The notes beneath the pieces were generated by a model that searched no databases, had not been told where the DNA came from, and saw only the letters and a program-made list of their open reading frames with translations. The translations under genes and the position numbers were made by a program. A DNA stretch of 64,000 nucleotides, taken from Ilumatobacteraceae bacterium (lineage in GTDB: Bacteria; Actinomycetota; Acidimicrobiia; Acidimicrobiales; Ilumatobacteraceae). Positions 1 through 64,000 of the stretch are shown in pieces. Positions within the stretch are counted from its first letter, which is position 1. Every line of letters starts with the position of its first letter. The stretch lies in assembly GCA_033344875.1 (NCBI GenBank), contig JAWPMO010000001.1, positions 1,761,595 to 1,825,594 on the forward strand. The letters run 5' to 3'.

Positions 1-243
1 GACACCGGCCAGAATCGCGCATCCCACGGCGGCGAGCTCGCTGCCGGTCCGGTCCATGCCGATCGCGGCCGCGAAGGCGCCGCCGAGGAACATCGCCTCG
101 ATCGAGATGTTGAGGGTGCCCGATCGCTCGGCGACCCACTCGCCCGTGGCGCCGAAGGCGAGGAACACGGCGAACGTGAAGGCGTTGATGTAGGCGGCTT
201 CCGACGTCAGGACGTCGCCGATCGCGGTGAGGACGTCGATCAT
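1..243 (-). CDS. BMP-family ABC transporter permease, partial
   Basis: This is the N-terminal 81 residues of an inner-membrane permease; the rest lies beyond the left edge. The peptide begins MIDVLTAIGDVLTSEAAYIN and includes GEWVAERSGTLNISIEAMF, the typical N-terminal signature of the second permease in BMP/nucleoside (NupQ/YufQ-like) importers. Its ATG overlaps the TGA of the upstream permease as ATGA, so it is the last visible gene of the operon. It should pair with that permease to form the channel of a type I importer. Family membership is clear; the substrate is not. Confidence 0.85.
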   Translation of the reverse strand, partial: MIDVLTAIGDVLTSEAAYINAFTFAVFLAFGATGEWVAERSGTLNISIEAMFLGGAFAAAIGMDRTGSELAAVGCAILAGV

Positions 244-1490
244 GTGCGGTCACCCCCACTGTTCATGGCCCGACGTCGCTGTCGCAGGAACAGCAATGCC
301 GGCGGGATCAGGAGTGCCAGCACCAGGAGACCCTGCACGACGTCGGTGATCCGACGCTCGACGCCGGTGGCGGCGAGGAAGCCCGACCCGGTGCGGAGGG
401 CGGCGAACACGAACGCGATGACGATCGCGACCGATGCCCGCTGTCTCGACACGAGAGCGACGAGGAGGCCCGTCCAACCGATCGTGGCCGGGAAGCCCGG
501 GACGAGGGTGTAGTTGCCGAAGTCGCCGCCGGCGAGCATCATGCCGCCGGCGAGGCCGGCGAACCCGCCGGAGACGAGGAGTGCGCCACCACCGTAGCGG
601 GACGCCGCGACCCCGGCTCGCTGGGCGGTGCGCGGGTTGTGGCCCAGCATCCGGAGCCGCAGGCCCCAGACGGTGCGGGCGAGCGCGGCGGCGATCAGGA
701 ACGCCAGCAGGATCGCGGCGAAGGCCGAGATCGGGAACTCGTTGCCGAACCAGGTGATCCGCGGAATGCGCGTCTCGTCGGGCAACTGTCGGCTGATCTG
801 CTGGCGGCTGGCGCGACCCTCGGCAGGGGCGAGCAGCAGCCATTGGTTCTTGAGTCCGAAACCGACCAGTTGGGCGGCGACCGTGACCAGCAACAAGGTG
901 GTCAGGACCTCGGGCACGTTGCGCGTGTAGCGCAGCACCGCGGCGATGCCGGCCCACAGTGCTCCCCCGAGCACGCTGGCCGCGAGGAGGAGGAGCACGA
1001 CCCACGGCCCGGACCAGCCGAGCTTGGTGCCGAAGTAGGCGCCGAACGCGGCGCCGAGGTAGAGCTGGCCCTCCTGCCCGATGTTGACCAGTCCGGCTCG
1101 GTTCGACGCGATCGTGCCGATGGCGACGAGCAGGAGCGGAATAGCGACGCCGATGGTGGCTCCGATCCGACCCGGACCTCGGATGCTGCCGTCGAGGAGC
1201 GCGGCGAACACTTCCGACGACGACCCGCCGGTGAGCTCGACGAGCAGCGCCGACAAACCGAGTGCCGCGGCGATGCAGATCGCGTACAGCCCGGCCACCT
1301 CGGCGATCGCCTTGACCCGGTCGACGTGCGGCGTCGAGGGATTGGGGTGCTGGGGCTCCTCGGTCAGCGTGCCGTCGGTCCCCATCTCGGGCTTGAAGTC
1401 GTCGGCGTCGTGACCGTGGTGCTGTTCGCGAGAGCCTGTTGTGTTGTCGGCCGCGTGCTGCGACGTGAGATGTCCTGGTTCGACCGTCAC
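240..1490 (-). CDS. BMP-family ABC transporter permease
   Basis: 416-residue integral membrane permease of the BMP/simple-sugar type (YufP/NupP-like). A hydrophilic N-terminus of about 60 residues precedes roughly eight to ten hydrophobic segments. The stretch GLVNIGQEGQLYLGAAFGAY is the family motif matching the partner permease. The start is GTG at 1490, overlapping the ATPase stop as GTGA; the much longer open frame upstream is only read-through inside the ATPase gene. It ends in the ATGA junction with the next permease. It should form the membrane channel with that partner and be energised by the ATPase encoded upstream. The substrate cannot be read from the sequence; known relatives move nucleosides and purines. 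Confidence 0.88.
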   Translation of the reverse strand: MTVEPGHLTSQHAADNTTGSREQHHGHDADDFKPEMGTDGTLTEEPQHPNPSTPHVDRVKAIAEVAGLYAICIAAALGLSALLVELTGGSSSEVFAALLDGSIRGPGRIGATIGVAIPLLLVAIGTIASNRAGLVNIGQEGQLYLGAAFGAYFGTKLGWSGPWVVLLLLAASVLGGALWAGIAAVLRYTRNVPEVLTTLLLVTVAAQLVGFGLKNQWLLLAPAEGRASRQQISRQLPDETRIPRITWFGNEFPISAFAAILLAFLIAAALARTVWGLRLRMLGHNPRTAQRAGVAASRYGGGALLVSGGFAGLAGGMMLAGGDFGNYTLVPGFPATIGWTGLLVALVSRQRASVAIVIAFVFAALRTGSGFLAATGVERRITDVVQGLLVLALLIPPALLFLRQRRRAMNSGGDRT

Positions 1491-3094
1491 GCGACCTGCC
1501 CTCCCATCATGAGACCGATCCGCTCCAGGTCGGCGTCGTTCCGGTCCATCTCGCCGATGATGCGCCCGTCGGAGATGACGATGATCCGGTGAGCGAGATC
1601 GAGGATTTCTTCGAGTTCGCTCGAGATCAGCAGGACGCCGACCCCGTCTTCGGCGGCGCGGCGGATTCGGTCGGTCATGTACTCGATCGCGCCGACATCG
1701 AGCCCGCGGGTGGGCTGGGCAGCGACGAGCACCTTGGGCTGGATCGAGAGTTCGCGCGCCAACACGACTCGCTGTTGGTTGCCGCCCGACAGTGAGAACA
1801 GCGGGGCGTCGGGGCCGGAGCAACTGATCTCGAACTCGTCGATCAGCTGGGCGGCGGTTCGTCTCATGTGGCGGTGGTCGAGCACGCCGGCGTGCGACAC
1901 GGTGCTGGTGTCGACGAGCCAGAGGTTCTCGGCAACCGACATTTCGAGGACCACGCCGGAGTCGTGGCGATCTTCGGGGATGACCCCCACCCCGGCTCGG
2001 GCCATCGCTCCCGCCTTGCCGGTGGGAATCGGTTGGCCGGCCACGCAGACGTTGCCGTCGTCGATGTCGGTGAGGCTCGAGAGCACATCGGCGAGCGGCC
2101 GCTGACCGTTGCCTTCGACCCCGGCGACGCCGACGATCTCACCGGCTCGCACACACAGGTCGAGTCGGTCGAGCACCGTGCGGCCGTCTCGGTTGCGCAC
2201 GGTGACACCATCGAGTCGGAGCACCTCGGGGGCCGCCTCGTGGTCGTTCTGAGGAACCTCGGAGCCGTCGAGATCCGTGTCGACGACACCGAGCGCCACC
2301 CGCTCCGAGCGGAGCGAGACGGGCCGGCCGACCATTGCCGAGGCCAGGCCGGCCGCGTCGACTGCGTCCGTGTCGACGTGTTCGACGACCCGACCTTGAC
2401 GCATGATCGTGACCTCGTCGGTCGCTTTCAGGATCTCGTCGAGCTTGTGGCTGACGAGCGCGACGGCTCGTCCTTCGTCGACGACGACATGGTGGAGCGT
2501 CTCGAAGAGTTGCTCGCTCTCGGCCGGCGTCAGCACCGACGTCGGTTCGTCGAAGATGATGATCGACGGGTCGCGACGAAGGCACTTGATGATCTCGACC
2601 CGCTGGCGCATGCCGACGGGGAGATCGCCGACCACGGCGTCGGGGTCGACGTCGAGACCGTAGCGATCGGAGATCTCGACGATGCGGTCGCGTACATCGG
2701 ACGGACGAAGCTGCCCATCCTCGCCGAGTGCGACGTTCTCCCACACACGGAGGGGTTCCACCAGGCTGAAGTGCTGGTGCACCATCCCGATCCCGCGTTC
2801 GGCGGCATCGAGCGGGTCGCGCAGCCGAACACGCTCACCATTGATCCACACCGACCCCGAGTCGGGGATGACCAGGCCGATCAGGATCTTCATCAGGGTC
2901 GATTTGCCGGCCCCGTTCTCGCCGAGCAGGCCATGCACACGCCCGCGACGGAGTTCGAGCGCGACATGATCGCACGCTTGAACGCTGCCGTAGCGCTTGC
3001 AGATCTGTTCGAGCCGAACGGCGGCGGCACCGCCGGGTGCCGGGCCCGAAGGCCCGGCACCCGCAAGGATGTCACCCGTGGGGTGATCAGCCAC
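1487..3094 (-). CDS. BMP-family ABC transporter ATPase (two ABC domains)
   Basis: 535-residue cytoplasmic ATPase with two fused nucleotide-binding domains, as in NupO/YufO and RbsA-like importers. The first domain carries Walker A GENGAGKST, Walker B IIIFDEPTS and the coupling-helix region GMVHQHFSLVEPL that is typical of this family. The second domain has the degenerate Walker A GVEGNGQRP, signature LSGGNQQRV and the Walker B-equivalent VLVAAQPTRGLDVG, also usual for the family. I chose the GTG at 3094, which overlaps the end of the binding-protein gene by 8 bp. The N-terminal 25 residues are Gly/Ala/Pro-rich, so a start slightly further in is possible. Confidence 0.9.
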   Translation of the reverse strand: MADHPTGDILAGAGPSGPAPGGAAAVRLEQICKRYGSVQACDHVALELRRGRVHGLLGENGAGKSTLMKILIGLVIPDSGSVWINGERVRLRDPLDAAERGIGMVHQHFSLVEPLRVWENVALGEDGQLRPSDVRDRIVEISDRYGLDVDPDAVVGDLPVGMRQRVEIIKCLRRDPSIIIFDEPTSVLTPAESEQLFETLHHVVVDEGRAVALVSHKLDEILKATDEVTIMRQGRVVEHVDTDAVDAAGLASAMVGRPVSLRSERVALGVVDTDLDGSEVPQNDHEAAPEVLRLDGVTVRNRDGRTVLDRLDLCVRAGEIVGVAGVEGNGQRPLADVLSSLTDIDDGNVCVAGQPIPTGKAGAMARAGVGVIPEDRHDSGVVLEMSVAENLWLVDTSTVSHAGVLDHRHMRRTAAQLIDEFEISCSGPDAPLFSLSGGNQQRVVLARELSIQPKVLVAAQPTRGLDVGAIEYMTDRIRRAAEDGVGVLLISSELEEILDLAHRIIVISDGRIIGEMDRNDADLERIGLMMGGQVA

Positions 3095-4325
3095 CGAACG
3101 CCTCAGCGGCGATTTCGCCGAAGGTCGCGTCGAGCTCGCCGCTCGCCATGAGGGCGTAGACGTCGTCCATCTCGGCTTGCTGCTCGGGCGTCGCATCACA
3201 GATCACCGCGCCGGCCACGTCGGGCTCTTCGCCGGGTGCGTAGACGATGATGTCGCCTTCCTGTGCACTGCCGTCGACGATCTGCGGGAAGATCTCACGG
3301 ACGTAGTCGCCGCCGTCGAAGCGCACCGCGATGTCCCAGGACAGGTCGCCCTCACGGGTGCACACGTCGGACGCACCTGCGCTCAGGACGATCTGGCCAC
3401 CCTCGTTGGCGAGCTGGACGACGGGCTCGTGCGAGCCGCCCAGGTACGGGTAGATCGCGTCCGCACCCTCGGCGACGGCATTCTCGTAGGCGGCCGTGGC
3501 GTTCTGGATGTTGTCGAAGTCGAACGGGAAGTCGCCCGCGGGCACATAGGTGAACTGGAGCGCCTCGTCGACGGCCTTCAGACCCAGCTCGTACGACAGG
3601 TAGTGCTGGATCTCGAACCCGAGATCGCAGCAGCCGATCATCGTCACCGCGTCGCCACCGCTGTCGCGGAGCAGGATGCCCGTGGCGTAACCGGCGGTGT
3701 AGGCGATCTCGGCGCCCACATCCTGGCTCTGGAGGTAGAACTCGCTCTCGGGGAACCCCGCGCCGCAGTTGCAGTACCAGAAGATGTCGCTGTACTGCTC
3801 GGCGAGGTCGGGCATCGGCTCGGCGATCTCGCTGGCTCCGACGATCATGATGTCGATCGGCTGCTGAGCGAGGTTGGCGAGTTCGGTGGCTGCATCGGCG
3901 GCCTGGATGTTGTCGACGACGATCACCTCGCCCCAACCCTGCTCGGCCGAGAACGCCTCGGCGGCGTCGACAACGGCCTGGTAGTAGGCGCCGTCGTCGC
4001 GCGGCCCGGCGGCGGCGATACCGATCCGCACTTCACCGTCCCCGTTGGTGTCGAACTCGAGGGCTTCGCCCGCGGGCTCATCGGACGTCTCGGCGGCGGA
4101 TTCCTCGGTCGGCTCTGCGGCGGATTCCTCGGTCGGCTCTGCGGCGGATTCCTCGGTCGGTTCGGCCGTCGGTTCCTCGGTCGGCTCGGCGGTCGATTCG
4201 TCGGCAGTCGGCTCGGCGGCCGGTGTGTCGTCGTCGTCGCCACCGCATGCAGCGACGGCAAGCGCCGAGCAGACCACGAAGGCGCTCAGCTTCTTGGACC
4301 TCGTGAACCTGGATTGGTTGGACAT
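3087..4325 (-). CDS. BMP-family substrate-binding lipoprotein
   Basis: 412-residue secreted solute-binding lipoprotein. The N-terminus MSNQSRFTRSKKLS is followed by a hydrophobic stretch and the lipobox AVAAC, so it should be anchored outside the membrane. Residues about 35-85 are an acidic Glu/Pro/Thr linker made of EPTEESAA repeats. The rest is a periplasmic-binding fold of the BMP/PnrA type (GIAAAGPRDDGAYYQAV near the start; GADAIYPYLGGSHEPVVQLA later). The mature domain has several cysteines (WYCNCGAG, IGCCDLG, DVCTREG, VICDATP), more than usual for the family. It lies first in the transporter block, 44 bp after the Rieske gene, and is the best handle on the operon's substrate. Confidence 0.85.
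   Translation of the reverse strand: MSNQSRFTRSKKLSAFVVCSALAVAACGGDDDDTPAAEPTADESTAEPTEEPTAEPTEESAAEPTEESAAEPTEESAAETSDEPAGEALEFDTNGDGEVRIGIAAAGPRDDGAYYQAVVDAAEAFSAEQGWGEVIVVDNIQAADAATELANLAQQPIDIMIVGASEIAEPMPDLAEQYSDIFWYCNCGAGFPESEFYLQSQDVGAEIAYTAGYATGILLRDSGGDAVTMIGCCDLGFEIQHYLSYELGLKAVDEALQFTYVPAGDFPFDFDNIQNATAAYENAVAEGADAIYPYLGGSHEPVVQLANEGGQIVLSAGASDVCTREGDLSWDIAVRFDGGDYVREIFPQIVDGSAQEGDIIVYAPGEEPDVAGAVICDATPEQQAEMDDVYALMASGELDATFGEIAAEAFGG
4093..4188 (-). repeat. 24-bp tandem repeat in the lipoprotein linker
   Basis: Four consecutive 24-bp units start at 4093, 4117, 4141 and 4165. The first two are identical, the third differs at its end and the fourth is diverged. On the minus strand they encode the eight-residue repeat EPTEESAA, which forms the acidic spacer between the lipid anchor and the binding domain. 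A looser 27-bp copy follows to about 4215. Being in-frame, the array can change linker length without disrupting the protein. Confidence 0.9.
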
Positions 4326-4369
4326 GGTTGGGCTCCCCACTTGGTTCGCTGATGTGGTGTGGACGGTCC

Positions 4370-5578
4370 TCACGAGGAGGCCATCTCTGCGTCGCTCAGC
4401 TGCGACGAAGACGTTGCGCCCGGCCAGGCCGAGCGGTAGCGCTGGACGAGCCAGCGGTTGAACTGGACGTGGCTCTCTTCCTGCCACGAGTAACGACCCC
4501 GCGGTGCGAACCGCGAGTTGAGACCGTTCTGCACCTTGGTGGTGGCGTCCTGGTCCTGGCGGACGAACACCTGCACGCCGGCGTCGGACAGGGCGATCTT
4601 CTCCTCGAAGAGCGGATCGTCGAGCGCGCTCGGATGGAAGATGTAGCCGATCTCCAGGTCGATCGTCTGCGGGCCGGTCGGCCGCACGAGGAAGAAGAAG
4701 CACTGGTCGGGTGCCGTACCGAAGCACAGTGTCGGCGGCACCAGCGCGAACGTCGACCGCGAGCGTTCCTCCTCGGTGAGGTTCGGGAACACGTCCATGA
4801 TCACCCGGTGCGTGGCGTTGAAACCACCGTCGATGTGGGTGTAACCGGAGGTGCGGAAGATCACGTTCGAATCGTCGTCCCACGGCTCGGGGAACTCCGA
4901 CATGTTCGACGGACAGAAGTCCTGCACGTACTGGTGCAGCCGGTTGGCGTGGTACCCGTCGTTGAAGTTCTCGAACATCACCTTCCAGTTCCACGGCATG
5001 TTCTCGAGCGTGAACGTGCCGGTGCAGACGGCGTTCTCGAGGTCGTAGTTCTGCAGGTACGGCGAGTACCGATCGAGGGTCGGGGCCAGCGACGTGGCGT
5101 CGGGGTCGAAGTTGACGAACACGAAGCCCATCCACTCCTCGACCCGCAGCTGCGGAAGACCCCACTCCGACTTGTCGAAGTCTTCGGTGCGCTCCATCGC
5201 GGGAGCGCCGAGCAGTCGCCCGTCGAGCGCATAGTTCCAGTGGTGGTACGGGCACTTGAACGTCGAGTTGTTGCCGGAGCCTTCGCACACCTGCATCGCC
5301 CGGTGCTGGCACACCGCGGACATCGCGCGGACCTGTGCCTCCTTGTCGCGGACGATGATCAGCGGCTCGTCCATGATCGTGACGGTGAACCAGTCACCGA
5401 CCTCGGGGATGCGCTCGGCGCGACCGACACAGAGCCAGTCGCGCATGAACAACGCTTCCTTCTCGAACGCGAGCACCTCGTCGGAGGTGTAGAGCACGGG
5501 CGGCATCGTGGACGCCGTCGACACGTTCTCGATCGAGTCGTCGAGCGACTTCAACAGGGCATCGGTGAGATCGGTCAT
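4370..5578 (-). CDS. Rieske aromatic-ring oxygenase alpha subunit
   Basis: 402-residue Rieske non-heme iron oxygenase, expected to hydroxylate a carboxylated aromatic or heteroaromatic substrate in the cytoplasm. The [2Fe-2S] ligands are visible as Cys90-x-His92 and Cys109-x2-His112 (CQH and CPYHH). The mononuclear iron site is Asp207, His210 and His215 in ENFNDGYHANRLH. The ATG at 5578 overlaps the ligase stop as ATGA. No beta subunit, ferredoxin or reductase gene is adjacent, so it either works as an alpha-only homo-oligomer or borrows electron-transfer partners from elsewhere. Its position between a CoA ligase and an importer suggests it acts early on the imported compound or its CoA ester (inference). 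Confidence 0.88.
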   Translation of the reverse strand: MTDLTDALLKSLDDSIENVSTASTMPPVLYTSDEVLAFEKEALFMRDWLCVGRAERIPEVGDWFTVTIMDEPLIIVRDKEAQVRAMSAVCQHRAMQVCEGSGNNSTFKCPYHHWNYALDGRLLGAPAMERTEDFDKSEWGLPQLRVEEWMGFVFVNFDPDATSLAPTLDRYSPYLQNYDLENAVCTGTFTLENMPWNWKVMFENFNDGYHANRLHQYVQDFCPSNMSEFPEPWDDDSNVIFRTSGYTHIDGGFNATHRVIMDVFPNLTEEERSRSTFALVPPTLCFGTAPDQCFFFLVRPTGPQTIDLEIGYIFHPSALDDPLFEEKIALSDAGVQVFVRQDQDATTKVQNGLNSRFAPRGRYSWQEESHVQFNRWLVQRYRSAWPGATSSSQLSDAEMASS

Positions 5579-7095
5579 CGGGTGGCTTCCTCCTGCAACA
5601 TGAACTTCCTGATCTTGCCAACGCTCGTGCGCGGCAGCTCTTCGAGAATCGTGAACGCTGTGGGAACTCTCGCCTTGCCGAGACGTTCGACGCACCACGC
5701 ACGCAGCTCGTCGATGGTCGGCGGTGTGCTCGGGTCGACCGGCACGACGAACGCGACGGGCACCTCGTCGCGAATCGGGTCGGGAGCACCGACGACCGAT
5801 GCCTCGAGGACCTGCGGGTGGGCGCCGACGACGGCCTCGACCTCCACGGTCGACACGTTCTCGCCGGCCACCTTCAACACATCGGAGCGTCGGCCGTCGA
5901 AGGAGAACCGACCGGCGGCGTCGACGGTGGCACGGTCGCCGGTGCGGAACCAGCCGTCGCGGAAACTCGCCTCGGTCGTGGCCTCGTCGTCGAGGTAGCC
6001 GTCGAACAGCGTGATGCCACGGTCGCCGCGCACGACGATCTCGCCGACCTCACCGACGGGGACCTGCTCGCCGTGTTCGTCGTGGAGTTCGACCTCGCAG
6101 CCGGCGGTGACGTACCCCATCGAACCCGGGTCGGGTGCGGCCGCCTCGTCGGTGAGCACGGCCGCGATCGTCTCGGTCATGCCGTACAGCTGGCGCGGGC
6201 GGCAGCCGAGCCAGGTGCTGAGCGTCTCGTACTGATCGCCGGCGATGTTCTGGGCGAACCAACAGTGTCGGAGTCGCAGCCCGTCGACCGGGCCGCCGCG
6301 GGCGAGGATCATGCGCATCGGTGCCGCGAACAGGCTCGCGCAGGTGACCTCGTGGCGAGCGGCCTGCGGCAGGAACCCACCGGCCGAGAACGTGTGCATC
6401 AGGGCGACCGACGCGCCGGACCGGATCGCCGAGGCGAACGAGTAGTACTGCGCGTTGGCGTGGAACAGCGGGAGCACGACGAACTGCCGATCGTCGGCGG
6501 TCAGATCGGCGGCCTCGGCCATCGTCTTGCCGACGAACGCATAGTTGGCCTGCGCGATCTCGACGCCCTTCGGGCGCCCGGTCGTACCGCTCGTGAACAT
6601 CACGGCCGCACGGTCGCGCAGGCCGGGTGTCGGCCAGTCGGTGAAGGGGTGTTTCGGCAACCACGCGAGCCGTGCGTCGGTCTCGTCGATGCGGAACACC
6701 GGACGGGCACCGAGCGCAGGTTCGTACACGTCGGATCGGCTGCGAGCACAGAAGCCGACGGCCGGCTGCGTCCGCTCGATGTGATCGGCGAACTCGGGCG
6801 TGCGGCCCTGCGGGTCACTCGGGACGATCCACCCGCCCAGGCGCACGGTGGCGATCCACACGGCGACGAACGTCGGACAGTTCGTGAGCGCCAGATGCAC
6901 CGCCCGGCCGGGGCCGACATCGTGGCTCGCCAACTCGGTCGCCATCCGAGCGACCACCTGATCGAACTCGGCGTAGGTCCACTCGGTGACGGTGCCGTCG
7001 GGCGCCTCGAACACCAGGAAGGTCGCGTCGGCCCGCGTCGCGACCGCGTCAGCCCAGCACTGGGCGAACGTCACGGCGTCGGGCCAGGCGGCCAT
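5575..7095 (-). CDS. AMP-dependent acyl-CoA synthetase/ligase
   Basis: 506-residue adenylate-forming ligase that should activate a carboxylic acid to its CoA thioester using ATP. Family motifs are in order: phosphate-binding loop MFTSGTTGRPKG (about 166-177), YGMTET, GWFRTGDRATVD, and the C-terminal lysine region TSVGKIRKF. Length is normal for the class. The start MAAWPDAV sits 3 bp after the hydantoinase B stop, and the gene overlaps the Rieske gene at its end. Sequence alone does not decide between an aromatic acid and a medium-chain acid; the operon context favours an aromatic or heterocyclic acid. Confidence 0.88.
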   Translation of the reverse strand: MAAWPDAVTFAQCWADAVATRADATFLVFEAPDGTVTEWTYAEFDQVVARMATELASHDVGPGRAVHLALTNCPTFVAVWIATVRLGGWIVPSDPQGRTPEFADHIERTQPAVGFCARSRSDVYEPALGARPVFRIDETDARLAWLPKHPFTDWPTPGLRDRAAVMFTSGTTGRPKGVEIAQANYAFVGKTMAEAADLTADDRQFVVLPLFHANAQYYSFASAIRSGASVALMHTFSAGGFLPQAARHEVTCASLFAAPMRMILARGGPVDGLRLRHCWFAQNIAGDQYETLSTWLGCRPRQLYGMTETIAAVLTDEAAAPDPGSMGYVTAGCEVELHDEHGEQVPVGEVGEIVVRGDRGITLFDGYLDDEATTEASFRDGWFRTGDRATVDAAGRFSFDGRRSDVLKVAGENVSTVEVEAVVGAHPQVLEASVVGAPDPIRDEVPVAFVVPVDPSTPPTIDELRAWCVERLGKARVPTAFTILEELPRTSVGKIRKFMLQEEATR

Positions 7096-7098
7096 CGC

Positions 7099-8694
7099 TC
7101 AGTCGGCCCCCTCGGCAGGCGCCCCGTAACCGCCGCCACCGGGCAGCTCCAGGCGGACGACGTCGGTCGGCTTCAGATTGAGTCGAGCCTGGGTGACGAC
7201 CGCCTCGCCGTTGACCTGGAAACTGCCGGCCTCGCCGGGCTCGCCACCGAACACACCCTGGGGCGCCTCGGCGAGTCGGCTGGTGACGGCGTTGAGCTGC
7301 CATGCCTTGTTCGTGTCGACGGAGAACTCGACGACCTGGCCGAGCCCACCGGTCTGGCGACCGGCACCGCCCGAGCCGCGTCGCAGCGACTTCTCGTGGA
7401 ACCGGATCGGCGCCGAGGCCTCGACGACCTCGATCGGCACGGCCGACACGCCGGTCGGGTACGAGCACGCGTCGAGTCCGGGTTTGCCGGCGCGGGCACC
7501 GACGCCGCCTGCGTAGGTGAACATCGCCGTGATGAACGGCGAGCCGTCGTCGTGGTTGCCGTTGACCTGCATGGTCCAGACGGCGCCCGACCCTTCGGCC
7601 ATGGCGTCGTCGGGCCGCACCTGAGCCAGCGCCTTGAGCAGGGCGTTCGGGAGGAACATGCCGACCACGTGGCGAGCGGTGCCCGGCTGCGGCAGCACGG
7701 CGTTGACGATCGTGCCCTCGGGGGCGACGACCTTGATCGGGCCGAGGCTGCCGTGGTTGTTCGGGATGTCGGGGTTGAGCACCGACCGCACCGTGAACGT
7801 GGTGTAGGCGTGGGTGTAGTTCTTGACCACGTTGATGCCCCACGGGCTGGCGGGCGAGGTGCCCTCGTAGTCGACGGTGATCTCGCCGGCCTCGGGGTCG
7901 ACGGTGATCGCACACACGATGTCGATCCGGTCGCCGTCGGCCAGGTCGAGGATCGCCGACGCCTCGTACGTGCCGGCGGGGAGCTGACGGATGCTGTCGC
8001 GGGTGGCGGTCTCGGAGCGGTCGATGATCTCGTCGGCGAGGCCCTCGATGTCGTCGAGGCCGAACGTGTCGCACAGCGCGGAGAGTCGCTGCGCTCCGAC
8101 CTCGCCCGAGGCGAGCTGTGCGTGCAGGTCGCCGGCCATGTGGTCGGGCTGGCGGACGTTGGACAGGACGAACTTCCAGACGTCCTCGTTGCGCTCGCCG
8201 CGCTTCATCAGCTTGCAGATCGGGATCCAGAGACCCTCTTCGAAGCAGTCGCGACCGCCGGCGCCGATGCCGTAGCCACCCACGTCGGTGTGGTGGATCG
8301 TCGAGCCGAAGAACGCGATGACCTTGCCGTTGCGCCAGGCCGGCACCAGCACGGTCACGTCGAGCAGCTGGCCCGCGGTCTTGTACGGGTCGTTGGTGAC
8401 GAGCACGTCGCCGGGCTCGAGCGACTCGAGCGGGTACTCCTCGAGCATGTTCGCGGCGCCGATCGCGAGGGAGTTGATGTGACCGGGCGTGCCGGTGACG
8501 GCCTGCGCGACCATGCGGCCGCGACGATCGAACACCGCGTTCGCGAGGTCGCCCGCCTCACGCACGATCGGTGAGAACGCGGCGCGCTGCAGCGCCCGTG
8601 CCTGCTCGTTGACGGTCGCGATCAGCGACTGCCACAGGATCTCGAGTTCGACCGCGTCGAACGTGCGGGTCTGCGTCGGTTCGGCGAGCGTCAT
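7099..8694 (-). CDS. hyuB: hydantoinase B / oxoprolinase family protein
   Basis: 531-residue subunit of the ATP-dependent hydantoinase/5-oxoprolinase/acetone carboxylase superfamily. Typical stretches include FSPIVREAGDLANAVFD near residue 45, GTPGHINSLAIGA, and DVLVTNDPYKTAGQLLD. The C-terminal Gly-rich motif RLELPGGGGYGAP is also characteristic. The ATG at 8694 overlaps the hyuA stop as ATGA, so the two are translationally coupled as expected for an A/B heteromer. The complex would use ATP to open a cyclic amide or carboxylate a ketone; which of these cannot be told from sequence. In this operon it is the natural candidate for opening a lactam or imide intermediate (inference). Confidence 0.87.
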   Translation of the reverse strand: MTLAEPTQTRTFDAVELEILWQSLIATVNEQARALQRAAFSPIVREAGDLANAVFDRRGRMVAQAVTGTPGHINSLAIGAANMLEEYPLESLEPGDVLVTNDPYKTAGQLLDVTVLVPAWRNGKVIAFFGSTIHHTDVGGYGIGAGGRDCFEEGLWIPICKLMKRGERNEDVWKFVLSNVRQPDHMAGDLHAQLASGEVGAQRLSALCDTFGLDDIEGLADEIIDRSETATRDSIRQLPAGTYEASAILDLADGDRIDIVCAITVDPEAGEITVDYEGTSPASPWGINVVKNYTHAYTTFTVRSVLNPDIPNNHGSLGPIKVVAPEGTIVNAVLPQPGTARHVVGMFLPNALLKALAQVRPDDAMAEGSGAVWTMQVNGNHDDGSPFITAMFTYAGGVGARAGKPGLDACSYPTGVSAVPIEVVEASAPIRFHEKSLRRGSGGAGRQTGGLGQVVEFSVDTNKAWQLNAVTSRLAEAPQGVFGGEPGEAGSFQVNGEAVVTQARLNLKPTDVVRLELPGGGGYGAPAEGAD

Positions 8695-10790
8695 GACGAC
8701 TCCTCTGTTCGGCGGGTGGCGATCAGGCTGCCGTCGGCAGCGACCTCGACCGACCATCCGGGGCGGATGACCGATGTGGTCTCGCGTTCTTCGACGACCG
8801 CGGGGCCCTCGAAGGTGGCGCCGGCACCGAGATCGGCGCGGCGGTAGACGGGGGCGTCGACGGCATCGACGCCGCGGTTGAAGATCATCGGCCGATGGCC
8901 GATCGGCTTCGGCGCCCCCTCGGCGGCCGCGAGCTCGTTGGACGGCTCGACGATGTTGGTGTCGGCCGAGGCCGACAGGCGCCAGGTGACCGCCTGAACG
9001 GCGACATCGGGGATCGTCATGCCGTAGATCCGCCGGTACTCCGCCTCGAACGCGGCGGTGACCTGCTCGGGCGTGGCCGGCCACGACTCGCCCTCGCCGA
9101 CCCAGATCGTGATCTCGTTGCCCTGCCCGGCGTACCGGGCGTCGATGCCGTACCGGAACCGGACCGCATCGTCGGGAACACCGGCGGCCGACAGGACGCG
9201 GCGGCCCTCGGTGCGGAGCTCGTCGAGGAGTCCGTCGCGCTCGGCGGGGTCGACCGTGTCGATCATGCGGGGCAGCGACTGTGCGAGGTCGATGCGGACC
9301 GGCGAGACCAGTGTGCCGAACGCCGACAGGACGCTGGCGTTGACCGGGAAGATCACCCGGTCGGACTCGAGCAGGTCGGCCACACCGCACGCGTGTACCG
9401 GGCCGGCACCGCCGAACGCGATCACGGTGACGCCTCGGAGGTCGACGCCCATCTCCACGCTGTGCATGCGGGCGGCGGCCGCCATGTTCTGGTTGACGAT
9501 CTCGTGCATGCCGGCGGCGGTGTCGATCATGGACAGACCGAGCTGGTCGGCGACGCGACCGACGGCGGCCTCCGCCAGCGAGCGGTCGAGCTGCATGTCG
9601 CCGCCGAGGAACGCGTCGGGATCGAGGAGGCCGAGCAGCACGTCGGTGTCGGTGACGGCCGGCTCGGTGCCGCCGCGTGCGTAGCTGGCGGGACCCGGTT
9701 CGGCGCCGGCCGACTCGGGGCCGACCTTGAGGAGACCGAACTGGTCGACGCGGCCGAGGCTGCCGCCTCCGGCGCCGATCTCGACCAGGTCGACCGACGG
9801 GACGGACACCGGGAACCCGGAGCCCTTCTTGAACCGATAGGCGCGGGCGACCTCGAAGGTGTTGGTGAGTTCGGGTTCGCCGTGATCGATGAGACACGCC
9901 TTGGCGGTGGTGCCGCCCATGTCGAAGCAGAGCAGGCGTTCTTCACCGAGACGGTTGGCGAACCAACTGCCCGCGAGGGCGCCGGCGGCCGGACCCGACT
10001 CGACGAGACGGATCGGGGCCTGCGCCGCGTCGTCGGCGGACACGACGCCGCCGTTCGACAGCATCATCAGCACCGAGCCGCCGAAGCCCTCGGACGACAG
10101 CCACTTCTGCAATTCGTCGAGGTACGGCCCGATGACCGGCATCGTGGCGGCGTTGCACGCGGTGGTGATCATGCGCGGGTACTCGCGGATCTGCGGTGAG
10201 ATCTCGGCGGAGATGCACACCGGCACGCCGAGTTCGGCACGCAGGTGTTCGGCGACCTTGCGCTCGTTGGCGCGGTTGACATAGCTGTTGAGGAGACAGA
10301 TCGCGACCGAGTCGACGTCGGCCTCGCGCAGCTCGTCGGTCAGGGCGGCGAGCGCCTCCGGCGTCGGATCGACGATGATCTCGCCCTCGGCGCTGACCCG
10401 CTCGTCGAGTTCGAACGTGCGATCGCGCGGGATCGGCGGCGCCGGGAACTCGATCTGGAGGTCGTACATGTCGTAGCGATGCTCGTCGCGGATGAGCAAC
10501 GTGTCGCCGAACCCCTTCGTGGTGACGAGGCCGCTGCGCCCGAGCTTGCCCTCGATCAACGCGTTGGTGATCAGGGTGGTCGCGTGGACGATCGGCGCCG
10601 TGATCTCGTGGGGGCGGACGCCCGCCTTGTCGAGCAACTGCGTGACGCCGGTGCGGACCCCGTCGAGCGGGGCGCTCGGCGTGGTGAGCGTCTTGTCCAC
10701 GACGATGCGGCCGCTGGCCGCGTCGAGCAGGACGACATCGGTGAACGTCCCGCCGATGTCGACGGCGAGTCGCCAGTCGGTCGTGGCCAT
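8691..10790 (-). CDS. hyuA: hydantoinase A / oxoprolinase family protein
   Basis: 699-residue ATP-binding subunit, partner of the downstream hydantoinase B. The N-terminus MATTDWRLAVDIGGTFTDVV holds the acetate/sugar-kinase/Hsc70 phosphate-binding motif DIGGTFTD. The central FDMGGTTAKACLIDHG is the second phosphate loop, and AFGGAGPVHACGVADLL matches the adenosine motif of the family. Length is normal for HyuA. The ATG at 10790 shares one base with the cupin stop (TGATG). N-methylhydantoinase, 5-oxoprolinase and acetone/acetophenone carboxylase all belong here, so the exact reaction stays open. Confidence 0.88.
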   Translation of the reverse strand: MATTDWRLAVDIGGTFTDVVLLDAASGRIVVDKTLTTPSAPLDGVRTGVTQLLDKAGVRPHEITAPIVHATTLITNALIEGKLGRSGLVTTKGFGDTLLIRDEHRYDMYDLQIEFPAPPIPRDRTFELDERVSAEGEIIVDPTPEALAALTDELREADVDSVAICLLNSYVNRANERKVAEHLRAELGVPVCISAEISPQIREYPRMITTACNAATMPVIGPYLDELQKWLSSEGFGGSVLMMLSNGGVVSADDAAQAPIRLVESGPAAGALAGSWFANRLGEERLLCFDMGGTTAKACLIDHGEPELTNTFEVARAYRFKKGSGFPVSVPSVDLVEIGAGGGSLGRVDQFGLLKVGPESAGAEPGPASYARGGTEPAVTDTDVLLGLLDPDAFLGGDMQLDRSLAEAAVGRVADQLGLSMIDTAAGMHEIVNQNMAAAARMHSVEMGVDLRGVTVIAFGGAGPVHACGVADLLESDRVIFPVNASVLSAFGTLVSPVRIDLAQSLPRMIDTVDPAERDGLLDELRTEGRRVLSAAGVPDDAVRFRYGIDARYAGQGNEITIWVGEGESWPATPEQVTAAFEAEYRRIYGMTIPDVAVQAVTWRLSASADTNIVEPSNELAAAEGAPKPIGHRPMIFNRGVDAVDAPVYRRADLGAGATFEGPAVVEERETTSVIRPGWSVEVAADGSLIATRRTEESS

Positions 10791-11170
10791 CAGCCCTCCC
10801 TCAGGTCGTCGCGCGGTGGCGCGAACACGTCGAGAATCCAGCATTCGTCGAACTCGTCGTCGCCGATGAACACACTGTCACCGTGCCAGATCGAGCGGGG
10901 CGCGAGATAGGCCTCGTGTTCGTTGAGCACGACCCGGTCGGACGGCTCGTCGTCGCCGATCCGGAAGTCGAGCGCCCCGCGCACGATGATGCCGAGCTGC
11001 TCGTGGTCGTCGTGCTTGTGCAGGAACGAACCGGTGGCGCCGCCGGCGATCCGCCAGAAGCAGAGCTGCAGGTGTTCGCCGGTGATGACGCGTCGACGGA
11101 AGCCCGCCCGGTCGGTCTCGCGAAACTCGGTTTCGTCGAAGAAGTGGCAGTACTGGTCGGTCAGATTCAT
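10790..11170 (-). CDS. small single-domain cupin protein
   Basis: 126-residue cupin. The first metal-binding motif is visible as FLHKHDDHEQLGIIVRGALDF around residue 45, giving His-x-His and Glu ligands; the second motif is near EHEAYLAPRSIWHGDSVF. The ATG at 11170 overlaps the VOC stop as ATGA. Such small cupins act as isomerases, dioxygenases or binding proteins, so no reaction is assigned. Its placement between a VOC protein and HyuA suggests a role in processing a ring-cleavage product (inference). Confidence 0.78.
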   Translation of the reverse strand: MNLTDQYCHFFDETEFRETDRAGFRRRVITGEHLQLCFWRIAGGATGSFLHKHDDHEQLGIIVRGALDFRIGDDEPSDRVVLNEHEAYLAPRSIWHGDSVFIGDDEFDECWILDVFAPPRDDLREG

Positions 11171-11679
11171 GATGCGTCCCCTCCGGTGGCATCGGCGAAC
11201 ACGCTGGCGGATCCGCCGTAGCGAGCGAGGTCCCCTGGCAGGTCGAGGGGAGCGACGATCGCGTCGTGTTCCTTCGACCCCCAGTTCTCGGGCGGGTTGA
11301 GCCACATCACCTCGAACTCGAGCCCGTCCGGATCACGGCAGTAGAGGCTCTTGTTCACGTGGTGGTCGGAGGCTCCCATGAGCGCCCCGGCCTCGGTCAG
11401 CCGCACGCGCATGTCGTCGAGTTCGTCGAGCGTCGCGACCTCCCACGCCAGGTGGTACATGCCCACCGTGCCGCGGCCGGCATCGGACGCTTGCGCCTCG
11501 TCGCCGATCGAGAAGAACGCGATGTCGTGATGGTTGTTCGAACCCGGCGCCCGCATGAACACGAACGGTCCGGGACCGTCGATGATCGTGCGGAATCCGA
11601 GCACGTCTTCGTAGAACGTGCGGTGGCGCTGCGCATCGCGGACGTACAGCACCGCGTGATTGAGCTGGCGAATGGTCAC
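11167..11679 (-). CDS. VOC-superfamily protein, extradiol-dioxygenase-like
   Basis: 170-residue member of the vicinal-oxygen-chelate superfamily (glyoxalase / extradiol dioxygenase fold). It begins TIRQLNHAVLYVRDAQRHRTFYEDVLGF, with the first metal His at about residue 8. YHLAWEV carries a second His, and LYCRDPDGLEFEVMWLNPP carries the metal Glu. One bimodule is present, so it is the short form. The GTG at 11679 follows a good ribosome-binding site (AAAGGGGATGAA). It is the first gene of the long operon and has the TGGTCnGACCA operator 19 bp upstream. Extradiol ring cleavage is plausible but not proven by motif alone. Confidence 0.8.
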   Translation of the reverse strand: MTIRQLNHAVLYVRDAQRHRTFYEDVLGFRTIIDGPGPFVFMRAPGSNNHHDIAFFSIGDEAQASDAGRGTVGMYHLAWEVATLDELDDMRVRLTEAGALMGASDHHVNKSLYCRDPDGLEFEVMWLNPPENWGSKEHDAIVAPLDLPGDLARYGGSASVFADATGGDAS

Positions 11680-11697
11680 TTCATCCCCTTTGGACTG

Positions 11698-11710
11698 ATG
11701 GTCAGACCAT
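11698..11710. promoter_or_regulatory. GntR/FadR-type operator, site 1
   Basis: The 13-mer ATGGTCAGACCAT is a palindrome around one central base. It ends 19 bp upstream of the GTG of the VOC gene that opens the main operon, where it could overlap the promoter or early transcript. The core TGGTCnGACCA fits what is known of FadR-subfamily GntR operators, and a FadR-type gene lies at 12907-13623. Confidence 0.7.
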
Positions 11711-11731
11711 AATCGGCCACGGACCCGCCCG

Positions 11732-12742
11732 TCAACTTTCCGCCGCCTCGACCGGACCGGCCACCAGGTCGGCGAAACGCCGCCGCCATTCGACCGAGCA
11801 GCGGTCGGACTGGACGCTGACGAGATCGGTGCGACCGAGCGGCATCGTGCCGCTGACCTGCTCGAGCATCCGCTTGTCTTCGGCGCCGATCGCCCGATCG
11901 AACGCGATCGTCTCCTCGGGGTCGGCGCTGTGATCGTCGTTGCGCCACACCACGAAGGTGAACAGGGACGTCTCGTCGTCGACGGGGGTCGAACAGAGCA
12001 GCAGGATGTGGTGCAGACCGGTCTCGTACTCGATCGTGCTCCGCACGCTGAGCGGCAGGTGGAACCCGGTGCTCATCCGCCGGTGCACGACCGCCTCGTC
12101 GGTGCCGGTGGTGGCGGCCGCGAGATCGGGGTTGTTCGCGTCGACCTCGTAGGCGTAGCCGTACCAGCCGTGGTCGAGTTCGCCGAGTTCGATCCGGGGC
12201 ACCCTGGCGGTCTGGCCGCCGCCGAACGTGCCGACGTGCACCCACGGGAAGTGGCTGATGTCGCAGAAGTTGTCGACCATGCGGGGCGCGGACACCTGCC
12301 ACGACTGCATCCCACTGTTGATCCGACGGAACGCCGGGTCGTCCTCGTGGGCGATGACCGGGATCTCGGTGGTCGGTTCCTCGAGGCTCACCCAGACGAG
12401 GCCGTATCGCTCCTCGACCCATCGGGTCGCGAGGTGTGCGGCCGGCGGGACCGTGGCGTCCTCGCCCGACGAGGGCACGAGCACGCAACGTCCGGCCTCA
12501 CCGAACGCCCACCCGTGGTAGGCGCACACCAGGCGGCCGTCGTCGACGGTGCCGATCGACAGCGGAGCCTCACGGTGCGGACACCGGTCGTGAGCGACGA
12601 CCAGTTCGTCGACGCCCGCCCGCCAGACGACCAGATCCTCACCGAGGAGCCGGAATCCGAGGGGGCCGTCGCCGACATCGGCGGACTCGGCGACCGGATG
12701 CCAGGCGGATCGTACGGCTGCACTGTGGACGAAGGTCGTCAT
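11732..12742 (-). CDS. Rieske (2Fe-2S) oxygenase, second of the cluster
   Basis: 336-residue Rieske oxygenase of the shorter vanillate-O-demethylase / phthalate-oxygenase-like type. [2Fe-2S] ligands are Cys54-x-His56 (CPH) and Cys73-x2-His76 (CAYH). The mononuclear iron site is Asp161, His164 and His169 in NFCDISHFPWVHVG. It is clearly different from the 402-residue Rieske protein encoded at 4370-5578, so the cluster holds two distinct oxygenases. It forms its own transcription unit, with an operator 50 bp upstream of its ATG and another operator between its stop and the next operon. O- or N-demethylation or ring hydroxylation are possible. Confidence 0.87.
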   Translation of the reverse strand: MTTFVHSAAVRSAWHPVAESADVGDGPLGFRLLGEDLVVWRAGVDELVVAHDRCPHREAPLSIGTVDDGRLVCAYHGWAFGEAGRCVLVPSSGEDATVPPAAHLATRWVEERYGLVWVSLEEPTTEIPVIAHEDDPAFRRINSGMQSWQVSAPRMVDNFCDISHFPWVHVGTFGGGQTARVPRIELGELDHGWYGYAYEVDANNPDLAAATTGTDEAVVHRRMSTGFHLPLSVRSTIEYETGLHHILLLCSTPVDDETSLFTFVVWRNDDHSADPEETIAFDRAIGAEDKRMLEQVSGTMPLGRTDLVSVQSDRCSVEWRRRFADLVAGPVEAAES

Positions 12743-12790
12743 CTTCTCCCCGATCGATCGTGGGTGTGGAGCGCATGGAAGCGATCACCA

Positions 12791-12813
12791 CTTGGTCTGA
12801 CCATCTGACCATA
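12791..12813. promoter_or_regulatory. GntR/FadR-type operator, site 2, with extra half-site
   Basis: The core TGGTCTGACCA occupies 12793-12803 and is followed by a further half-site, CTGACCAT, so three half-sites stand in a row. It lies about 50 bp upstream of the ATG of the second Rieske gene and matches the other sites of the cluster. The extra half-site could allow a second dimer to bind. Confidence 0.68.
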
Positions 12814-12906
12814 CTCCACGGTTCGTGTCACGTCGAATCACGCTTGAGCACGTCGATCGACCTCCGGCGGGCGTCGCTGGAGGGGTGGAGCAGTCGAGGT
12901 GACGCG

Positions 12907-13623
12907 TCAGCGCAGGTCGTCGACCATCGAGTGTTCGATGCCGTCGATGTGATGCGTCGTCGCCGCGGTGATGGCGTTGCCATCACCGCAGGCGAACGCC
13001 GCTGCGATGCTGCGATGGTCGGCGATCGCGCGAGCGACGATCCGCTCCACTTCCGGGCGGTTGTGCTCGTCGCTGAGCAACGCATCGAAGTCGTGCGACC
13101 GGAAGAGTTGGTCCAGCACCTTGCCGTACAGCTCGATCAGGAGCGGGTTGCCGCACTGCGCAGCGATCGTGGTGTGGAACTCCCGGTCGAGCTGACGGAA
13201 ACCATCGAGTTCGAGGTCGTCCTCGAACCGGGTCATGATCGCCGCGACCGACGCGCGAGCAACGTCGTCGGCCCGCTCCGCCGCCATCGCGAAGATCGGA
13301 GCCTCCAACACCCGGCGGGTCTCGAACAACTCCTTGACGAAGGTCTTGCGGTGGTCGCCGCCGTCGACGGAGACGTCGGGCAGATGTTCGGCGACACAGG
13401 TGCGGTTGCCGCGACGCTCGATGACGCCGATCGACAGCAGGCCCTGGATCGCTTCGCGCACCGACGTGCGGGCGACCTCGAACTGGTCGCTGAGCTCGCG
13501 CTCGGACGGGATCCGCTCACCGGGTGACAACTCGCCCGTCGTGATGCGATGGAGCAGTTGCTCTCGGATCTGCGTGCTGACCGTGCGTCGCGACACCGGC
13601 TCGAACTTCAGCTGGTCGGTCAG
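12907..13623 (-). CDS. FadR-subfamily GntR transcriptional regulator
   Basis: About 238 residues. The N-terminal winged helix-turn-helix is plain: VSTQIREQLLHRITTGELSPGERIPSERELSDQFEVARTSVREAI (shown only in part here as PSERELSDQF and ARTSVREAI). The C-terminus is an all-helical FCD effector domain of the FadR subfamily. The start is uncertain. The longest ATG frame opens at 13692 but would run through an operator at 13651-13663. A CTG at 13623 after GAGGAG gives the usual family N-terminus, and a GTG at 13596 is also possible. It should repress the flanking catabolic genes and itself, with release by a pathway acid. Confidence 0.85.
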   Translation of the reverse strand: MTDQLKFEPVSRRTVSTQIREQLLHRITTGELSPGERIPSERELSDQFEVARTSVREAIQGLLSIGVIERRGNRTCVAEHLPDVSVDGGDHRKTFVKELFETRRVLEAPIFAMAAERADDVARASVAAIMTRFEDDLELDGFRQLDREFHTTIAAQCGNPLLIELYGKVLDQLFRSHDFDALLSDEHNRPEVERIVARAIADHRSIAAAFACGDGNAITAATTHHIDGIEHSMVDDLR

Positions 13624-13650
13624 GGTGCGCTCCTCATCTCGTCTGGGCCG

Positions 13651-13663
13651 ATGGTCGGACCAT
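13651..13663. promoter_or_regulatory. GntR/FadR-type operator, site 3
   Basis: ATGGTCGGACCAT is a near-perfect palindrome with the same arms as sites 1 and 2. It lies just upstream of the most likely start of the GntR gene, which points to autoregulation. Together with site 4 it sits between the divergent regulator and VOC genes. Confidence 0.7.
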
Positions 13664-13719
13664 GCACCCAGACAATACCCCACCTCGGACATCGCGGGCC
13701 GAGTTTCGCGGAGGGTGGC

Positions 13720-13732
13720 GTGGTCAGACCAT
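13720..13732. promoter_or_regulatory. GntR/FadR-type operator, site 4
   Basis: GTGGTCAGACCAT contains the core TGGTCAGACCA at 13721-13731, 65 bp upstream of the ATG of the divergent VOC gene at 13796. It is the fourth copy of the motif within about 2 kb. Confidence 0.7.
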
Positions 13733-13795
13733 CGGACCGTCGACTACAGTGCCCGCAGCGGGCAGCCGTTGCCCAACAGGACGGGAGGGACACCC

Positions 13796-14296
13796 ATGGA
13801 CACATCGACCGAGACACCGACGTACGACATCCACCCCAGCGAGCCCCGGTGGACGCACGTCGCACTGCGCGTCGACGACATCGACGCCACCATCGAGTTC
13901 TACACGTCGATGACGCCGCTCGAGCTGATCGACCGCCGCGAGGACGAGATGGGTTACGGCGCGTGGCTCGGCATGCCCGGTGCGACCAACAACCCGTTCA
14001 TCCTCGTCGTCGCCCAGTTCTTCGAGGGCTGCGACCCGTTCGCCGATGCCCCGAAGGAAGTCCTCGCACCGTTCGCTCACTTCGGCATCGAGGTGCCCAC
14101 GAAGGAGGCGGTCGACGAGATCGCCGCCAAGGCCGAGGCCGCCGGATGCCTCGGCATGCCGGCCACGACGATGCCGCCACCGATCGGCTACATCTGCATG
14201 GTCAAGGACCCCGACGGCAACACGCTCGAGTTCTCGTGGGACCAGGGCGTCTACGCCACGCTGCGCGAGCGCTACGGCCCGCCGCCCGCCGGCTGA
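13796..14296 (+). CDS. VOC-superfamily (glyoxalase-fold) protein
   Basis: 166-residue VOC protein with one bimodule. RWTHVALRVDDIDATIEFYTS holds the first metal His; FAHFGIEVPT holds the second; and CMVKDPDGNTLEFSWDQG carries the terminal Glu. It is not a close copy of the VOC protein at 11167-11679. The ATG follows GGGAGGG at good spacing. It is transcribed away from the GntR gene, with operators 3 and 4 in the shared intergenic region, so it belongs to the same regulon. It may act on a ring-cleavage or glutathione/mycothiol-like intermediate; the function is not settled. Confidence 0.8.
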   Translation: MDTSTETPTYDIHPSEPRWTHVALRVDDIDATIEFYTSMTPLELIDRREDEMGYGAWLGMPGATNNPFILVVAQFFEGCDPFADAPKEVLAPFAHFGIEVPTKEAVDEIAAKAEAAGCLGMPATTMPPPIGYICMVKDPDGNTLEFSWDQGVYATLRERYGPPPAG

Positions 14297-14306
14297 CCCT
14301 CGTCGC

Positions 14307-15650
14307 TCACTCCCCCGTCGCTCGCACCCCGAACGCATCGATCGCCACCAGTTCGTCCGCGACGACGGAGACGAGCATCGCCTCAATGTCGTACGCGACC
14401 ACACGACCGCCGGCGATGAAGAGCAGGAAGCGACCGTCGGGGGTCCACGCGACCTGATCGACGTCCTGCGTCGGTCCGATGTCGTCGACGGCGCCGGTGA
14501 CGAGGTCGACCACCCCGAGCGAGCGCTGCGTCGATGCCCGATCGTCCGGGTCGAGCACCTCGACCACCGCCGAGCGACCGCCTGGCGCGACCGACGAGCC
14601 GCCGACGAGGGCGTACCGCACCGGCCCGGTGTACTCGTCTGGCTCGATCGCGCGCCGCTCGCCCGTCGCCCGATCGACCACGATGCGGGCACAGACGAGT
14701 CGATCATCGCACTCCTCCACCAGCGCCAGCCCGGCGCTGATCGCCAGCAGACGGCCCGAGGTGATCGACGCCACGGCCGGGGCGACGACCCTCGCCGCGC
14801 CGGACTCGGGATCGGTGACGGCCCGCTGCGGCTCGACACCGAACCAACCGTCGGCGAGCTCCAGCAGGACACCCCCGGCCGGGTCGACTCCGGACGGAGC
14901 CACCGGCACCCCGGCGATCACCTCGTCGAACTCGCCCTGCACCGTGCGCCGCTGGACGATCACACCCGCTCGCAGGTCCGGCGCCGGAACGACCCACCAC
15001 AGCGCACCGCCGTCGGCGACCCCGAGGATCTGGTCGGACGTGCCGGCCTCGACGGCTGCGGCACGGCCGTCGTCCCACACGATCGTGGACGACAGGTCGG
15101 CGTCGTTGCTCGGGAACAACGCCCACGTCGGACCGACGAGCAGTCGGGCCCGCCCGAAGGGTTGCGCAGTCACCCGCTGCGAGCGGAGGGTCACCGCACC
15201 GAGGTCGAGGTGGAACAGCTGTCGCCCGTTGCCGTAGGCGACGATCTCGATCGGCTGCCCGAGCAGTGCCGCCGGTACGTCGACGTCGGTCTCGATCATG
15301 GGCGGACGCGCCGGTTCGGTCGTGGCCGCCGGCGAGGCGGGCTGCGGTGCGCCGGTCGTCGCCGGCGCCGTCGTCGGCACCGGATCGATCGTCGCCACCG
15401 GGTCGCCGACCGCGATCGTCGAGGCGACGACGGGTGCAACGCTCGGCGAGGTATCGGGCCCGCTGCGGCCCAGCATCCAGCCGACACCGAGCGCGATGAT
15501 CCCGACCACGACCGGCACCAACATCCCACGGGGTTCGGGGCCCACATCAGCCGGGGGCGAATCCGGCGACGACTCTCGATTCGGCGACGCGACACCATCG
15601 CTCGGGAGCAGTTCGATCTCGATGGGCTCCGGTCCGTCGGGGCTCGACAT
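14307..15650 (-). CDS. membrane-anchored protein with extracytoplasmic beta-propeller-like domain
   Basis: 447 residues, family not recognised. A cytoplasmic N-terminus of about 42 residues containing the motif IEIEL is followed by one membrane segment (about 43-60) and a Pro/Ala/Thr-rich linker to about residue 115. The C-terminal part is rich in short beta-strand repeats with Asp-Gly turns (PDGRFLLFIAGGRVVAYDIE at the end), suggesting a beta-propeller. It shares architecture and motifs with the neighbour encoded just upstream, including ECDDRLVCARIVVDRATG, whose two Cys could form a disulfide. Only 2 bp separate it from that gene, so the two are an operon and a probable tandem duplication. 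A sensor or anti-sigma-like role is possible but unproven. Confidence 0.7.
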   Translation of the reverse strand: MSSPDGPEPIEIELLPSDGVASPNRESSPDSPPADVGPEPRGMLVPVVVGIIALGVGWMLGRSGPDTSPSVAPVVASTIAVGDPVATIDPVPTTAPATTGAPQPASPAATTEPARPPMIETDVDVPAALLGQPIEIVAYGNGRQLFHLDLGAVTLRSQRVTAQPFGRARLLVGPTWALFPSNDADLSSTIVWDDGRAAAVEAGTSDQILGVADGGALWWVVPAPDLRAGVIVQRRTVQGEFDEVIAGVPVAPSGVDPAGGVLLELADGWFGVEPQRAVTDPESGAARVVAPAVASITSGRLLAISAGLALVEECDDRLVCARIVVDRATGERRAIEPDEYTGPVRYALVGGSSVAPGGRSAVVEVLDPDDRASTQRSLGVVDLVTGAVDDIGPTQDVDQVAWTPDGRFLLFIAGGRVVAYDIEAMLVSVVADELVAIDAFGVRATGE

Positions 15651-15652
15651 GG

Positions 15653-17026
15653 TCAGCGGGCGACGAACGGTCGGATATCGAGGGCGACCACCCGATCGAG
15701 ATCGTCCGAGAACGGCACCGACTCGCCCGTCGACCGGTCGAACACCATGATCCGGCCGGCCTCCAGCCAGTAGAGGTGCCGACCGCCCGGACCCCACGCC
15801 GCATGCGGCTCGTTCTCGAAGCGACCGAGCTCCACGTACGAGCCGGTCGTCAGGTCGAGCACGCCCATCGCCGGCCCGCGGTCGCCGAACGTGACCACCA
15901 CCAGCGCATCCTCGTCCGGGCTCAGGGGCGCCCCGAGGCTCCACCAGCCGAAGCCCCCGAACTCGATCCGCTCGACGCTGTCCGGGTCGAGCGCCAGCCG
16001 CTCACGGGTGCCCGACGCCCGATCGACCACGAAGTACCCGCAGTCGAGCCGGACGTCGCACTCGTGCACCACCGCGGTTCGTTCACCCAGCGCGAGGAGC
16101 ATGCCGTCGGTCACTCGTTCGCGCGCATCGGGCCTCACGGCGTAGAAGCCGCCGGGCGCCTGCACGATGACGCCGCCCAGCGGATCGATCGCCTGCGGGT
16201 AGTACCCGTCGACGTCGATCACCGCTCCGGTCTCGATCCCGTCGAACGACACCTCGACCAAACCGGTCACCTGTCCCGTTCCTTGGTCGATCTCGGCTCG
16301 CCAGACGGTCGACGTGGACGTCAGCGGCGGCCACCAGCCTCCGAGGTCGACCGACGTCCGCGACCCGTCGTCGGCGATGAAGACGAAGCCACCGCGATCG
16401 TCGGGAACGATCACGCCGTCGGCACTCACCGTCACGAACGGTTGCCCGAACCCCGCACCGGTGCCGGTGCTGTGCGTCGCCCCGGTGATCGCATCGATCC
16501 GGACCAGCACGCCCGATCCGGTCATCGCGACGATCTCGATCTTCTCCCGGGCGACCCCGGGGTTGATCGCGACCGAGCCGGCGACCAGGTCGTCGACACC
16601 GATCGTGGTCGTGGTCGTTCGCACGGGTCGCGTCGTCGTCGGCGCCAGGACCGTCGGCGCTCGAGGCAGTGTGTCGCCGGTGCTCGCAGGGCGGGTGGTC
16701 GTCGTGGCCTCGTCGGTCGTCACCTCGTCGGTCGTCACCGCGCCGTCGCCGCCGGACGACTCGACCTCACCCGAACCGATCCGACCCAGCAGCACCCCGA
16801 CGAGCAGGGCGATCATCGCTGCGACCGCGCCGACCGTCACGAGACGTCCCCGTTCGGTCCCGAGGAACCCCGGTTCAACCGGTACGCCCGTCTCGCCCGG
16901 GTCGGTGGCGTCACCCTCACCGCCGACCGGTACGGACCGCATGCGGCGGGCGCGGGCCGCCGCCCCCGCAGGGTCGTGCGAGGTCAGTTCGATCTCGATG
17001 CGCTCCGACTCGTGCCCCTCGTCCAC
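15653..17026 (-). CDS. membrane-anchored protein, paralogue of its neighbour
   Basis: 457 residues from a GTG with GGAGG just upstream; family not recognised. It has the same layout as the next gene: an acidic cytoplasmic N-terminus with RIEIELTSHD, one membrane segment (about 62-80), a Thr-rich linker with TTDEVTTDEATTTTRP, then a beta-rich C-terminal domain. The shared motif appears here as HECDVRLDCGYFVVDRASG. The C-terminus GGRHLYWLEAGRIMVFDRST resembles a propeller blade. The pair is transcribed divergently from a small SnoaL-like gene. The Thr-rich linkers differ in sequence but not in kind, as expected for cell-surface stalks. Confidence 0.7.
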   Translation of the reverse strand: MDEGHESERIEIELTSHDPAGAAARARRMRSVPVGGEGDATDPGETGVPVEPGFLGTERGRLVTVGAVAAMIALLVGVLLGRIGSGEVESSGGDGAVTTDEVTTDEATTTTRPASTGDTLPRAPTVLAPTTTRPVRTTTTTIGVDDLVAGSVAINPGVAREKIEIVAMTGSGVLVRIDAITGATHSTGTGAGFGQPFVTVSADGVIVPDDRGGFVFIADDGSRTSVDLGGWWPPLTSTSTVWRAEIDQGTGQVTGLVEVSFDGIETGAVIDVDGYYPQAIDPLGGVIVQAPGGFYAVRPDARERVTDGMLLALGERTAVVHECDVRLDCGYFVVDRASGTRERLALDPDSVERIEFGGFGWWSLGAPLSPDEDALVVVTFGDRGPAMGVLDLTTGSYVELGRFENEPHAAWGPGGRHLYWLEAGRIMVFDRSTGESVPFSDDLDRVVALDIRPFVAR

Positions 17027-17081
17027 CGTCCTCCATCAGACCACATCGTCGAACCGGGGCCGGCGCGGTACCGTGCCTCAC

Positions 17082-17468
17082 ATGGACCCACGCACGACGG
17101 CAGAGCAGTATCTGGCCGCGCTCTCGGCCGCCGACGTCGACGCGATCGTCGCGCTCGTCACCGAGGATTTCGTCAACGAACACACGAGCGAACTCGGCTC
17201 CGGGCTGAACGGCCGCGCCGCCTACGGCGAGCGATTGCCCGGTTTCCTCGCCCAGTTCGCCGCCCTCCAGTACGAGGTCGTCGAGACCATCGCCGAGGGC
17301 AACAGCGTCGCCGCCCGCTACCGGATGACCGCCAACTTCGACGGGCACCCGATCGACATCCCCGGCGTGATGCTGTTCGAGATCCGCGACGGTCTCATCG
17401 CACGCCGCACCGATGTCTGGGACAGCCTCACCTTCCTGCGCCAGACGGGAGCCGTCGAAGACCGCTAA
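17082..17468 (+). CDS. SnoaL/NTF2-like small protein
   Basis: 128 residues of the nuclear-transport-factor-2/ketosteroid-isomerase fold. The N-terminal helix AEQYLAALSAADVDAIVALVTEDFV is typical of SnoaL-like proteins, followed by a curved sheet ending RTDVWDSLTFLRQTG. These proteins include isomerases, cyclases and simple binding proteins, so no reaction is assigned. It starts at the ATG at 17082 and ends just before the thiamine riboswitch, with its own short divergent intergenic region of 55 bp. Nothing ties it to thiamine metabolism. Confidence 0.75.
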   Translation: MDPRTTAEQYLAALSAADVDAIVALVTEDFVNEHTSELGSGLNGRAAYGERLPGFLAQFAALQYEVVETIAEGNSVAARYRMTANFDGHPIDIPGVMLFEIRDGLIARRTDVWDSLTFLRQTGAVEDR

Positions 17469-17483
17469 GGTGGCCGACACAAC

Positions 17484-17571
17484 CGACGGGGAGCTTGCGC
17501 CAGGCGGGCTGAGAGGGTGGTCCCACCACCGACCCGAGAACCTGATCCGGATAATGCCGGCGGAGGGAACG
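17484..17571 (+). ncRNA. TPP riboswitch (THI element)
   Basis: The two conserved parts of a thiamine-pyrophosphate riboswitch are present and in order. The pyrimidine-sensor part GGGCTGAGAGGGT lies around 17506-17518. The pyrophosphate-sensor part CCTGATCCGGATAATGCC lies at 17541-17558 and runs into CGGAGGGAACG. The Shine-Dalgarno sequence GGAGGG (17562-17567) is thus part of or next to the 3' strand, 5 nt before the thiN start. This fits control of translation initiation by direct ribosome-site masking when TPP is bound. It should govern the whole thiN-thiB-thiP-thiQ operon. Confidence 0.93.
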
Positions 17572-17572
17572 C

Positions 17573-18265
17573 ATGAACGACATCGTCATCGTGGTCACCG
17601 GTGCTGCACCGCTGCCAGCCCGCGCCGTCGACGCCATCCCGTCCGGTGCGATCGTGCTCGCGGCGGACGGCGCCCTCGACCACGCGCTCGCCGCGGGCCT
17701 GGAGCCGGCCGCGCTCGTCGGCGACCTCGACTCGGTCTCCGCTGACGGTCTCGCCTGGGCCGAGGCCCACGCGACCGTCGAACGCCACTCACCCGACAAG
17801 AACCACACCGACACCGAACTCGCCCTCGCGACCGCGGCCGACCTGAACCCGCGACGCCTGATGCTGATCTCCGGCGGCGGCGACCGCCTCGACCACACGT
17901 TCGCGGCGATCGGGGCGCTCGGGGCGAGCTCCCTGACGAGCATCCCGGTGATCGACGGATGGTGGGGCGACCAGCGGATCGCCGTGCTCCACGGCCCGGG
18001 CCGGACCCGGATCGACACCGCACCCGGCACCCCGATCTCATTGCTGGCCCTGCACGGCACCTGCACGGGCGTCTCGGTCGACGGCGTTCGGTGGCCGCTC
18101 GACCGTGCGGATCTCGGCCCGCTCGTCGGGCTCGGCGTGAGCAACGAGGCGACCAACGACGCGGTCGGCGTCTCCGTCCTCGCCGGCGTCCTGACCATCT
18201 TCGTCAACCCCCACCCCACCACTCCCGTCAACCCCCACCACACCACTCCCACGGAGGCAACGTGA
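17573..18265 (+). CDS. thiN: thiamine pyrophosphokinase
   Basis: 230-residue cytoplasmic kinase that transfers pyrophosphate from ATP to thiamine, giving TPP. Family motifs are visible: LAADGALDHAL (about 24-34), VGDLDSVS (about 45-52), DKNHTDTELAL (about 72-82) and SGGGDRLDHTFAAI. The C-terminus carries a Pro/His/Thr-rich tail encoded by a 24-bp repeat. It is the first gene after the TPP riboswitch and its stop overlaps the thiB GTG as GTGA. Co-transcription with an importer means imported thiamine is phosphorylated at once, a salvage route. Confidence 0.9.
   Translation: MNDIVIVVTGAAPLPARAVDAIPSGAIVLAADGALDHALAAGLEPAALVGDLDSVSADGLAWAEAHATVERHSPDKNHTDTELALATAADLNPRRLMLISGGGDRLDHTFAAIGALGASSLTSIPVIDGWWGDQRIAVLHGPGRTRIDTAPGTPISLLALHGTCTGVSVDGVRWPLDRADLGPLVGLGVSNEATNDAVGVSVLAGVLTIFVNPHPTTPVNPHHTTPTEAT
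18203..18250 (+). repeat. 24-bp direct repeat at the end of thiN
   Basis: Two 24-bp units, 18203-18226 and 18227-18250, are near-identical. They encode the tail VNPHPTTP and VNPHHTTP of the kinase. The repeat lies outside the conserved enzyme domain and probably arose by slippage. Confidence 0.85.
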
Positions 18266-19305
18266 AACGCCCACTCCTACTCGCCGCGACCGCTGCGCTG
18301 GCCATCGGTGCCTGCAGCAGCGACGAACCCGACTCGCTGCGCCTGCTGACCTACGAATCGTTCCCCGACGACCCCGAGGGACCGATCGCGATCGCGCTCG
18401 ACGAGTTCACCGAGGAGACCGGCATCGAGGTCGAGGTCGTGATCGCCGGCGACACCGGCACGATGGTCTCGGCCGCGGCGCTGACCGCCGGCAACCCCGA
18501 GGCCGACGTCATCTGGGGCATCGACAACACGTTCCTGTCGCGGGCGATCGAAGCCGACGTGTTCGAGCCCTACGAGGCCGAGGGGCTCGATGCGATCCCG
18601 AGCGACCTGACCGATCTCGTGCCCGACCACCACGCGACCCCGGTCGACTTCGGCGACGTGTGCCTCAACTACGACATCGGCGCACTCGATCGACTCGACC
18701 TCGCTCCACCGACATCGTTCGCCGACCTGCTGCTGCCCGAGTACGAGGGCAAACTCGTCGTCGAGAACCCCGGCACGTCGTCGCCCGGGCTCGCGTTCCT
18801 GCTCGCCACCATCGCCACGTACGGCGAGGACGGCTGGGAGGAGTACTGGCGAGGCCTGCGCGCCAACGACGTCAAGGTCGCGAACGGCTGGTCGGAGGCG
18901 TACTACGGCGACTTCACCCGCGCCGGCGGTGACCGTCCGCTGGTCGTGAGCTATGGCTCGAGCCCACCGTTCGAGGTGCTGTACGCCGAGGAGCCGCTCG
19001 ACGAGGCCGCCAGCGGCGTGGTCGAGTCGACCTGCTTCCGTCAGGTCGAGTTCGCCGGGATCCTGCGCGGCACCGATGCACCGGAGAACGCCGGCAAGCT
19101 GATCGACTTCCTCATCAGCGAGCGGTTCCAGCGCGAGATCGCACTCAACCTGTTCGTGTTCCCGGCCAACGACGACGTCGAGCTCGAAACCGAGTTCGAG
19201 CTCTACGCGGCGATCCCCGACTCGTCGATCACGATCGACCCGAGCCTGATCGACGCCAACCGCACCGACTGGATCGAGCGCTGGAACGCCGCCGTCCTTC
19301 GCTGA
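18262..19305 (+). CDS. thiB: thiamine ABC transporter substrate-binding lipoprotein
   Basis: 347-residue secreted binding protein of the TbpA/ThiB type. The signal MKRPLLLAATAALAIGACSS has a lipobox ending in Cys at about residue 18. SLRLLTYESF at the mature N-terminus and WGIDNTFLSRAIEADVF are typical of ThiB, which binds thiamine, TMP and TPP. SPGLAFLLATIATYGEDGW and KVANGWSEAYYGDFTRAGGD follow in the expected order. The GTG start follows GGAGG (18253-18257) and overlaps the thiN stop. It delivers thiamine to the permease encoded downstream. Confidence 0.9.
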   Translation: MKRPLLLAATAALAIGACSSDEPDSLRLLTYESFPDDPEGPIAIALDEFTEETGIEVEVVIAGDTGTMVSAAALTAGNPEADVIWGIDNTFLSRAIEADVFEPYEAEGLDAIPSDLTDLVPDHHATPVDFGDVCLNYDIGALDRLDLAPPTSFADLLLPEYEGKLVVENPGTSSPGLAFLLATIATYGEDGWEEYWRGLRANDVKVANGWSEAYYGDFTRAGGDRPLVVSYGSSPPFEVLYAEEPLDEAASGVVESTCFRQVEFAGILRGTDAPENAGKLIDFLISERFQREIALNLFVFPANDDVELETEFELYAAIPDSSITIDPSLIDANRTDWIERWNAAVLR

Positions 19306-19352
19306 ACCGGCTCCCACGGCGGTTCGTCGACGCCGTCGGCCTCCCGCCGGCG

Positions 19353-20894
19353 GTGTTCCTCGCGGTCTTCTACCTCTGGCCGTTCGGGACACTGCTGGCG
19401 CGCGGCCTCGACGGCACGGCGCTGCGCGAGACCCTCGACCGGCCCGACACGTGGCGGGTGCTCTGGTTCACGACCTGGCAGGCGTGCGCGAGCACGGCAC
19501 TCACGGTCGTGATCGGACTCGCGCCTGCGTGGGCCGTGTCACGGTTCGAGTTCCCGGGTCGGCGGGCACTCACGAGCACGCTGACCGCCGTCTTCGTGCT
19601 GCCGACCGTCGTGGTCGGCGCGGCGTTCGTGGCGCTGCTCCCCGACTCGCTCGATCGCAGCGTCTGGGCGATCCTCGGCGCGCACGTGGCGTTCAACCTC
19701 GCGGTCGTCGTCCGCACGGTCGGCGCAGCGTGGGAACGGATCCCCGTCGACCTCGAACACGCCGGAGCGACGCTGGGCGCGACCCGGCTCACCACGTTCC
19801 GAACGGTGACACTCCCGCTGCTCCGTTCGTCGATCGCCGCCGCCGCGGCGATCGTGTTCTTGTTCACGTTCACGTCGTTCGGCGTGATCCGGGTGCTCGG
19901 TACCGCGAACCGCACCACGATCGAGGTCGAGGTGTGGCGCCGGGCGACCCAGCTCGGCGACATCGGGGGTGCGGCGGTCCTGTCGATCATCCAGCTGGTG
20001 GCGCTGGGGATCATGGTGGCGTGGTCGTCCCGACAGCAGCGGCGACACACGCATCGGTTCGTCACGTCGCATGCCGATCGTCGCCGCCGCCCCGTCGGCC
20101 GAGAAAGGATCTCGGTCGCATCCGCCGTCGGCCTCACCGCCGCGATCGTCGTAGCCCCGCTCGTCGCGCTGGTCGAACGATCGATGCGGTTCGAGGGCGG
20201 CTACTCGCTCACGGCATGGCGTGCGCTCGGCAACAACGAGATCCGGCCGGGCCTCCGCCTCGGCATCGACCCGCTCGGCGCGCTCCAACGCTCCGCCACC
20301 ACCGCGATCTGGGCGACGCTGTTCGCGCTCGTCATCGGAGCGACGGCGGTCGCCGCGATCAGCGCGCTCGGCCGGAGCGGACGGGTACTCGACGTCGGCC
20401 TGATGCTGCCGCTGGGCACGTCGGCGATCACGATCGGGTTCGGCATGCTCATCACGTTCGACACGCCACCGGTCGACTGGCGGGCCGAATGGTGGCTCGT
20501 CCCGGTCGGTCACGCCCTCGTCGCAGCGCCGTTCGTCGTCCGCACCGCGATGGCGGTCGTGCGCTCGATCCCGTCCGACCAGGCGGCGGCCGCGTCGACG
20601 CTGGGAGCGTCGCCGGTCCGGGCGTGGGCGCACACGACGCTCCCGGCCCTGCGTCGACCGTTCGCTGCCGCAGCTGGTTTCGCGGCCGCGATCTCGCTCG
20701 GGGAGTTCGGTGCCACCAGCTTCCTCGCCCGATCGGGCGGCGAGACGTTGCCGATCGCGATCGAGCGACTGCTCGGGCGGACCGGCAGCCTGTTCCAGGC
20801 GCAGGCGTTCGCGTTGTCGACGATCCTCGCGGCGGCCACGATCACGATCGTGATGCTCGTCGATCGGGGAGGTGACCGTGCTCACGGTTCGTGA
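19353..20894 (+). CDS. thiP: thiamine ABC transporter permease
   Basis: 513-residue permease with two fused binding-protein-dependent permease domains, as normal for ThiP. Each half has an EAA-type loop: EHAGATLGATRLTTFRTVTLP in the first and AAASTLGASPVRAWAHTTLP in the second (about 400). About twelve hydrophobic segments are seen. The start is unclear: GTG at 19353 begins inside the first membrane segment. A CTG at 19302, overlapping the thiB stop, would add the positively charged NRLPRRFVDAVGLPPA expected before it. It ends inside the thiQ start region (23-bp overlap). Confidence 0.87.
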   Translation: MFLAVFYLWPFGTLLARGLDGTALRETLDRPDTWRVLWFTTWQACASTALTVVIGLAPAWAVSRFEFPGRRALTSTLTAVFVLPTVVVGAAFVALLPDSLDRSVWAILGAHVAFNLAVVVRTVGAAWERIPVDLEHAGATLGATRLTTFRTVTLPLLRSSIAAAAAIVFLFTFTSFGVIRVLGTANRTTIEVEVWRRATQLGDIGGAAVLSIIQLVALGIMVAWSSRQQRRHTHRFVTSHADRRRRPVGRERISVASAVGLTAAIVVAPLVALVERSMRFEGGYSLTAWRALGNNEIRPGLRLGIDPLGALQRSATTAIWATLFALVIGATAVAAISALGRSGRVLDVGLMLPLGTSAITIGFGMLITFDTPPVDWRAEWWLVPVGHALVAAPFVVRTAMAVVRSIPSDQAAAASTLGASPVRAWAHTTLPALRRPFAAAAGFAAAISLGEFGATSFLARSGGETLPIAIERLLGRTGSLFQAQAFALSTILAAATITIVMLVDRGGDRAHGS

Positions 20895-21504
20895 CGTCGC
20901 CGTGTCGTTCGACGGGACCGTCGTCCTCGACGGGGTCACGCTCGACGTGGCCGACGGCGAGACGGTCGCACTCCTCGGCCCCTCCGGGAGCGGCAAGAGC
21001 ACACTCCTCCGCGTGGTCGCCGGCATCGTCCGACCCGACCGCGGTTCGGTGACGATCGACGGCACCGACGTCACCGAGGTGGCGACCCACCGTCGCGGCG
21101 TCGGGATGGTGTTCCAGGACGAGCAACTGTTCCCGCACCTCGACGTCGGCGCCAACGTGGCGTTCGGGCTCCGGATGGCGGGCGTCCCGAAGGCCGAACG
21201 CCGGGAGCGCGTCGCTCGGTTGCTCGGCCTCGTCGGTCTCGACGGGTTCGCCGGACGGTCGATCGAGCGCCTCTCGGGCGGCGAGGCCAAGCGCGTGGCG
21301 CTCGCTCGATCGCTCGCGCCGACGCCGGCCGTTCTGCTCCTCGACGAACCGCTGTCCGGACTCGACCAGGACCTGCGCATCCGGCTCGCCGGCGAGTTGG
21401 GTGCCGTGCTGCGCTCGACGCGCACGACCTCGATCTGGGTCACCCACGACGTCGAGGAGGCCGAACTCGTCGCCGACCGGGTCGTGCGGCTCGGCGATCT
21501 CTGA
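20872..21504 (+). CDS. thiQ: thiamine ABC transporter ATPase
   Basis: 210-residue ATPase, short like other ThiQ proteins. Walker A GPSGSGKST, Q-loop VFQDEQLFPHL, signature RLSGGEAKRVALARSL, Walker B VLLLDEPLSGLD and switch His in WVTHDVEEAEL are all intact. The GTG start at 20872 lies within the end of thiP, so the two are translationally coupled. It powers import of thiamine and its phosphates and closes the riboswitch-controlled operon. Confidence 0.88.
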   Translation: MTVLTVRDVAVSFDGTVVLDGVTLDVADGETVALLGPSGSGKSTLLRVVAGIVRPDRGSVTIDGTDVTEVATHRRGVGMVFQDEQLFPHLDVGANVAFGLRMAGVPKAERRERVARLLGLVGLDGFAGRSIERLSGGEAKRVALARSLAPTPAVLLLDEPLSGLDQDLRIRLAGELGAVLRSTRTTSIWVTHDVEEAELVADRVVRLGDL

Positions 21505-21532
21505 CCGGCGACCGCTCGCTAACGTCGACACC

Positions 21533-21982
21533 ATGACCCGGGCCGTCGAGATCGTCGAGATCGACACCGTCGACACCCACGACCTCCGGCGATCGTTGCT
21601 GCGCGACGGCACACTGACCGACCAGGTCGTGTTCGACGGCGACGACGACGACTCCACGTTCCATCTCGGCGCCACCGCCGACGGCACGCTCGTGGCGATC
21701 TCGACCTGGATGAACCGCCGCTACCCCGACCTGCCCGGACACCCCGGCCATCAGTTGCGTGGTATGGCGACCGCACCCGCCGCGCGCGGGACCGGGGTCA
21801 GCGACCGGTTGCTGGTCGCCGGCCTCGGACGGTGCGGCGACGTCGGGTCGACACTCGTCTGGGCTCGCGCCCGCGTGGCCGCGCTCTCGTTCTACGAGCG
21901 GCACGGATTCACGACCAAAGGCCACGAGTACGTCGACCTGACGACCGGCCTGCCCCACCACGACATCGTCACGTACCTCTGA
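21533..21982 (+). CDS. GNAT-family N-acetyltransferase
   Basis: 149-residue acetyltransferase-fold protein. The acetyl-CoA pyrophosphate-binding motif is LRGMATAPAARGTGVSDRLL (about 78-97), followed by WARARVAALSFYERHGFTTKG, which is motif B. The acceptor is unknown; the C-terminus DLTTGLPHHDIVTYL resembles the YjdJ/ElaA-like subgroup. It lies 28 bp after thiQ on the same strand and could be co-transcribed, but has no obvious role in thiamine uptake. Confidence 0.8.
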   Translation: MTRAVEIVEIDTVDTHDLRRSLLRDGTLTDQVVFDGDDDDSTFHLGATADGTLVAISTWMNRRYPDLPGHPGHQLRGMATAPAARGTGVSDRLLVAGLGRCGDVGSTLVWARARVAALSFYERHGFTTKGHEYVDLTTGLPHHDIVTYL

Positions 21983-22021
21983 CGTTTCCCTTCTCCCGGT
22001 CTCGCTCCCCTCACTCGGTCC

Positions 22022-22312
22022 GTGACGGATCAAACAGCCTCAGCGGAGGGATCGGCGTACGCACCCGAGTTGCGACGCCGAGCCGACGACCTCATCTCAC
22101 TGGCGACGGCCATCGAGCGGTCGCTCGTCATGACCCTGGCCGAGGTCGAGCCGGATTCGCTCGCTCCCGGTGCGGAGGGCCGGCTGTGCCGCACGCTGCT
22201 CGACCGCAACCTGCACCAGTTGCACCGGGCGGCCGACGATCTCCGCTCCACGGCGTTCCGGTTCCGGACGCGCGCCGACGAGTTCGACGCCGCGTTCGAG
22301 GCGGCGGCGTGA
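22022..22312 (+). CDS. small helical protein, unknown function
   Basis: 96 residues from a GTG start; family not recognised. The sequence is almost entirely helical with heptad-like spacing: ELRRRADDLISLATAIERSLVM, then LLDRNLHQLHRAADDLRSTA and FRTRADEFDAAFEAAA. Size and helix-turn-helix-hairpin character recall WXG100-like small proteins, but there is no WxG motif and no secretion gene nearby. Its stop overlaps the ATG of the next small gene as TGATG, so the two are probably made together. Confidence 0.55.
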   Translation: MTDQTASAEGSAYAPELRRRADDLISLATAIERSLVMTLAEVEPDSLAPGAEGRLCRTLLDRNLHQLHRAADDLRSTAFRFRTRADEFDAAFEAAA

Positions 22313-22560
22313 TGAACCGGGCAGCCCCGAGAACCCGTGTTCAGGTCGAGGATGCCGTCGCCGACCTGGCGACGTTGCACAGCGACGACCCGGCCGCGCG
22401 TCATGCGGTCCATGCGATCAAGCTCACGAGGCTGACGCTCGAATCGTTCTGGCTCGACCGTCGGTGGTTGAGCCCCGACGGTCAGGGCCCCGCCGAAGCG
22501 GTCGCGTCCGATGTCGACGACCTCGGCCCCGCGGCGTCGCCGGTTCCGCGTCCGCGGTAG
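22312..22560 (+). CDS. small protein, unknown function
   Basis: 82 residues; not recognised. It begins MNRAAPRTRVQVEDAVADLATL and has two predicted helices with a disordered Pro/Ala-rich end. Translational overlap with the preceding small ORF is the main evidence that it is real, along with high third-position GC. It may be a partner subunit of the preceding protein. Confidence 0.5.
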   Translation: MNRAAPRTRVQVEDAVADLATLHSDDPAARHAVHAIKLTRLTLESFWLDRRWLSPDGQGPAEAVASDVDDLGPAASPVPRPR

Positions 22561-22676
22561 CCGGCCGGTTCGCGACGTCGTTCGACTTCGGACACGCCTC
22601 CCTGGCTCGCTGCCCGGTCACCCGGTCACCCGGTCGTCCGTCACCGGTCGTGCGGTCATGGGTTACCGTCACCGGC

Positions 22677-23594
22677 ATGACCACTGCGCTGCGCTTTCAG
22701 GTGCTGACCTTGCCGGGCCGACCGTGGGACGACTACCGGGCGCAGGTCCTCGACGTCGAGGAACTCGGCTTCGATCTGGTCGCCGTCCCCGATCACTTCT
22801 GCGACTGGGCGAACCCGCCGGCGTTCTGGATGGAGTGCTGGGCCCTGATGGCTGCGCTCGCGGTCGAGACGACGTCGATCCGGCTGAGCACGAACGTGTC
22901 GCAGATCCCGCTCCGCCATCCCGGCGTCCTCGCGCATCAGGCGGTCACGGTCGACCAGATCTCGGGAGGCCGTGTCGAGCTCGGCCTCGGCACCGGCCTG
23001 ACCATCGACCCGAGCGCCGAGATGATCGGCTTGCCGAACTGGTCCAATGCCGAGCGCGTCGGCCGATTCGCCGAGTACATCGAGTTGCTGAGCCTGCTGC
23101 TCTCTCAGGAAACCACCACCTACGAGGGTGACTACTACTCCGCGGACGACGCGGTCATGAACCCGTCGTCGAAGCAACGACCTCGTCTGCCGGTCGTCGC
23201 CGCGGCGCTCGGCCCGCTGATGATGCGTCACGCCGCGCGTTTCGCCGATGGCTGGAACACGATGAGCTTCTCACCCGACTTCGATGCCCAGATCGACGAG
23301 CTCGTCGAACGGGCCGGGCGGATGAACGACCTGTGCGACGAGATCGGGCGCGACCGGTCGACGCTCCGGCGCGGCGTCAACCTGTTCGATGCAGAGGCCC
23401 GCGCGGCAGGCGGCAGGATCCGGTACTACGACGACGACGAAATCTTCGTCCGACTCGTGTCCAGCTGTCGGGAAGCCGGGTACACGGACATCGGGCTCTA
23501 CTACCCGAGCGATCGATCTCAACTCGAGTCGTTCCGACGCATCGCACGGCAGGTCATCCCCGAGATCCGGACGACGACAACCGGTCCGCCGTGA
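22677..23594 (+). CDS. LLM-class F420-dependent oxidoreductase
   Basis: 305-residue luciferase-like monooxygenase-fold enzyme of the F420-using branch. FQVLTLPGRPWDDYRAQVLDVEELGFDLVAVPDHF and RLSTNVSQIPLRHPGVLAHQA are typical; ISGGRVELGLGTGL is the cofactor-phosphate region. It would transfer hydride between F420 and an unknown substrate. The ATG at 22677 is preceded by short GTCACCGG repeats and no strong ribosome-binding site. Its 3' end overlaps the convergent FAD oxidoreductase gene by 41 bp. Confidence 0.83.
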   Translation: MTTALRFQVLTLPGRPWDDYRAQVLDVEELGFDLVAVPDHFCDWANPPAFWMECWALMAALAVETTSIRLSTNVSQIPLRHPGVLAHQAVTVDQISGGRVELGLGTGLTIDPSAEMIGLPNWSNAERVGRFAEYIELLSLLLSQETTTYEGDYYSADDAVMNPSSKQRPRLPVVAAALGPLMMRHAARFADGWNTMSFSPDFDAQIDELVERAGRMNDLCDEIGRDRSTLRRGVNLFDAEARAAGGRIRYYDDDEIFVRLVSSCREAGYTDIGLYYPSDRSQLESFRRIARQVIPEIRTTTTGPP

Positions 23595-24705
23595 GTGCGG
23601 CCGGGGTGAGACCGACCGCGGTGAGCAACTCCGGGAGGGCACGGCCCGACGCGAGGGCCGCCGTCGCGATACCCGCGGCCGGCGACGTCTCGATGCCGTA
23701 GCCGCCCTGGCCGCCGCACCACACGAAGGTCGGATCGCCGGCGTCCGGCCCGATGACGAGGTCACCGTCGGGTGAGAACGTCCGCAGACCGGCCCAGCTC
23801 TGTCGAACGGAACGCAGACCGAGCGTCGTCGCCGCGTTGATCCGGTCGATCGCGATGGCGACGTCGATCTCTTCGGGTCGGGCGTCGGTCGGTGCGCTCG
23901 GGGTTTCGTCGGCGGGCGAGTACATGACCGTGTCGCCGCGCTCGGCACCGAAGTAGAAGTTCATGGTGGCGTGAGCGACGAAGTGGTCGCCCGGGTCGGC
24001 GTCGGCGGCGAACGGGCTCACCGCCATCGTCCGGCGCTTCGGCCGGAAACCGAGCGGGGCGACGCCGGCCAGTGTCGCCACGTGGTCGACCCATGCCCCG
24101 GCAGCGTTGACGATCATGCCCGCCGAGAAGCGACCGGCGTTCGTTCGCACGGTCCACCCCGAGGCCGTCCGATCCAGGCCGACCACCCGATGATCGACCC
24201 GCAGTCGTCCGCCGTGCCGAATCAGCGCGGCGCGGAACGCCGCCACCGTGGCAGCGACGTCGATGTCGAGGGCGTCCGGGTCGACGGCGCCGGCGACCAC
24301 CCAGTCGTCCCGGAGCGCCGGGCAACGCTCGCGGCACGCCGATGCACCGATCAGGTCGACCCGGCCGCCTGCCCGGCCCAGGGCATCCGCCATCGCGGCC
24401 AGACGAGCGTGGTGTGCCTCGTCGGCGACATACATCACGGACCGCGGCGTCACCAGCGGCGTGCCGGACCACCCGTCGCCGGCCGAATCGAAGAACTCCG
24501 CGCTCGCAGCGGCCAACCTGCGGACGGTCGCCGGGCCATAGGTCGGCAGGAACAGCGCGGCGGATCGTCCGGTCGCATGCTGGGCCGGCGTGGCCTCCAT
24601 GTCGACCACGACGACCGAGGCCTCGGCACTCATCGCCGAGGCCGCCGACAGACCGGCGATGCCGGCGCCGATCACGACGACGTCGGCCGTTTCCACGGCC
24701 GTCAC
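23554..24705 (-). CDS. FAD-dependent amine/amino-acid oxidoreductase (DAO family)
   Basis: 383 residues with the N-terminal FAD-binding Rossmann motif VVVIGAGIAGLSAASAMS and the DAO-family GRSAALFLPTYG. The C-terminus IGPDAGDPTFVWCGGQGGYGIETSPAAG is the second FAD-contact region. Relatives oxidise glycine, sarcosine, D-amino acids or related secondary amines. The start is GTG at 24705; the overlapping ATG is followed at once by a stop. It is the last gene of the dioxygenase-aldolase-oxidoreductase operon, 19 bp after the aldolase gene. Confidence 0.83.
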   Translation of the reverse strand: MTAVETADVVVIGAGIAGLSAASAMSAEASVVVVDMEATPAQHATGRSAALFLPTYGPATVRRLAAASAEFFDSAGDGWSGTPLVTPRSVMYVADEAHHARLAAMADALGRAGGRVDLIGASACRERCPALRDDWVVAGAVDPDALDIDVAATVAAFRAALIRHGGRLRVDHRVVGLDRTASGWTVRTNAGRFSAGMIVNAAGAWVDHVATLAGVAPLGFRPKRRTMAVSPFAADADPGDHFVAHATMNFYFGAERGDTVMYSPADETPSAPTDARPEEIDVAIAIDRINAATTLGLRSVRQSWAGLRTFSPDGDLVIGPDAGDPTFVWCGGQGGYGIETSPAAGIATAALASGRALPELLTAVGLTPAALTADRLSSSGSRG

Positions 24706-24724
24706 ATCGCGATGCGCCCGGACG

Positions 24725-25462
24725 TCACGGCAACCGACCGTGGACTCGCATCTGCGCCTCGAAGTGTTCGGCGGCCGACTCGCGCCGGATCTGCTCGAGC
24801 TGGCACGAGGTCTCGCCGAGAACCGGCTCGGGGATGAGCCGGAGTGGAAGCCCGGTCGACTGAGCGAGTATCTGCTGCCGGCACGCCCGCTCGAGGTAGT
24901 ACAGGTCGTCGAACGCGACCGCGACGGATTCGCCGCCGATCGTGACGCCGTGATGGTCGAGGAACATCACGTCGACCGACGGGTCGGCCCGTTGGGCGTC
25001 GGCGAGCCGATCACCCTCGGCGCGGTCGAGCGCGATGCCACGGAACGCGACGTGGGTCATCCGCCGATGGAACCGGACGGCCGTCTGGTGGGCCATCTCG
25101 AGTCGTCCACCCTCGACCATCGTCAACGCCGTCGCGTGCGGCATGTGGACGTGCAGGATCACACGATGACGTCGATTGGCGCGGTGCCCCGCCACGTGGA
25201 TGTGCAATGCGGTCGCCTCCACCGAGCCTCGACCTTCGACCACGTTGCCGTCGCCGTCGATCAGGAGCAGATCGTCCGGGCCGATCTCCGACCAGTGGAG
25301 TCCGAGCGGGTTGATCAGGAACTGCTCGTCGTCGATCGGGCTGACGGCGGAGAAGTGATTGCAGATCCCCTCCGAGAAGCCGAAACGGTCGGCGAGCCGG
25401 AACGCTCCGGCCAGTTCGTGACGCAGCCGGCCGACGGATGCCGACGCGTGTGGTGCGCTCAT
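24725..25462 (-). CDS. class II aldolase/adducin family protein
   Basis: 245 residues. The zinc-ligand motif of class II aldolases is seen in VILHVHMPHATAL (His-x-His), with a later His in FLDHHGVTIGG. The N-terminal ADRFGFSEGICNHFSAVSP and LLLIDGDGNVVEG are characteristic. The family includes fuculose-1-phosphate aldolases, ribulose-5-phosphate epimerases and decarboxylases, so the substrate is open. The ATG at 25462 overlaps the dioxygenase stop as ATGA. Confidence 0.82.
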   Translation of the reverse strand: MSAPHASASVGRLRHELAGAFRLADRFGFSEGICNHFSAVSPIDDEQFLINPLGLHWSEIGPDDLLLIDGDGNVVEGRGSVEATALHIHVAGHRANRRHRVILHVHMPHATALTMVEGGRLEMAHQTAVRFHRRMTHVAFRGIALDRAEGDRLADAQRADPSVDVMFLDHHGVTIGGESVAVAFDDLYYLERACRQQILAQSTGLPLRLIPEPVLGETSCQLEQIRRESAAEHFEAQMRVHGRLP

Positions 25463-26433
25463 CCCATCGCCGCCAGCACTCGCCGATGACCGGTGAACGG
25501 CTTGCGGCCGTGCATCGCGAGCACGTTGTCGATCACCAACACATCGCCGGCGTGCCACGGGAACACCACCTCGCACGATTGCGACACCGCTCGGACGTGG
25601 AGCAGGTCGGCGACGTCGATCTCGGTGCCGTCGCCGAAGGTCACGTGGTTGCCGAGCGTGTCGACGCCCGCCGTCAGGGGATCGACCCGGGCATCACCGG
25701 CACCGCCGAACGACACCTTCACACCGTCGATCTCGCGATGCCACTGATCGGCCTGGTTGTGCCAGCAGTCCTCACCCGTGACCGCATGCTCGACGACAGC
25801 TGGGTGCGTGGCCGCCGTGCGGAGTCCGGAGGTGGTCCACTCGAACTGCATCCCGGCCTCGCACAGGTACGTCTCGGCATCGGCACGGTCGGACGTCTCG
25901 AACGTCTCCTGCCATGACTTGCCGACGCCAGGTTCGTCGTCGGCGTCCCACAGGTGCTGCAGATAGGTGACGCCTCGTCGCTCGAACCGGTCGCGCACGG
26001 TCGGATCCAATCGTCGGAGGATCTCGCGGCCGTCAGCGAGGTGGGTCTCGCCACCCGTCTCCGCCGGAACCTCGCAGTAGAAGAAGAGCCGATCCGGCGA
26101 CCATCCGGCATAGGAAAGCTCGTTGTGGAGGAACACCTCGAGGTGAGCCGGGTACTCCGTCGACGTGTACACCTGGTCCGCCACACCGGCGCGCGGCGAG
26201 TCACCGCCGACGTAGTTGCGCAGCTGCGGGCAGATCGCCGCGCACACCGCTCGGAAGACATCGGCAGATCGGACCTCGGCACCGCTGATCAAGACCGCAC
26301 CGGAGCGGTGCAGATCGGACTCGATCACCTCGCGGTGTCGCGTCGCCCATCCCACCGGATCGGACCGGTCTGCATCGCCGATCTCGGCGACGACGGGGAG
26401 CGAACGGTGGGTATCCATGGGTGGTGAGATCAC
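25459..26433 (-). CDS. TauD/TfdA-family Fe(II)/2-oxoglutarate dioxygenase
   Basis: 324 residues, closest in feel to the SyrP-like branch. The iron triad is His-x-Glu in FLHNELSYAGWSP plus the distal His in IDNVLAMHGRKPF; the 2-oxoglutarate-binding Arg follows in GHRRVLAAMG. Glu in place of the usual Asp is known in SyrP-like enzymes. I place the start at the GTG at 26433, which follows a very strong AAGGAGG; an ATG at 26418 is the alternative. It is the first gene of the operon with an aldolase and an FAD oxidoreductase and probably hydroxylates the small molecule the others then cleave and oxidise. Confidence 0.83.
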   Translation of the reverse strand: MISPPMDTHRSLPVVAEIGDADRSDPVGWATRHREVIESDLHRSGAVLISGAEVRSADVFRAVCAAICPQLRNYVGGDSPRAGVADQVYTSTEYPAHLEVFLHNELSYAGWSPDRLFFYCEVPAETGGETHLADGREILRRLDPTVRDRFERRGVTYLQHLWDADDEPGVGKSWQETFETSDRADAETYLCEAGMQFEWTTSGLRTAATHPAVVEHAVTGEDCWHNQADQWHREIDGVKVSFGGAGDARVDPLTAGVDTLGNHVTFGDGTEIDVADLLHVRAVSQSCEVVFPWHAGDVLVIDNVLAMHGRKPFTGHRRVLAAMG

Positions 26434-26529
26434 CGACACCTCCTTCGACGCGGACAGTACCAATCCGTCGGCCACTGATTCGAGTCGACCACGTCGGCGG
26501 GCACGACCTGACCACCGCGGGTCGTCGCG

Positions 26530-27168
26530 TCAGAACAGTCCGGCGGGATCCAGCCCCGGCACCTCGACACGCCCCATCAACCACGCCAGGCGCGTCGGCG
26601 GATCGAGCGCGAGCGCTGCGTCGGGCAGCGTCGTCATGCCCATCGGCTTGCGGGACGTCCAGAGCATTTCCATGAGTCGGAGGTCGCGGCGGACGTAGTC
26701 GGCCGGCATGTCGGCGAACTCGTCACCGAATCCGAGGTCGACCCGATGCACCTCGACTTCGCGCTGACGCAGCAACGGCACCTGGGCGGTCGGGCGCTCG
26801 CCCGGCAGCATGTGCACCGTGCCCGTCCAATCGGCTCGACCGGCGATCGCCGCCGCCACGGCCCGGCTCCGGGAGACCACGTCGTCGACGAGTTCGCTCC
26901 AGCCGCGGCTCGCTCCGGCCTCGATGTCGGCGTTGCGCCCGTCGAGCCCGTGCGGGTACTGGTGCAACCCGGAGAACATCGAGAGCACCCCGTCGGCGTT
27001 GCGGGCGATGTGGGTCATGACGTGGCCGACGCTCCACCCGGGCAGCCGCGACGGCGACGACGGGTCGACCTCCGGCATCGTCTGCAACCAGTCGACCAGG
27101 GACTGCTCGGACGTCACACCCGAGGTGATGGCGGCGGAACTCGGCGCTGGCGTGTTGGCGTCGGACAC
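26530..27168 (-). CDS. maleylpyruvate isomerase family, mycothiol-dependent (DinB fold)
   Basis: 212 residues of the DinB/mycothiol-dependent enzyme superfamily. The metal-binding pattern is visible in [20 protein letters not shown] and in [19 protein letters not shown] (His). Such enzymes isomerise maleylpyruvate or conjugate mycothiol, the thiol of actinobacteria. The start GTG at 27168 lies 75 bp from the divergent gnd gene. The specific substrate is unknown. Confidence 0.8.
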
Positions 27169-27243
27169 CGACCGGACGTTAGTCCGACGACAAACGGGCA
27201 CCGACCGGCAGCACTTCGCGCTCCGTCGTGGCAGGCTGGTCGC

Positions 27244-28281
27244 ATGCAACCGACGATGCAGCTGGGGATGATCGGACTCGGACGGATGGGCGCCAACATG
27301 GTCCGCCGGGTCATGGCCGACGGCCACGAGTGCGTGGTCTACGACCGGAACGCCCAACCGGTCGACGAACTCGCCGCCGAAGGTGCCACGCCGGCCCACT
27401 CGATGGCCGAGCTCGTCGCCGCGATGGAACGACCGCGCCACATCTGGGTGATGATCCCGGCCGCGTTCGTCGGCGCCACCGTCGACGAACTCGCACCGCT
27501 GCTCGACGAGGGCGACACGATCATCGACGGCGGCAACTCGCTGTATCGCGACGACGTCGACCGCAGCGAACCGCTGCTCGCCGAACGCGGGATCCACTAC
27601 CTCGACGTCGGCACGAGCGGCGGGGTCCACGGCCTCGAGCGCGGCTACTGCCTGATGATCGGCGGCGACCGCGAGGCGGTCGAGGAGCTCGAGCCCATCT
27701 TCACCTCGCTCGCCCCGGGCGTCGAGGCCGCCGAACGCACACCTGGGCGCGCCGGCGATCCGACCCCGGAAGAACAGGGCTGGCTCCACTGCGGCCCGTC
27801 CGGTGCCGGACACTTCGTGAAGATGGTCCACAACGGCATCGAGTACGGGCTGATGGCCGCCTACGCCGAGGGCATCAACGTGCTGTCCAAGGCGAACATC
27901 GGCGCGGTCGACCACGCCGCCGATGCCGAGACCGCCCCGCTCAACGACGCGAAGTACTACCGGTACGACATCGATCTCGGCGCGGTCACCGAGGTGTGGC
28001 GTCGCGGTTCGGTCGTCACCAGCTGGCTGCTCGATCTCACCGCCGAGGCCCTGCTCACCGACCCGGCGCTCGATGAGTACTCCGGCCACGTCGGCGACTC
28101 GGGCGAGGGTCGCTGGACGATCAATGCGGCCATCGACGAAGGGGTGCCCGCTCCGGTCCTCTCGGCGGCGTTGTACCAGCGATTCAGTTCGCGGGGACGG
28201 TCGAACACGGGCGACAAGGTGCTGTCGGCGATGCGGGCCGGTTTCGGCGGCCACCACGAGCGGAAGAACACGAGCCGATGA
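27244..28281 (+). CDS. gnd: 6-phosphogluconate dehydrogenase, decarboxylating
   Basis: 345 residues, the short NAD-type form (GndA/YqeC-like) rather than the 470-residue NADP form. The N-terminal Rossmann motif is [15 protein letters not shown], and the catalytic region [20 protein letters not shown] carries the conserved Lys and His/Asn. The enzyme oxidises 6-phosphogluconate to ribulose-5-phosphate and CO2. The ATG at 27244 follows the divergent promoter region. Its stop overlaps the zwf start as ATGA, coupling the two oxidative pentose-phosphate steps. Confidence 0.9.
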
Positions 28282-29681
28282 TCGACTCGTCACAACCCCG
28301 CGCCGACGCACTGGTCCTGTTCGGCGCCACCGGCGACCTCGCCAAGCGCAAGCTGTTCCCGGCGCTGTATCACCTCGAGCAGGACGGCGCGCTCGACATC
28401 CCGGTCATCGGCGTCGCCCGGAGCGACTGGACCGACGACTCGTTCCGTCAGCACGCTCGCGACGCCATCATCGCCGCCGAGCCGCACGCCGACGCCGTCG
28501 CGCTCGACCCGCTGTGCAAACGGCTCGACCTGATCCAGGGCGACTACGCCGAGCAGGCGACCTGGGACGAGTTGCGGGCGACGCTCGATCGCCACCAGTC
28601 GTGCAACGCCGTCTACTACATGGCGATCCCACCGTCGATGTTCCCCGAGGTCGCCAACCGGCTCGCATCGGTCGACCTCAACCAGCGTGGTCGGATCGTC
28701 GTCGAGAAGCCGTTCGGTCGCGACCTCGAGAGCGCGCAGCAGCTCAACGAGACGCTGGCCGAGGTGTTCCCGGAAGAGCGCATCTTCCGGATCGATCACT
28801 ACCTCGGCAAGGAGAGCGTCGAGGACCTGCTCGTGTTCCGGTTCTCCAACACCCTGCTCGAACCGGTGTGGAACCGCCGGTACGTGCGCAGCGTGCAGAT
28901 CACGATGTCGGAGACGATCGGGGTCGAGGGCCGCGGGTCGTTCTACGACGGCGTCGGCGCGATCCGTGACGTGTTGCAGAACCACCTGCTGCAGGTCGTC
29001 GCCCTGCTGGCGATGGAGCCACCTGCCGGGTCCGACGCACAGTTCCTGCAAGACGAGAAGGCCAAGGTCATGGCGGCGATGCGCGCCATCGAACCGAGCG
29101 ACCTCGTGCGCGGCCAGTACGTCGGGTATCGCGACGAGCCCGGCGTCGAGGAGGGGTCGTCGGTCGAGACCTTCGCCGCCGCGAAGCTCGTGATCGACTC
29201 CTGGCGCTGGGCCGGCGTGCCGTGGTACGTCCGGGTCGGCAAGGGACTGACCGCAGCTGCGACCGAAGCCGTGATCGAGTTCCACACGCCCCCACGCCTC
29301 CTGTTCGACGAGGCCGGTGGGCCGCCTCCGGGCCGCAACCTCGTGCGTTTCCGGTTGGGCAAGCAGGACGGCGTCACGTTCGCGCTCCAGGCCAAGACGC
29401 CGGGCCCGCACCTCGACAGCCAGGAGGTCGACATCTCGGTCGACTTCGCCGCCGCGCTCGGCGAGCGCTCGGCCGCCTACGAACGATTGCTCGGCGATGC
29501 GATCGCCGGGTCACCGAGGCGGTTCGCCCGCCAGGACGTCGTGGAGCAGACGTGGCGGATCGTGCAGCCGGTCATCGACGAACCCGGTCCGGTGCACCCG
29601 TACTTCCGCGGGTCGTGGGGCCCGTCCGAGGCAGAACGTCTCCTCGGCGACGGCGATCACTGGTACGCACCCAGCAGCTGA
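28278..29681 (+). CDS. zwf: glucose-6-phosphate 1-dehydrogenase
   Basis: 467 residues. Nucleotide-binding motif [18 protein letters not shown] at the N-terminus, substrate motif [15 protein letters not shown] (about 172-186) with the catalytic His and Lys, and [24 protein letters not shown] follow in the expected order. The reaction is oxidation of glucose-6-phosphate to the lactone. It is translationally coupled to gnd. A separate lactonase (pgl) gene is not in this window. Confidence 0.93.
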
Positions 29682-29712
29682 CGCCACCGGCGAATTTCTC
29701 GCCGAGCGAGCT

Positions 29713-29742
29713 TGACTTCAAGTTCGGTTGAAGTCGTACGTT
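29713..29742 (+). promoter_or_regulatory. MerR/SoxR-type promoter with embedded palindrome
   Basis: A perfect 8-bp inverted repeat, GACTTCAA (29714-29721) and TTGAAGTC (29728-29735), is separated by 6 bp. The first arm overlaps a consensus -35 element TTGACT (29713-29718). TACGTT (29737-29742) can serve as -10 with 18-bp spacing. A long spacer carrying the operator is the hallmark of MerR-family promoters, and the sequence resembles SoxR boxes. The predicted start of transcription is at or near the ATG at 29750. No MerR gene is in the window. Confidence 0.65.
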
Positions 29743-29749
29743 CGACCTC

Positions 29750-29869
29750 ATGCACCCCACCGATCTCATCCACATCAGCGAACGACATCTCCGCGACCTC
29801 CGCGACGACGCCGACCACCGGCGCCTCGCCCGCCTGGCCCGTCGTACGGGCCGCGACTCCGACCGCTGA
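29750..29869 (+). CDS. possible 39-residue leaderless small protein
   Basis: A 39-codon ORF, MHPTDLIHISERHLRDLRDD followed by an Arg-rich end ending in RDSDR. It begins directly after the MerR-like promoter, so its message would be nearly leaderless, which is common in actinobacteria. The peptide is strongly charged and helical with many His and Arg. It may be a real small stress peptide or a leader for the next ORF 43 bp on. Evidence is only position and high third-base GC. Confidence 0.45.
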   Translation: MHPTDLIHISERHLRDLRDDADHRRLARLARRTGRDSDR

Positions 29870-29912
29870 AACCGGGAACCTCGCCGCCGCCCGCGAGCGC
29901 GACACTGCGGTG

Positions 29913-30584
29913 ATGGTCTTCGGTGACCGCGTCGCAGCGGCGAACTCGGGTGCGCCGGCCGCTTGGATCCGAAGCGCGTGCCGAGGTGCCGAGTTCACCG
30001 TCGGTGCACTCGTCCCGAACGCCTACCCGTCGGTGCTGCGAGTACAGGCACCCCCGGGCAGCGACCGGTTCTGGTCGTCGTATCGCGAGCTGTTCGCCAC
30101 GATCGCATCGGTCGGCGAACGTCACACGTCGAGTCCCGACCGTGCGTGGTTCGCGATCTGGGAGGGCCACGGCTTCGACAGCAGCACACGACACATCGCC
30201 CATCCGGGGCCGCTCGACGACGAGGCCCGGCTGCAGCTCGAGCAGGAGCGGGCGCGGTTGCGCGCGAAGGACGATCGCCGGAACTCGTCGATCCGGGCCG
30301 AGCTGACCACCGTGCCTCGGTTCACGATGCCGTATCGCACCTACCACCTCGTGACCGGACCGGTGTCGGCGGTGACGCACCTGCGCAATCCCGCCGAACC
30401 CGACGCCTGGCAACGACCCGAACTCTTCTGGCCCGACGACCGGCGTTGGTTCGTCGCCACCGACGTCGATTTCTGGTCGCTGTACGTCGGGGGTGAGCAC
30501 GAGTTCATCTCCGACCTGGTCGGCGCGGTGGCGACGCCGTCGGAGGTCGTCACCCTCGATCTCGCCCTCGAACCCGAGGACTGA
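29913..30584 (+). CDS. conserved-looking hypothetical protein
   Basis: 223 residues; family not recognised. The ATG at 29913 overlaps a GTG at 29910, and either may be used. The sequence has no membrane segment or signal peptide. Notable features are a Trp/aromatic-rich half (WFAIWEGHGFDS, MPYRTYHLVTGPVSAVTHL, PELFWPDDRRWFVATDVDFWSLYVGG) and an Arg-rich helix in the middle. It follows the possible 39-residue ORF by 43 bp and could be read from the MerR-like promoter. Confidence 0.65.
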   Translation: MVFGDRVAAANSGAPAAWIRSACRGAEFTVGALVPNAYPSVLRVQAPPGSDRFWSSYRELFATIASVGERHTSSPDRAWFAIWEGHGFDSSTRHIAHPGPLDDEARLQLEQERARLRAKDDRRNSSIRAELTTVPRFTMPYRTYHLVTGPVSAVTHLRNPAEPDAWQRPELFWPDDRRWFVATDVDFWSLYVGGEHEFISDLVGAVATPSEVVTLDLALEPED

Positions 30585-30623
30585 CGGTCCGGCATCGCCC
30601 GCGCCCGTGCGTCACGCTACGAT

Positions 30624-30657
30624 CTCATTCTTCGGGTTCAAGCTCCCGAATAATGAG
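30624..30657. promoter_or_regulatory. long inverted repeat just before the EamA gene
   Basis: Arms CTCATTCTTCGGG (30624-30636) and CCCGAATAATGAG (30645-30657) are complementary except for one base pair and enclose an 8-base loop. It ends 5 bp before the ATG at 30663. There is no T-run, so a terminator for the upstream gene is less likely than an operator or a 5'-UTR hairpin controlling the transporter. As RNA it would cover the ribosome-binding site. Confidence 0.6.
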
Positions 30658-30662
30658 ACATC

Positions 30663-31553
30663 ATGTGGATACCGATCACGCTCGCCGCAGCGACCTTCCA
30701 GATCCTGCGCACCTCCCGACAGCACGAGTTGCGTGCCGTGCTGTCGACCGCCGCCGCCGGGTTCGTGCGCTATGCCTACGGCGCACCGCTGGCGGTGCTG
30801 GCCAGCCTCGTGGCGTTCGGCGCACTGGGTCGCGACGTGCCCGACGTCTCCACACGTTTCTGGCCGATCGTCGCCGCAGCCGCCGTGTCGCAGATCGTCG
30901 GCACGGTCGCGCTGCTCCGGTCGTTCAAGTTGCGCGACTTCGCCGTCGGCACGGTCTATTCCAAGTCGGAGGTGCTGATCGTCGCCGCGCTCGCGACGCT
31001 CGGGCTGGGCACGCCGCTCGAGCCGGCCGGATGGGTCGGTGCGGTGCTCGTCACGGCCGGTGTGGCGTGGCTGGCGTCGAAGGGGTCGCTGATCTCGCTG
31101 GTCAAGCGCGCAGGTGACCCGGCGGCGGTGATGGGGCTCGTCGCAGCGGCCGGATTCGCCGGTGCAGCGATCGGCATCCGCGCCGCATCGCGCGATCTCA
31201 CCGGCGCCCCGTCGTTCGACCGGGCACTGTTCACACTCACGATCCTGCTCCTGGTCCAGACGGCGGCGAACCTCATCTGGTTCGCCGCCACCGACCCCAC
31301 CCAGATCACCGCCACGATTCGGGCGTGGCGACCGGCGCGTTGGGTCGGCGTGTTCAGCCTGCTCGGTTCGATCGGCTGGGCATGGGCGTTCACGCTCGAG
31401 AGCGCCGCCAAGGTGCGCACGCTCGGCCAGGTCGAACTGATCATCGCGTTCGCGATCGCGCACGTGACACTCGGTGAACGGCACACCAGGGCCGACTACT
31501 TCGCGAGCGCGACGGTGCTCGCCGGGGTCGTGGTCGTGACCGTGCTGGGCTAG
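30663..31553 (+). CDS. EamA/DMT-superfamily membrane transporter
   Basis: 296 residues with about nine to ten hydrophobic segments and two EamA-type halves, as in drug/metabolite transporters. The second half ends SLLGSIGWAWAFTLESAAKVRTLGQVELIIAFAIAHV, with the family's conserved Glu in the C-terminal bundle. The substrate is unknown. It overlaps the convergent membrane-protein gene by 4 bp and has a strong inverted repeat just before its start. Confidence 0.8.
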   Translation: MWIPITLAAATFQILRTSRQHELRAVLSTAAAGFVRYAYGAPLAVLASLVAFGALGRDVPDVSTRFWPIVAAAAVSQIVGTVALLRSFKLRDFAVGTVYSKSEVLIVAALATLGLGTPLEPAGWVGAVLVTAGVAWLASKGSLISLVKRAGDPAAVMGLVAAAGFAGAAIGIRAASRDLTGAPSFDRALFTLTILLLVQTAANLIWFAATDPTQITATIRAWRPARWVGVFSLLGSIGWAWAFTLESAAKVRTLGQVELIIAFAIAHVTLGERHTRADYFASATVLAGVVVVTVLG

Positions 31554-31918
31554 ACGATCAAGGCCCGTACGCCGAGCGCGGCGAGGAAGAAGAACACGAA
31601 CACCCCGATGCCGGCGGCCGGCCCGTACTTCTGATAGAGCCACACGGTGACCGACCAGCGAGGTTCGTACTCGGGGTCGTGCTGCTTGCGGAGCCAACCG
31701 CTGAGCGCCATGCACGGGCAACCGAGCAAGGCGATCTGGATGACGATCACGGCGGTGACGACCGTGATGAAGACCGGACCCTCCCACGCCGTCGCACCCA
31801 ACACCACGAGACCGATGACCAGCGGCATGTGCAGGATGTCGACGAATGCCGCCATGTACGTGTAGCGCTCGGTGTTCTTCGGCCGGGTGCGGCGATGATC
31901 CGGAGCGGTCTCGGTCAC
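31550..31918 (-). CDS. small integral membrane protein
   Basis: 122 residues from a GTG start; three to four hydrophobic segments (for example MPLVIGLVVLGATAW, FITVVTAVIVIQIALLGC and the C-terminal GIGVFVFFFLAALGVRALIV). A cytoplasmic-looking charged stretch LRKQHDPEYEPRWS lies between segments 2 and 3. It resembles the DUF2784 type of small membrane protein, but I am not certain of the family. Function unknown. Confidence 0.65.
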   Translation of the reverse strand: MTETAPDHRRTRPKNTERYTYMAAFVDILHMPLVIGLVVLGATAWEGPVFITVVTAVIVIQIALLGCPCMALSGWLRKQHDPEYEPRWSVTVWLYQKYGPAAGIGVFVFFFLAALGVRALIV

Positions 31919-32027
31919 GCCGAACAGGCTACGTCGAAGAAATCTGCAACCCGTCTGCATCCGGATCCACGACTCGCTCCGTAGGACCTTTCGAGCACCC
32001 CTGCTCCACCAGAAAGGACCCACTCCC

Positions 32028-32846
32028 ATGAAGCGAGTACTCGCAGGCATTGCAGCCGTTGCGGCCGTCGCACTGAGCGGCGGCACCGTCGCCGCCCAGG
32101 ATGCAGCCACCGTCACCCTCCTCCACGGCATCCCCGGTGCCACCGTCGACGTCGCCGTCGGCGGCGAAGTCCTCCTGCCCGGCTTCGAGCCCGGCACGAC
32201 CCAGGACCTCTCCGCATTCGCCGGCCAGACGCTCACCGACGTCGAGGTCCGCCTCGCCGGTACCGAGGACATCGTCATCGGCCCGCTCGCCGAGCTCGCG
32301 GTCCCCGCCTCGGGCAACTGGACCGTGATGGCTCACCTCGATGCCGAGGGCACGCCGGCGATCGCCGCCTTCGAGAACAACACGGCACCGACCGCCGACG
32401 GCGAAGGTCGTCTGACCGTCCGCCACACCGCTGCGGCCCCGGCCGTCGACCTCGTCGTGGGCGATGCCCGTCCGATCGAGGGTGCCGAGAACGGCGCGAG
32501 CGCCGAGCTGGCACTGCCCGCCGGCGAGATCGCCGGCGCACAGATCGCCCCGGCCGGTGGTGACCCGATCGCCGACGTCCCGACCGTGAACCTCGCGGCC
32601 GGTTCGAACCTGATCGTCTACGCCGTCGGCTCGCTCGCCGACGAGACCTTCACCTTCTACACCCAGGAGATCGAGGTCGGCACCGAGGCCGCCGCCGACG
32701 ACAGCGACGGCACCCCCGCCCCGACCGAGGTCAACACCGGTACGCCGATCGGCAACTCCGTCAACCTGTCGCTGCTCGCCGCAGCGGCCGGCATGCTGGC
32801 GCTCGCCGGCGGCGCTCTGACGCTGCGCACGGTCAAGCAGCGCTGA
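32028..32846 (+). CDS. DUF4397-domain surface protein
   Basis: 272 residues. A cleavable signal peptide (MKRVLAGIAAVAAVALSGGTVAAQ) is followed by tandem DUF4397 beta-domains, with TVTLLHGIPGATVDVAVGG and LTVRHTAAAPAVDLVVGDA as the repeat starts. The C-terminus has a hydrophobic segment and a short basic tail RTVKQR, the layout of a cell-wall-sorted protein. No LPxTG is present; the stretch EVNTG before the hydrophobic segment is the nearest candidate sorting motif. The ATG follows GAAAGGACC. The class F sortase gene lies 33 bp downstream, and such pairs occur together in actinobacteria. Confidence 0.85.
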   Translation: MKRVLAGIAAVAAVALSGGTVAAQDAATVTLLHGIPGATVDVAVGGEVLLPGFEPGTTQDLSAFAGQTLTDVEVRLAGTEDIVIGPLAELAVPASGNWTVMAHLDAEGTPAIAAFENNTAPTADGEGRLTVRHTAAAPAVDLVVGDARPIEGAENGASAELALPAGEIAGAQIAPAGGDPIADVPTVNLAAGSNLIVYAVGSLADETFTFYTQEIEVGTEAAADDSDGTPAPTEVNTGTPIGNSVNLSLLAAAAGMLALAGGALTLRTVKQR

Positions 32847-32879
32847 TCAGCCCGACCCGCCGATCTACCCTTCCCCACC

Positions 32880-33683
32880 ATGAGCAACGCCCGACCTGAT
32901 CGCCCCCGTGCGACGGGTCGGGCGTTGCTCGTCGTCTCCGGCCTGCTCGCCCTCGGCGCCGTCGTCCTCGGCGCCGCTGCAGTCTGGCCCTCGTCCGACG
33001 AACAGGTCGTCCTCGACGTCACCCCCGCCACGGCGGCCACGACCCCCGCGACGGTGCCGCTGCTGTCTACACCTTCCTCGGTTCCCGCGACGACAGCGGC
33101 GCCTCAGGGTGTGCCCTCCGATGTCGGCGCCGCCCCTGCCGACGCCGCCCCGACCTCGCCGGCCACGAGCACCCCGGCGCTCTCTCCGCTCGCCGACCTC
33201 CTCGGCGTGCCCGGGTCGGCGATCCCGCCGGCGATCGAGCCGCGGATGCAGCCCCGCTCGATCACGATCGACGACATCGAACTCTGGGGCCCGGTCCGCC
33301 CGGTCGGCCTCGAAGACGACGGGCAGCTCGAAGTCCCCGACGAGACCGAGATCGGCTGGTATCGGTACGGGTCGAGCCCCGGCCGGGCCGGCGCCACCGT
33401 GCTCGCCGCCCACGTCTCGTGGAACGACACGATCGGTCCCTTCTTCGAGCTCGGTTCGCTCGAACCCGGCGCCCGCGTGGAGGTCCGGCTCGAGGACGAC
33501 ACCGTCCGCACCTACGAGGTCGTCGAGCGGACGATGTACGACAAGGACTCGCTCCCGCGGGAGCGGATCTGGCGGACGACCGGCGACGAGACGCTCGTGC
33601 TGATCACGTGTGGCGGCTCGTTCAACCCCGAGATCCGCCGCTACCGCCAGAACATCGTCGTGTACGCGGTCCCGGTCGCCTGA
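32880..33683 (+). CDS. class F sortase
   Basis: 267 residues. An N-terminal membrane anchor (about 15-36) and a long Ala/Pro/Thr-rich stalk (to about 115) lead to the sortase domain. Catalytic residues are visible as His178 (VLAAHVSW), Cys244 (LVLITCGGSF) and an Arg at about 254-256 (EIRRYRQN). This transpeptidase would cleave a sorting signal and attach a surface protein to the wall or to another protein. The adjacent DUF4397 protein is the obvious substrate. Confidence 0.9.
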   Translation: MSNARPDRPRATGRALLVVSGLLALGAVVLGAAAVWPSSDEQVVLDVTPATAATTPATVPLLSTPSSVPATTAAPQGVPSDVGAAPADAAPTSPATSTPALSPLADLLGVPGSAIPPAIEPRMQPRSITIDDIELWGPVRPVGLEDDGQLEVPDETEIGWYRYGSSPGRAGATVLAAHVSWNDTIGPFFELGSLEPGARVEVRLEDDTVRTYEVVERTMYDKDSLPRERIWRTTGDETLVLITCGGSFNPEIRRYRQNIVVYAVPVA

Positions 33684-33695
33684 CGGCGAACGGCC

Positions 33696-34481
33696 TCACG
33701 ACGTGAACGAATCCCGGCGGGGGATGACGACGATCGTGCCGTCCGGTTCGCGGTGCACGCTCACCCGCACCCCGTAGAACTCGGCCAGCGTCTCGGCTCG
33801 CAGCACCGTGCCCGGCTCACCGGTGGCGACGACGACGCCCTCGTGCATGAGCGCCAGGCGATCGCTGTAGAGCCCGGCGAGCGTGAGATCGTGCATCGCC
33901 GAGATGACCGTGAGCCCGTGATCGTTGCGCAGCCGGGCGACGAGTTCGAGCGCTTGCTGCTGGTGGCCGATGTCGAGTGCGCTGGTCGGTTCGTCGAGCA
34001 GCAGGATCGGTGCCTCGGTCGCCAACGCTCGGGCGATGACGAGTCGCTGACGCTCACCGCCGCTGAGATGGGCGAGTCGTCGGTTCGCGAACGGGCCGAG
34101 CTCGAGCCGGTCGAGCACGTCGGCGACCATCGCGCGGTCCTGTTTGCTCTCGCTGCCGAAGTACCCGACGTACGGCGCCCGGCCGAGCAGCGCGTACTCG
34201 AAGCCGGTCATGTCGGCGGGCATCAGCGGATCCTGTGGCACGTAGGCGACGAGTGCCGCTCGCCTCGCCCGCGAGCGCAGCGACATCGACGACCCGTCGA
34301 CGATCACGTCACCCGACGACGGAACCACACCGACGACCGCCTTCAGCAGCGACGACTTGCCGGCACCGTTGGGCCCGATCAGACCGAGCCACTCCCCCGA
34401 TCGCACGGTGTCGGTGAACCCGCGCACGACGTCGAGCTTGCCGTATCGCACGCTCACGTCGCTGAACTCGATGGAGCTCAT
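33696..34481 (-). CDS. btuD: cobalamin/corrinoid ABC transporter ATPase
   Basis: 261-residue FecE/BtuD-type ATPase. Walker A GPNGAGKSS, Q-loop YVPQDPLMPADMTG, signature HLSGGERQRLVIARAL, Walker B ILLLDEPTSALD and switch His in SAMHDLTLA are intact. The ATG at 34481 overlaps the permease stop as ATGA. By motif it could serve iron siderophores or cobalamin; the riboswitch before the operon and the divergent cob genes settle on corrinoids. Confidence 0.88.
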   Translation of the reverse strand: MSSIEFSDVSVRYGKLDVVRGFTDTVRSGEWLGLIGPNGAGKSSLLKAVVGVVPSSGDVIVDGSSMSLRSRARRAALVAYVPQDPLMPADMTGFEYALLGRAPYVGYFGSESKQDRAMVADVLDRLELGPFANRRLAHLSGGERQRLVIARALATEAPILLLDEPTSALDIGHQQQALELVARLRNDHGLTVISAMHDLTLAGLYSDRLALMHEGVVVATGEPGTVLRAETLAEFYGVRVSVHREPDGTIVVIPRRDSFTS

Positions 34482-35527
34482 CGTGCGATCTCCCTCGTCC
34501 GGAGCAGCACGATGAAGAACGGCGCTCCGATGAAGGCGGTCACGACGCCGATCGGGAGTTCGGCCGGCGCAGTGAGCGTCCGGCCGGGGATGTCGGCGAG
34601 GATCAGGAAGATCGCTCCGAACGCAATCGTCAACGGCAGGAGCCGTCGGTAGCTGGCACCGGCGAGCAGCCGGACGATGTGTGGTACGACGAGGCCGACG
34701 AACCCGATCAGACCGCTCACCGCGACGACGGCGGCGGTGCCGAGCGTGGCGGCGATCACGACGACGAGGCGGACGCGGGTGACCGGCACACCGAGCGTGA
34801 CGGCTTCGTCGTCGCCGACACGCAGCAGGTCGAGATGGCGCCGGTGGAAGAGCAACACACCGCAACTCACCAGCACGTAGGGGAACACCAGCCGGACATC
34901 GCTCCACGAAGCGGTCGAGAGCCGACCGAGGATCCAGTTGTAGACCTCGCGCACGACATCGGAGTTGCGCTGGAGCACGAAGGTCTGGATCGCAGTCAGC
35001 AGCGAGACCATCGCGACACCGGCGAGCACCAGGGTCGACGTACCGCGCAGCCCCCCGAACGAGGCGCCGACGAGGTAGGTCAACGCCACCGATCCGAGTG
35101 CGAACACGAACGCCACCGCGGGCACCGGGTCGACGATCCACGAGGCGCCGACGTCGCCCCAGATCGCGATCATGAGGGTCGCACCCAGCCCTGCACCCGC
35201 CGCTGCGCCGAGCAGGTACGGGTCGACGAGCGGATTCCGGAACACACCCTGGTAGCTCGCCCCGCCGACCGACAACATCGCCCCGACGAGACCGGCGAGC
35301 ACGACGCGCGGCATGCGGATGTTCCAGATGATCGACCACTCGAGGTCGCTGACGCCACTGTCGATCGAGATCAGCGGCAGGTGGTCGAGCAGTGCCAGCG
35401 GCACACGCCACCAGACCGGGCCCGCCGGTCCGATCATCGCACCGAGCAGCACCGCGAGGACGACGCCGATCGTGGCCGCGGGAAACCAGCCGATCGACGT
35501 CCGGCTGCGGTGCTGCTCGGTGGACAC
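34478..35527 (-). CDS. btuC: cobalamin/corrinoid ABC transporter permease
   Basis: 349-residue FecCD/BtuC-family permease with about ten membrane segments. Conserved stretches are WNIRMPRVVLAGLVGAMLSVGGASYQGVFRNPLVDPYLLG and the coupling region near VTLGVPVTRVRL (only short parts quoted here), with the late GLIGFVGLVVPHIVR motif. It starts at the GTG at 35527, 5 bp after btuF. It should form a homodimeric channel in the type II importer fold. Confidence 0.88.
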   Translation of the reverse strand: MSTEQHRSRTSIGWFPAATIGVVLAVLLGAMIGPAGPVWWRVPLALLDHLPLISIDSGVSDLEWSIIWNIRMPRVVLAGLVGAMLSVGGASYQGVFRNPLVDPYLLGAAAGAGLGATLMIAIWGDVGASWIVDPVPAVAFVFALGSVALTYLVGASFGGLRGTSTLVLAGVAMVSLLTAIQTFVLQRNSDVVREVYNWILGRLSTASWSDVRLVFPYVLVSCGVLLFHRRHLDLLRVGDDEAVTLGVPVTRVRLVVVIAATLGTAAVVAVSGLIGFVGLVVPHIVRLLAGASYRRLLPLTIAFGAIFLILADIPGRTLTAPAELPIGVVTAFIGAPFFIVLLRTREIAR

Positions 35528-35532
35528 GACGG

Positions 35533-36561
35533 TCAGCCGGCCGTCACGGAGTCGGCGACGACGGCGACACCCTCGCCGGCAGCCCGGAGGTGGTCGACGA
35601 TGCGCGGCCCCCAGCGGGAGGCGATGTCGTCGTCCATCTCGATCACGCCACCACCGGTCACGGCGTCGAGCGAACCCCAGCCGGGCCGGGCCGCGAGCGT
35701 CTCGGCGGTCTCACCGCAATACTTCGTACACGCCAGGAAGATCAGGTCGGGGTTCTCGTCGATGATGTACTCGGCGTTGAGCTGCGGGTACGGGTTGCCC
35801 TCCCCCACGGCATCGGCGATGTTGACCAGCCCGATCTCCGCGTAGACGGCCCCGATGAACGTGTCGCTCGTGACGGAGAAGAACGTCGCGTCGAGTTCGT
35901 GGTAGTAGGTCAGCGGAGTCTCGAGCTCCGGCAAGCCGGCCTTGACCTCGGCGACATCCTGCTGCATCTCGGCGACCAGTTGTGCGGCCTCGGCCACATG
36001 CCCGGTGGCGGCACCGAGCTGCTCGATCTGCGTGTAGACGTCGTCGAACGACGAGGCTGCCGGACCTTCCCACCGGGGGATCTCTAGCGTGTCGAGCTGA
36101 TCGAGCAGCGCCGGGTTCGTGCCGTCGGTGACGACCAGGTCGGGCTCCAGCCCGGCGATCGCCTCGACGTTCGGCTCGAAGCCGGACAGACCGGACATCT
36201 TCTCGGCGGCCTCGGCCGGGAAGTTCGAGAAGTCGTCGACGGCCAGCACCTGGTCGCCCGCCCCGATCGCATAGAGCATCTCGGTCGCCGTCGGCGAGAG
36301 CGAGATGATCGCCTGCGGCGTGGAGCTCTCGTCCGGCTCGGTCGTCGTGGGCTCGGTGGTGGTGGGCTCGGTCGTCGCCGGCGCCGTGGTGTCGGGCTCG
36401 GTGGTCGCCGGCGTCTCGGGCTCGGTCGTGGTTGGCGCCGCCCCGTCGGACTGTTCCACCGACTCGACGGCCGAGCCGTCGGAGCCGGCGGTTCCGTCGT
36501 CGCCACAGGCGGCGAGCACGAGTGCCAGGCCGGCGATCCCGGCCAGGGTCTTGATCTTCAT
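35533..36561 (-). CDS. btuF: cobalamin/corrinoid-binding lipoprotein
   Basis: 342-residue helical-backbone metal-receptor protein. The signal MKIKTLAGIAGLALVLAAC has a lipobox, followed by a Thr/Pro/Glu-rich linker of about 55 residues. The binding domain opens with IISLSPTATEMLYAIGAGDQ, typical of BtuF and FecB relatives. The ATG at 36561 is preceded by GGAGGAAA. The cobalamin riboswitch directly upstream supports corrinoid specificity. Confidence 0.87.
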   Translation of the reverse strand: MKIKTLAGIAGLALVLAACGDDGTAGSDGSAVESVEQSDGAAPTTTEPETPATTEPDTTAPATTEPTTTEPTTTEPDESSTPQAIISLSPTATEMLYAIGAGDQVLAVDDFSNFPAEAAEKMSGLSGFEPNVEAIAGLEPDLVVTDGTNPALLDQLDTLEIPRWEGPAASSFDDVYTQIEQLGAATGHVAEAAQLVAEMQQDVAEVKAGLPELETPLTYYHELDATFFSVTSDTFIGAVYAEIGLVNIADAVGEGNPYPQLNAEYIIDENPDLIFLACTKYCGETAETLAARPGWGSLDAVTGGGVIEMDDDIASRWGPRIVDHLRAAGEGVAVVADSVTAG

Positions 36562-36651
36562 GGGTTTCCTCCACATCGGGAGGACAAGTGGGTCAGAGAC
36601 CGGCGGACCGATCTGCGAACCGCCCTTGCCTCGAGGGTCTAGGTTTCGCGC

Positions 36652-36768
36652 ACCGAAGGGTCGACCGGGCTCGTCCGAATCGTGTTCGGAACCACCGTTG
36701 CGGGACAGCGCCGGGATCTCACCGGACTTCGCACCGACTGTGCGGATCGGACGATACACCTTCGAGCG
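36652..36768 (-). ncRNA. cobalamin riboswitch
   Basis: On the minus strand upstream of btuF, the conserved B12-box region is seen: GGTGCGAAGTCCGGTGAGAT near 36715-36735, then CCCGGCGCTGTCCCGCAACG. The closing P1 helix can form between CGAAGG near 36760 and CCTTCG near 36655. The usual GCCACTG core appears as GCAACGG and the GAGCCAGGAGACC part as GAGCCCGGTCGACC, so it is a variant of the AdoCbl type. A tail of about 90 nt separates it from the btuF start, room for an expression platform. Confidence 0.85.
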
Positions 36769-36802
36769 CGACATCGTCGCGTCCAATAGGCTCGCCGCCC
36801 TG

Positions 36803-37387
36803 ATGGCTGACGAACCGACCGCAACGACCGACGCACTCGAAGACGACCCACGACCCGACGGCCTCCGATCGGCCACGTCGCTGGTGTTGGTGAACACCGG
36901 CAACGGCAAGGGCAAGAGTTCGTCGGCGTTCGGCATGATGCTGCGCGCCGTGGCCGTCGACTGGCCCGTCGCGGTCATCCAGTTCGTGAAGAGCGGCAAC
37001 TGGAAGGTCGGCGAGGAGAAGATGGGTCGGCAGCTCGGTGTCGACTGGCAGTCGTTCGGCGACGGGTTCACGTGGGACTCCGACAACCTCGACAACGACA
37101 AGGCCCACGCCAACGAGGGGTGGAGCGCGGCGAAGGCGGCGATCCTGGCGGGCGACCACCGACTCGTGATCCTCGACGAGCTGACCTATCTGTGCACGTG
37201 GGGCTGGATCGACCAGGCCGACGTGATCGACACGATCACCAACCGACCGGAACACGTCAACATCATCGTGACCGGTCGCGACGCGCCGGACGAGCTGATC
37301 GAGATCGCCGACACGGTCACGGAGATGACCGAGGTCAAACACGCCTACCAGCAGGGCATTCGCGCCAAGCGCGGCATCGACTACTGA
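36803..37387 (+). CDS. cobO: cob(I)alamin adenosyltransferase, CobO/BtuR type
   Basis: 194 residues. Nucleotide-binding loop NTGNGKGKSSSAFGMMLRAV (about 31-50), FVKSGNWKVGE, LVILDELTYLCTWGW and the C-terminal TEVKHAYQQGIRAKRGIDY are all characteristic. It attaches the 5'-deoxyadenosyl group to cob(I)alamin or cobinamide, the form needed by methylmalonyl-CoA mutase. The gene is divergent from btuF and 1 bp before cobU. The ATG is 35 bp from the outer edge of the riboswitch, so the divergent promoters are tightly packed. Confidence 0.92.
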   Translation: MADEPTATTDALEDDPRPDGLRSATSLVLVNTGNGKGKSSSAFGMMLRAVAVDWPVAVIQFVKSGNWKVGEEKMGRQLGVDWQSFGDGFTWDSDNLDNDKAHANEGWSAAKAAILAGDHRLVILDELTYLCTWGWIDQADVIDTITNRPEHVNIIVTGRDAPDELIEIADTVTEMTEVKHAYQQGIRAKRGIDY

Positions 37388-37388
37388 C

Positions 37389-37922
37389 ATGTTGACGGTC
37401 CTGCTCGGTGGCGCACGCTCCGGCAAGAGCACCGCCGCGTTGCGGCTCGCGAACCGCGCGACCGGGCCGGTCTGCTTCATCGCGACGAGCCCGCGCATCG
37501 ACGGTGACGACGACCTGAATGCCCGGATCGATGCGCACCGCGACGAGCGCCCCGACGGCTGGCGCACGATCGAGGCCGAACTCGATGTCGCCGGAGCGCT
37601 GCGTGAGGCCGGCGACGCCTTCGTCGTGATCGACTGTCTGACCGTGTGGCTCGGCAACCTGATGCATCACGGTCGGACCGACGACGAGGTCGCCGACGCG
37701 TCTGTCGCCGCGCTCCGCGTCGCGGCCGCCCGCGACGCCGACACGGTGGTCGTCACCAACGAGGTCGGGATGGGAATCGTCCCCGTCGACGCGATGACCC
37801 GCCGGTACCGCGACCTGCTCGGACGCGTCAACCAGCAGTGGGTCGAGGCGTCCGACGAGGCGTTGCTCCTGGTCGCCGGACGGGCGCTGCCGCTGACCGA
37901 TCTCGGGGCGACGCCGACGTGA
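37389..37922 (+). CDS. cobU: adenosylcobinamide kinase/guanylyltransferase
   Basis: 177 residues. P-loop LGGARSGKSTAAL, the RxxRID-like ATSPRIDGDDDLNARIDAHRDERPDGWRT region (quoted in part: RIDAHRDERP), VVIDCLTVWLGNL and VVTNEVGMGIVP are in family order. It phosphorylates adenosylcobinamide and adds GMP, preparing the nucleotide loop. The stop overlaps cobT as GTGA. Confidence 0.9.
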   Translation: MLTVLLGGARSGKSTAALRLANRATGPVCFIATSPRIDGDDDLNARIDAHRDERPDGWRTIEAELDVAGALREAGDAFVVIDCLTVWLGNLMHHGRTDDEVADASVAALRVAAARDADTVVVTNEVGMGIVPVDAMTRRYRDLLGRVNQQWVEASDEALLLVAGRALPLTDLGATPT

Positions 37923-38920
37923 GCGACCTGATCCGTTCGCTCCTCGTCGACCTGCCCGGCGCCGACACCGACGCGGCCGCCGCAGTGCGCGCACGTGCGG
38001 AGCAGGTGTTGCGACCGACCGGTGCGCTGCAACGGCTCGACGACGTCGCCGCCCACATGGCGGCGTGGCAGGCCGGCGACGTGCCGACCGCCGACCGACC
38101 GTCGGTGCTGGTGTTCGCGGCCGACCACGGCGTCACGGTGGCCGGGGTCAGCAACTACCCGGCCGACGTGACGGCGGCGATGCTCGCCGCCGTACGGGCC
38201 GGCAAGGCGACCGTGAACGCGTTCGCACGGGCTGCCGGTGCAACCGTCGCCGTGTTCGACGTCGGCGTCGGCGACCCGACCGGCGACATCCGGACGGAGT
38301 CGGCGTTGTCACCGGAGCGTCTCGACCGCGTCGCCAGTATCGCGATTGCGGCCGTCGACGAAGCAGCCGCGGCGGGCGCCGACGTCATCGCGCTCGGCGA
38401 ACTGGGGATCGGCAACACCACCATCTCCGCCGCACTTCCCGCGGCACTGATCGGCGGCGACGTCGTTCGATGGGTCGGCCGCGGCACCGGCGTCGACGAC
38501 GAGGGGCTCGCCCGAAAACGGGCGGCCGTCGAAGCAGCCGTACGACGAATCGCCCACGTCGACGACCCGATCGAGGTGATGCGGGAGATCGGCGGCGCCG
38601 AACACGCGGCGATGGCCGTGGCATGCGTGCGTGCACGCCACCATCGGATCCCCGTGGTGCTCGACGGGTACATCACCGCATCGGCCGTGCTGCCGATGCA
38701 CGTCGCGCTCCCCGGTGCGCTCGACCACTGCGTCGTCGGCCACCTGTCGTCCGAGCCAGGCCACCGGCTGATCGTCGAACACCTCGGCATGGAACCGCTG
38801 CTCGACCTGGGGATGCGGCTCGGCGAGGGCAGCGGTGCGGTCGCCGCGCTGCCGCTGGTCCGGATGGCCTGCACGGGGGTCGTCGACGTACCGACGTTCG
38901 AGGAGTGGTTCGGAGCGTGA
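37919..38920 (+). CDS. cobT: nicotinate-nucleotide-dimethylbenzimidazole phosphoribosyltransferase
   Basis: 333 residues. VLVFAADHGVTVAGVSNYP, LGELGIGNTTISAAL, PVVLDGYITASAVL and the C-terminal LDLGMRLGEGSGAVAALPLVR with the catalytic Glu are typical. It makes alpha-ribazole phosphate, the lower ligand. The GTG start at 37919 overlaps cobU and the stop overlaps cobS as GTGA, so the whole operon is translationally linked. Confidence 0.92.
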   Translation: MSDLIRSLLVDLPGADTDAAAAVRARAEQVLRPTGALQRLDDVAAHMAAWQAGDVPTADRPSVLVFAADHGVTVAGVSNYPADVTAAMLAAVRAGKATVNAFARAAGATVAVFDVGVGDPTGDIRTESALSPERLDRVASIAIAAVDEAAAAGADVIALGELGIGNTTISAALPAALIGGDVVRWVGRGTGVDDEGLARKRAAVEAAVRRIAHVDDPIEVMREIGGAEHAAMAVACVRARHHRIPVVLDGYITASAVLPMHVALPGALDHCVVGHLSSEPGHRLIVEHLGMEPLLDLGMRLGEGSGAVAALPLVRMACTGVVDVPTFEEWFGA

Positions 38921-39669
38921 GCGGATTCCTCGGTGCCGTTCAGTTCCTGACCAGGGTGCCGATCCGCTTGCGCGCCCCGGTCGACCATGCCCGGGTCGTG
39001 CCGTGGTTCGGCGTCGTCGGGGTGCTGATCGGTGCAGCCGTCGGCGGGGTCGCCGCGGGGCTCACCGAACTCGTACCCGTCGCCGTGGCGGCGGCCTGCG
39101 CGGTCGCCGCCGGCCTGCTGATCACGGGCGCGTTCCACGAGGACGGGCTCGCCGACATCGCCGACGCCTTCGGCGGCGGGTGGACGGTCGAGCGTCGGCT
39201 TGAGATCCTGAAGGACTCGCGACACGGCACCTACGGCGTCGCTGCGCTCTCGTCGTCGATCGTGCTGCGCGTCGTGTGCGCCGCGTCGATCGCCGGCCCG
39301 GCCGCGCTGTTCGCTGCGTTCGTGGCGGCACACGGTCTCGGGCGCGTCTCGGCGGTCGCCGCGATGAAGGCCGCACCGCCGGCGACCGAGAGCGGGCTCG
39401 GGGTGAGCGCTGTGTCGTCGCTGCGTGCGGCGCCGACGATCGTCGGTCTCACCACCGCCACCGGAGCGGTCGCCCTCGTCTCGGGCTGGTGGGTGCTCCC
39501 ATTCCTCGGTGCGGCCGTCGTCGGCACCGCCGCGGTCGTCGCACTCGCGGTCCGCAAGATCGGCGGACTGGCCGGCGACGTCCTCGGTGCCGTCGAGCAG
39601 ATCGTCGAGTGCCTGGTGCTCGTCGTCGCCACCGGGATTGCGCAGCGGTACGACGTCTGGTGGACCTGA
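38917..39669 (+). CDS. cobS: adenosylcobinamide-GDP ribazoletransferase
   Basis: 250-residue integral membrane enzyme with about six to seven hydrophobic segments. FLTRVPIRL at the N-terminus and the acidic metal motif FHEDGLADIADAFGGG (about 67-82) followed by RLEILKDSRHGTYG are the family signature. It joins adenosylcobinamide-GDP to alpha-ribazole phosphate to complete the corrinoid. Together with CobO, CobU and CobT it gives salvage of cobinamide, but no ring-building cob/cbi genes are nearby. Confidence 0.9.
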   Translation: MSGFLGAVQFLTRVPIRLRAPVDHARVVPWFGVVGVLIGAAVGGVAAGLTELVPVAVAAACAVAAGLLITGAFHEDGLADIADAFGGGWTVERRLEILKDSRHGTYGVAALSSSIVLRVVCAASIAGPAALFAAFVAAHGLGRVSAVAAMKAAPPATESGLGVSAVSSLRAAPTIVGLTTATGAVALVSGWWVLPFLGAAVVGTAAVVALAVRKIGGLAGDVLGAVEQIVECLVLVVATGIAQRYDVWWT

Positions 39670-39708
39670 CGTCGTGACACCGACACCGGAGAAACGTACG
39701 CTCTGCCC

Positions 39709-40056
39709 ATGAGTCGGGGCCGGAGATTGATCGACCGCTTCTACGAGTTGTTGGGTGCCGGCGACGTCGCCGGCCTGACCGGTCTCTACGGCGACGGCGC
39801 CCAGATCGTCAGGTTCGACGAGGTGGCTGCGACGAGCGACGAGATCAGCGCCTACCTCGACGCCTTCCTCCGACGCCACCACAACTGCTCGCTCCGATCG
39901 ATCGACCAGTTCCGCGAGACCGACGACATCGTGATGTGGGACGCGATGCTCGACACCGACGACGGCGTCCTGCAATCGACCCACGTCGTCGTCCTCGCCA
40001 CGGACGGAACCATCCACCGCCATGTTCCCCACATGCGCGGATACTGGGGCTCATGA
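39709..40056 (+). CDS. NTF2/SnoaL-like small protein
   Basis: 115 residues with the NTF2-like opening LIDRFYELLGAGDVAGLTGLYGDGAQIVRFDE (quoted in part: RFYELLGAGD) and the sheet region VVVLATDGTIHRHVPHMRGYWG. No catalytic residues can be assigned with confidence. It overlaps the bicupin gene as ATGA, so the two probably act in one pathway or complex. Function unknown. Confidence 0.72.
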   Translation: MSRGRRLIDRFYELLGAGDVAGLTGLYGDGAQIVRFDEVAATSDEISAYLDAFLRRHHNCSLRSIDQFRETDDIVMWDAMLDTDDGVLQSTHVVVLATDGTIHRHVPHMRGYWGS

Positions 40057-41120
40057 CCGACGCTCACGTGTTGGTCGAGACGGATCGGTTCGCCGACGAT
40101 CTCACCGCGCTGACCACCGAGTTCGGCTTTCGGGTCGACGTGATCCACCCCGCCGATGCTCCCGCGTCCGCGGTGGTGTCCGGCCACGGACTCCGCCTGC
40201 GCCTGGAGCAGGCGACGACACCGCGGCCGGTGACCATCCTGGTCCTCACCGACGACCCGGCCGCACCCCGCATGCTGCCCGGTGGTTCGGTCATCGAGCG
40301 CCGGCCGCGCACGACCGGGTACGAACTGCCCGACAACCGACCATCGCTCACCGTCAGCCGGAACACCGACGAGTCCGGCGTCGGGCGCGCCGGCATGCGG
40401 TACCGGGACCTCATCCCCGACCGATGGGGAGGGCGCTTCATCGCCTCGCACATCACGATCCCCGAGGGCGGCCCGGTGCCCGACTACGTGCACTTCCACA
40501 AGATCAGGTTCCAGATGATCTTCGTGAAATCGGGCTGGGTGCGTCTGGTGTACGAAGATCAAGGCGAGCCGTTCACCATGCAGACCGGCGACTGCGTGCT
40601 CCAACCCCCGGAGATCCGGCATCGTGTCCTGGAGAGCTCCGCCGGCCTCGAGGTCGTCGAGATCGGCTGTCCGGCCGAACACGAGACGATCGCCGACTGG
40701 TCGATGCCGCTTCCGACGGGTGTGGCCGATCCCGGTCGGGACTTCGATGGCCAACGTTTCGTCCGCCACATCGCCGAGGGTGCTCCGTACGCCCCGTGGC
40801 GCGTCGGCGGCTGGGAGTACCGTGACACCGGGATCGGTGGTGCCACCGACGGCCTGGCGGGGGCACGCGTGGCCCGACCCACCGGTCGGCCGGGCACCGT
40901 TCAGGTCGGTTGGATCTCGCATGACACCGAGTTCGCGCAGCTCGTGGTGTTGAGGGGCAGCGTCACGTTCGAGGCCGACGGCGCCGACCCGGTCGGGCTC
41001 GGCGACGGTGACAGCGTCGCGATTCCCGCAGCCACCCGCTACCGGCTCGCCGACCCGTCGGCCGACTGCGAGCTCCTCGACGTCACCCTGCCGGCGGCGT
41101 TCGAGGTCGTCACCGGCTGA
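40053..41120 (+). CDS. bicupin-like protein with extra N-terminal domain
   Basis: 355 residues. The first about 80 residues resemble a glyoxalase-like half domain (FADDLTALTTEFGFRVDVIHP). Two cupin barrels follow: the first has PDYVHFHKIRFQMIFVKSGWV with metal His residues and PPEIRHRVLESSAG; the second has the degenerate FAQLVVLRGSVTFEADG. Length and layout recall bicupin isomerases or dioxygenases. It overlaps the NTF2-like gene at its start and the convergent hydrolase gene by 11 bp at its end. Substrate unknown. Confidence 0.7.
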   Translation: MTDAHVLVETDRFADDLTALTTEFGFRVDVIHPADAPASAVVSGHGLRLRLEQATTPRPVTILVLTDDPAAPRMLPGGSVIERRPRTTGYELPDNRPSLTVSRNTDESGVGRAGMRYRDLIPDRWGGRFIASHITIPEGGPVPDYVHFHKIRFQMIFVKSGWVRLVYEDQGEPFTMQTGDCVLQPPEIRHRVLESSAGLEVVEIGCPAEHETIADWSMPLPTGVADPGRDFDGQRFVRHIAEGAPYAPWRVGGWEYRDTGIGGATDGLAGARVARPTGRPGTVQVGWISHDTEFAQLVVLRGSVTFEADGADPVGLGDGDSVAIPAATRYRLADPSADCELLDVTLPAAFEVVTG

Positions 41121-42306
41121 GCCACTCGAGCGCCAGCGCGGCGGTCCAGCTGAAGTCGTCGGCACCCAACCCGTCGCCTGAGAGCGGATCGAAGTATTCG
41201 CGACATCCGTGCCGCTCGATCAGGTCGAGCGTCGGTTCGCGCAACCGACCGCCGAGCGCGCCGTCCATCAACCAGTTGACGTTGACCCACGTCGGGCCGC
41301 GCCAGTAGCCGACCGGATCGAACGCCGGGTCGTGCGGTGAGGTGGTCGGGACCGGAAACGGTGTCGAGAAGTCGCGGGTGAGCCCCGCTCGGACCGCCGA
41401 CGCCACCGACTCGGGCAGGTCGACCAGCAGCGGCAGGTACGCCGAGATGACATTCGCCGAGCCGTGGCGACCCGTCGACGCGTCCAGGAACACGAAGCGG
41501 CCGAGCGCGTCGTCCCAGAGGTGCTCGACGAGACCCGCGGCCACCCGGTCCCGACGACGACGCGCCGCGGCGGCGACGTCGGCCTCGCCGACGACGTCGG
41601 CGATCGCCGCGAGTTCACCGTCGGCCCAGGCGAGGATCGCCGACATCCCCGGGTCGTAGACGGCGAACGAACCGAGCCCGAACCCGTTGGCGGCGATCTC
41701 CGTCACGAGCGCGGCATAGCGGCGATAGTCGTCGTCGGTCGGACGCTGCGCAGCGTCGGCGACGTGCTGCTGGTCGACACGTTCGAACGGTGGGGCGAGG
41801 TCCGGGTCGATCCGCTTCATCGCCGCGTTCCACGCCGGGCTGTTGTCCATGCCGCTCTCCCACGGGTGCCCCACGGCCACGAGTCCGAGGTTCGACGGGT
41901 CGCGGGCGGTCAGGAACCACTCGTGCGACCGGACGATCGGCGCGATCAGGGAACGCACGCGTTCGGGGTCGCCGCCTCGGTCGAGGATCCGGCGCGCCGC
42001 CGCTGCCCACACCGGTGGCTGACTGATGCTCGACCGGTCGTCGGTCCCCCAGAACGCGGGGCCCGGGAAGTAGACGCCGGTCGGATCGTGGAACCTGATG
42101 TGCGGAATTCGGCCGTCGGGCCACGCACCCCCCAACAGCGTCTCGAGTTCGACGAGCGCTCGGTCGACGTCGATCACCGACCAGCCGATCGCCGCGAAGG
42201 CCGAGTCCCACGCCCACTGGTGGGGGTACAGGTGGCCGGCCGGCACGGTGTACCGCCCTCGGTCGTTGGCTCGAAGTACCGCGGTGGCGCGTTCGAAGAG
42301 GTTCAC
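41110..42306 (-). CDS. GH63-clan glycoside hydrolase (mannosyl-/glucosylglycerate hydrolase-like)
   Basis: 398 residues from GTG at 42306, with an (alpha/alpha)6-barrel signature. HQWAWDSAFAAIGW near the N-terminus, SISQPPVWAAAARR, HPWESGMDNSPAWNAAMKR with the likely catalytic Asp, and late YWRGPTWVNVNWLMDGAL and DDFSWTAALALEWL match the MGH1-like family. The family hydrolyses glucosyl- or mannosyl-glycerate, compatible solutes of actinobacteria, or related glycosides. There is no signal peptide, so it acts in the cytoplasm. Substrate choice is inference. Confidence 0.82.
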   Translation of the reverse strand: MNLFERATAVLRANDRGRYTVPAGHLYPHQWAWDSAFAAIGWSVIDVDRALVELETLLGGAWPDGRIPHIRFHDPTGVYFPGPAFWGTDDRSSISQPPVWAAAARRILDRGGDPERVRSLIAPIVRSHEWFLTARDPSNLGLVAVGHPWESGMDNSPAWNAAMKRIDPDLAPPFERVDQQHVADAAQRPTDDDYRRYAALVTEIAANGFGLGSFAVYDPGMSAILAWADGELAAIADVVGEADVAAAARRRRDRVAAGLVEHLWDDALGRFVFLDASTGRHGSANVISAYLPLLVDLPESVASAVRAGLTRDFSTPFPVPTTSPHDPAFDPVGYWRGPTWVNVNWLMDGALGGRLREPTLDLIERHGCREYFDPLSGDGLGADDFSWTAALALEWLSR

Positions 42307-42362
42307 CCGCCGATCCTCGCGCACCCCTCGACACTTCATCACCCCGGGCGTACGGTGGCGAC

Positions 42363-42764
42363 ATGAGCCTGGGCGACGAGAAGTACGTGCTGTTGACCAC
42401 CTTCAAGCGCGACGGTACGCCCGTCTCGACTCCGGTCTGGTCGGTGCCGCTCGACGGCGACACGTTCGGGTTCTGGACCAGTTCCGGGTCGGGGAAGGCC
42501 AAACGACTGGCGCACACCGAGCGGGTCACGGTCCAGCCGTGCGACGCTCGCGGCAAGGTCAAGGCGGGTACGTCACCGACCGAGGCGACCGCGCGACTCG
42601 TCGCCGGCGACGACATGGAGGCCATCCGGCGCGGCGTGACGGAGAAGTACGGCCTCATGACCAAGATCACCAAGCTGCTCGGCAAGATCGGCGGTCTGAT
42701 CAAGCGCAACCCGATCCCCTACGGCGACCGCGGCGTCATCATCACACCGAACACCGGGCGGTAG
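42363..42764 (+). CDS. PPOX-class F420-dependent oxidoreductase
   Basis: 133 residues of the split-beta-barrel flavin/F420-binding fold. YVLLTTFKRDGTPVSTPVWS at the start and FWTSSGSGKAKRLAHTERVTVQPCDARGK with the basic cofactor-binding residues are the known TIGR03666-like signature. It would reduce an unknown substrate using F420H2. It is divergent from the glycoside hydrolase, 56 bp away, and 11 bp before a DUF368 gene. Confidence 0.85.
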   Translation: MSLGDEKYVLLTTFKRDGTPVSTPVWSVPLDGDTFGFWTSSGSGKAKRLAHTERVTVQPCDARGKVKAGTSPTEATARLVAGDDMEAIRRGVTEKYGLMTKITKLLGKIGGLIKRNPIPYGDRGVIITPNTGR

Positions 42765-42775
42765 CCTCGCCACTC

Positions 42776-43708
42776 GTGCCGGTCCCCACAATTGCAGCCC
42801 AAGCCGCCCGCGGTTTCGCGATGGGTGCCGCCGACATCGTGCCGGGCGTGTCCGGGGGCACCGTCGCCCTCGTGCTCGGGATCTATGAACGGCTGATCGG
42901 CAACGTCCACGCGGGTGCGCAGGCCCTCAAGGCGATCCTCACGGGCGACACCGCCGGCTTCGGCACCAAGTTCCGCGAGGTCGAATGGGTGTGGCTGCTC
43001 TCGCTGCTCGCCGGGGTGCTCGTTGCGATCGCCGCGCTGTCGTCGGTGCTGGAGAACCTGCTCCACGATCATCCCGTTCGCATGGCGGCACTGTTCTTCG
43101 GGCTGGTCGTCGGCTCGTTGACGATCGCCTGGCGTCTGATCCGTTCGGTCGGCGCCGCCGAACTGGGCGCGGTGATCGTCGTGGCGATCGCGCTGTTCCT
43201 GGTGCTGGGCCTGAAGAGCGACACCGAGGTGGCCGAGGGCACCGCCGAGATCGTCACCAAGTCGTGGTGGATCTTCTTCCTGTCAGGAGCGCTGGCGATC
43301 TGCGCCATGATCCTGCCCGGCATCTCCGGGTCGTTCATCCTCGTGCTGATCGGCATGTACACCGAGGTGCTCGGTGCCGTGAACGACCGAGACCTCGTTG
43401 CGCTCGGCGCCACGGCGGCCGGCTGCATCGTCGGGCTGGCGCTGTTCTCGTCGGTGCTGACCTGGGCCCTCGAGCATCATCACGACCTGGTGATCGCGGC
43501 GATGGTCGGGCTGATGCTCGGCTCGCTCCGCGTGCTCTGGCCGTGGCCCGGCGGCACCAACACGACCGATCTGGCACGCCCCGCCGACGACGTCGGCATC
43601 CCGATCCTGCTCGCCGTGGTCGGTGTGGCGGTCGTGGTCGCCGTCGAGATGATCGCGGTCCGAACCGACCACGACCCGGTCGAACTCGCCGACGACCACC
43701 CGGTCTGA
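42776..43708 (+). CDS. DUF368 membrane transporter (PopT-like)
   Basis: 310 residues with about eight to nine membrane segments. The hallmark motif is GFAMGAADIVPGVSGGTVAL near the N-terminus, with the repeat-related GALAICAMILPGISGSFILVLIGMY later. DUF368 proteins have been shown in other bacteria to return undecaprenyl phosphate across the membrane for cell-wall synthesis. That role is likely but not proven here. The GTG at 42776 lacks a clear ribosome-binding site; the ATG of MGAADIVPG is too far in to be the start. Confidence 0.85.
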   Translation: MPVPTIAAQAARGFAMGAADIVPGVSGGTVALVLGIYERLIGNVHAGAQALKAILTGDTAGFGTKFREVEWVWLLSLLAGVLVAIAALSSVLENLLHDHPVRMAALFFGLVVGSLTIAWRLIRSVGAAELGAVIVVAIALFLVLGLKSDTEVAEGTAEIVTKSWWIFFLSGALAICAMILPGISGSFILVLIGMYTEVLGAVNDRDLVALGATAAGCIVGLALFSSVLTWALEHHHDLVIAAMVGLMLGSLRVLWPWPGGTNTTDLARPADDVGIPILLAVVGVAVVVAVEMIAVRTDHDPVELADDHPV

Positions 43709-43722
43709 ACCCGGCGCGTCGG

Positions 43723-44496
43723 TCAGATGCCAAACAGCGCGGCGGCGCGATCGGTGACGAACCCGCCGAGTGCCGCTCCCAGCGTCGGCGACGACGCGGG
43801 ATTGAGCCGGTAGGCGGGGCCGTAGAGCGTCGCCACGGCGACCAGGTGTCCGTCGACATCGCGGATCGGGACAGCGAGTCCGTTGACGTCGACATCGAGT
43901 TCCTGGTCGGTCCACGCAAAGCCGTCCCGCTCGATGTCGGCGAGCCGGGAGCGCACTGCATCCGGATCGATGACCGAGTACTCGGTCGCTGCGGTCAACT
44001 CGCTCGCCAGATACTCCGTCAGCCGGTCGGGTGGCCAGTCGGCCATCGCGACCAGGCCCGGCGCGACGAGGTGGAACTCGAACCGTTCGCCGGCCGGATC
44101 GGCGACCTGCACGGCGGCGTCGGCCCGAGCGCTGTCGATGTACAGGAATCGATCTCCGTCGTCGACCCCGATCGCCGCGTTCTCGCCGAACTCGCGCATC
44201 AGGTCGGACGTCAGTGGCCGCAACCGCTCACGCATGATGGGTGCTGATTGTCCGACCGACGCGGTCAGTGTGGCCAGCCCGACACCGGGGCCCGCCGCGC
44301 CGTCAGCGGTGCGCTCGACCATGCCCAGCTCGCCGAGGATGCCGAGCATGCGCCCTGTGGTCGACCGCGACAGGCCACTGCGGCGGGCGAGGTCGCGCAC
44401 GCCGACCGGTTCGCCGGCCGCGACGACGAGTTGGAGCAGGCCGAATGCCCGGTGCACCGGGCCGATGGGCCTTGACGCCCCGCCGACATCGCTCAT
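43723..44496 (-). CDS. IclR-family transcriptional regulator
   Basis: 257 residues. The N-terminal winged helix-turn-helix is VRDLARRSGLSRSTTGRMLG (about 33-52), and the C-terminal effector domain contains GENAAIGVDDGDRFLYIDSA. It is transcribed divergently from the gamma-butyrobetaine/carnitine genes, with a palindromic operator between them. It most likely controls that operon in response to carnitine, gamma-butyrobetaine or a product (inference). Confidence 0.87.
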   Translation of the reverse strand: MSDVGGASRPIGPVHRAFGLLQLVVAAGEPVGVRDLARRSGLSRSTTGRMLGILGELGMVERTADGAAGPGVGLATLTASVGQSAPIMRERLRPLTSDLMREFGENAAIGVDDGDRFLYIDSARADAAVQVADPAGERFEFHLVAPGLVAMADWPPDRLTEYLASELTAATEYSVIDPDAVRSRLADIERDGFAWTDQELDVDVNGLAVPIRDVDGHLVAVATLYGPAYRLNPASSPTLGAALGGFVTDRAAALFGI

Positions 44497-44515
44497 ACAG
44501 TGCGAGTGTACGTTG

Positions 44516-44540
44516 ATTAGGACGTCCTATTCAATAGGAC
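44516..44540. promoter_or_regulatory. IclR-type palindromic operator
   Basis: Three alternating half-sites lie end to end: ATTAGGAC (44516-44523), GTCCTATT (44524-44531) and, after one C, AATAGGAC (44533-44540). They form two overlapping palindromes, TAGGACGTCCTA at 44518-44529 and a perfect 17-bp one at 44524-44540. The AT-rich block is in the 64-bp gap between the IclR and dioxygenase genes and could let a regulator dimer choose between two positions. Confidence 0.75.
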
Positions 44541-44560
44541 ACGCTCGAATGGGGATCGGG

Positions 44561-45763
44561 ATGACGAACGCTCCGCTGACACCCGATTTCATCGATCATG
44601 CATGGTGCGCGCTGGCGTCGGCCGCCCTGCATGACGGGTTCGTGTCCCTGACCTGGCCAGATGGCACGACGTTCGATGCCTACTCACTGTGGCTGGCCGA
44701 GAACGTCGACGGCTACGGCCTCGAACCGACCGTACGAGAGTCGATGATCGAGCCACGCCACCTGCCGGCCCCCGACGCGCTCCGGGCGGCCCACGTCGAT
44801 GCGGACGGCGCACTCGTGCTCGGCTGGTTCGACCGCGCTCCGATCCGAGTCCACCCCGGCTGGCTCCGCTACGTCGCCGACGGCCGGCATCTGCCGGCGA
44901 GTTCCCTTCCCGAGCTGACCGTCTGGACCGCCGACACGTTCCGGGAGCCACCGACGCTCGACGGCACCGACATCCTCACCGATCCCCACACGTTCGAGGC
45001 GTGGCTGACCGCCCTCGCGCGATACGGCATCTGTCGGCTCACCGGCACGCCGACCGATCCCGAGTTCGTCGGCCGGCTCGTCAGCGCCGTCGGTCCGGTC
45101 CGCGACACGAACTTCGGCCCGGTCTGGAGCGTGATCGCCAAAGTCGACCCCGACTCGACGGCCAACACCGGGCTCGACCTCGGCCAGCACACCGACCTGC
45201 CGACTCGGGAGACTCCGCCGGGTTTCCAGTTCCTCCACTGCATCCGGAACACCGTCGACGGCGGGTGGTCGCGGATGAGCGACGGGTTGGCCGTCGTCGA
45301 GGCGATCCGGGTCGAACAGCCCGAGGCGTACGAGGCGCTGACGACGCTCGACTGGGTGTTCATGAACCGCTCCCCCGATGCCGAACACCGGTGGATCGGT
45401 CCGATCATCGACCACGGCTCGACGCACCAGCCGCTCACGCTCCGGGCGTTCTACCCCGTCAGGAGTGCGCCGCACATGGCGACCGCCGACGTGGCAGGGG
45501 CATACGAGTCGCTCCGGGTGTTCGCCGACATGGCCCGCGACCCACGGTTCCAGATCGTGTACCCGTTCCGACCCGGTGACCTCGTCGGGTTCGACAACCG
45601 TCGCATCCTGCACGGGCGCGACTCGTTCGGCAGTGGCGGCGACCGTCACCTTCGTGGCTGCTACGCCGACCACGACGACTTGTACTCGCGGCTCCGCGTC
45701 CTCCGCAGAACCGCCCACATCCCAGACCGTCACGGCAACGACCCGATCGAGGTACCTGCATGA
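44561..45763 (+). CDS. gamma-butyrobetaine dioxygenase-like (TauD/TfdA family)
   Basis: 400 residues. An N-terminal domain like that of gamma-butyrobetaine hydroxylases (LTWPDGTTFDAYSLWLAENVDG) precedes the 2-oxoglutarate dioxygenase domain. The iron triad is His210, Asp212 (GQHTDLPTRET) and His351 (NRRILHGRDSF), with Arg365 for 2-oxoglutarate; these positions are close to the human enzyme's. The N-terminal zinc-binding Cys cluster of the family is missing (LAENVDGYG instead of the usual Cys-rich turn). It should hydroxylate gamma-butyrobetaine to L-carnitine. A second ATG in frame lies at 44549. It overlaps the next gene as ATGA. Confidence 0.85.
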   Translation: MTNAPLTPDFIDHAWCALASAALHDGFVSLTWPDGTTFDAYSLWLAENVDGYGLEPTVRESMIEPRHLPAPDALRAAHVDADGALVLGWFDRAPIRVHPGWLRYVADGRHLPASSLPELTVWTADTFREPPTLDGTDILTDPHTFEAWLTALARYGICRLTGTPTDPEFVGRLVSAVGPVRDTNFGPVWSVIAKVDPDSTANTGLDLGQHTDLPTRETPPGFQFLHCIRNTVDGGWSRMSDGLAVVEAIRVEQPEAYEALTTLDWVFMNRSPDAEHRWIGPIIDHGSTHQPLTLRAFYPVRSAPHMATADVAGAYESLRVFADMARDPRFQIVYPFRPGDLVGFDNRRILHGRDSFGSGGDRHLRGCYADHDDLYSRLRVLRRTAHIPDRHGNDPIEVPA

Positions 45764-46650
45764 GTTCCGTTTTCATCACCTGCGCTGTCACCGGCAGCGG
45801 CGACACCGTCGGCAAGAGCGACAAGGTGCCGTTCACCCCCGAACAGATCGCGAACGACTGCATCGCCGCGGCCCGAGCGGGCGCTGCCGTCGTCCACATC
45901 CACGTGCGCGACCCGATCACCGGAGCGCCGGCGCGGCAACCCGACCTGTACGCGGAGGTCGTCGAGCGGGTGCGCGCGTCCGACGTCGACGTGATCATCA
46001 ACCTGACCGCCGGCATGGGCGGCGACCTCACCCTCGGTTCGGTCGAGCAGCCGTTGCCGCTCGACGATGCCGGCACCGACATGGCCGGTGCGACGGAGCG
46101 GCTCGAACACGTGCGACGGCTGATGCCCGAGATCTGCACCCTCGACTGCGGTTCGATGAACTTCGGCGAGGGCGGCTACGTGATGACGAACACGACGTCG
46201 ATGCTCGAGGAGATGGCGCGTCAGATCCAGGCGCTCGGCGTGCGACCCGAGATCGAGGTGTTCGACACCGGCCATCTCTGGCAGGCCAAGTCGCTCGTCG
46301 ACGATGGCCTGATCGACGACCCGGTCATGGTCCAGCTGTGCATGGGTGTGCCGTGGGGCGCCCCGCCCGACATCAACACGTTCATGGCGATGGTCAACAA
46401 CATCCCCGACTCGTGGACGTTCAGCGCCTTCGGCATCGGCCGGAAGCAGCTCGAGTACGTCGCGCTGGCGACGATCGCCGGCGGCAACGTGCGGGTCGGG
46501 CTGGAGGACAACCTGTATCTCGGCCGCGGTCGACTCGCGAGCAACGCCGACCTCGTCGGGCGGGCGGTCGAGATCATCGAAGGCATCGGCCACACCGTCA
46601 AGGGCCCCGACGAAGTGCGCGCCGATCTGAAGCTCACGCGGCATGGCTGA
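45760..46650 (+). CDS. BKACE-family 3-keto acid cleavage enzyme (dehydrocarnitine-type)
   Basis: 296 residues of the beta-keto acid cleavage enzyme family (DUF849). FITCAVTGSGDTVGKSDKVPFTPEQIA is the typical start. HIHVRDP (about 47-53) supplies zinc-binding His residues, and later PEIEVFDTGHLW the Glu. These TIM-barrel zinc enzymes transfer acetyl-CoA onto a 3-keto acid. Next to carnitine genes the likely reaction is 3-dehydrocarnitine plus acetyl-CoA to betainyl-CoA plus acetoacetate. It overlaps the dehydrogenase gene by 8 bp. Confidence 0.87.
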   Translation: MSSVFITCAVTGSGDTVGKSDKVPFTPEQIANDCIAAARAGAAVVHIHVRDPITGAPARQPDLYAEVVERVRASDVDVIINLTAGMGGDLTLGSVEQPLPLDDAGTDMAGATERLEHVRRLMPEICTLDCGSMNFGEGGYVMTNTTSMLEEMARQIQALGVRPEIEVFDTGHLWQAKSLVDDGLIDDPVMVQLCMGVPWGAPPDINTFMAMVNNIPDSWTFSAFGIGRKQLEYVALATIAGGNVRVGLEDNLYLGRGRLASNADLVGRAVEIIEGIGHTVKGPDEVRADLKLTRHG

Positions 46651-47656
46651 GGCGCCGGTCGAGCGTGCCGCCGCCATCGGCTGCGGGGTGATCGGGGCCG
46701 GATGGATCGCCCGACTCCGCCTCAACGGTGTCGACGTCGACGCGTTCGATCCGTCACCCGACGCCACCAGGATCATCGCCACCGTTCACGACAACGCATT
46801 GCTCTCCTGGCGCGAACTCGATCTCGAGCCAGCGAGCGACGCGATCGGATCACTGACGATGCACGACTCGATCGACCGCGCGGTCGCGAGCGCCGAGCTG
46901 ATCGTCGAGAGCGTGCCCGAGCGACTCGACCTGAAACACGCCACACTGGCGGCGATCGACCACGCCGCTCCGGTCGGCTCGGTCATCGCCTCCTCCACGT
47001 CGGGGTTCCGACCGAGCCGGCTCGCCGAGCCGCTGGCGCACCCCGAGCGACTGGTCGTCGGCCATCCGTTCAACCCCGTCTATCTCCTGCCCTTGGTCGA
47101 AGTCGTCGGTGGCCGGCTGACCGACCCCTCGGTGATCGAGCGGGCGATGAGCACGTACCGGTCGCTCGGGATGCACCCGCTGCACGTGCGGTCGGAGATC
47201 GATGCCCACATCGCCGACCGGCTCCTGGAGGCCGTCTGGCGGGAGGCGCTGTGGCTCGTCAACGACGGCATCGCCACGACCGAGGAGATCGACGATGCGA
47301 TCCGGTACGGCTTCGGGTTGCGGTGGGCGCAGATGGGCCTGTTCGAGACCTACCGGATCGCCGGTGGCGAAGGCGGCATGCGTCACTTCATCAGTCAGTT
47401 CGGCGAGTGCCTCAGCTGGCCGTGGACCAAGCTGATGGACGTGCCTGAACTGACCGACGAGCTGATCGACACGATCGCCACCCAGTCCGACGAACAGTCC
47501 GGCCACCACGACATCCGTGACCTCGAACGGATCCGCGACCGCAACGTCGCGGCGATGCTGCTCGCGCTCGAACGCAACGGGTGGGGCGCCGGCCAAACCA
47601 TCGCCGCCATGCGCGAGTCAACGGGACAGGGTGCCGCTCAGGTAGTCGAGCCCTGA
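46643..47656 (+). CDS. L-carnitine dehydrogenase / 3-hydroxyacyl-CoA dehydrogenase family
   Basis: 337 residues. The NAD-binding motif AAIGCGVIGAGWIARLRL (about 10-27), SSTSGFRPSRLAE and VVGHPFNPVYLLPLVEVVGG (around 140) are those of carnitine dehydrogenases. The helical C-terminal domain includes GFGLRWAQMGLFETYRIAGGEGG. It should oxidise L-carnitine to 3-dehydrocarnitine with NAD+. Some homologues carry a fused betainyl-CoA thioesterase; this one does not, and no separate thioesterase is in the window. Confidence 0.87.
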   Translation: MAEAPVERAAAIGCGVIGAGWIARLRLNGVDVDAFDPSPDATRIIATVHDNALLSWRELDLEPASDAIGSLTMHDSIDRAVASAELIVESVPERLDLKHATLAAIDHAAPVGSVIASSTSGFRPSRLAEPLAHPERLVVGHPFNPVYLLPLVEVVGGRLTDPSVIERAMSTYRSLGMHPLHVRSEIDAHIADRLLEAVWREALWLVNDGIATTEEIDDAIRYGFGLRWAQMGLFETYRIAGGEGGMRHFISQFGECLSWPWTKLMDVPELTDELIDTIATQSDEQSGHHDIRDLERIRDRNVAAMLLALERNGWGAGQTIAAMRESTGQGAAQVVEP

Positions 47657-47701
47657 GTCGGGCTGCAGCGTGACCGCCGTGTAGCCGGCACGATCGCCGG
47701 G

Positions 47702-48463
47702 TCAGTCGTCGAGTCGACGGTCGGTGATGTCGGTCGAGTCGACATCGATCGCCGAGTACGGCAATCGAGCGAAGAACGCATCGGCGTCGCGGGCGAGCTT
47801 GCGGATCGCTCGGTAGTTCGCTCCCCCGCCGAACACTGCGCCGATACCGATCGGCAGCGCCGTACCGAGCGCGATGAGTCCACGCCGGGTGCCGTACTTC
47901 TGGAGCATCGACCGGCTCATCAGTCGGTTGGCCAGCTGCAGGGTCGCCATCGGCAAGCGCTGGTTGACGGCAGGGGCGGCCCCATCGGTCGCCTCACCGA
48001 TCGCGCGATTGAACCCTTCCTTGGCCGAACCGCCGTAGATCAACACGGCCAACACCCACGCTCGGCGTTCTTCGACCGTCGGATCGGTCCGTCCGTGCAC
48101 CGCTGCGATCGTCAGGATCAGGTCGCCCGCCCTGGCGGTGAACCATCCGAGCTCGGCGACGGCGGTCACCAGCGTCGCACCCGTGCCGACGGCAGGGGCG
48201 ATCGCAGCGGCACCGGCAGCCGCACCCGCGGCACCCAACTCGCGTGAGAACGACTTGGTCAACGCCTCGATCTTCTCCGGCCGGATGCCGCCGGGCAGTT
48301 GGTCGGCCCGTCGCTTGGCAGCATCCCACCGATTGGCGGACACGTCGTCGATCGCTTCGAGCATGCGGCGCGACAGACGCTCCGCATCTTCCGGGCGGAG
48401 TCGCGCCGCCATCTGCGCCGCCAACCTGGCGGCAGCGAGTTCGGCACGCGATCGGACTCCCAC
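47702..48463 (-). CDS. EcsC-family protein
   Basis: 253 residues from GTG at 48463. The middle part has hydrophobic, Gly/Ala-rich segments (AAGAAAGAAAIAPAVGTGAT; ALGTALPIGIGAVFGGGANY) between charged helices. ELGWFTARAGDLILTIAAVHG matches the EcsC-domain family. Function of this family is poorly defined; B. subtilis EcsC is linked to an ABC transporter, but none is adjacent here. Confidence 0.75.
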   Translation of the reverse strand: MGVRSRAELAAARLAAQMAARLRPEDAERLSRRMLEAIDDVSANRWDAAKRRADQLPGGIRPEKIEALTKSFSRELGAAGAAAGAAAIAPAVGTGATLVTAVAELGWFTARAGDLILTIAAVHGRTDPTVEERRAWVLAVLIYGGSAKEGFNRAIGEATDGAAPAVNQRLPMATLQLANRLMSRSMLQKYGTRRGLIALGTALPIGIGAVFGGGANYRAIRKLARDADAFFARLPYSAIDVDSTDITDRRLDD

Positions 48464-48606
48464 ACGGGTGTTCTAGCTGGCGGGCGGGCCGATCAGGCTG
48501 CGGAGTACCGCAGATTCGACTCGGACCAAGGCGTCGCCGTTGCGAGCCGACCTGCACACGGCGACGTACACCGCCGGGTTGCACGTCACCGACGATTCGC
48601 GGCAGA

Positions 48607-49146
48607 TCAGACCTTGTGCATCGGGATGGGTTCGCCCGGTGGCAGCGACACCGCGATCGGGTCACCCGTCCGCACCTCGCCGCCGTGCACGACGACCGCC
48701 ATGACACCGCCGCGGCGGACCGTCTCACCGTCGACCTTGGTCCGCAGTTCGCCGAGCAGGCCGTCCTGCAGGCCGTTGATCTGGCCACACGGATTCCGGA
48801 GGCCGGTCAAGGCGATCATCGCCTCGCCGCCGAGACGCAGCATGGTGCCGGTCGGCAGATCGAAGATGTCGAGGCCGGTCGTCGTGATGTTCTCACCGAG
48901 CGCTCCGGGCGCGACGTCGTAGCCTCGCTCACCCAGATCGTCGAGGAGCTCGGTCGGGAACAGCAGGATCTGCCGGAGGTTCGGCTGCGTCGGATCCTTC
49001 GCGACGCGCGAGCGGTGCTTCACCTGTGCGCCCGAGTGGGCGTCACCGTCGACACCGAGGCCGGCGAGGAGCGTGATCGCCTCGACGGGCGTCTTGCTGA
49101 ACGTGTGGGTGGCACTCCGGTGTACGCCGGCCACGTGGGTGGTCAT
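48607..49146 (-). CDS. MOSC-domain protein
   Basis: 179 residues. The MOSC beta-barrel is recognised by LAGLGVDGDAHSG, LRQILLFPTELLDDL, GALGENITTTGLDIFDLPTGT and the conserved Cys in TGLRNPCGQINGL. MOSC proteins bind molybdenum cofactor sulfur or act as metal-sulfur carriers such as YiiM. No molybdenum gene is near. It is followed, at 48479-48600, by a short stretch without a convincing gene. Confidence 0.85.
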   Translation of the reverse strand: MTTHVAGVHRSATHTFSKTPVEAITLLAGLGVDGDAHSGAQVKHRSRVAKDPTQPNLRQILLFPTELLDDLGERGYDVAPGALGENITTTGLDIFDLPTGTMLRLGGEAMIALTGLRNPCGQINGLQDGLLGELRTKVDGETVRRGGVMAVVVHGGEVRTGDPIAVSLPPGEPIPMHKV

Positions 49147-49290
49147 GGCGCTGCCTGCAAGCGTTCGGTCTCGTGCACGTCCGCATCATCCTCCGTGACC
49201 GTCGATCGCGCAAGTGAACATCGGGCGACGTCGAGCCGACATCAACGCAGCCCGACGTCGGCGAATCCGGCGGCGCGATACGGTCGGCCG

Positions 49291-50550
49291 GTGCTCGATC
49301 TCGCCATCGTCGCCGGTGTCTTGGCGGTCGTCGCCGCGGTCCGACACGTGATCGAAGACCTCCCGGTCACCGCGCCGATGCTCTACGTCGCGGCGGGTGT
49401 GGTGCTCGGACCGGACGTGTTGAGCGTGCTCGAGATCGACCTCGAGAGCGAGACGGTCGCGATTCTCGCCGAGCTCACACTCGCCCTGCTGCTGTTCGCC
49501 GATGCGTCGCGCATCGACGTGCGCCGACTGCGGCGTTCGATCGGACTCCCCGCCCGGCTGCTCGGCATCGGGCTGCCGCTGACGATCGCGCTCGGCACCG
49601 TGCTGACCGCACTGCTCCTCACCAAGTTGAGCTGGGCGGAGGCCGCGCTGATCGCCGCCGTGCTGGCGCCGACGGATGCGGCGCTCGGCGAGGCGGTCGT
49701 CTCCAACGAGGCGGTTCCGGTTCGCGTCCGCCAGGCCCTCAACGTCGAGTCGGGCCTCAATGACGGCATGGTGGTGCCGGCGGTGACGATCTTCCTGTCG
49801 ATGGCGATCGGCACCGATCTCGACGGACCCGGGAGCCTCGCCGTCGAGGCGCTGACGGAGATCGGGATCGGCGTGCTGGCCGGCGTCGCGATCGCGTTCG
49901 CACTCACCCGGGTCGCGATGTGGGCGATGGACCGCCACTGGACCGACAGCGAGGGACTCCGACTGCTCATGCTGGGCGGCGCACTCGCTGCCTTCGCCGG
50001 GTCGGCCGCGGCGGGCGGCAACGGGTTCATCGCCGCCTTCGTCTGCGGCCTGCTCGTGCGGGCGTTCATGGGCGAATCGGTCGACACCCAGACCGAACTC
50101 GCGGAGGACGCGGCCCAGATCGGAGCGACCGCCACGTTCGTACTCTTCGGCGCTGTGCTCGTGTGGCCGGCGTTCGACGCGCTGACGCCGCTCGTGGCGA
50201 TCTGCACGATCGCGACCCTCACCGTCGGCCGGATGGTTCCCGTCACGATCTCGCTGGTCGGTTCGGGGCTCGAGCCGAGGACCGTCGCGTTCATCGGGTG
50301 GTTCGGCCCGCGCGGACTGGCGTCGATGGTGTTCGGCCTGCTCGTGATCCAGGAGGAGGCACTCGTCGATCGCGAGCAGCTGTTCTCCGTGATCGTGCTC
50401 GTCATCGTGGCATCGGTCGTGCTGCACGGCGTGTCGTCCGGACCGCTCGCCGTCAGGTACGGCCACTGGTTCGACCTGCACGGTCACCGCGACATGGAAG
50501 AGGCCCTCGAGGTCGAGGCCTCCATGCTCCGAGGCGAGCGACGCCCCTGA
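49291..50550 (+). CDS. Na+/H+ antiporter, NhaP/CPA1 type
   Basis: 419 residues with about twelve membrane segments. The ion-binding region AVLAPTDAALGEAVVSNEAVP and LNVESGLNDGMVVPAV (about 128-163) match the NhaP motif, with the conserved Asp-Ala-Leu-Gly and Asn-Asp pairs. It exchanges sodium (or potassium) for protons across the membrane. The GTG at 49291 starts straight into the first membrane segment. It stands alone. Confidence 0.87.
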   Translation: MLDLAIVAGVLAVVAAVRHVIEDLPVTAPMLYVAAGVVLGPDVLSVLEIDLESETVAILAELTLALLLFADASRIDVRRLRRSIGLPARLLGIGLPLTIALGTVLTALLLTKLSWAEAALIAAVLAPTDAALGEAVVSNEAVPVRVRQALNVESGLNDGMVVPAVTIFLSMAIGTDLDGPGSLAVEALTEIGIGVLAGVAIAFALTRVAMWAMDRHWTDSEGLRLLMLGGALAAFAGSAAAGGNGFIAAFVCGLLVRAFMGESVDTQTELAEDAAQIGATATFVLFGAVLVWPAFDALTPLVAICTIATLTVGRMVPVTISLVGSGLEPRTVAFIGWFGPRGLASMVFGLLVIQEEALVDREQLFSVIVLVIVASVVLHGVSSGPLAVRYGHWFDLHGHRDMEEALEVEASMLRGERRP

Positions 50551-50600
50551 CGCTCGGACGCTTCTTCGGCGGTGAGGCGCTCGGGTCGGTGCCCCGAACG

Positions 50601-51791
50601 TCAGCGAACGAGTTCGGCGATGCGGCGGATGCCCTCTTCGAGGTCGTCGTCGCCGAGCGCGAAGCTGAACCTGGCGTAGCCGGGCGCCCCGAATGCCTCG
50701 CCGGGCACGAACGCGACCTTGGCCTGTTCGAGCACGAGGTCGGCGAGTTCGAGCGTGTTCGACGCCGTCTGTCCGTTGATGTCACGACCGAGCAGGCCCG
50801 TCACGTTCGGGAAGCAGTAGAACGCTCCCTCCGGCTCGATGCAGGTGACGCCGTCGATGTCGTTGAGCAGCCGGTGCATGTTCGTGCCGCGACGCGTGAA
50901 CGCGTCGCGCATCATGACGACGTCGTCGAGCGGGCCCGACACCGCGGCGATCGCCGCTCGCTGCGCGACGTTGGCGACGTTGGACGTGACGTGGCTCTGG
51001 AAGTTGGTGCACGCCTTGACGACGTCGTTCGGACCGATCAGCCAGCCGACGCGCCACCCGGTCATCGCATAGGTCTTGGCGACACCGTTCAACACCAGAC
51101 ACCGGTCCGCGATGTCGGGCACGAGGGTCGGCATCGATGCGAACTCGTTGCCGCCGTAGGTCAGGTGTTCGTAGATCTCGTCGGTGACGACCCAGATGTC
51201 GCGCTCGACCGCCCACTCGCCGATCGCCTTCACCTCGGCCGGCGAGTACACGGCGCCCGACGGGTTGTCGGGGCTGACGAACAGCAGCACCTTGGTGCGA
51301 TCGGTCCGGGCCGCCTCGAGTTGCTCGATCGTGACCTTGAAGCCAGTGTCGTCACCGGTCTCGATGACGACCGGGACCCCGCCGGCCAACGTGATCGCCT
51401 CGGGGTACGTGGTCCAGTACGGCGCCGGCAGGAGCACCTCGTCGCCCGGATCGCAGAGCACCTCGAACGCCGTGTACACGGCGTGCTTGCCGCCGTTGGT
51501 CACGAGCACCTGGCTCGCGTCGACCTGATACCCGGAGTCGCGCATCGTCTTCGCAGCGATGGCCTCCTTGAGTTCCGGAAGTCCACCCGCCGGTGAGTAC
51601 CGGTGGTTCTTGGGATCACCGCACGCCGCGACTGCCGCCTCGACGATGTGGGCAGGTGTCGGGAAGTCCGGTTCGCCGGCCCCGAAACCCACCACGTTCT
51701 CGCCGGCCGCCTTCATCGCCTTCGCTTTCGAGTCGACGGCGAGCGTGGCCGAGGGGGCGATGGCGGCGAGTCGTTCTGAGATGCGCTTCAC
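50601..51791 (-). CDS. aspartate aminotransferase (class I/II)
   Basis: 396 residues. [51 protein letters not shown] and the PLP lysine in [20 protein letters not shown] (near 238) are typical of the subgroup Ib AspAT. It interconverts aspartate and 2-oxoglutarate with oxaloacetate and glutamate. The start is GTG at 51791 ([20 protein letters not shown]). It is divergent from serC. Confidence 0.9.
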
Positions 51792-51903
51792 GGTGTCACA
51801 TCGTGGCAGATACGGCGCCGAATTCCCTGGCCGCTTACGAACTGTCTGCGCGAGCGCAGCAACCCAGGTCGCAACTCGGCGATCGCGCTGCCATGCTGGC
51901 GCC

Positions 51904-53043
51904 GTGGACGCCACAACGATCCGAATCCCCGCTCGACTCCTCCCCGCCGACGGCCGTTTCGGCTGTGGCCCGTCGAAGGTCCGGCCCGAACAGATCGATG
52001 CGATCGTCGCCGGGGCCTCGACCGTGATGGGCACGTCGCACCGCAAGCCGCAGGTCAAGGACCTCGTCGGTTCGGTCCGGGCGGGTCTCGGCGAGCTGTT
52101 CGGCCTGCCCGAGGGTTGGGAGATCGTGCTCGGCAACGGCGGCACCACGGTGTTCTGGGACGCCGCCACGTTCGGCCTCGTCCGGGAGCGCAGCCAGCAC
52201 CTCGTCTTCGGCGAGTTCTCGTCGAAGTTCGGTGACGCCTGCGCTGCCGCGCCGCATCTCGGCGACCCGATGATCGTGTCGAGCGATACGGGAGATCACC
52301 CCGAACCCGTCGCAACCGCCGGCATCGACCTCTACGCCATGACCCACAACGAGACCTCGACCGGCGTCGCGATGCAGCTCCGCCGGCCCGAGGGCGCCGA
52401 CGACGGAGCACTGGTGGCGGTCGACGCCACGTCGGGCGCCGGCGGCCTGCGCTGGCAGCCGAGCGAAGTCGACGTGTACTACTTCGCGCCCCAGAAGTGC
52501 TTCGCCGCCGACGGCGGGCTGTGGCTGGCGGCGTGTTCGCCGGCGGCCGTCGATCGGATCGAGCAGCTCGCGGCGTCCGATCGTTGGCGCCCGGCTTCGC
52601 TCGACCTGGGCATCGCGCTCACCAACAGCCGATCCAATCAGACCTACAACACGCCGGCGGTCGCCACGCTGCTGATGCTCGACGAGCAGGTGCGGTGGAT
52701 GCTCGCCCAGGGCGGCCTCGAGGGGTGCGCTGCGCGCAGCGACGAATCGGCCAGCATCATGTACGGGTGGGCCGAGGCGCGCGAGTGGGCGACGCCGTTC
52801 GTCGCCGACCCGGCCAAGCGCTCGTCGGTGGTCGCCACGATCGACCTCGACGACTCGATCGACGCCACCGCCGTCAGCGCCACGCTGCGGGCCAACGGCG
52901 TGCTCGACACCGACAGCTACCGCAAGCTCGGCCGCAACCAGCTCCGCGTCGGGATGTTCCCGGCGATCGACCCGGCCGACGTCGAAGCGCTGACCGCGTG
53001 CATCGACCACGTCGTCGGTGCGATGACCGAGGCGTCGGCCTGA
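51904..53043 (+). CDS. serC: phosphoserine aminotransferase
   Basis: 379 residues, of the long mycobacterial type. [16 protein letters not shown] at the start, [21 protein letters not shown], the PLP-lysine region [16 protein letters not shown] and [19 protein letters not shown] are in order. It converts 3-phosphohydroxypyruvate to phosphoserine in serine synthesis. The GTG at 51904 is the first in-frame start that gives the normal family N-terminus. A PAC2 gene follows 14 bp later. Confidence 0.91.
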
Positions 53044-53057
53044 CAAGCTCGTCATCG

Positions 53058-53933
53058 ATGAACGTCGCGGACGTCCTCGAACTGGAGATCGCCGATCTCG
53101 GCCCGTTGCGGTCACCGGTGATGCTCGTCGCTCTGACCGGGCTGTTCGACATCAGCGGAGCGGCGACGACCGCACTCGACCAGTTCGCTCCCGCCGACAC
53201 CGCTCTGACGATCGGATCGATCGACCCCGACCCGTTCTACGACTTCACCCAGGAGCGACCCCTCGTCGAGTTCGACGAGGGCGAGCTGCGCACCATCCGC
53301 TGGCCGGAGAACGAGTTCGACGTCGTACGCGGTCGGGGCGACCGAGACCTGGTGGTGCTGGTGGGGGTCGAGCCGCATCTCGGTTGGCGCACCTACTCCG
53401 CGTGCCTCACCCACGTCGCGCGAGAGCTGCGCTGCGAGGCCGTGGTGACGGTCGGATCGGCCGCCGAGGCGGTGCCGCACACCCGGACGCCGCAGGTGAC
53501 CGGCAGCACCACCGACGGCGACCTGGCTCGCCGGCTCGGCATCGGTCAACCGAGCTACCAGGGGGTCACGGGGGTCGTCGGCGTGATCCAGACCGATCTC
53601 GCGGCCGCCGGCATCCCGTCGGTGTCACTGCGGGTCGGCATCCCGCACTACCTGATGAATGCCGAGCACCCGCAGGCCGTCGCGGCGTTGCAGACCCACC
53701 TCGCGCACGTCCTGAACGTCGAACCACCCGAGCAGGGTCAGGAGTTCGCCGACGAGGTCCGCAAGTGGCGCAGCCTTCACGACGAGGTCGCGAACGGCGA
53801 CGTGCAGCTCCAGATGTACGTGAAGATGCTCGAACACGATGTCGATCGCCGCGCCGAAGCCGCGATCCCGTCGGCCGACGACCTCGGCGCCCAGTTCGAG
53901 GAGTTCCTCAAGGAACAACGCGACGACGACTGA
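53058..53933 (+). CDS. PAC2-family protein
   Basis: 291 residues. VMLVALTGLFDISGAATTALDQF at the N-terminus, VLVGVEPHLGWRTYSACLTHVARELRCEAVVTVGS (quoted in part: LVGVEPHLGWRTYS) and GVVGVIQTDLAAAGIPSVSLRVGIPHYL (quoted in part: AAAGIPSVSLRVGIPHYL) match the actinobacterial PAC2 family, related to archaeal/eukaryal proteasome-assembly chaperones. The C-terminal acidic helix ends FEEFLKEQRDDD. Its exact role in bacteria is unknown. It is followed by a bidirectional hairpin. Confidence 0.85.
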   Translation: MNVADVLELEIADLGPLRSPVMLVALTGLFDISGAATTALDQFAPADTALTIGSIDPDPFYDFTQERPLVEFDEGELRTIRWPENEFDVVRGRGDRDLVVLVGVEPHLGWRTYSACLTHVARELRCEAVVTVGSAAEAVPHTRTPQVTGSTTDGDLARRLGIGQPSYQGVTGVVGVIQTDLAAAGIPSVSLRVGIPHYLMNAEHPQAVAALQTHLAHVLNVEPPEQGQEFADEVRKWRSLHDEVANGDVQLQMYVKMLEHDVDRRAEAAIPSADDLGAQFEEFLKEQRDDD

Positions 53934-53937
53934 TCAA

Positions 53938-53963
53938 CCGGTTCGGCTCGACGGCCGAACCGG
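53938..53963. terminator. bidirectional hairpin between PAC2 and metY genes
   Basis: Perfect 9-bp arms CCGGTTCGG (53938-53946) and CCGAACCGG (53955-53963) with an 8-nt loop stand between the two convergent genes. There is no clear T-run, as is common in high-GC actinobacteria. Confidence 0.7.
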
Positions 53964-53972
53964 CTGGAACCG

Positions 53973-55280
53973 TCAGACGGCAGCGAACCCCTGGTCGAGG
54001 TCGGCGATGATGTCGTCGATCGACTCGAGCCCGACGCTGAGTCGCACCTGGCCCGGGCTGACACCCGACGCCGTCTGCTCCTCGGCCGACAGCTGGCTGT
54101 GCGTCGTGGTCGACGGCTGGATCACGAGACTGCGAGCGTCGCCGATGTTCGCGACGTGACTGTGGAGCGTCAGACCTTCGACGAACTTCTTGCCGGCATC
54201 GGCGCCGCCCTTGATGTCGAAGGCGATGATCGAGCCGAAGCCCTTGCCCCCGCCGTACACGCGAGCCCGGTCGTGCCAGGGGCTCGACTCGAGACCGGCG
54301 TACGTGACGCTCTCGACCTGGTCGTGCGCGTCGAGGTACTCGCCGACCTTCTGGGCGTTCTCCCAGTGCCGGTCCATCCGCAGGCTGAGTGTCTCGAGAC
54401 CCTGCAGGAACATGAAGGCGTTGAACGGCGAGATCGCCATGCCGAGGTCGCGGAGGAGCTGCACTCGTGCCTTCAGGATGAACGAACCGTGGCCCAGGGC
54501 CGGCCAGTAGGCCAGGCCGTGGTAGCTGGGGTCGGGCTCGGTGAAGTTCGGGAATCGGCCCGACGCGCCGTAGTCGAACGTGCCGCCGTCGATGATCGCT
54601 CCACCGATCGACGTGCCGTGACCGCCGATGAACTTCGTCAGCGAGTGCACGACGATGTCGGCGCCCCACTTCAGCGGCTGGACGAGGTAGGGCGTCGGCA
54701 CCGTGTTGTCGACGATCAACGGGATGCCGTTCTCGTGGGCGATGTCGGCGACGTTCTCGATGTCGAAGAAGTTGTTGCGGGGGTTGGCCAGGACCTCGCC
54801 GAAGAAGGCCTTGGTGTTCTCGCGCACGGCACCGCGCCAGTCGTCGAGGTTGTCGGGGTCGTCGATGAACGACACCTCGATGCCCATCTTGGGCATCGTG
54901 TAGTGGAGGAGGTTGTAGGTGCCGCCGTACAGCGACGACGAGGCGACGACGTGGTCACCCGACTCGCACAGCGTCAGCAGCGCCAGCGTCGCCGCCGCCT
55001 GCCCCGAGGCCACCGCCAACGCGCCCGGCAGTCCGATCGCCGTGATGCAGCCACCCTCGAGGGCATTGAGGCGTGCCTCGAGTGCCCCCTGGGTCGGGTT
55101 CATGATGCGCGTGTAGATGTTGCCGACCTCCGCGAGGCCGAAGAGGTTCGCGGCATGTTCGGTGTCGCGGAACTCGAACGACGTCGTCTGGTAGATCGGG
55201 ACCGCTCGTGCGCCCGTGGTCGGGTCGGGCTCGCCACCGACGTGGATCTGCTTGGTCTCGAAACCCCAGTTGTCACTCAT
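53973..55280 (-). CDS. metY: O-acetylhomoserine sulfhydrylase family
   Basis: 435-residue PLP enzyme of the Cys/Met-metabolism family, long MetY type. FETKQIHVGGEPDPTTGARAVPIYQTTSF at the start (quoted in part: QIHVGGEPDPTTGARAVPIY), RIMNPTQGALEARLNALEGG, the PLP lysine in VHSLTKFIGGHGTSIGG and RLSVGLESIDDIIADLDQG are characteristic. It makes homocysteine or methionine precursors from O-acetylhomoserine and sulfide. The ATG at 55280 is clear; the gene ends at a bidirectional hairpin. Confidence 0.9.
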   Translation of the reverse strand: MSDNWGFETKQIHVGGEPDPTTGARAVPIYQTTSFEFRDTEHAANLFGLAEVGNIYTRIMNPTQGALEARLNALEGGCITAIGLPGALAVASGQAAATLALLTLCESGDHVVASSSLYGGTYNLLHYTMPKMGIEVSFIDDPDNLDDWRGAVRENTKAFFGEVLANPRNNFFDIENVADIAHENGIPLIVDNTVPTPYLVQPLKWGADIVVHSLTKFIGGHGTSIGGAIIDGGTFDYGASGRFPNFTEPDPSYHGLAYWPALGHGSFILKARVQLLRDLGMAISPFNAFMFLQGLETLSLRMDRHWENAQKVGEYLDAHDQVESVTYAGLESSPWHDRARVYGGGKGFGSIIAFDIKGGADAGKKFVEGLTLHSHVANIGDARSLVIQPSTTTHSQLSAEEQTASGVSPGQVRLSVGLESIDDIIADLDQGFAAV

Positions 55281-55353
55281 GGGCGGTCACACTAGACCGG
55301 GCAAACCCGACCCCACAACTCAGGATTCAGTTGGTCGGCGAGCACCGTCGCGG

Positions 55354-55370
55354 GGCGAGCGGCGCTCGCC
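55354..55370 (-). terminator. short hairpin after mdh
   Basis: GGCGAGC (55354-55360) and GCTCGCC (55364-55370) form a 7-bp stem with a 3-nt loop, 22 bp downstream of the mdh stop on the minus strand. No T-run follows. It is a plausible terminator between mdh and metY. Confidence 0.5.
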
Positions 55371-55391
55371 GGTCGGCCGCCGACAGGCGGG

Positions 55392-56378
55392 TCAGATCAG
55401 GCCGAGCTCGCTCACCGCGTCACGCTCGGCCACCAACTCGGCGGCGGACGCATCGATCTTCGAGCGACTGAAGTCGTCGATGTCGAGACCCTGGACGATC
55501 TCGTACGAGCCGTCCTTGCACACGCAGGGGAAGCTGGAGATGATGCCCTCGGGCACGCCGTAGCTGCCGTCGGACGGCACACCCATCGACACCCAGTCGC
55601 CCTCGGGCGTCCCGAGCGACCACGAACGGATGTGATCGACCGCGGCGTTGGCGGCGGATGCGGCCGAGGAGGCACCACGGGCCTTGATGATCGCGCCGCC
55701 ACGGGTCGCGACGGTCGGGATGTACTCGTCGACGTACCAGTCGTGGTCGCCGACGGCCTCGTACGCCGAACGTCCGTTGACCTCGCAGTGGAACAGGTCG
55801 GGGTACTGCGTGTTCGAGTGGTTGCCCCAGATGGTCATCTTCTTGATGTCGTTGACGCTCACGTCGAGCTTGGCGGCCAGCTGGCTCATGGCCCGGTTGT
55901 GATCGAGCCGGGTCATCGCGGTGAAGCGACCCGGGTCGAGGTCGGCCGCATTGCTCATGGCGATCAGCGCGTTCGTGTTCGCCGGGTTGCCCACCACGAG
56001 CACCTTGACGTCCGACTTGGCCGAGCGCGACAGCGCCTCGCCCTGCGGCTTGAAGATGCCTCCGTTGGCCGACAGCAGGTCGGCACGGTCCATGCCGTCC
56101 TTGCGGGGCATGGCACCGACGAGCAACGCCACGTCGGCGTCGCCGAACGCCACGTCGGCGTCGTCGGTGCACGTGATCGAGTCGAGCAGCGGGAATGCCG
56201 AGTCGTCGAGCTCCATCTTCACGCCCTCGAGCGCGCCGAGGGCCGGCGTGATCTCGAGGAGCTGCAGCGCGATCGGCGTGTCGGGGCCGAGCATCGAACC
56301 CGAGGCGATCCGGAACAGGAGCGAATAGCCGATCTGACCGGCAGCACCGGTGACCGCAACACGAACTGGTGACGTCAT
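55392..56378 (-). CDS. mdh: malate dehydrogenase
   Basis: 328 residues. [36 protein letters not shown] and [20 protein letters not shown] are the motifs of the actinobacterial/cytosolic-type MDH (NAD-dependent, oxaloacetate and malate). The catalytic His lies in WGNHSN. It is one of two TCA-cycle loci in the window, with sucCD. The ATG at 56378 is clear; the gene is a single unit between hairpin and the acyltransferase promoter region. Confidence 0.93.
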
Positions 56379-56430
56379 GGTGCCGATCGTATGTCGTCGG
56401 GGGTTCCACCGGCCAAGCCGGTGGGAGCGA

Positions 56431-58434
56431 TCAGCGTCCGGTCCAGTCGCCGATCACGTTCGCGTAGTACCTCCGACCGGCATCGGTCAGATGGATACCG
56501 TCGGCCGCGAAGCAATCGCCGGGGCATTCGTTCGACAGCGAGTTCCAGTCGATCAGGATGATGTTGTCCTGGCCGTCGGGCTTGTCGCGCTCGGCGAGGA
56601 TGCGGTTGTTCTCGGCGGTCCACGGCCGGTTCGCTCGGACGTTGAGCATGATGACGTTGGGGACCCGGCTCAACGGGGCCAGCAGGGCGTCGAGCGTCTC
56701 GCGGGTGATCGGTCCGTTGGTGCCGAGATGGATGATGACCGGATCGCCGAACACGTCGGCCTCGCCCAACTGCTCCATCAACGCGACGGTCTCGACCATC
56801 TGACGGCTCACCTCGGCGTTGACCGTGTAGCCCCGCTCCTTCAACACGCCCGCCGCCCCGAGCATCACCGAGTCACCGATCGCGAGGTAGTCGACCGGCT
56901 CTTTCGGCAACGTGGTCGTCGTGGTCGTCGTCGACGTGGTCGTCGTGGTGGGATCTGCGGACGGCGCCGTCTCGACAGGGGCGGGTTGTGTGGTGGCGGT
57001 CGGCGTCGGATCGGCCGGGGCGGCCCCCTCGTCGCCACCGCCGCCGATCAGGTCCTCGAGCGACGTCGTGTTCTCCGCCCCCTCCTCGAGTGCGATGGCG
57101 ACGTCGTTCTGCTTCAGTTCGGCGAGGCCGAGGCGGAGCACACCGAACGCCAGGAGCAGCAGCGACACCACGGTCGTGACGGCGACCAGTTGCCGCGGCA
57201 CGGGGTCGCGGCGGGCGCGGAGGCTCTCCCACCAACTCGCGACCTCGCGGCGTCGGATCGGCGTCTCGACGAAGCGGTACGACGTCTCGGTGATGGCGAC
57301 CGTGACGATCATCGCCACGACGAACTGCGGGAACGTCAAGACGTTGCCGGCGACCTTGCGGATGATCTGGTAGATCGGCCACGAGTACAGGTACAGGCCG
57401 TACGAACGGGTACCGATCCACACCAGCACCGGGTTGCCGAGCACCCGACTCGTCATCGTCCGCCGGTGGGTCACCGCAGCGATCACCATCAACGTCGCCA
57501 GCGAGGTCCACAGGAACCCCCCACGGAACAACCAGGCATCGGCCCCGGATGGCGTCACGAAGTGCAGCTTCCAGTTGAGCAACGCGAGCAACGCCAGCCC
57601 GATGAGCGCCACGAGGTCGAGGAGGCGGCCGGCGTTGCGAAGGGGACCGCGCATGATCGCGATCGGTCGCCACACCATCGCGAACGCAGCGCCGAGCAAC
57701 AGGCCACTCGACCGCGTGATCGTCGACAGGTACAGCGCGTCACCCTTGGAGATGCACCGCTCCCCCAGCGTCCAGTAGGCGTCGGGGTTGACGGCACAGT
57801 CGCCGATCGGACCCGAGTGATACAGCAGCGCGGTCAGCACCGTCACGACGAGCGCACCCAGGACCAACCAGCGGGCCACGAGGGCGACGTTGCGGGTCCC
57901 GGTCCGGCGGAGCAGCAACATCATCACCAGCGGCCAGACCAGGTAGAACTGCTCCTCGACCGCGAGACTCCACAGGTGGCGCAGCGGCGCGAAGTCGCCG
58001 GTCGAGCTGTACCCCTGCCCCACCCAGATCTGATACCAGTTCGACACGTAGAGCAGACCGCCGAGCATGTCGCCGCGCAGCTTGCCGAGTTCGTCGGGGC
58101 GGAAGATCCACGTGTACGTCAGGAGCAGGAACAGCATCAGGAACAGCGCCGGGAGGAGGCGTCGTGCCCGACGCATCCAGAACGCCCCGATCCGGACCGT
58201 GCCGGTCCGTTCCCGCTCGGCCATCAGCAACAAGGTGATGAGATAACCGCTGATGACGAAGAAGACCTCGACGCCCAGGAACCCGCCGGACAGCCACTCG
58301 CTGTTGGCGTGGTAGATCAGCACGGCGATCACGGCGAGCGCGCGCATTCCATCGAGCCCGGGCAGGTAGGGAACCTTGCTCAGGTTCGGTGCGTCGCGTC
58401 GGGGGCGCGTCGGAGCGAACGTGGCGTCAGCCAT
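56431..58434 (-). CDS. OafA/YrhL-type acyltransferase with SGNH domain
   Basis: 667 residues. The N-terminal about 390 residues form the acyltransferase-3 membrane domain of about ten segments: [39 protein letters not shown] and [22 protein letters not shown] Thr/Pro/Ala-rich linker with Thr runs (about 465-520) leads to a C-terminal SGNH hydrolase-like domain: [12 protein letters not shown] (Ser), HLGTNGP, and [18 protein letters not shown] (Asp-x-x-His). Such enzymes O-acetylate cell-wall or surface polysaccharides. The ATG at 58434 is preferred; a GTG at 58440 is also in frame. Confidence 0.88.
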
Positions 58435-58503
58435 CAGCACCAGTATCGCCCCGTCGAGGGTCGATCGGCGGTCATGGTCGTCGGAGTGCGTATCGTCGGG
58501 ACC

Positions 58504-58986
58504 ATGAGCGATGCCGTGGTCGATGCCGTTCGAGCGACCGGATTCGAGCCGAAGGTGGTCCCGTGCGACCCGGAACTGGCCGACACCGCAGCGTTCTGCG
58601 AGTCCTACGGGTTCGGGCTCGACCAGTCTGCGAACGCGATCGTGGTGGTCGGCAAGGGCGATCCACGGATCTACGTGTGCTGTCTCGTGCTGGCCACGAC
58701 CCGGCTCGACGTGAACGGTGCCGTGCGGAAGCGACTGGGCCGGAAGAAGGCGTCGTTCGCCTCCGCCGACGAGACCGCCGAGATGACCGGCATGCAGATC
58801 GGCGGCGTCACGCCGTACGGGCTGCCCGCCGAACTCCCGATCTGGATCGACCGCCGGATCATGGACGTGCCGAACGTGATCGTCGGCGGCGGCTCACGCG
58901 ACCGCAAGCTCCTCGTGTCACCCGAGTCGCTCGCCGCCCTCCCCGGCGCCGAAATCGTCACCGACCTCGCCAAACCGGCCGAGTAG
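58504..58986 (+). CDS. YbaK/aminoacyl-tRNA deacylase-like protein
   Basis: 160 residues of the YbaK/ProX fold. SANAIVVVGKGDPRIYVCCLVLATTRLDVN and KKASFASADETAEMTGMQIGGVTPYGLP (quoted in part: FASADETAEMTGMQIGGVTP) contain the conserved Lys/Ala/Gly residues of trans-editing deacylases, which clear mischarged tRNA such as Cys-tRNAPro. The ATG at 58504 is 69 bp from the divergent acyltransferase gene. A tandem-repeat region begins just after its stop. Confidence 0.85.
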   Translation: MSDAVVDAVRATGFEPKVVPCDPELADTAAFCESYGFGLDQSANAIVVVGKGDPRIYVCCLVLATTRLDVNGAVRKRLGRKKASFASADETAEMTGMQIGGVTPYGLPAELPIWIDRRIMDVPNVIVGGGSRDRKLLVSPESLAALPGAEIVTDLAKPAE

Positions 58987-59001
58987 CTGAATCGTGCGCT
59001 C

Positions 59002-59404
59002 GCAAGGCGCGACGAGCCCGAGTTGCCTGATGGCAACGAGCGGCGAGACGGAACGCAGCCAGGGGCCGATCCAGCCGACACCGCCACGCGGCCGGCGAAC
59101 CACCGAAGCCCCCCGAGCACAGCAACCACCCTTCCGTTCCTGATTCCGAGCTGGATCGGTTCCTGGCAAGGCGCGACGAGCCCGAGTTGCCTGATGGCAA
59201 CGAGCGGCGAGGCGCAACGCAGCCAGGGTCCGATCCAGCCGACACCACCACGCGGCCGGCGAACCACCGAAGCCCCCCCGAGCACAGCAACCACCCTTCC
59301 GTTCCTGATTCCGAGCTGGATCGGTTCCTGGCAAGGCGCGACGAGCCCGAGTTGCCTGATGGCAACGAGCGGCGAGGCGGAACGCAGCCAGGGGCCGATC
59401 CAGC
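59002..59404. repeat. tandem repeat, unit about 164 bp, about 2.5 copies
   Basis: Near-identical units start at 59002, 59166 and 59331; the last is cut off near 59404, about 10 bp before the purH stop. Copy 2 is one base longer through an extra C in a poly-C run, and differences are few. Each unit holds a perfect hairpin, GTTGCC-TGAT-GGCAAC, at 59022-59037, 59186-59201 and 59351-59366. The region lies between the YbaK and purH 3' ends, both pointing into it. It is the only gene-free stretch over 300 bp in the window; the open frames through it are by-products of the repeat. Confidence 0.9.
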
Positions 59405-59414
59405 CGGAATCAGG

Positions 59415-60956
59415 TCAGTGGCGGAAGTGGCGTTGGTTGGTGAAGACCATGGCGATGCCGTGTTCGTTCGCGGCGGCGATGACCTCGTCGTCGCGGACGC
59501 TGCCGCCCGGCTGGATGACCGCCGAGATCCCCGCTGCGGCGGTTGCGTCGAGTCCGTCGCGGAACGGGAAGAACGCGTCGCTCGCACACACACCGCCGTC
59601 CGCTCGACCGGCGGAACGCTCGGCGGCGATCCGGGCCGAGTCGAGGCGGTTCTGCTGGCCGGCCCCGATGCCGAACGCCTGACGATCCTTGGCGTAGACG
59701 ATCGCATTGCTCGTGACCGCGGCGCACACACCCCAGGCGAACACGAGATCGTCCCACTGGGCATCGGTCGGTTGCACATCGGTGACGACCCGCCAATCGG
59801 TGCGGTCGAGCGATACCGGGTCGGGCTGCTGGATCACGTAGCCGCCGTCGAGCGGCTTGAGGTCGTAGGGCCACTCCGAAGGGGAAGCAGCGGTGATGAC
59901 CCGCATGTTCTTCTTGGCGAGCAGGATCTCGAGCGCGTCGTCGTCGAAGCCGGGCGCCACGACGACTTCGGTGAAGACGCTCGACAGCGGCTCGGCCATC
60001 GCCCGGGTGACGGTGCGGTTGGCGGCGACGATCCCTCCGAACGCGCTGACCGGGTCGCAGGCGTTGGCTTTGACGTAGGCGTCGGCGATCGGGTCGGCGG
60101 GGTCGGTGCCGATCGCGCCGCCGCACGGATTCGCGTGCTTGACGACCACGCACGCCGGGTCGTCGTAGCGGTGGACGAGCCGCCATGCGGCCTCGGTGTC
60201 GTAGAGGTTGAGGTAGCTGAGTGCCTTGCCACCGTGCTGGGTCATCGTGTCCCACCAACTCGTGGCTCCGGCGAAGCGATAGCGGGCGCCCTGCTGGTGC
60301 GGGTTCTCGCCGTACCGGAGGATCTCCGTGCGCTCGAGCGCCACGTGCAGCGTGCGCGGCAACGGCTCGGGCTCCGGCTCGCTGTGGTCGAACCAGGTGA
60401 CGATGGCGGCGTCGTAGGCGGCGGTGTGCGCGAACGCGTCGCGGGCGAGGCGACGGCGGGTGGCCAGCGTGATCTCGCCGTGCTCGCGGACGTCGGCGAC
60501 CACCGTGTCGTAGTCGGACGGGTCGACGACGACGGCGACGTGGGCGTGGTTCTTGGCCGACGCCCGCACCATCGCCGGACCGCCGATGTCGATCATCTCG
60601 ACGGCCTCTCCCGAACCGTGGGCGAACGCCTCGGCGTCGGAGCCGAAGGGATAGAGGTTGGCGACGACGAGCGAGATCGGCGAGATGCCGTACGCCTCCA
60701 TGTCGGCGCGATGCTCCGGGTTCGTCGGGTCGGCCAGGATGCCGCCGTGCACCTTCGGGTGGAGCGTCACGACGCGGTGGTCGAGGATCGCCGGGACACC
60801 GGTCAGGTCGGCGACATCGGTGACCGGAACTCCTGCCGCCGCGACCACCTTGGCGGTGCCGCCGCTGGACACGATGTCCCAGCCCAGCTCGTGGAGCGAG
60901 GTCGCGAGTTCGGCGACGCCGGTCTTGTCGTACACGGAGAGCAATGCGGTCGGCAC
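59415..60956 (-). CDS. purH: bifunctional AICAR transformylase / IMP cyclohydrolase
   Basis: 513 residues. The N-terminal MGS-like IMP cyclohydrolase domain opens with [20 protein letters not shown] and contains [19 protein letters not shown] and [16 protein letters not shown]. The AICAR transformylase domain follows, with [16 protein letters not shown] holding catalytic Lys/His and [16 protein letters not shown] later. It makes the last two steps of purine synthesis. The GTG at 60956 is the start. No PurR-like box or other pur gene is next to it. Confidence 0.93.
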
Positions 60957-61065
60957 GTGATCGAACCGTAGCCACCGAGCCGCCGCCCCGGCGAGTGTCC
61001 ATACGAAATGTCAGCACCACCGCGAGCCCCCTGACTAGGGTTTTCTTACCGATCAAGGAGGAAAC

Positions 61066-61548
61066 ATGCCCAAGAAGGTGTCCGTTGCCGATCTCGTGAT
61101 GGGAATCGGAGGTCTCGTGACAGTCCTGTTCTCGTTCTTCGCGTTCTTCAAGAGCGGGAGTTTCACCGTCTCGGCCTGGGACGGTGATGCCGGCGCGTTC
61201 GCCACGACCGTACCGGCGATCCTCGGGCTGGTCATGGTGGTGTGGATCGTCCTGCAGCTCGCCGGCGTCTCGCTGCCCGATCAGGTCCTGACCTACAACC
61301 ACGCCCAGCTGAAGGGCACCTGGGCGATCGCGGCGGCGGGCATCATGCTGTCGTGGATCAGCGCCGACTTCGGCGGCGCCGACAAGGGTGTCGGCTTCTG
61401 GTTCATGTTCCTCGGATCACTCGCCATGGCCGTGGGTGCCGTGATGGCGCTGCTCGGCAAGGGCAGCGAGACGATCGACATCCCCGGCGGCGGCAGCGAC
61501 GGTGCCGACGCGGCGGCGACCCCGCCGCCCCCGCCCCCGAGCGCCTGA
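61066..61548 (+). CDS. small membrane protein with Pro/Ala tail
   Basis: 160 residues; family not recognised. Four hydrophobic segments (about 8-28, 45-66, 85-103 and 110-130) are followed by a Gly/Pro-rich tail ending in PPPPPPSA. The ATG follows a strong AAGGAGGAAAC. A charged turn VSLPDQVLTYNHAQLKGT links segments 2 and 3. It ends at a strong bidirectional terminator. Function unknown; likely an inner-membrane protein of Actinobacteria. Confidence 0.75.
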   Translation: MPKKVSVADLVMGIGGLVTVLFSFFAFFKSGSFTVSAWDGDAGAFATTVPAILGLVMVVWIVLQLAGVSLPDQVLTYNHAQLKGTWAIAAAGIMLSWISADFGGADKGVGFWFMFLGSLAMAVGAVMALLGKGSETIDIPGGGSDGADAAATPPPPPPSA

Positions 61549-61562
61549 GTCCCTGAACGCGA

Positions 61563-61602
61563 GAACGCCCCGCGGCATCGCCGCGGGGCGTTCAGCATTT
61601 TT
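61563..61602. terminator. strong intrinsic terminator, bidirectional stem
   Basis: A 14-bp perfect stem, GAACGCCCCGCGGC (61563-61576) with GCCGCGGGGCGTTC (61580-61593) and a 3-nt loop, is followed by a T run at 61598-61602. It ends the small membrane-protein gene on the plus strand; the stem may also stop transcription from sucD coming the other way. Confidence 0.9.
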
Positions 61603-61611
61603 CGGGCTCGA

Positions 61612-62508
61612 TCAGAGCGAGGCGACGATCTCCGCCATCAACTCGCCGGCCTCGGTGGGGTTGAGGCCCACCTTCACGCCGGCCGCAGCGAGTGCGTCCA
61701 TCTTGCCCTGTGCCGTCCCCTTGCCGCCGGAGACGATTGCGCCGGCATGGCCCATCTTCTTGCCGGCCGGAGCGGTGACGCCGGCGATGTAGGCGCTCAT
61801 CGGCTTCGTGACGTTGGCCTGGATGAACTCTGCGGCCTCCTCCTCGGCCGAGCCGCCGATCTCACCGATCATCATGATCGCGTGGGTCTCGGGGTCGGCC
61901 TCGAACTCACGGAGGCAGTCGATGAAGTTGGTGCCGGGCACCGGGTCACCGCCGATGCCGACGCACGTCGACACGCCGATGCCCTTCTGCTTGAGTTCGT
62001 AGAGCGCCTGGTAGGTCAGCGTGCCCGACCGGGAGACGATGCCGACGTTGGGACCGTCGGCCGATGGCTCCTGTGCGATCTCGCCGGCGGTGATGCCGAT
62101 GTTGCACTTGCCGGGGCTGATGATGCCGGGGCAGTTCGGCCCGAGGAGTCGGGTGTTCGGGAAGTCCCGCACCAGCCGGTTGTAGACCTTGGCCTCGTCT
62201 TGCGCCGGGATGCCCTCGGTGATGCACACGACGAAACCGATGCCCGCCTCGGCCGCCTCCAGGATCGCGCCAGACGCGAACTTGGGCGGCACCGCGGCGA
62301 ACGATGCGTTCGCACCGGTCGCCTCGACCGCCTCGGCGACCGAGTCGAAGACCGGGATGCCTTCGACGTCCTGGCCACCCTTGCCGGGCGTGACGCCGCC
62401 GACGATCTGGGTGCCGTAGTCGCGGTTGCGGAGGCCGTGGTACTTGCCCTGGCCGCCGGTCAGGCCCTGCACCAGGACCTTGGTGTTCTCGTCAACGAAG
62501 ATTGCCAT
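61612..62508 (-). CDS. sucD: succinyl-CoA ligase alpha subunit
   Basis: 298 residues. [24 protein letters not shown] (quoted in part: [18 protein letters not shown]) binds CoA, and the phosphohistidine lies in [20 protein letters not shown] near the C-terminus. [17 protein letters not shown] is characteristic. With sucC it makes ATP or GTP from succinyl-CoA in the TCA cycle. The ATG at 62508 lies 28 bp after sucC. Confidence 0.94.
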
Positions 62509-62536
62509 GTCGTTCGATCCTTCTCGATTCGTTCGT

Positions 62537-63682
62537 TCAGTTCGCCAGCGAAACGGCGGCTCGGGCGGCGTCGAGCATCGTGGGCTCGGAGCGCAGCTTG
62601 GATTCGGGGATACCGGCGTCGAGGAGGATCTGGCGGCCCTCCTCGGCGTTGGTGCCGTCGAGACGGATCACGATCGGCGCCTTCAGGTCGACACGGCCGA
62701 GTGCCTCGACGATGCCCTTGGCGACCTCTTCGCCGCGGGTGATGCCACCGAAGATGTTGATGAAGATGCTCTTCACCTTCTCGTCGGAGTTGATGACCTC
62801 GAGCGCACCGGCCATCACGTCGGCGTTGGCGCCGCCACCGATGTCGAGGAAGTTGGCCGCTGAACCACCGACCTGGTTGACGACGTCGAGTGTCGACATG
62901 GCGAGACCGGCGCCGTTGGCGATGATGCCGACGGTGCCGTCGAGGCCGATGTACTGCAGACCCTTCTCGGCCGCCATCTTCTCGCGGTCGTCCATCTCGG
63001 TGAGGCCGCGGAACGCGTCCCACTCGGGATGGCGGAACTCGGCGTTCTCGTCGAGCGTGACCTTGGCGTCGAGCGCGTGGACCTCGCCGGTCGGCTTGAG
63101 GATCAGCGGATTGATCTCGGCGAGGTCGCAGTCGCCCTCGTCGTAGCAGCGGTACAGCTTGACGATGATGTCGGTCGCGCCGTCGATCGCCCGCTCGGGC
63201 AGTTTGGCGTCGATGCACGCCTGGCGAGCGGTCTCGGCCGACAGGCCGTCGATCGGGTCGATGTGCAGCTTGACGATCGCGTCGGGGTTCTCCTCGGCGA
63301 CGACCTCGATCTCGACGCCGCCCTCGCGGGACAGCATCATGAGGTGCTGCTTCGCGCTGCGGTCGAGGGTGAAGCTGACGTAGTACTCCTCGTCGATGTC
63401 GGAGGCGTGCTCGACCCAGAGGCGGCGCACGACGTGGCCCTTGATGTCCATCCCCAAGATGTTGCCGGCGTGCTCACGGACCTCGGCCTCGTTGTCGGCC
63501 AGCTTGATGCCGCCCGCCTTGCCGCGACCGCCGACCTGCACCTGCGCCTTGACGACGACGGGGTAGCCGGCACCGTTGGCGGCGGCGACCGCCTCGTCGA
63601 CGGTGTCGGAGGGGCCGCCGGCACTGACCGGAATGTCATAGCGGGCGAAGTACTGCTTGCCCTGGTATTCGAACAGGTCCAC
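62537..63682 (-). CDS. sucC: succinyl-CoA ligase beta subunit
   Basis: 381 residues with the ATP-grasp fold. DLFEYQGKQYFARYDIPVSAG at the start (quoted in part), VVVKAQVQVGGRGKAGGIKLAD with the nucleotide-binding Lys, CDLAEINPLILKPTGEV and GGITRGEEVAKGIVEAL follow in order. The GTG at 63682 is preceded by AGGAAGG. The gene lies 11 bp after a methylmalonyl-CoA mutase B12-domain gene, placing propionate metabolism next to the TCA step that takes its product, succinyl-CoA. Confidence 0.93.
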   Translation of the reverse strand: MDLFEYQGKQYFARYDIPVSAGGPSDTVDEAVAAANGAGYPVVVKAQVQVGGRGKAGGIKLADNEAEVREHAGNILGMDIKGHVVRRLWVEHASDIDEEYYVSFTLDRSAKQHLMMLSREGGVEIEVVAEENPDAIVKLHIDPIDGLSAETARQACIDAKLPERAIDGATDIIVKLYRCYDEGDCDLAEINPLILKPTGEVHALDAKVTLDENAEFRHPEWDAFRGLTEMDDREKMAAEKGLQYIGLDGTVGIIANGAGLAMSTLDVVNQVGGSAANFLDIGGGANADVMAGALEVINSDEKVKSIFINIFGGITRGEEVAKGIVEALGRVDLKAPIVIRLDGTNAEEGRQILLDAGIPESKLRSEPTMLDAARAAVSLAN

Positions 63683-63693
63683 GGGATGCCTTC

Positions 63694-64000
63694 CTAGAGT
63701 TGAGCGGGTTCGGTGTTGCGTTCGTCGAGCGCCGTTTCCAGCCACGAGCTGATCGTGCGGAGCGAGGCGCCGGGCTGGAAGATCTCGGCGATGCCCTGAT
63801 CCTTGAGCGCACGGACATCGGCATCGGGGATCACGCCGCCGCCGAAGACGAGCGTGTCGTCGAGGCCGCGACCGCGCAGCTCCTCGACGACTCGCGGGAA
63901 GAGCGTCAGATGGGCGCCCGACAGGAGCGAGAGGCCGATCGCGTCGGCGTCTTCCTGGAGCACGGTCTCGGCGATCTGCTCGGGCGTCTGGTGGAGACCC
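63694..64000 (-). CDS. B12-binding domain of a methylmalonyl-CoA mutase-like protein, partial
   Basis: The C-terminal about 102 residues of a cobalamin-binding domain; the start is beyond the right edge. GLHQTPEQIAETVLQEDADA, GLSLLSGAHLTLFPRVVEEL and VFGGGVIPDADVRALKDQGI match the small B12-binding subunit or C-terminal domain of methylmalonyl-CoA mutase-like enzymes. The DxHxxG cobalt-ligand motif is not in the visible part. The sucCD genes downstream would take up the succinyl-CoA formed, and the btu/cob genes in the window could supply the cofactor. Confidence 0.85.
   Translation of the reverse strand, partial: GLHQTPEQIAETVLQEDADAIGLSLLSGAHLTLFPRVVEELRGRGLDDTLVFGGGVIPDADVRALKDQGIAEIFQPGASLRTISSWLETALDERNTEPAQL

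Follow-up and report, generated by a model that had tools for sequence, protein, structure and literature searches.

A predicted SoxR promoter behind zwf in an Ilumatobacteraceae genome probably serves a leaderless microprotein gene

Just downstream of zwf in the genome of an Ilumatobacteraceae bacterium, a perfect palindrome stands between -35 and -10 hexamers, and an ATG follows where a transcript would be expected to begin. This arrangement raises the question of which regulator acts on the promoter and which gene it serves. The locus was analysed within a 64,000-nt stretch of DNA (the window; positions refer to it unless a contig or locus is named), and its features are listed in Table 1. 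The reading that we consider probable, from sequence comparison, is that SoxR activates a leaderless gene for a microprotein and that zwf is not a target.

Table 1. Features of the interval from zwf to the EamA-type transporter gene (positions in the window)
Feature	Position	Strand	Basis or remark
zwf (glucose-6-phosphate dehydrogenase), upstream neighbour, judged not box-controlled	28278-29681	+	Pfam G6PD_N/G6PD_C; orthologues without box
-35 hexamer TTGACT	29712-29717	+	read from sequence
SoxR box (predicted), 8-bp dyad GACTTCAA-GTTCGG-TTGAAGTC	29714-29735	.	sequence, genome copies, SoxR co-occurrence
-10 hexamer TACGTT	29737-29742	+	19-nt spacer (29718-29736); spacing the same in 21 genus sites
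Putative leaderless small ORF MHPTDLIHISERHLRDLRDDADHRRLARLARRTGRDSDR, 39 codons	29750-29869 (stop 29867-29869)	+	codon use, spacing, partner ORF, helix model
223-aa protein without known family	29913-30584 (alternative start GTG 29910)	+	homologues known from 11 of the 150 family genomes, this one included
EamA-type transporter	30663-31553	+	Pfam; directly follows zwf in G006

The arms of the dyad (29714-29721 and 29728-29735, with N6 between them) pair at 8 of 8 positions, which confirms the perfect 8-bp inverted repeat, -35, long spacer and -10 described in an earlier note on this DNA; that note had begun the feature at 29713, and the promoter it described is real, its first base being 29712. 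Promoters of the SoxR/MerR type carry TTGAC, a 19-bp spacer and a dyad between the -35 and the -10, and TTGAC-dyad promoters are common to the whole MerR family. The interval 29712-29742 has the same geometry (TTGAC -35, spacer in the range of 19-20 bp, dyad inside the spacer). Its arms differ from the CCTCAAG/CTTGAGG of E. coli soxS and, by contrast with such promoters, a start codon is placed here at the predicted transcription start, the ATG at 29750 lying 7 nt past the -10 hexamer. A standard sigma-70 scan with spacers of 16-18 nt found no promoter at 29712-29742, as a spacer of 19 nt would lead one to expect.

Copies of the box were sought in the 4.97-Mb genome by scanning for the 16 fixed bases of the dyad with up to three mismatches (reversed-pattern control: three matches per strand). 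Four boxes were found, three perfect and one with a single mismatch, and the two next-best places had three mismatches each, the level of the reversed control. The one-mismatch box lies at soxR (C1:2698868-2698889, equal to L011:1473-1494), and the two further perfect copies stand ahead of genes for a questin-oxidase-like protein and an ABC-transporter ATPase, which are targets typical of redox-drug responses. The 31-base pattern of the whole promoter, with three mismatches allowed, gave 21 sites in 8 of the 10 genus genomes, all with TTGAC, and none in the controls. In 150 family genomes the pattern TTGACYTCAA-N6-TTGARGT gave 53 sites in 37 genomes with 0 controls among the matches listed; this pattern itself demands TTGAC, which is hence present in every family site. 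An order-wide pattern scan of 397 genomes returned 43 matches, equal to 42 distinct sites in 36 genomes, against a control of 0. That the palindrome is a chance structure without function has, given these empty controls and the spread of the pattern through genome and family, almost no probability in our judgement.

The regulator is named as SoxR because the genome's own soxR bears the same box and because box and SoxR co-occur without exception. The gene at C1:2698896 scores as SoxR with the NCBIfam equivalog TIGR01950 (E 1.3e-62; 209.8 bits, cut-off 116.9), and its translation carries CIGCGCLSLNSC, the CX2CXCX5C cluster motif. The earlier note had remarked that no MerR gene is nearby, which is true locally, since soxR lies about 0.9 Mb away; it had also proposed scanning the genome for the same box near a SoxR gene, and such a scan returns the one-mismatch copy, within which the start of soxR falls. 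SoxR is present in 57 of the 150 family genomes (56 above the cut-off) and in all 37 of the 37 that bear boxes (Fisher p 6.5e-21, a value that counts genomes as independent although related genomes are not), and 33 of the 53 family boxes lie within 300 bp of soxR, while 20 do not. Within the genus, the eight genomes with boxes are the eight with SoxR; G001 (74% complete) and G006 have neither. Another MerR-family activator could in principle serve the box, as there are MerR_1 matches at nine places in the genome and promoters of this kind occur family-wide. Among the MerR genes, however, the only other near-perfect box is the one at soxR, and this, together with the 37 of 37 co-occurrence and the many boxes beside soxR, makes such an activator very improbable; heavy-metal and other MerR regulators were rejected on the same ground. 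The suggestion of a SoxR/MerR-type promoter in the earlier note is thereby upheld and narrowed to SoxR, and we hold with high confidence, from these comparisons, that 29712-29742 is a well-supported SoxR-regulon promoter of known kind. As a separate observation, the soxR start codon (ATG, L011:1483) lies at the centre of its box, the operator doubling as the first codons of soxR, and in the family site list further soxR-adjacent boxes of relatives have CCAT at their centre.

The position of the start codon was compared across the 53 family sites, which were split by the hexamer 19 nt past TTGACY; TANNNT or a hexamer beginning with TAC was found at 34 of them. An ATG or GTG stands 6, 7 or 8 nt after the -10 in 30 of these 34 (the exceptions are L071, L081, L088 and L090), and at the same sites most other distances hold no start codon and none holds more than three, so that leaderless starts look like the usual arrangement behind these boxes. 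In the genus, reading of the site sequences placed a start codon at 6-8 nt in 21 of 21. The ATG at 29750 thus sits where a gene of the SoxR regulon is expected to start, in support of the leaderless ATG that the earlier note had proposed; we infer the transcription start at this ATG from the position of the -10, 30 of 34 boxes being alike in this respect. The remaining 19 sites are laid out differently; many belong to small genomes and flank soxR, and the genes there start about 24-55 nt downstream. The boxes beside soxR in small-genome relatives (TTGACCTCAA-N6-TTGAGGT; L051, L052, L054-L057, L075-L078 and others) have no TA-type -10 at the 19-nt distance, and about 30 nt past them begins a protein of some 94 residues (M..[FY]MVVCTFK..); the same switch is laid out in another way there.

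Leaderless translation in mycobacteria requires an ATG or GTG at the 5' end and needs nothing further, and small proteins at transcript 5' ends are common there (PMC4633059). By analogy this rule may extend to the present order, and leaderless translation of the 39 codons is likely. The mycobacterial small proteins, as presented in that paper, resemble the present case in having a short ORF with its ATG at the mRNA 5' end; here, unlike them, there is a named redox regulator and a partner locus in a second genome.

As for the target, the earlier note had pointed to zwf, which ends just before the promoter. Its involvement is unsupported, and zwf was rejected as a target: the box lies past the 3' end of the gene and reads away from it, and six genus orthologues of zwf have no box as far as their sequence was fetched. 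At these six loci, neither pattern scan nor reading found a box behind zwf (G004 has a short, broken match), and the other genus genomes carry different sequence there. In G006 the EamA-type transporter gene directly follows zwf, so the segment 29682-30662, with the box, the small ORF and the 223-aa gene, is either extra here or lost in G006.

The promoter might instead exist for the 223-aa gene downstream, in which case an operon mRNA would begin with the 39 codons, and these would amount to no more than a leader peptide or a frame that is open by accident: the two ORFs are on the same strand, 43 nt separate the stop of the small ORF from the start at 29913, no terminator-like site was found between them, and small proteins at transcript 5' ends are common in mycobacteria (PMC4633059). 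Against this, no box was found within five mismatches at 12 homologue loci of the 223-aa gene, three of which have an apparent leaderless -10 of their own (CACGCT or TACGCT 6 nt before the ATG, by eye). The similar small ORF in G008 described below is followed by a different gene, and the 39 codons show gene-like codon use and no run of a single codon that would hint at attenuation. An attenuator leader was rejected because of the missing codon run and the differing downstream gene in G008, and we regard the 223-aa gene as an unlikely target overall. In this genome GACACT at 29901-29906, 6 nt before the 223-aa ATG, compares by eye with the hexamers of those three loci. The gene is therefore seen as a neighbour that is probably independent and has a leaderless start of its own; read-through into it from the SoxR promoter is possible. 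The 223-aa protein itself has no Pfam or NCBIfam match; three copies occur in G060, and most homologues share a conserved start, M(V/I)FG.

The preferred target, the 39-codon frame, has one similar ORF among the nine other genus genomes, at a different locus, and no orthologue behind zwf at the six loci above. In G008, of the same genus, a perfect box is followed after 7 nt by an ATG and 41 codons (MYPDIHATITLLGRTTEHDLRDLDHRRALRAARRRHRAEPD, L062:1539-1664). This ORF lies on a 3.9-kb contig (JAUHYJ010000444.1) of a MAG listed as 83% complete and 5% contaminated; the locus is unrelated to the present one and away from zwf, which is on another contig, and 139 nt past the stop comes a gene that we take to be FHA-domain-like. 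The similarity of the two peptides was reached by 40 of 20,000 shuffles in local and 18 of 20,000 in global alignment, and both share M.P close to the start and, further on, DLRD or LRDL, DHRR and ARR. With two short, Arg-rich sequences (n=2) and modest homology, there is some small probability that the resemblance is due to chance.

Codon use was scored as mean log-odds, for which 326 likely-gene pieces averaged 0.47 and 78 short out-of-frame ORFs averaged -0.38. The 39-codon ORF scored 0.35 and the G008 ORF 0.32, values that 3 and 4 of the 78 out-of-frame ORFs reached, respectively. An AlphaFold model of the 39-mer from its single sequence placed residues 3-37 in a helix (mean pLDDT 84.3), in a mode possibly biased to helix for short charged peptides. 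Of 2000 shuffles for each peptide, 2 matched the strongest 18-residue helical moment of the 39-mer and 443 matched the strongest one of its G008 counterpart, so amphipathicity is not common to both. The 39-mer is rich in Arg, Asp and His, charged and soluble-looking, and shows no visible feature that ties it to redox chemistry; having neither a cysteine nor a run of one codon, it is proposed neither as a redox sensor nor as an attenuator.

Searches for further relatives were narrow in yield. Pfam and NCBIfam gave no match for the 39-mer, nor did the NCBIfam-side scan for the 41-mer; tblastn of the 39 residues in the genus gave, besides itself, only weak matches, nearly all within longer frames; a two-sequence profile run on the 150 family genomes raised nothing above noise but the two members already known (2 of 10 genus genomes); and none of the remaining 41 distinct sites from the order scan bore a relative, some frames there having 1-17 codons or being cut by contig ends. 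A scan of genome contigs for the box followed by ATGNAYCC returned the G008 contig and one Variovorax plasmid, in a collection from which the present genome may be missing. On that plasmid (Variovorax sp. WS11 pVarWS11_2, L185:3306-3350) a SoxR-type box precedes a leaderless-looking ORF of 87 codons (MHPDYPTLDRAQRALELC...), which was dropped as a peptide relative because it has no visible relation.

The shortness of the unit, the want of a protein family match and the few relatives would also suit a SoxR promoter for a short regulatory RNA in which the frame is not meaningfully translated. We consider this quite improbable, as the ATG stands exactly where 30 of 34 sites place the start codon, codon use is gene-like and the peptides of the two loci are similar. 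The 39-residue protein postulated in the earlier note accordingly gains support, short of proof, from the partner behind a SoxR box in G008, the gene-like codons and the confident helix model; that the 39 codons encode a functional microprotein is plausible, and we lean somewhat towards it. The switch is of known kind; the putative 39-residue helical protein is new and previously undescribed.

In the mechanism that we propose, SoxR would sit on the dyad within the over-long 19-bp spacer, and a redox-active drug or quinone would oxidise its [2Fe-2S] cluster, whereupon the DNA would be distorted and the -35 and -10 aligned; underwinding of a 19-bp spacer by oxidised SoxR is established for the family. 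Transcription would start on the A of the 29750 ATG or no more than one base away from it, and ribosomes would read the leaderless mRNA from its first codon into an Arg/Asp/His-rich peptide forming a single helix, made alongside the questin-oxidase-like enzyme, the ABC exporter and the Rieske protein. The most likely role of this small peptide, a view held weakly, would be to partner or modulate another protein when stress induces it. AcrZ of E. coli, a 49-residue protein that is under MarA/Rob/SoxS control and binds AcrB, is likewise a small protein in a redox/drug-stress regulon; AcrZ is a membrane helix, whereas the present peptide is charged and soluble-looking, and the likeness is one of description with no sequence relation claimed. 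More speculatively, and with a good deal of doubt, the box and its leaderless gene of 39-41 codons may be a self-contained unit of a new moving family found at differing loci of the genus, its product a helical Arg/Asp-rich partner that would tune the redox-antibiotic response through, for example, the co-induced ABC exporter, RNA polymerase or SoxR itself.

In non-enteric bacteria, the role generally assigned to SoxR is protection from redox-active antibiotics by way of a few enzymes and pumps, and a microprotein as a direct SoxR target would, if true, add an unstudied part to this response. The strict distance from -10 to start codon behind SoxR boxes also offers a simple way to search whole genomes for small leaderless genes whose inducing signal is known. 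Among the papers searched, none paired Ilumatobacter or questin oxidase with SoxR, those naming both SoxR and Acidimicrobiia were by their listed titles not about SoxR regulation, and no SoxR study for the present order was found.

The other genes behind the boxes were classified with Pfam. In this genome they comprise a Rieske-domain protein divergent from soxR, the ABC-transporter ATPase and the questin-oxidase-like protein of 328 residues, which has no Pfam match of its own and is related at E 3e-14 to a protein matching PF14027 Questin_oxidase. In relatives, the box genes encode metallo-beta-lactamase-fold, DUF6687, MFS transporter, lumazine synthase, luciferase-like monooxygenase, N-acetyltransferase, glyoxalase-like, FMN reductase and ABC exporter proteins. 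Pfam was run on 20 box-site proteins, picked for variety from the listed sites and not randomly; five matched no family (the 328-residue protein, L178, L086, L069 and a fragment at L002, which does not directly follow a box) and two gave weak repeat matches only. Such a set is what one would expect where SoxR governs a defence against redox-active compounds. In Streptomyces coelicolor, SoxR (SCO1697) likewise controls a handful of genes including an ABC transporter, a monooxygenase and oxidoreductases (PMC4146615, in part). The target listing in that part of PMC4146615 has no short leaderless protein among its confirmed targets, whereas one of four targets here is a 39-residue ORF, and the Rieske and questin-oxidase-like targets found here are absent from it.

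Two further observations concern box genes elsewhere in the order. A lumazine synthase of the riboflavin pathway (L183:1043-1492) lies directly behind a leaderless SoxR-type box in another family, and L170 and L181, from other families of the order, resemble this locus (Pfam was run on L183 only). DUF6687 (L061:1539-2504) and weak Asp-box/BNR-repeat proteins (L085, L091) also stand behind SoxR boxes; these uncharacterised families may act on redox-active compounds.
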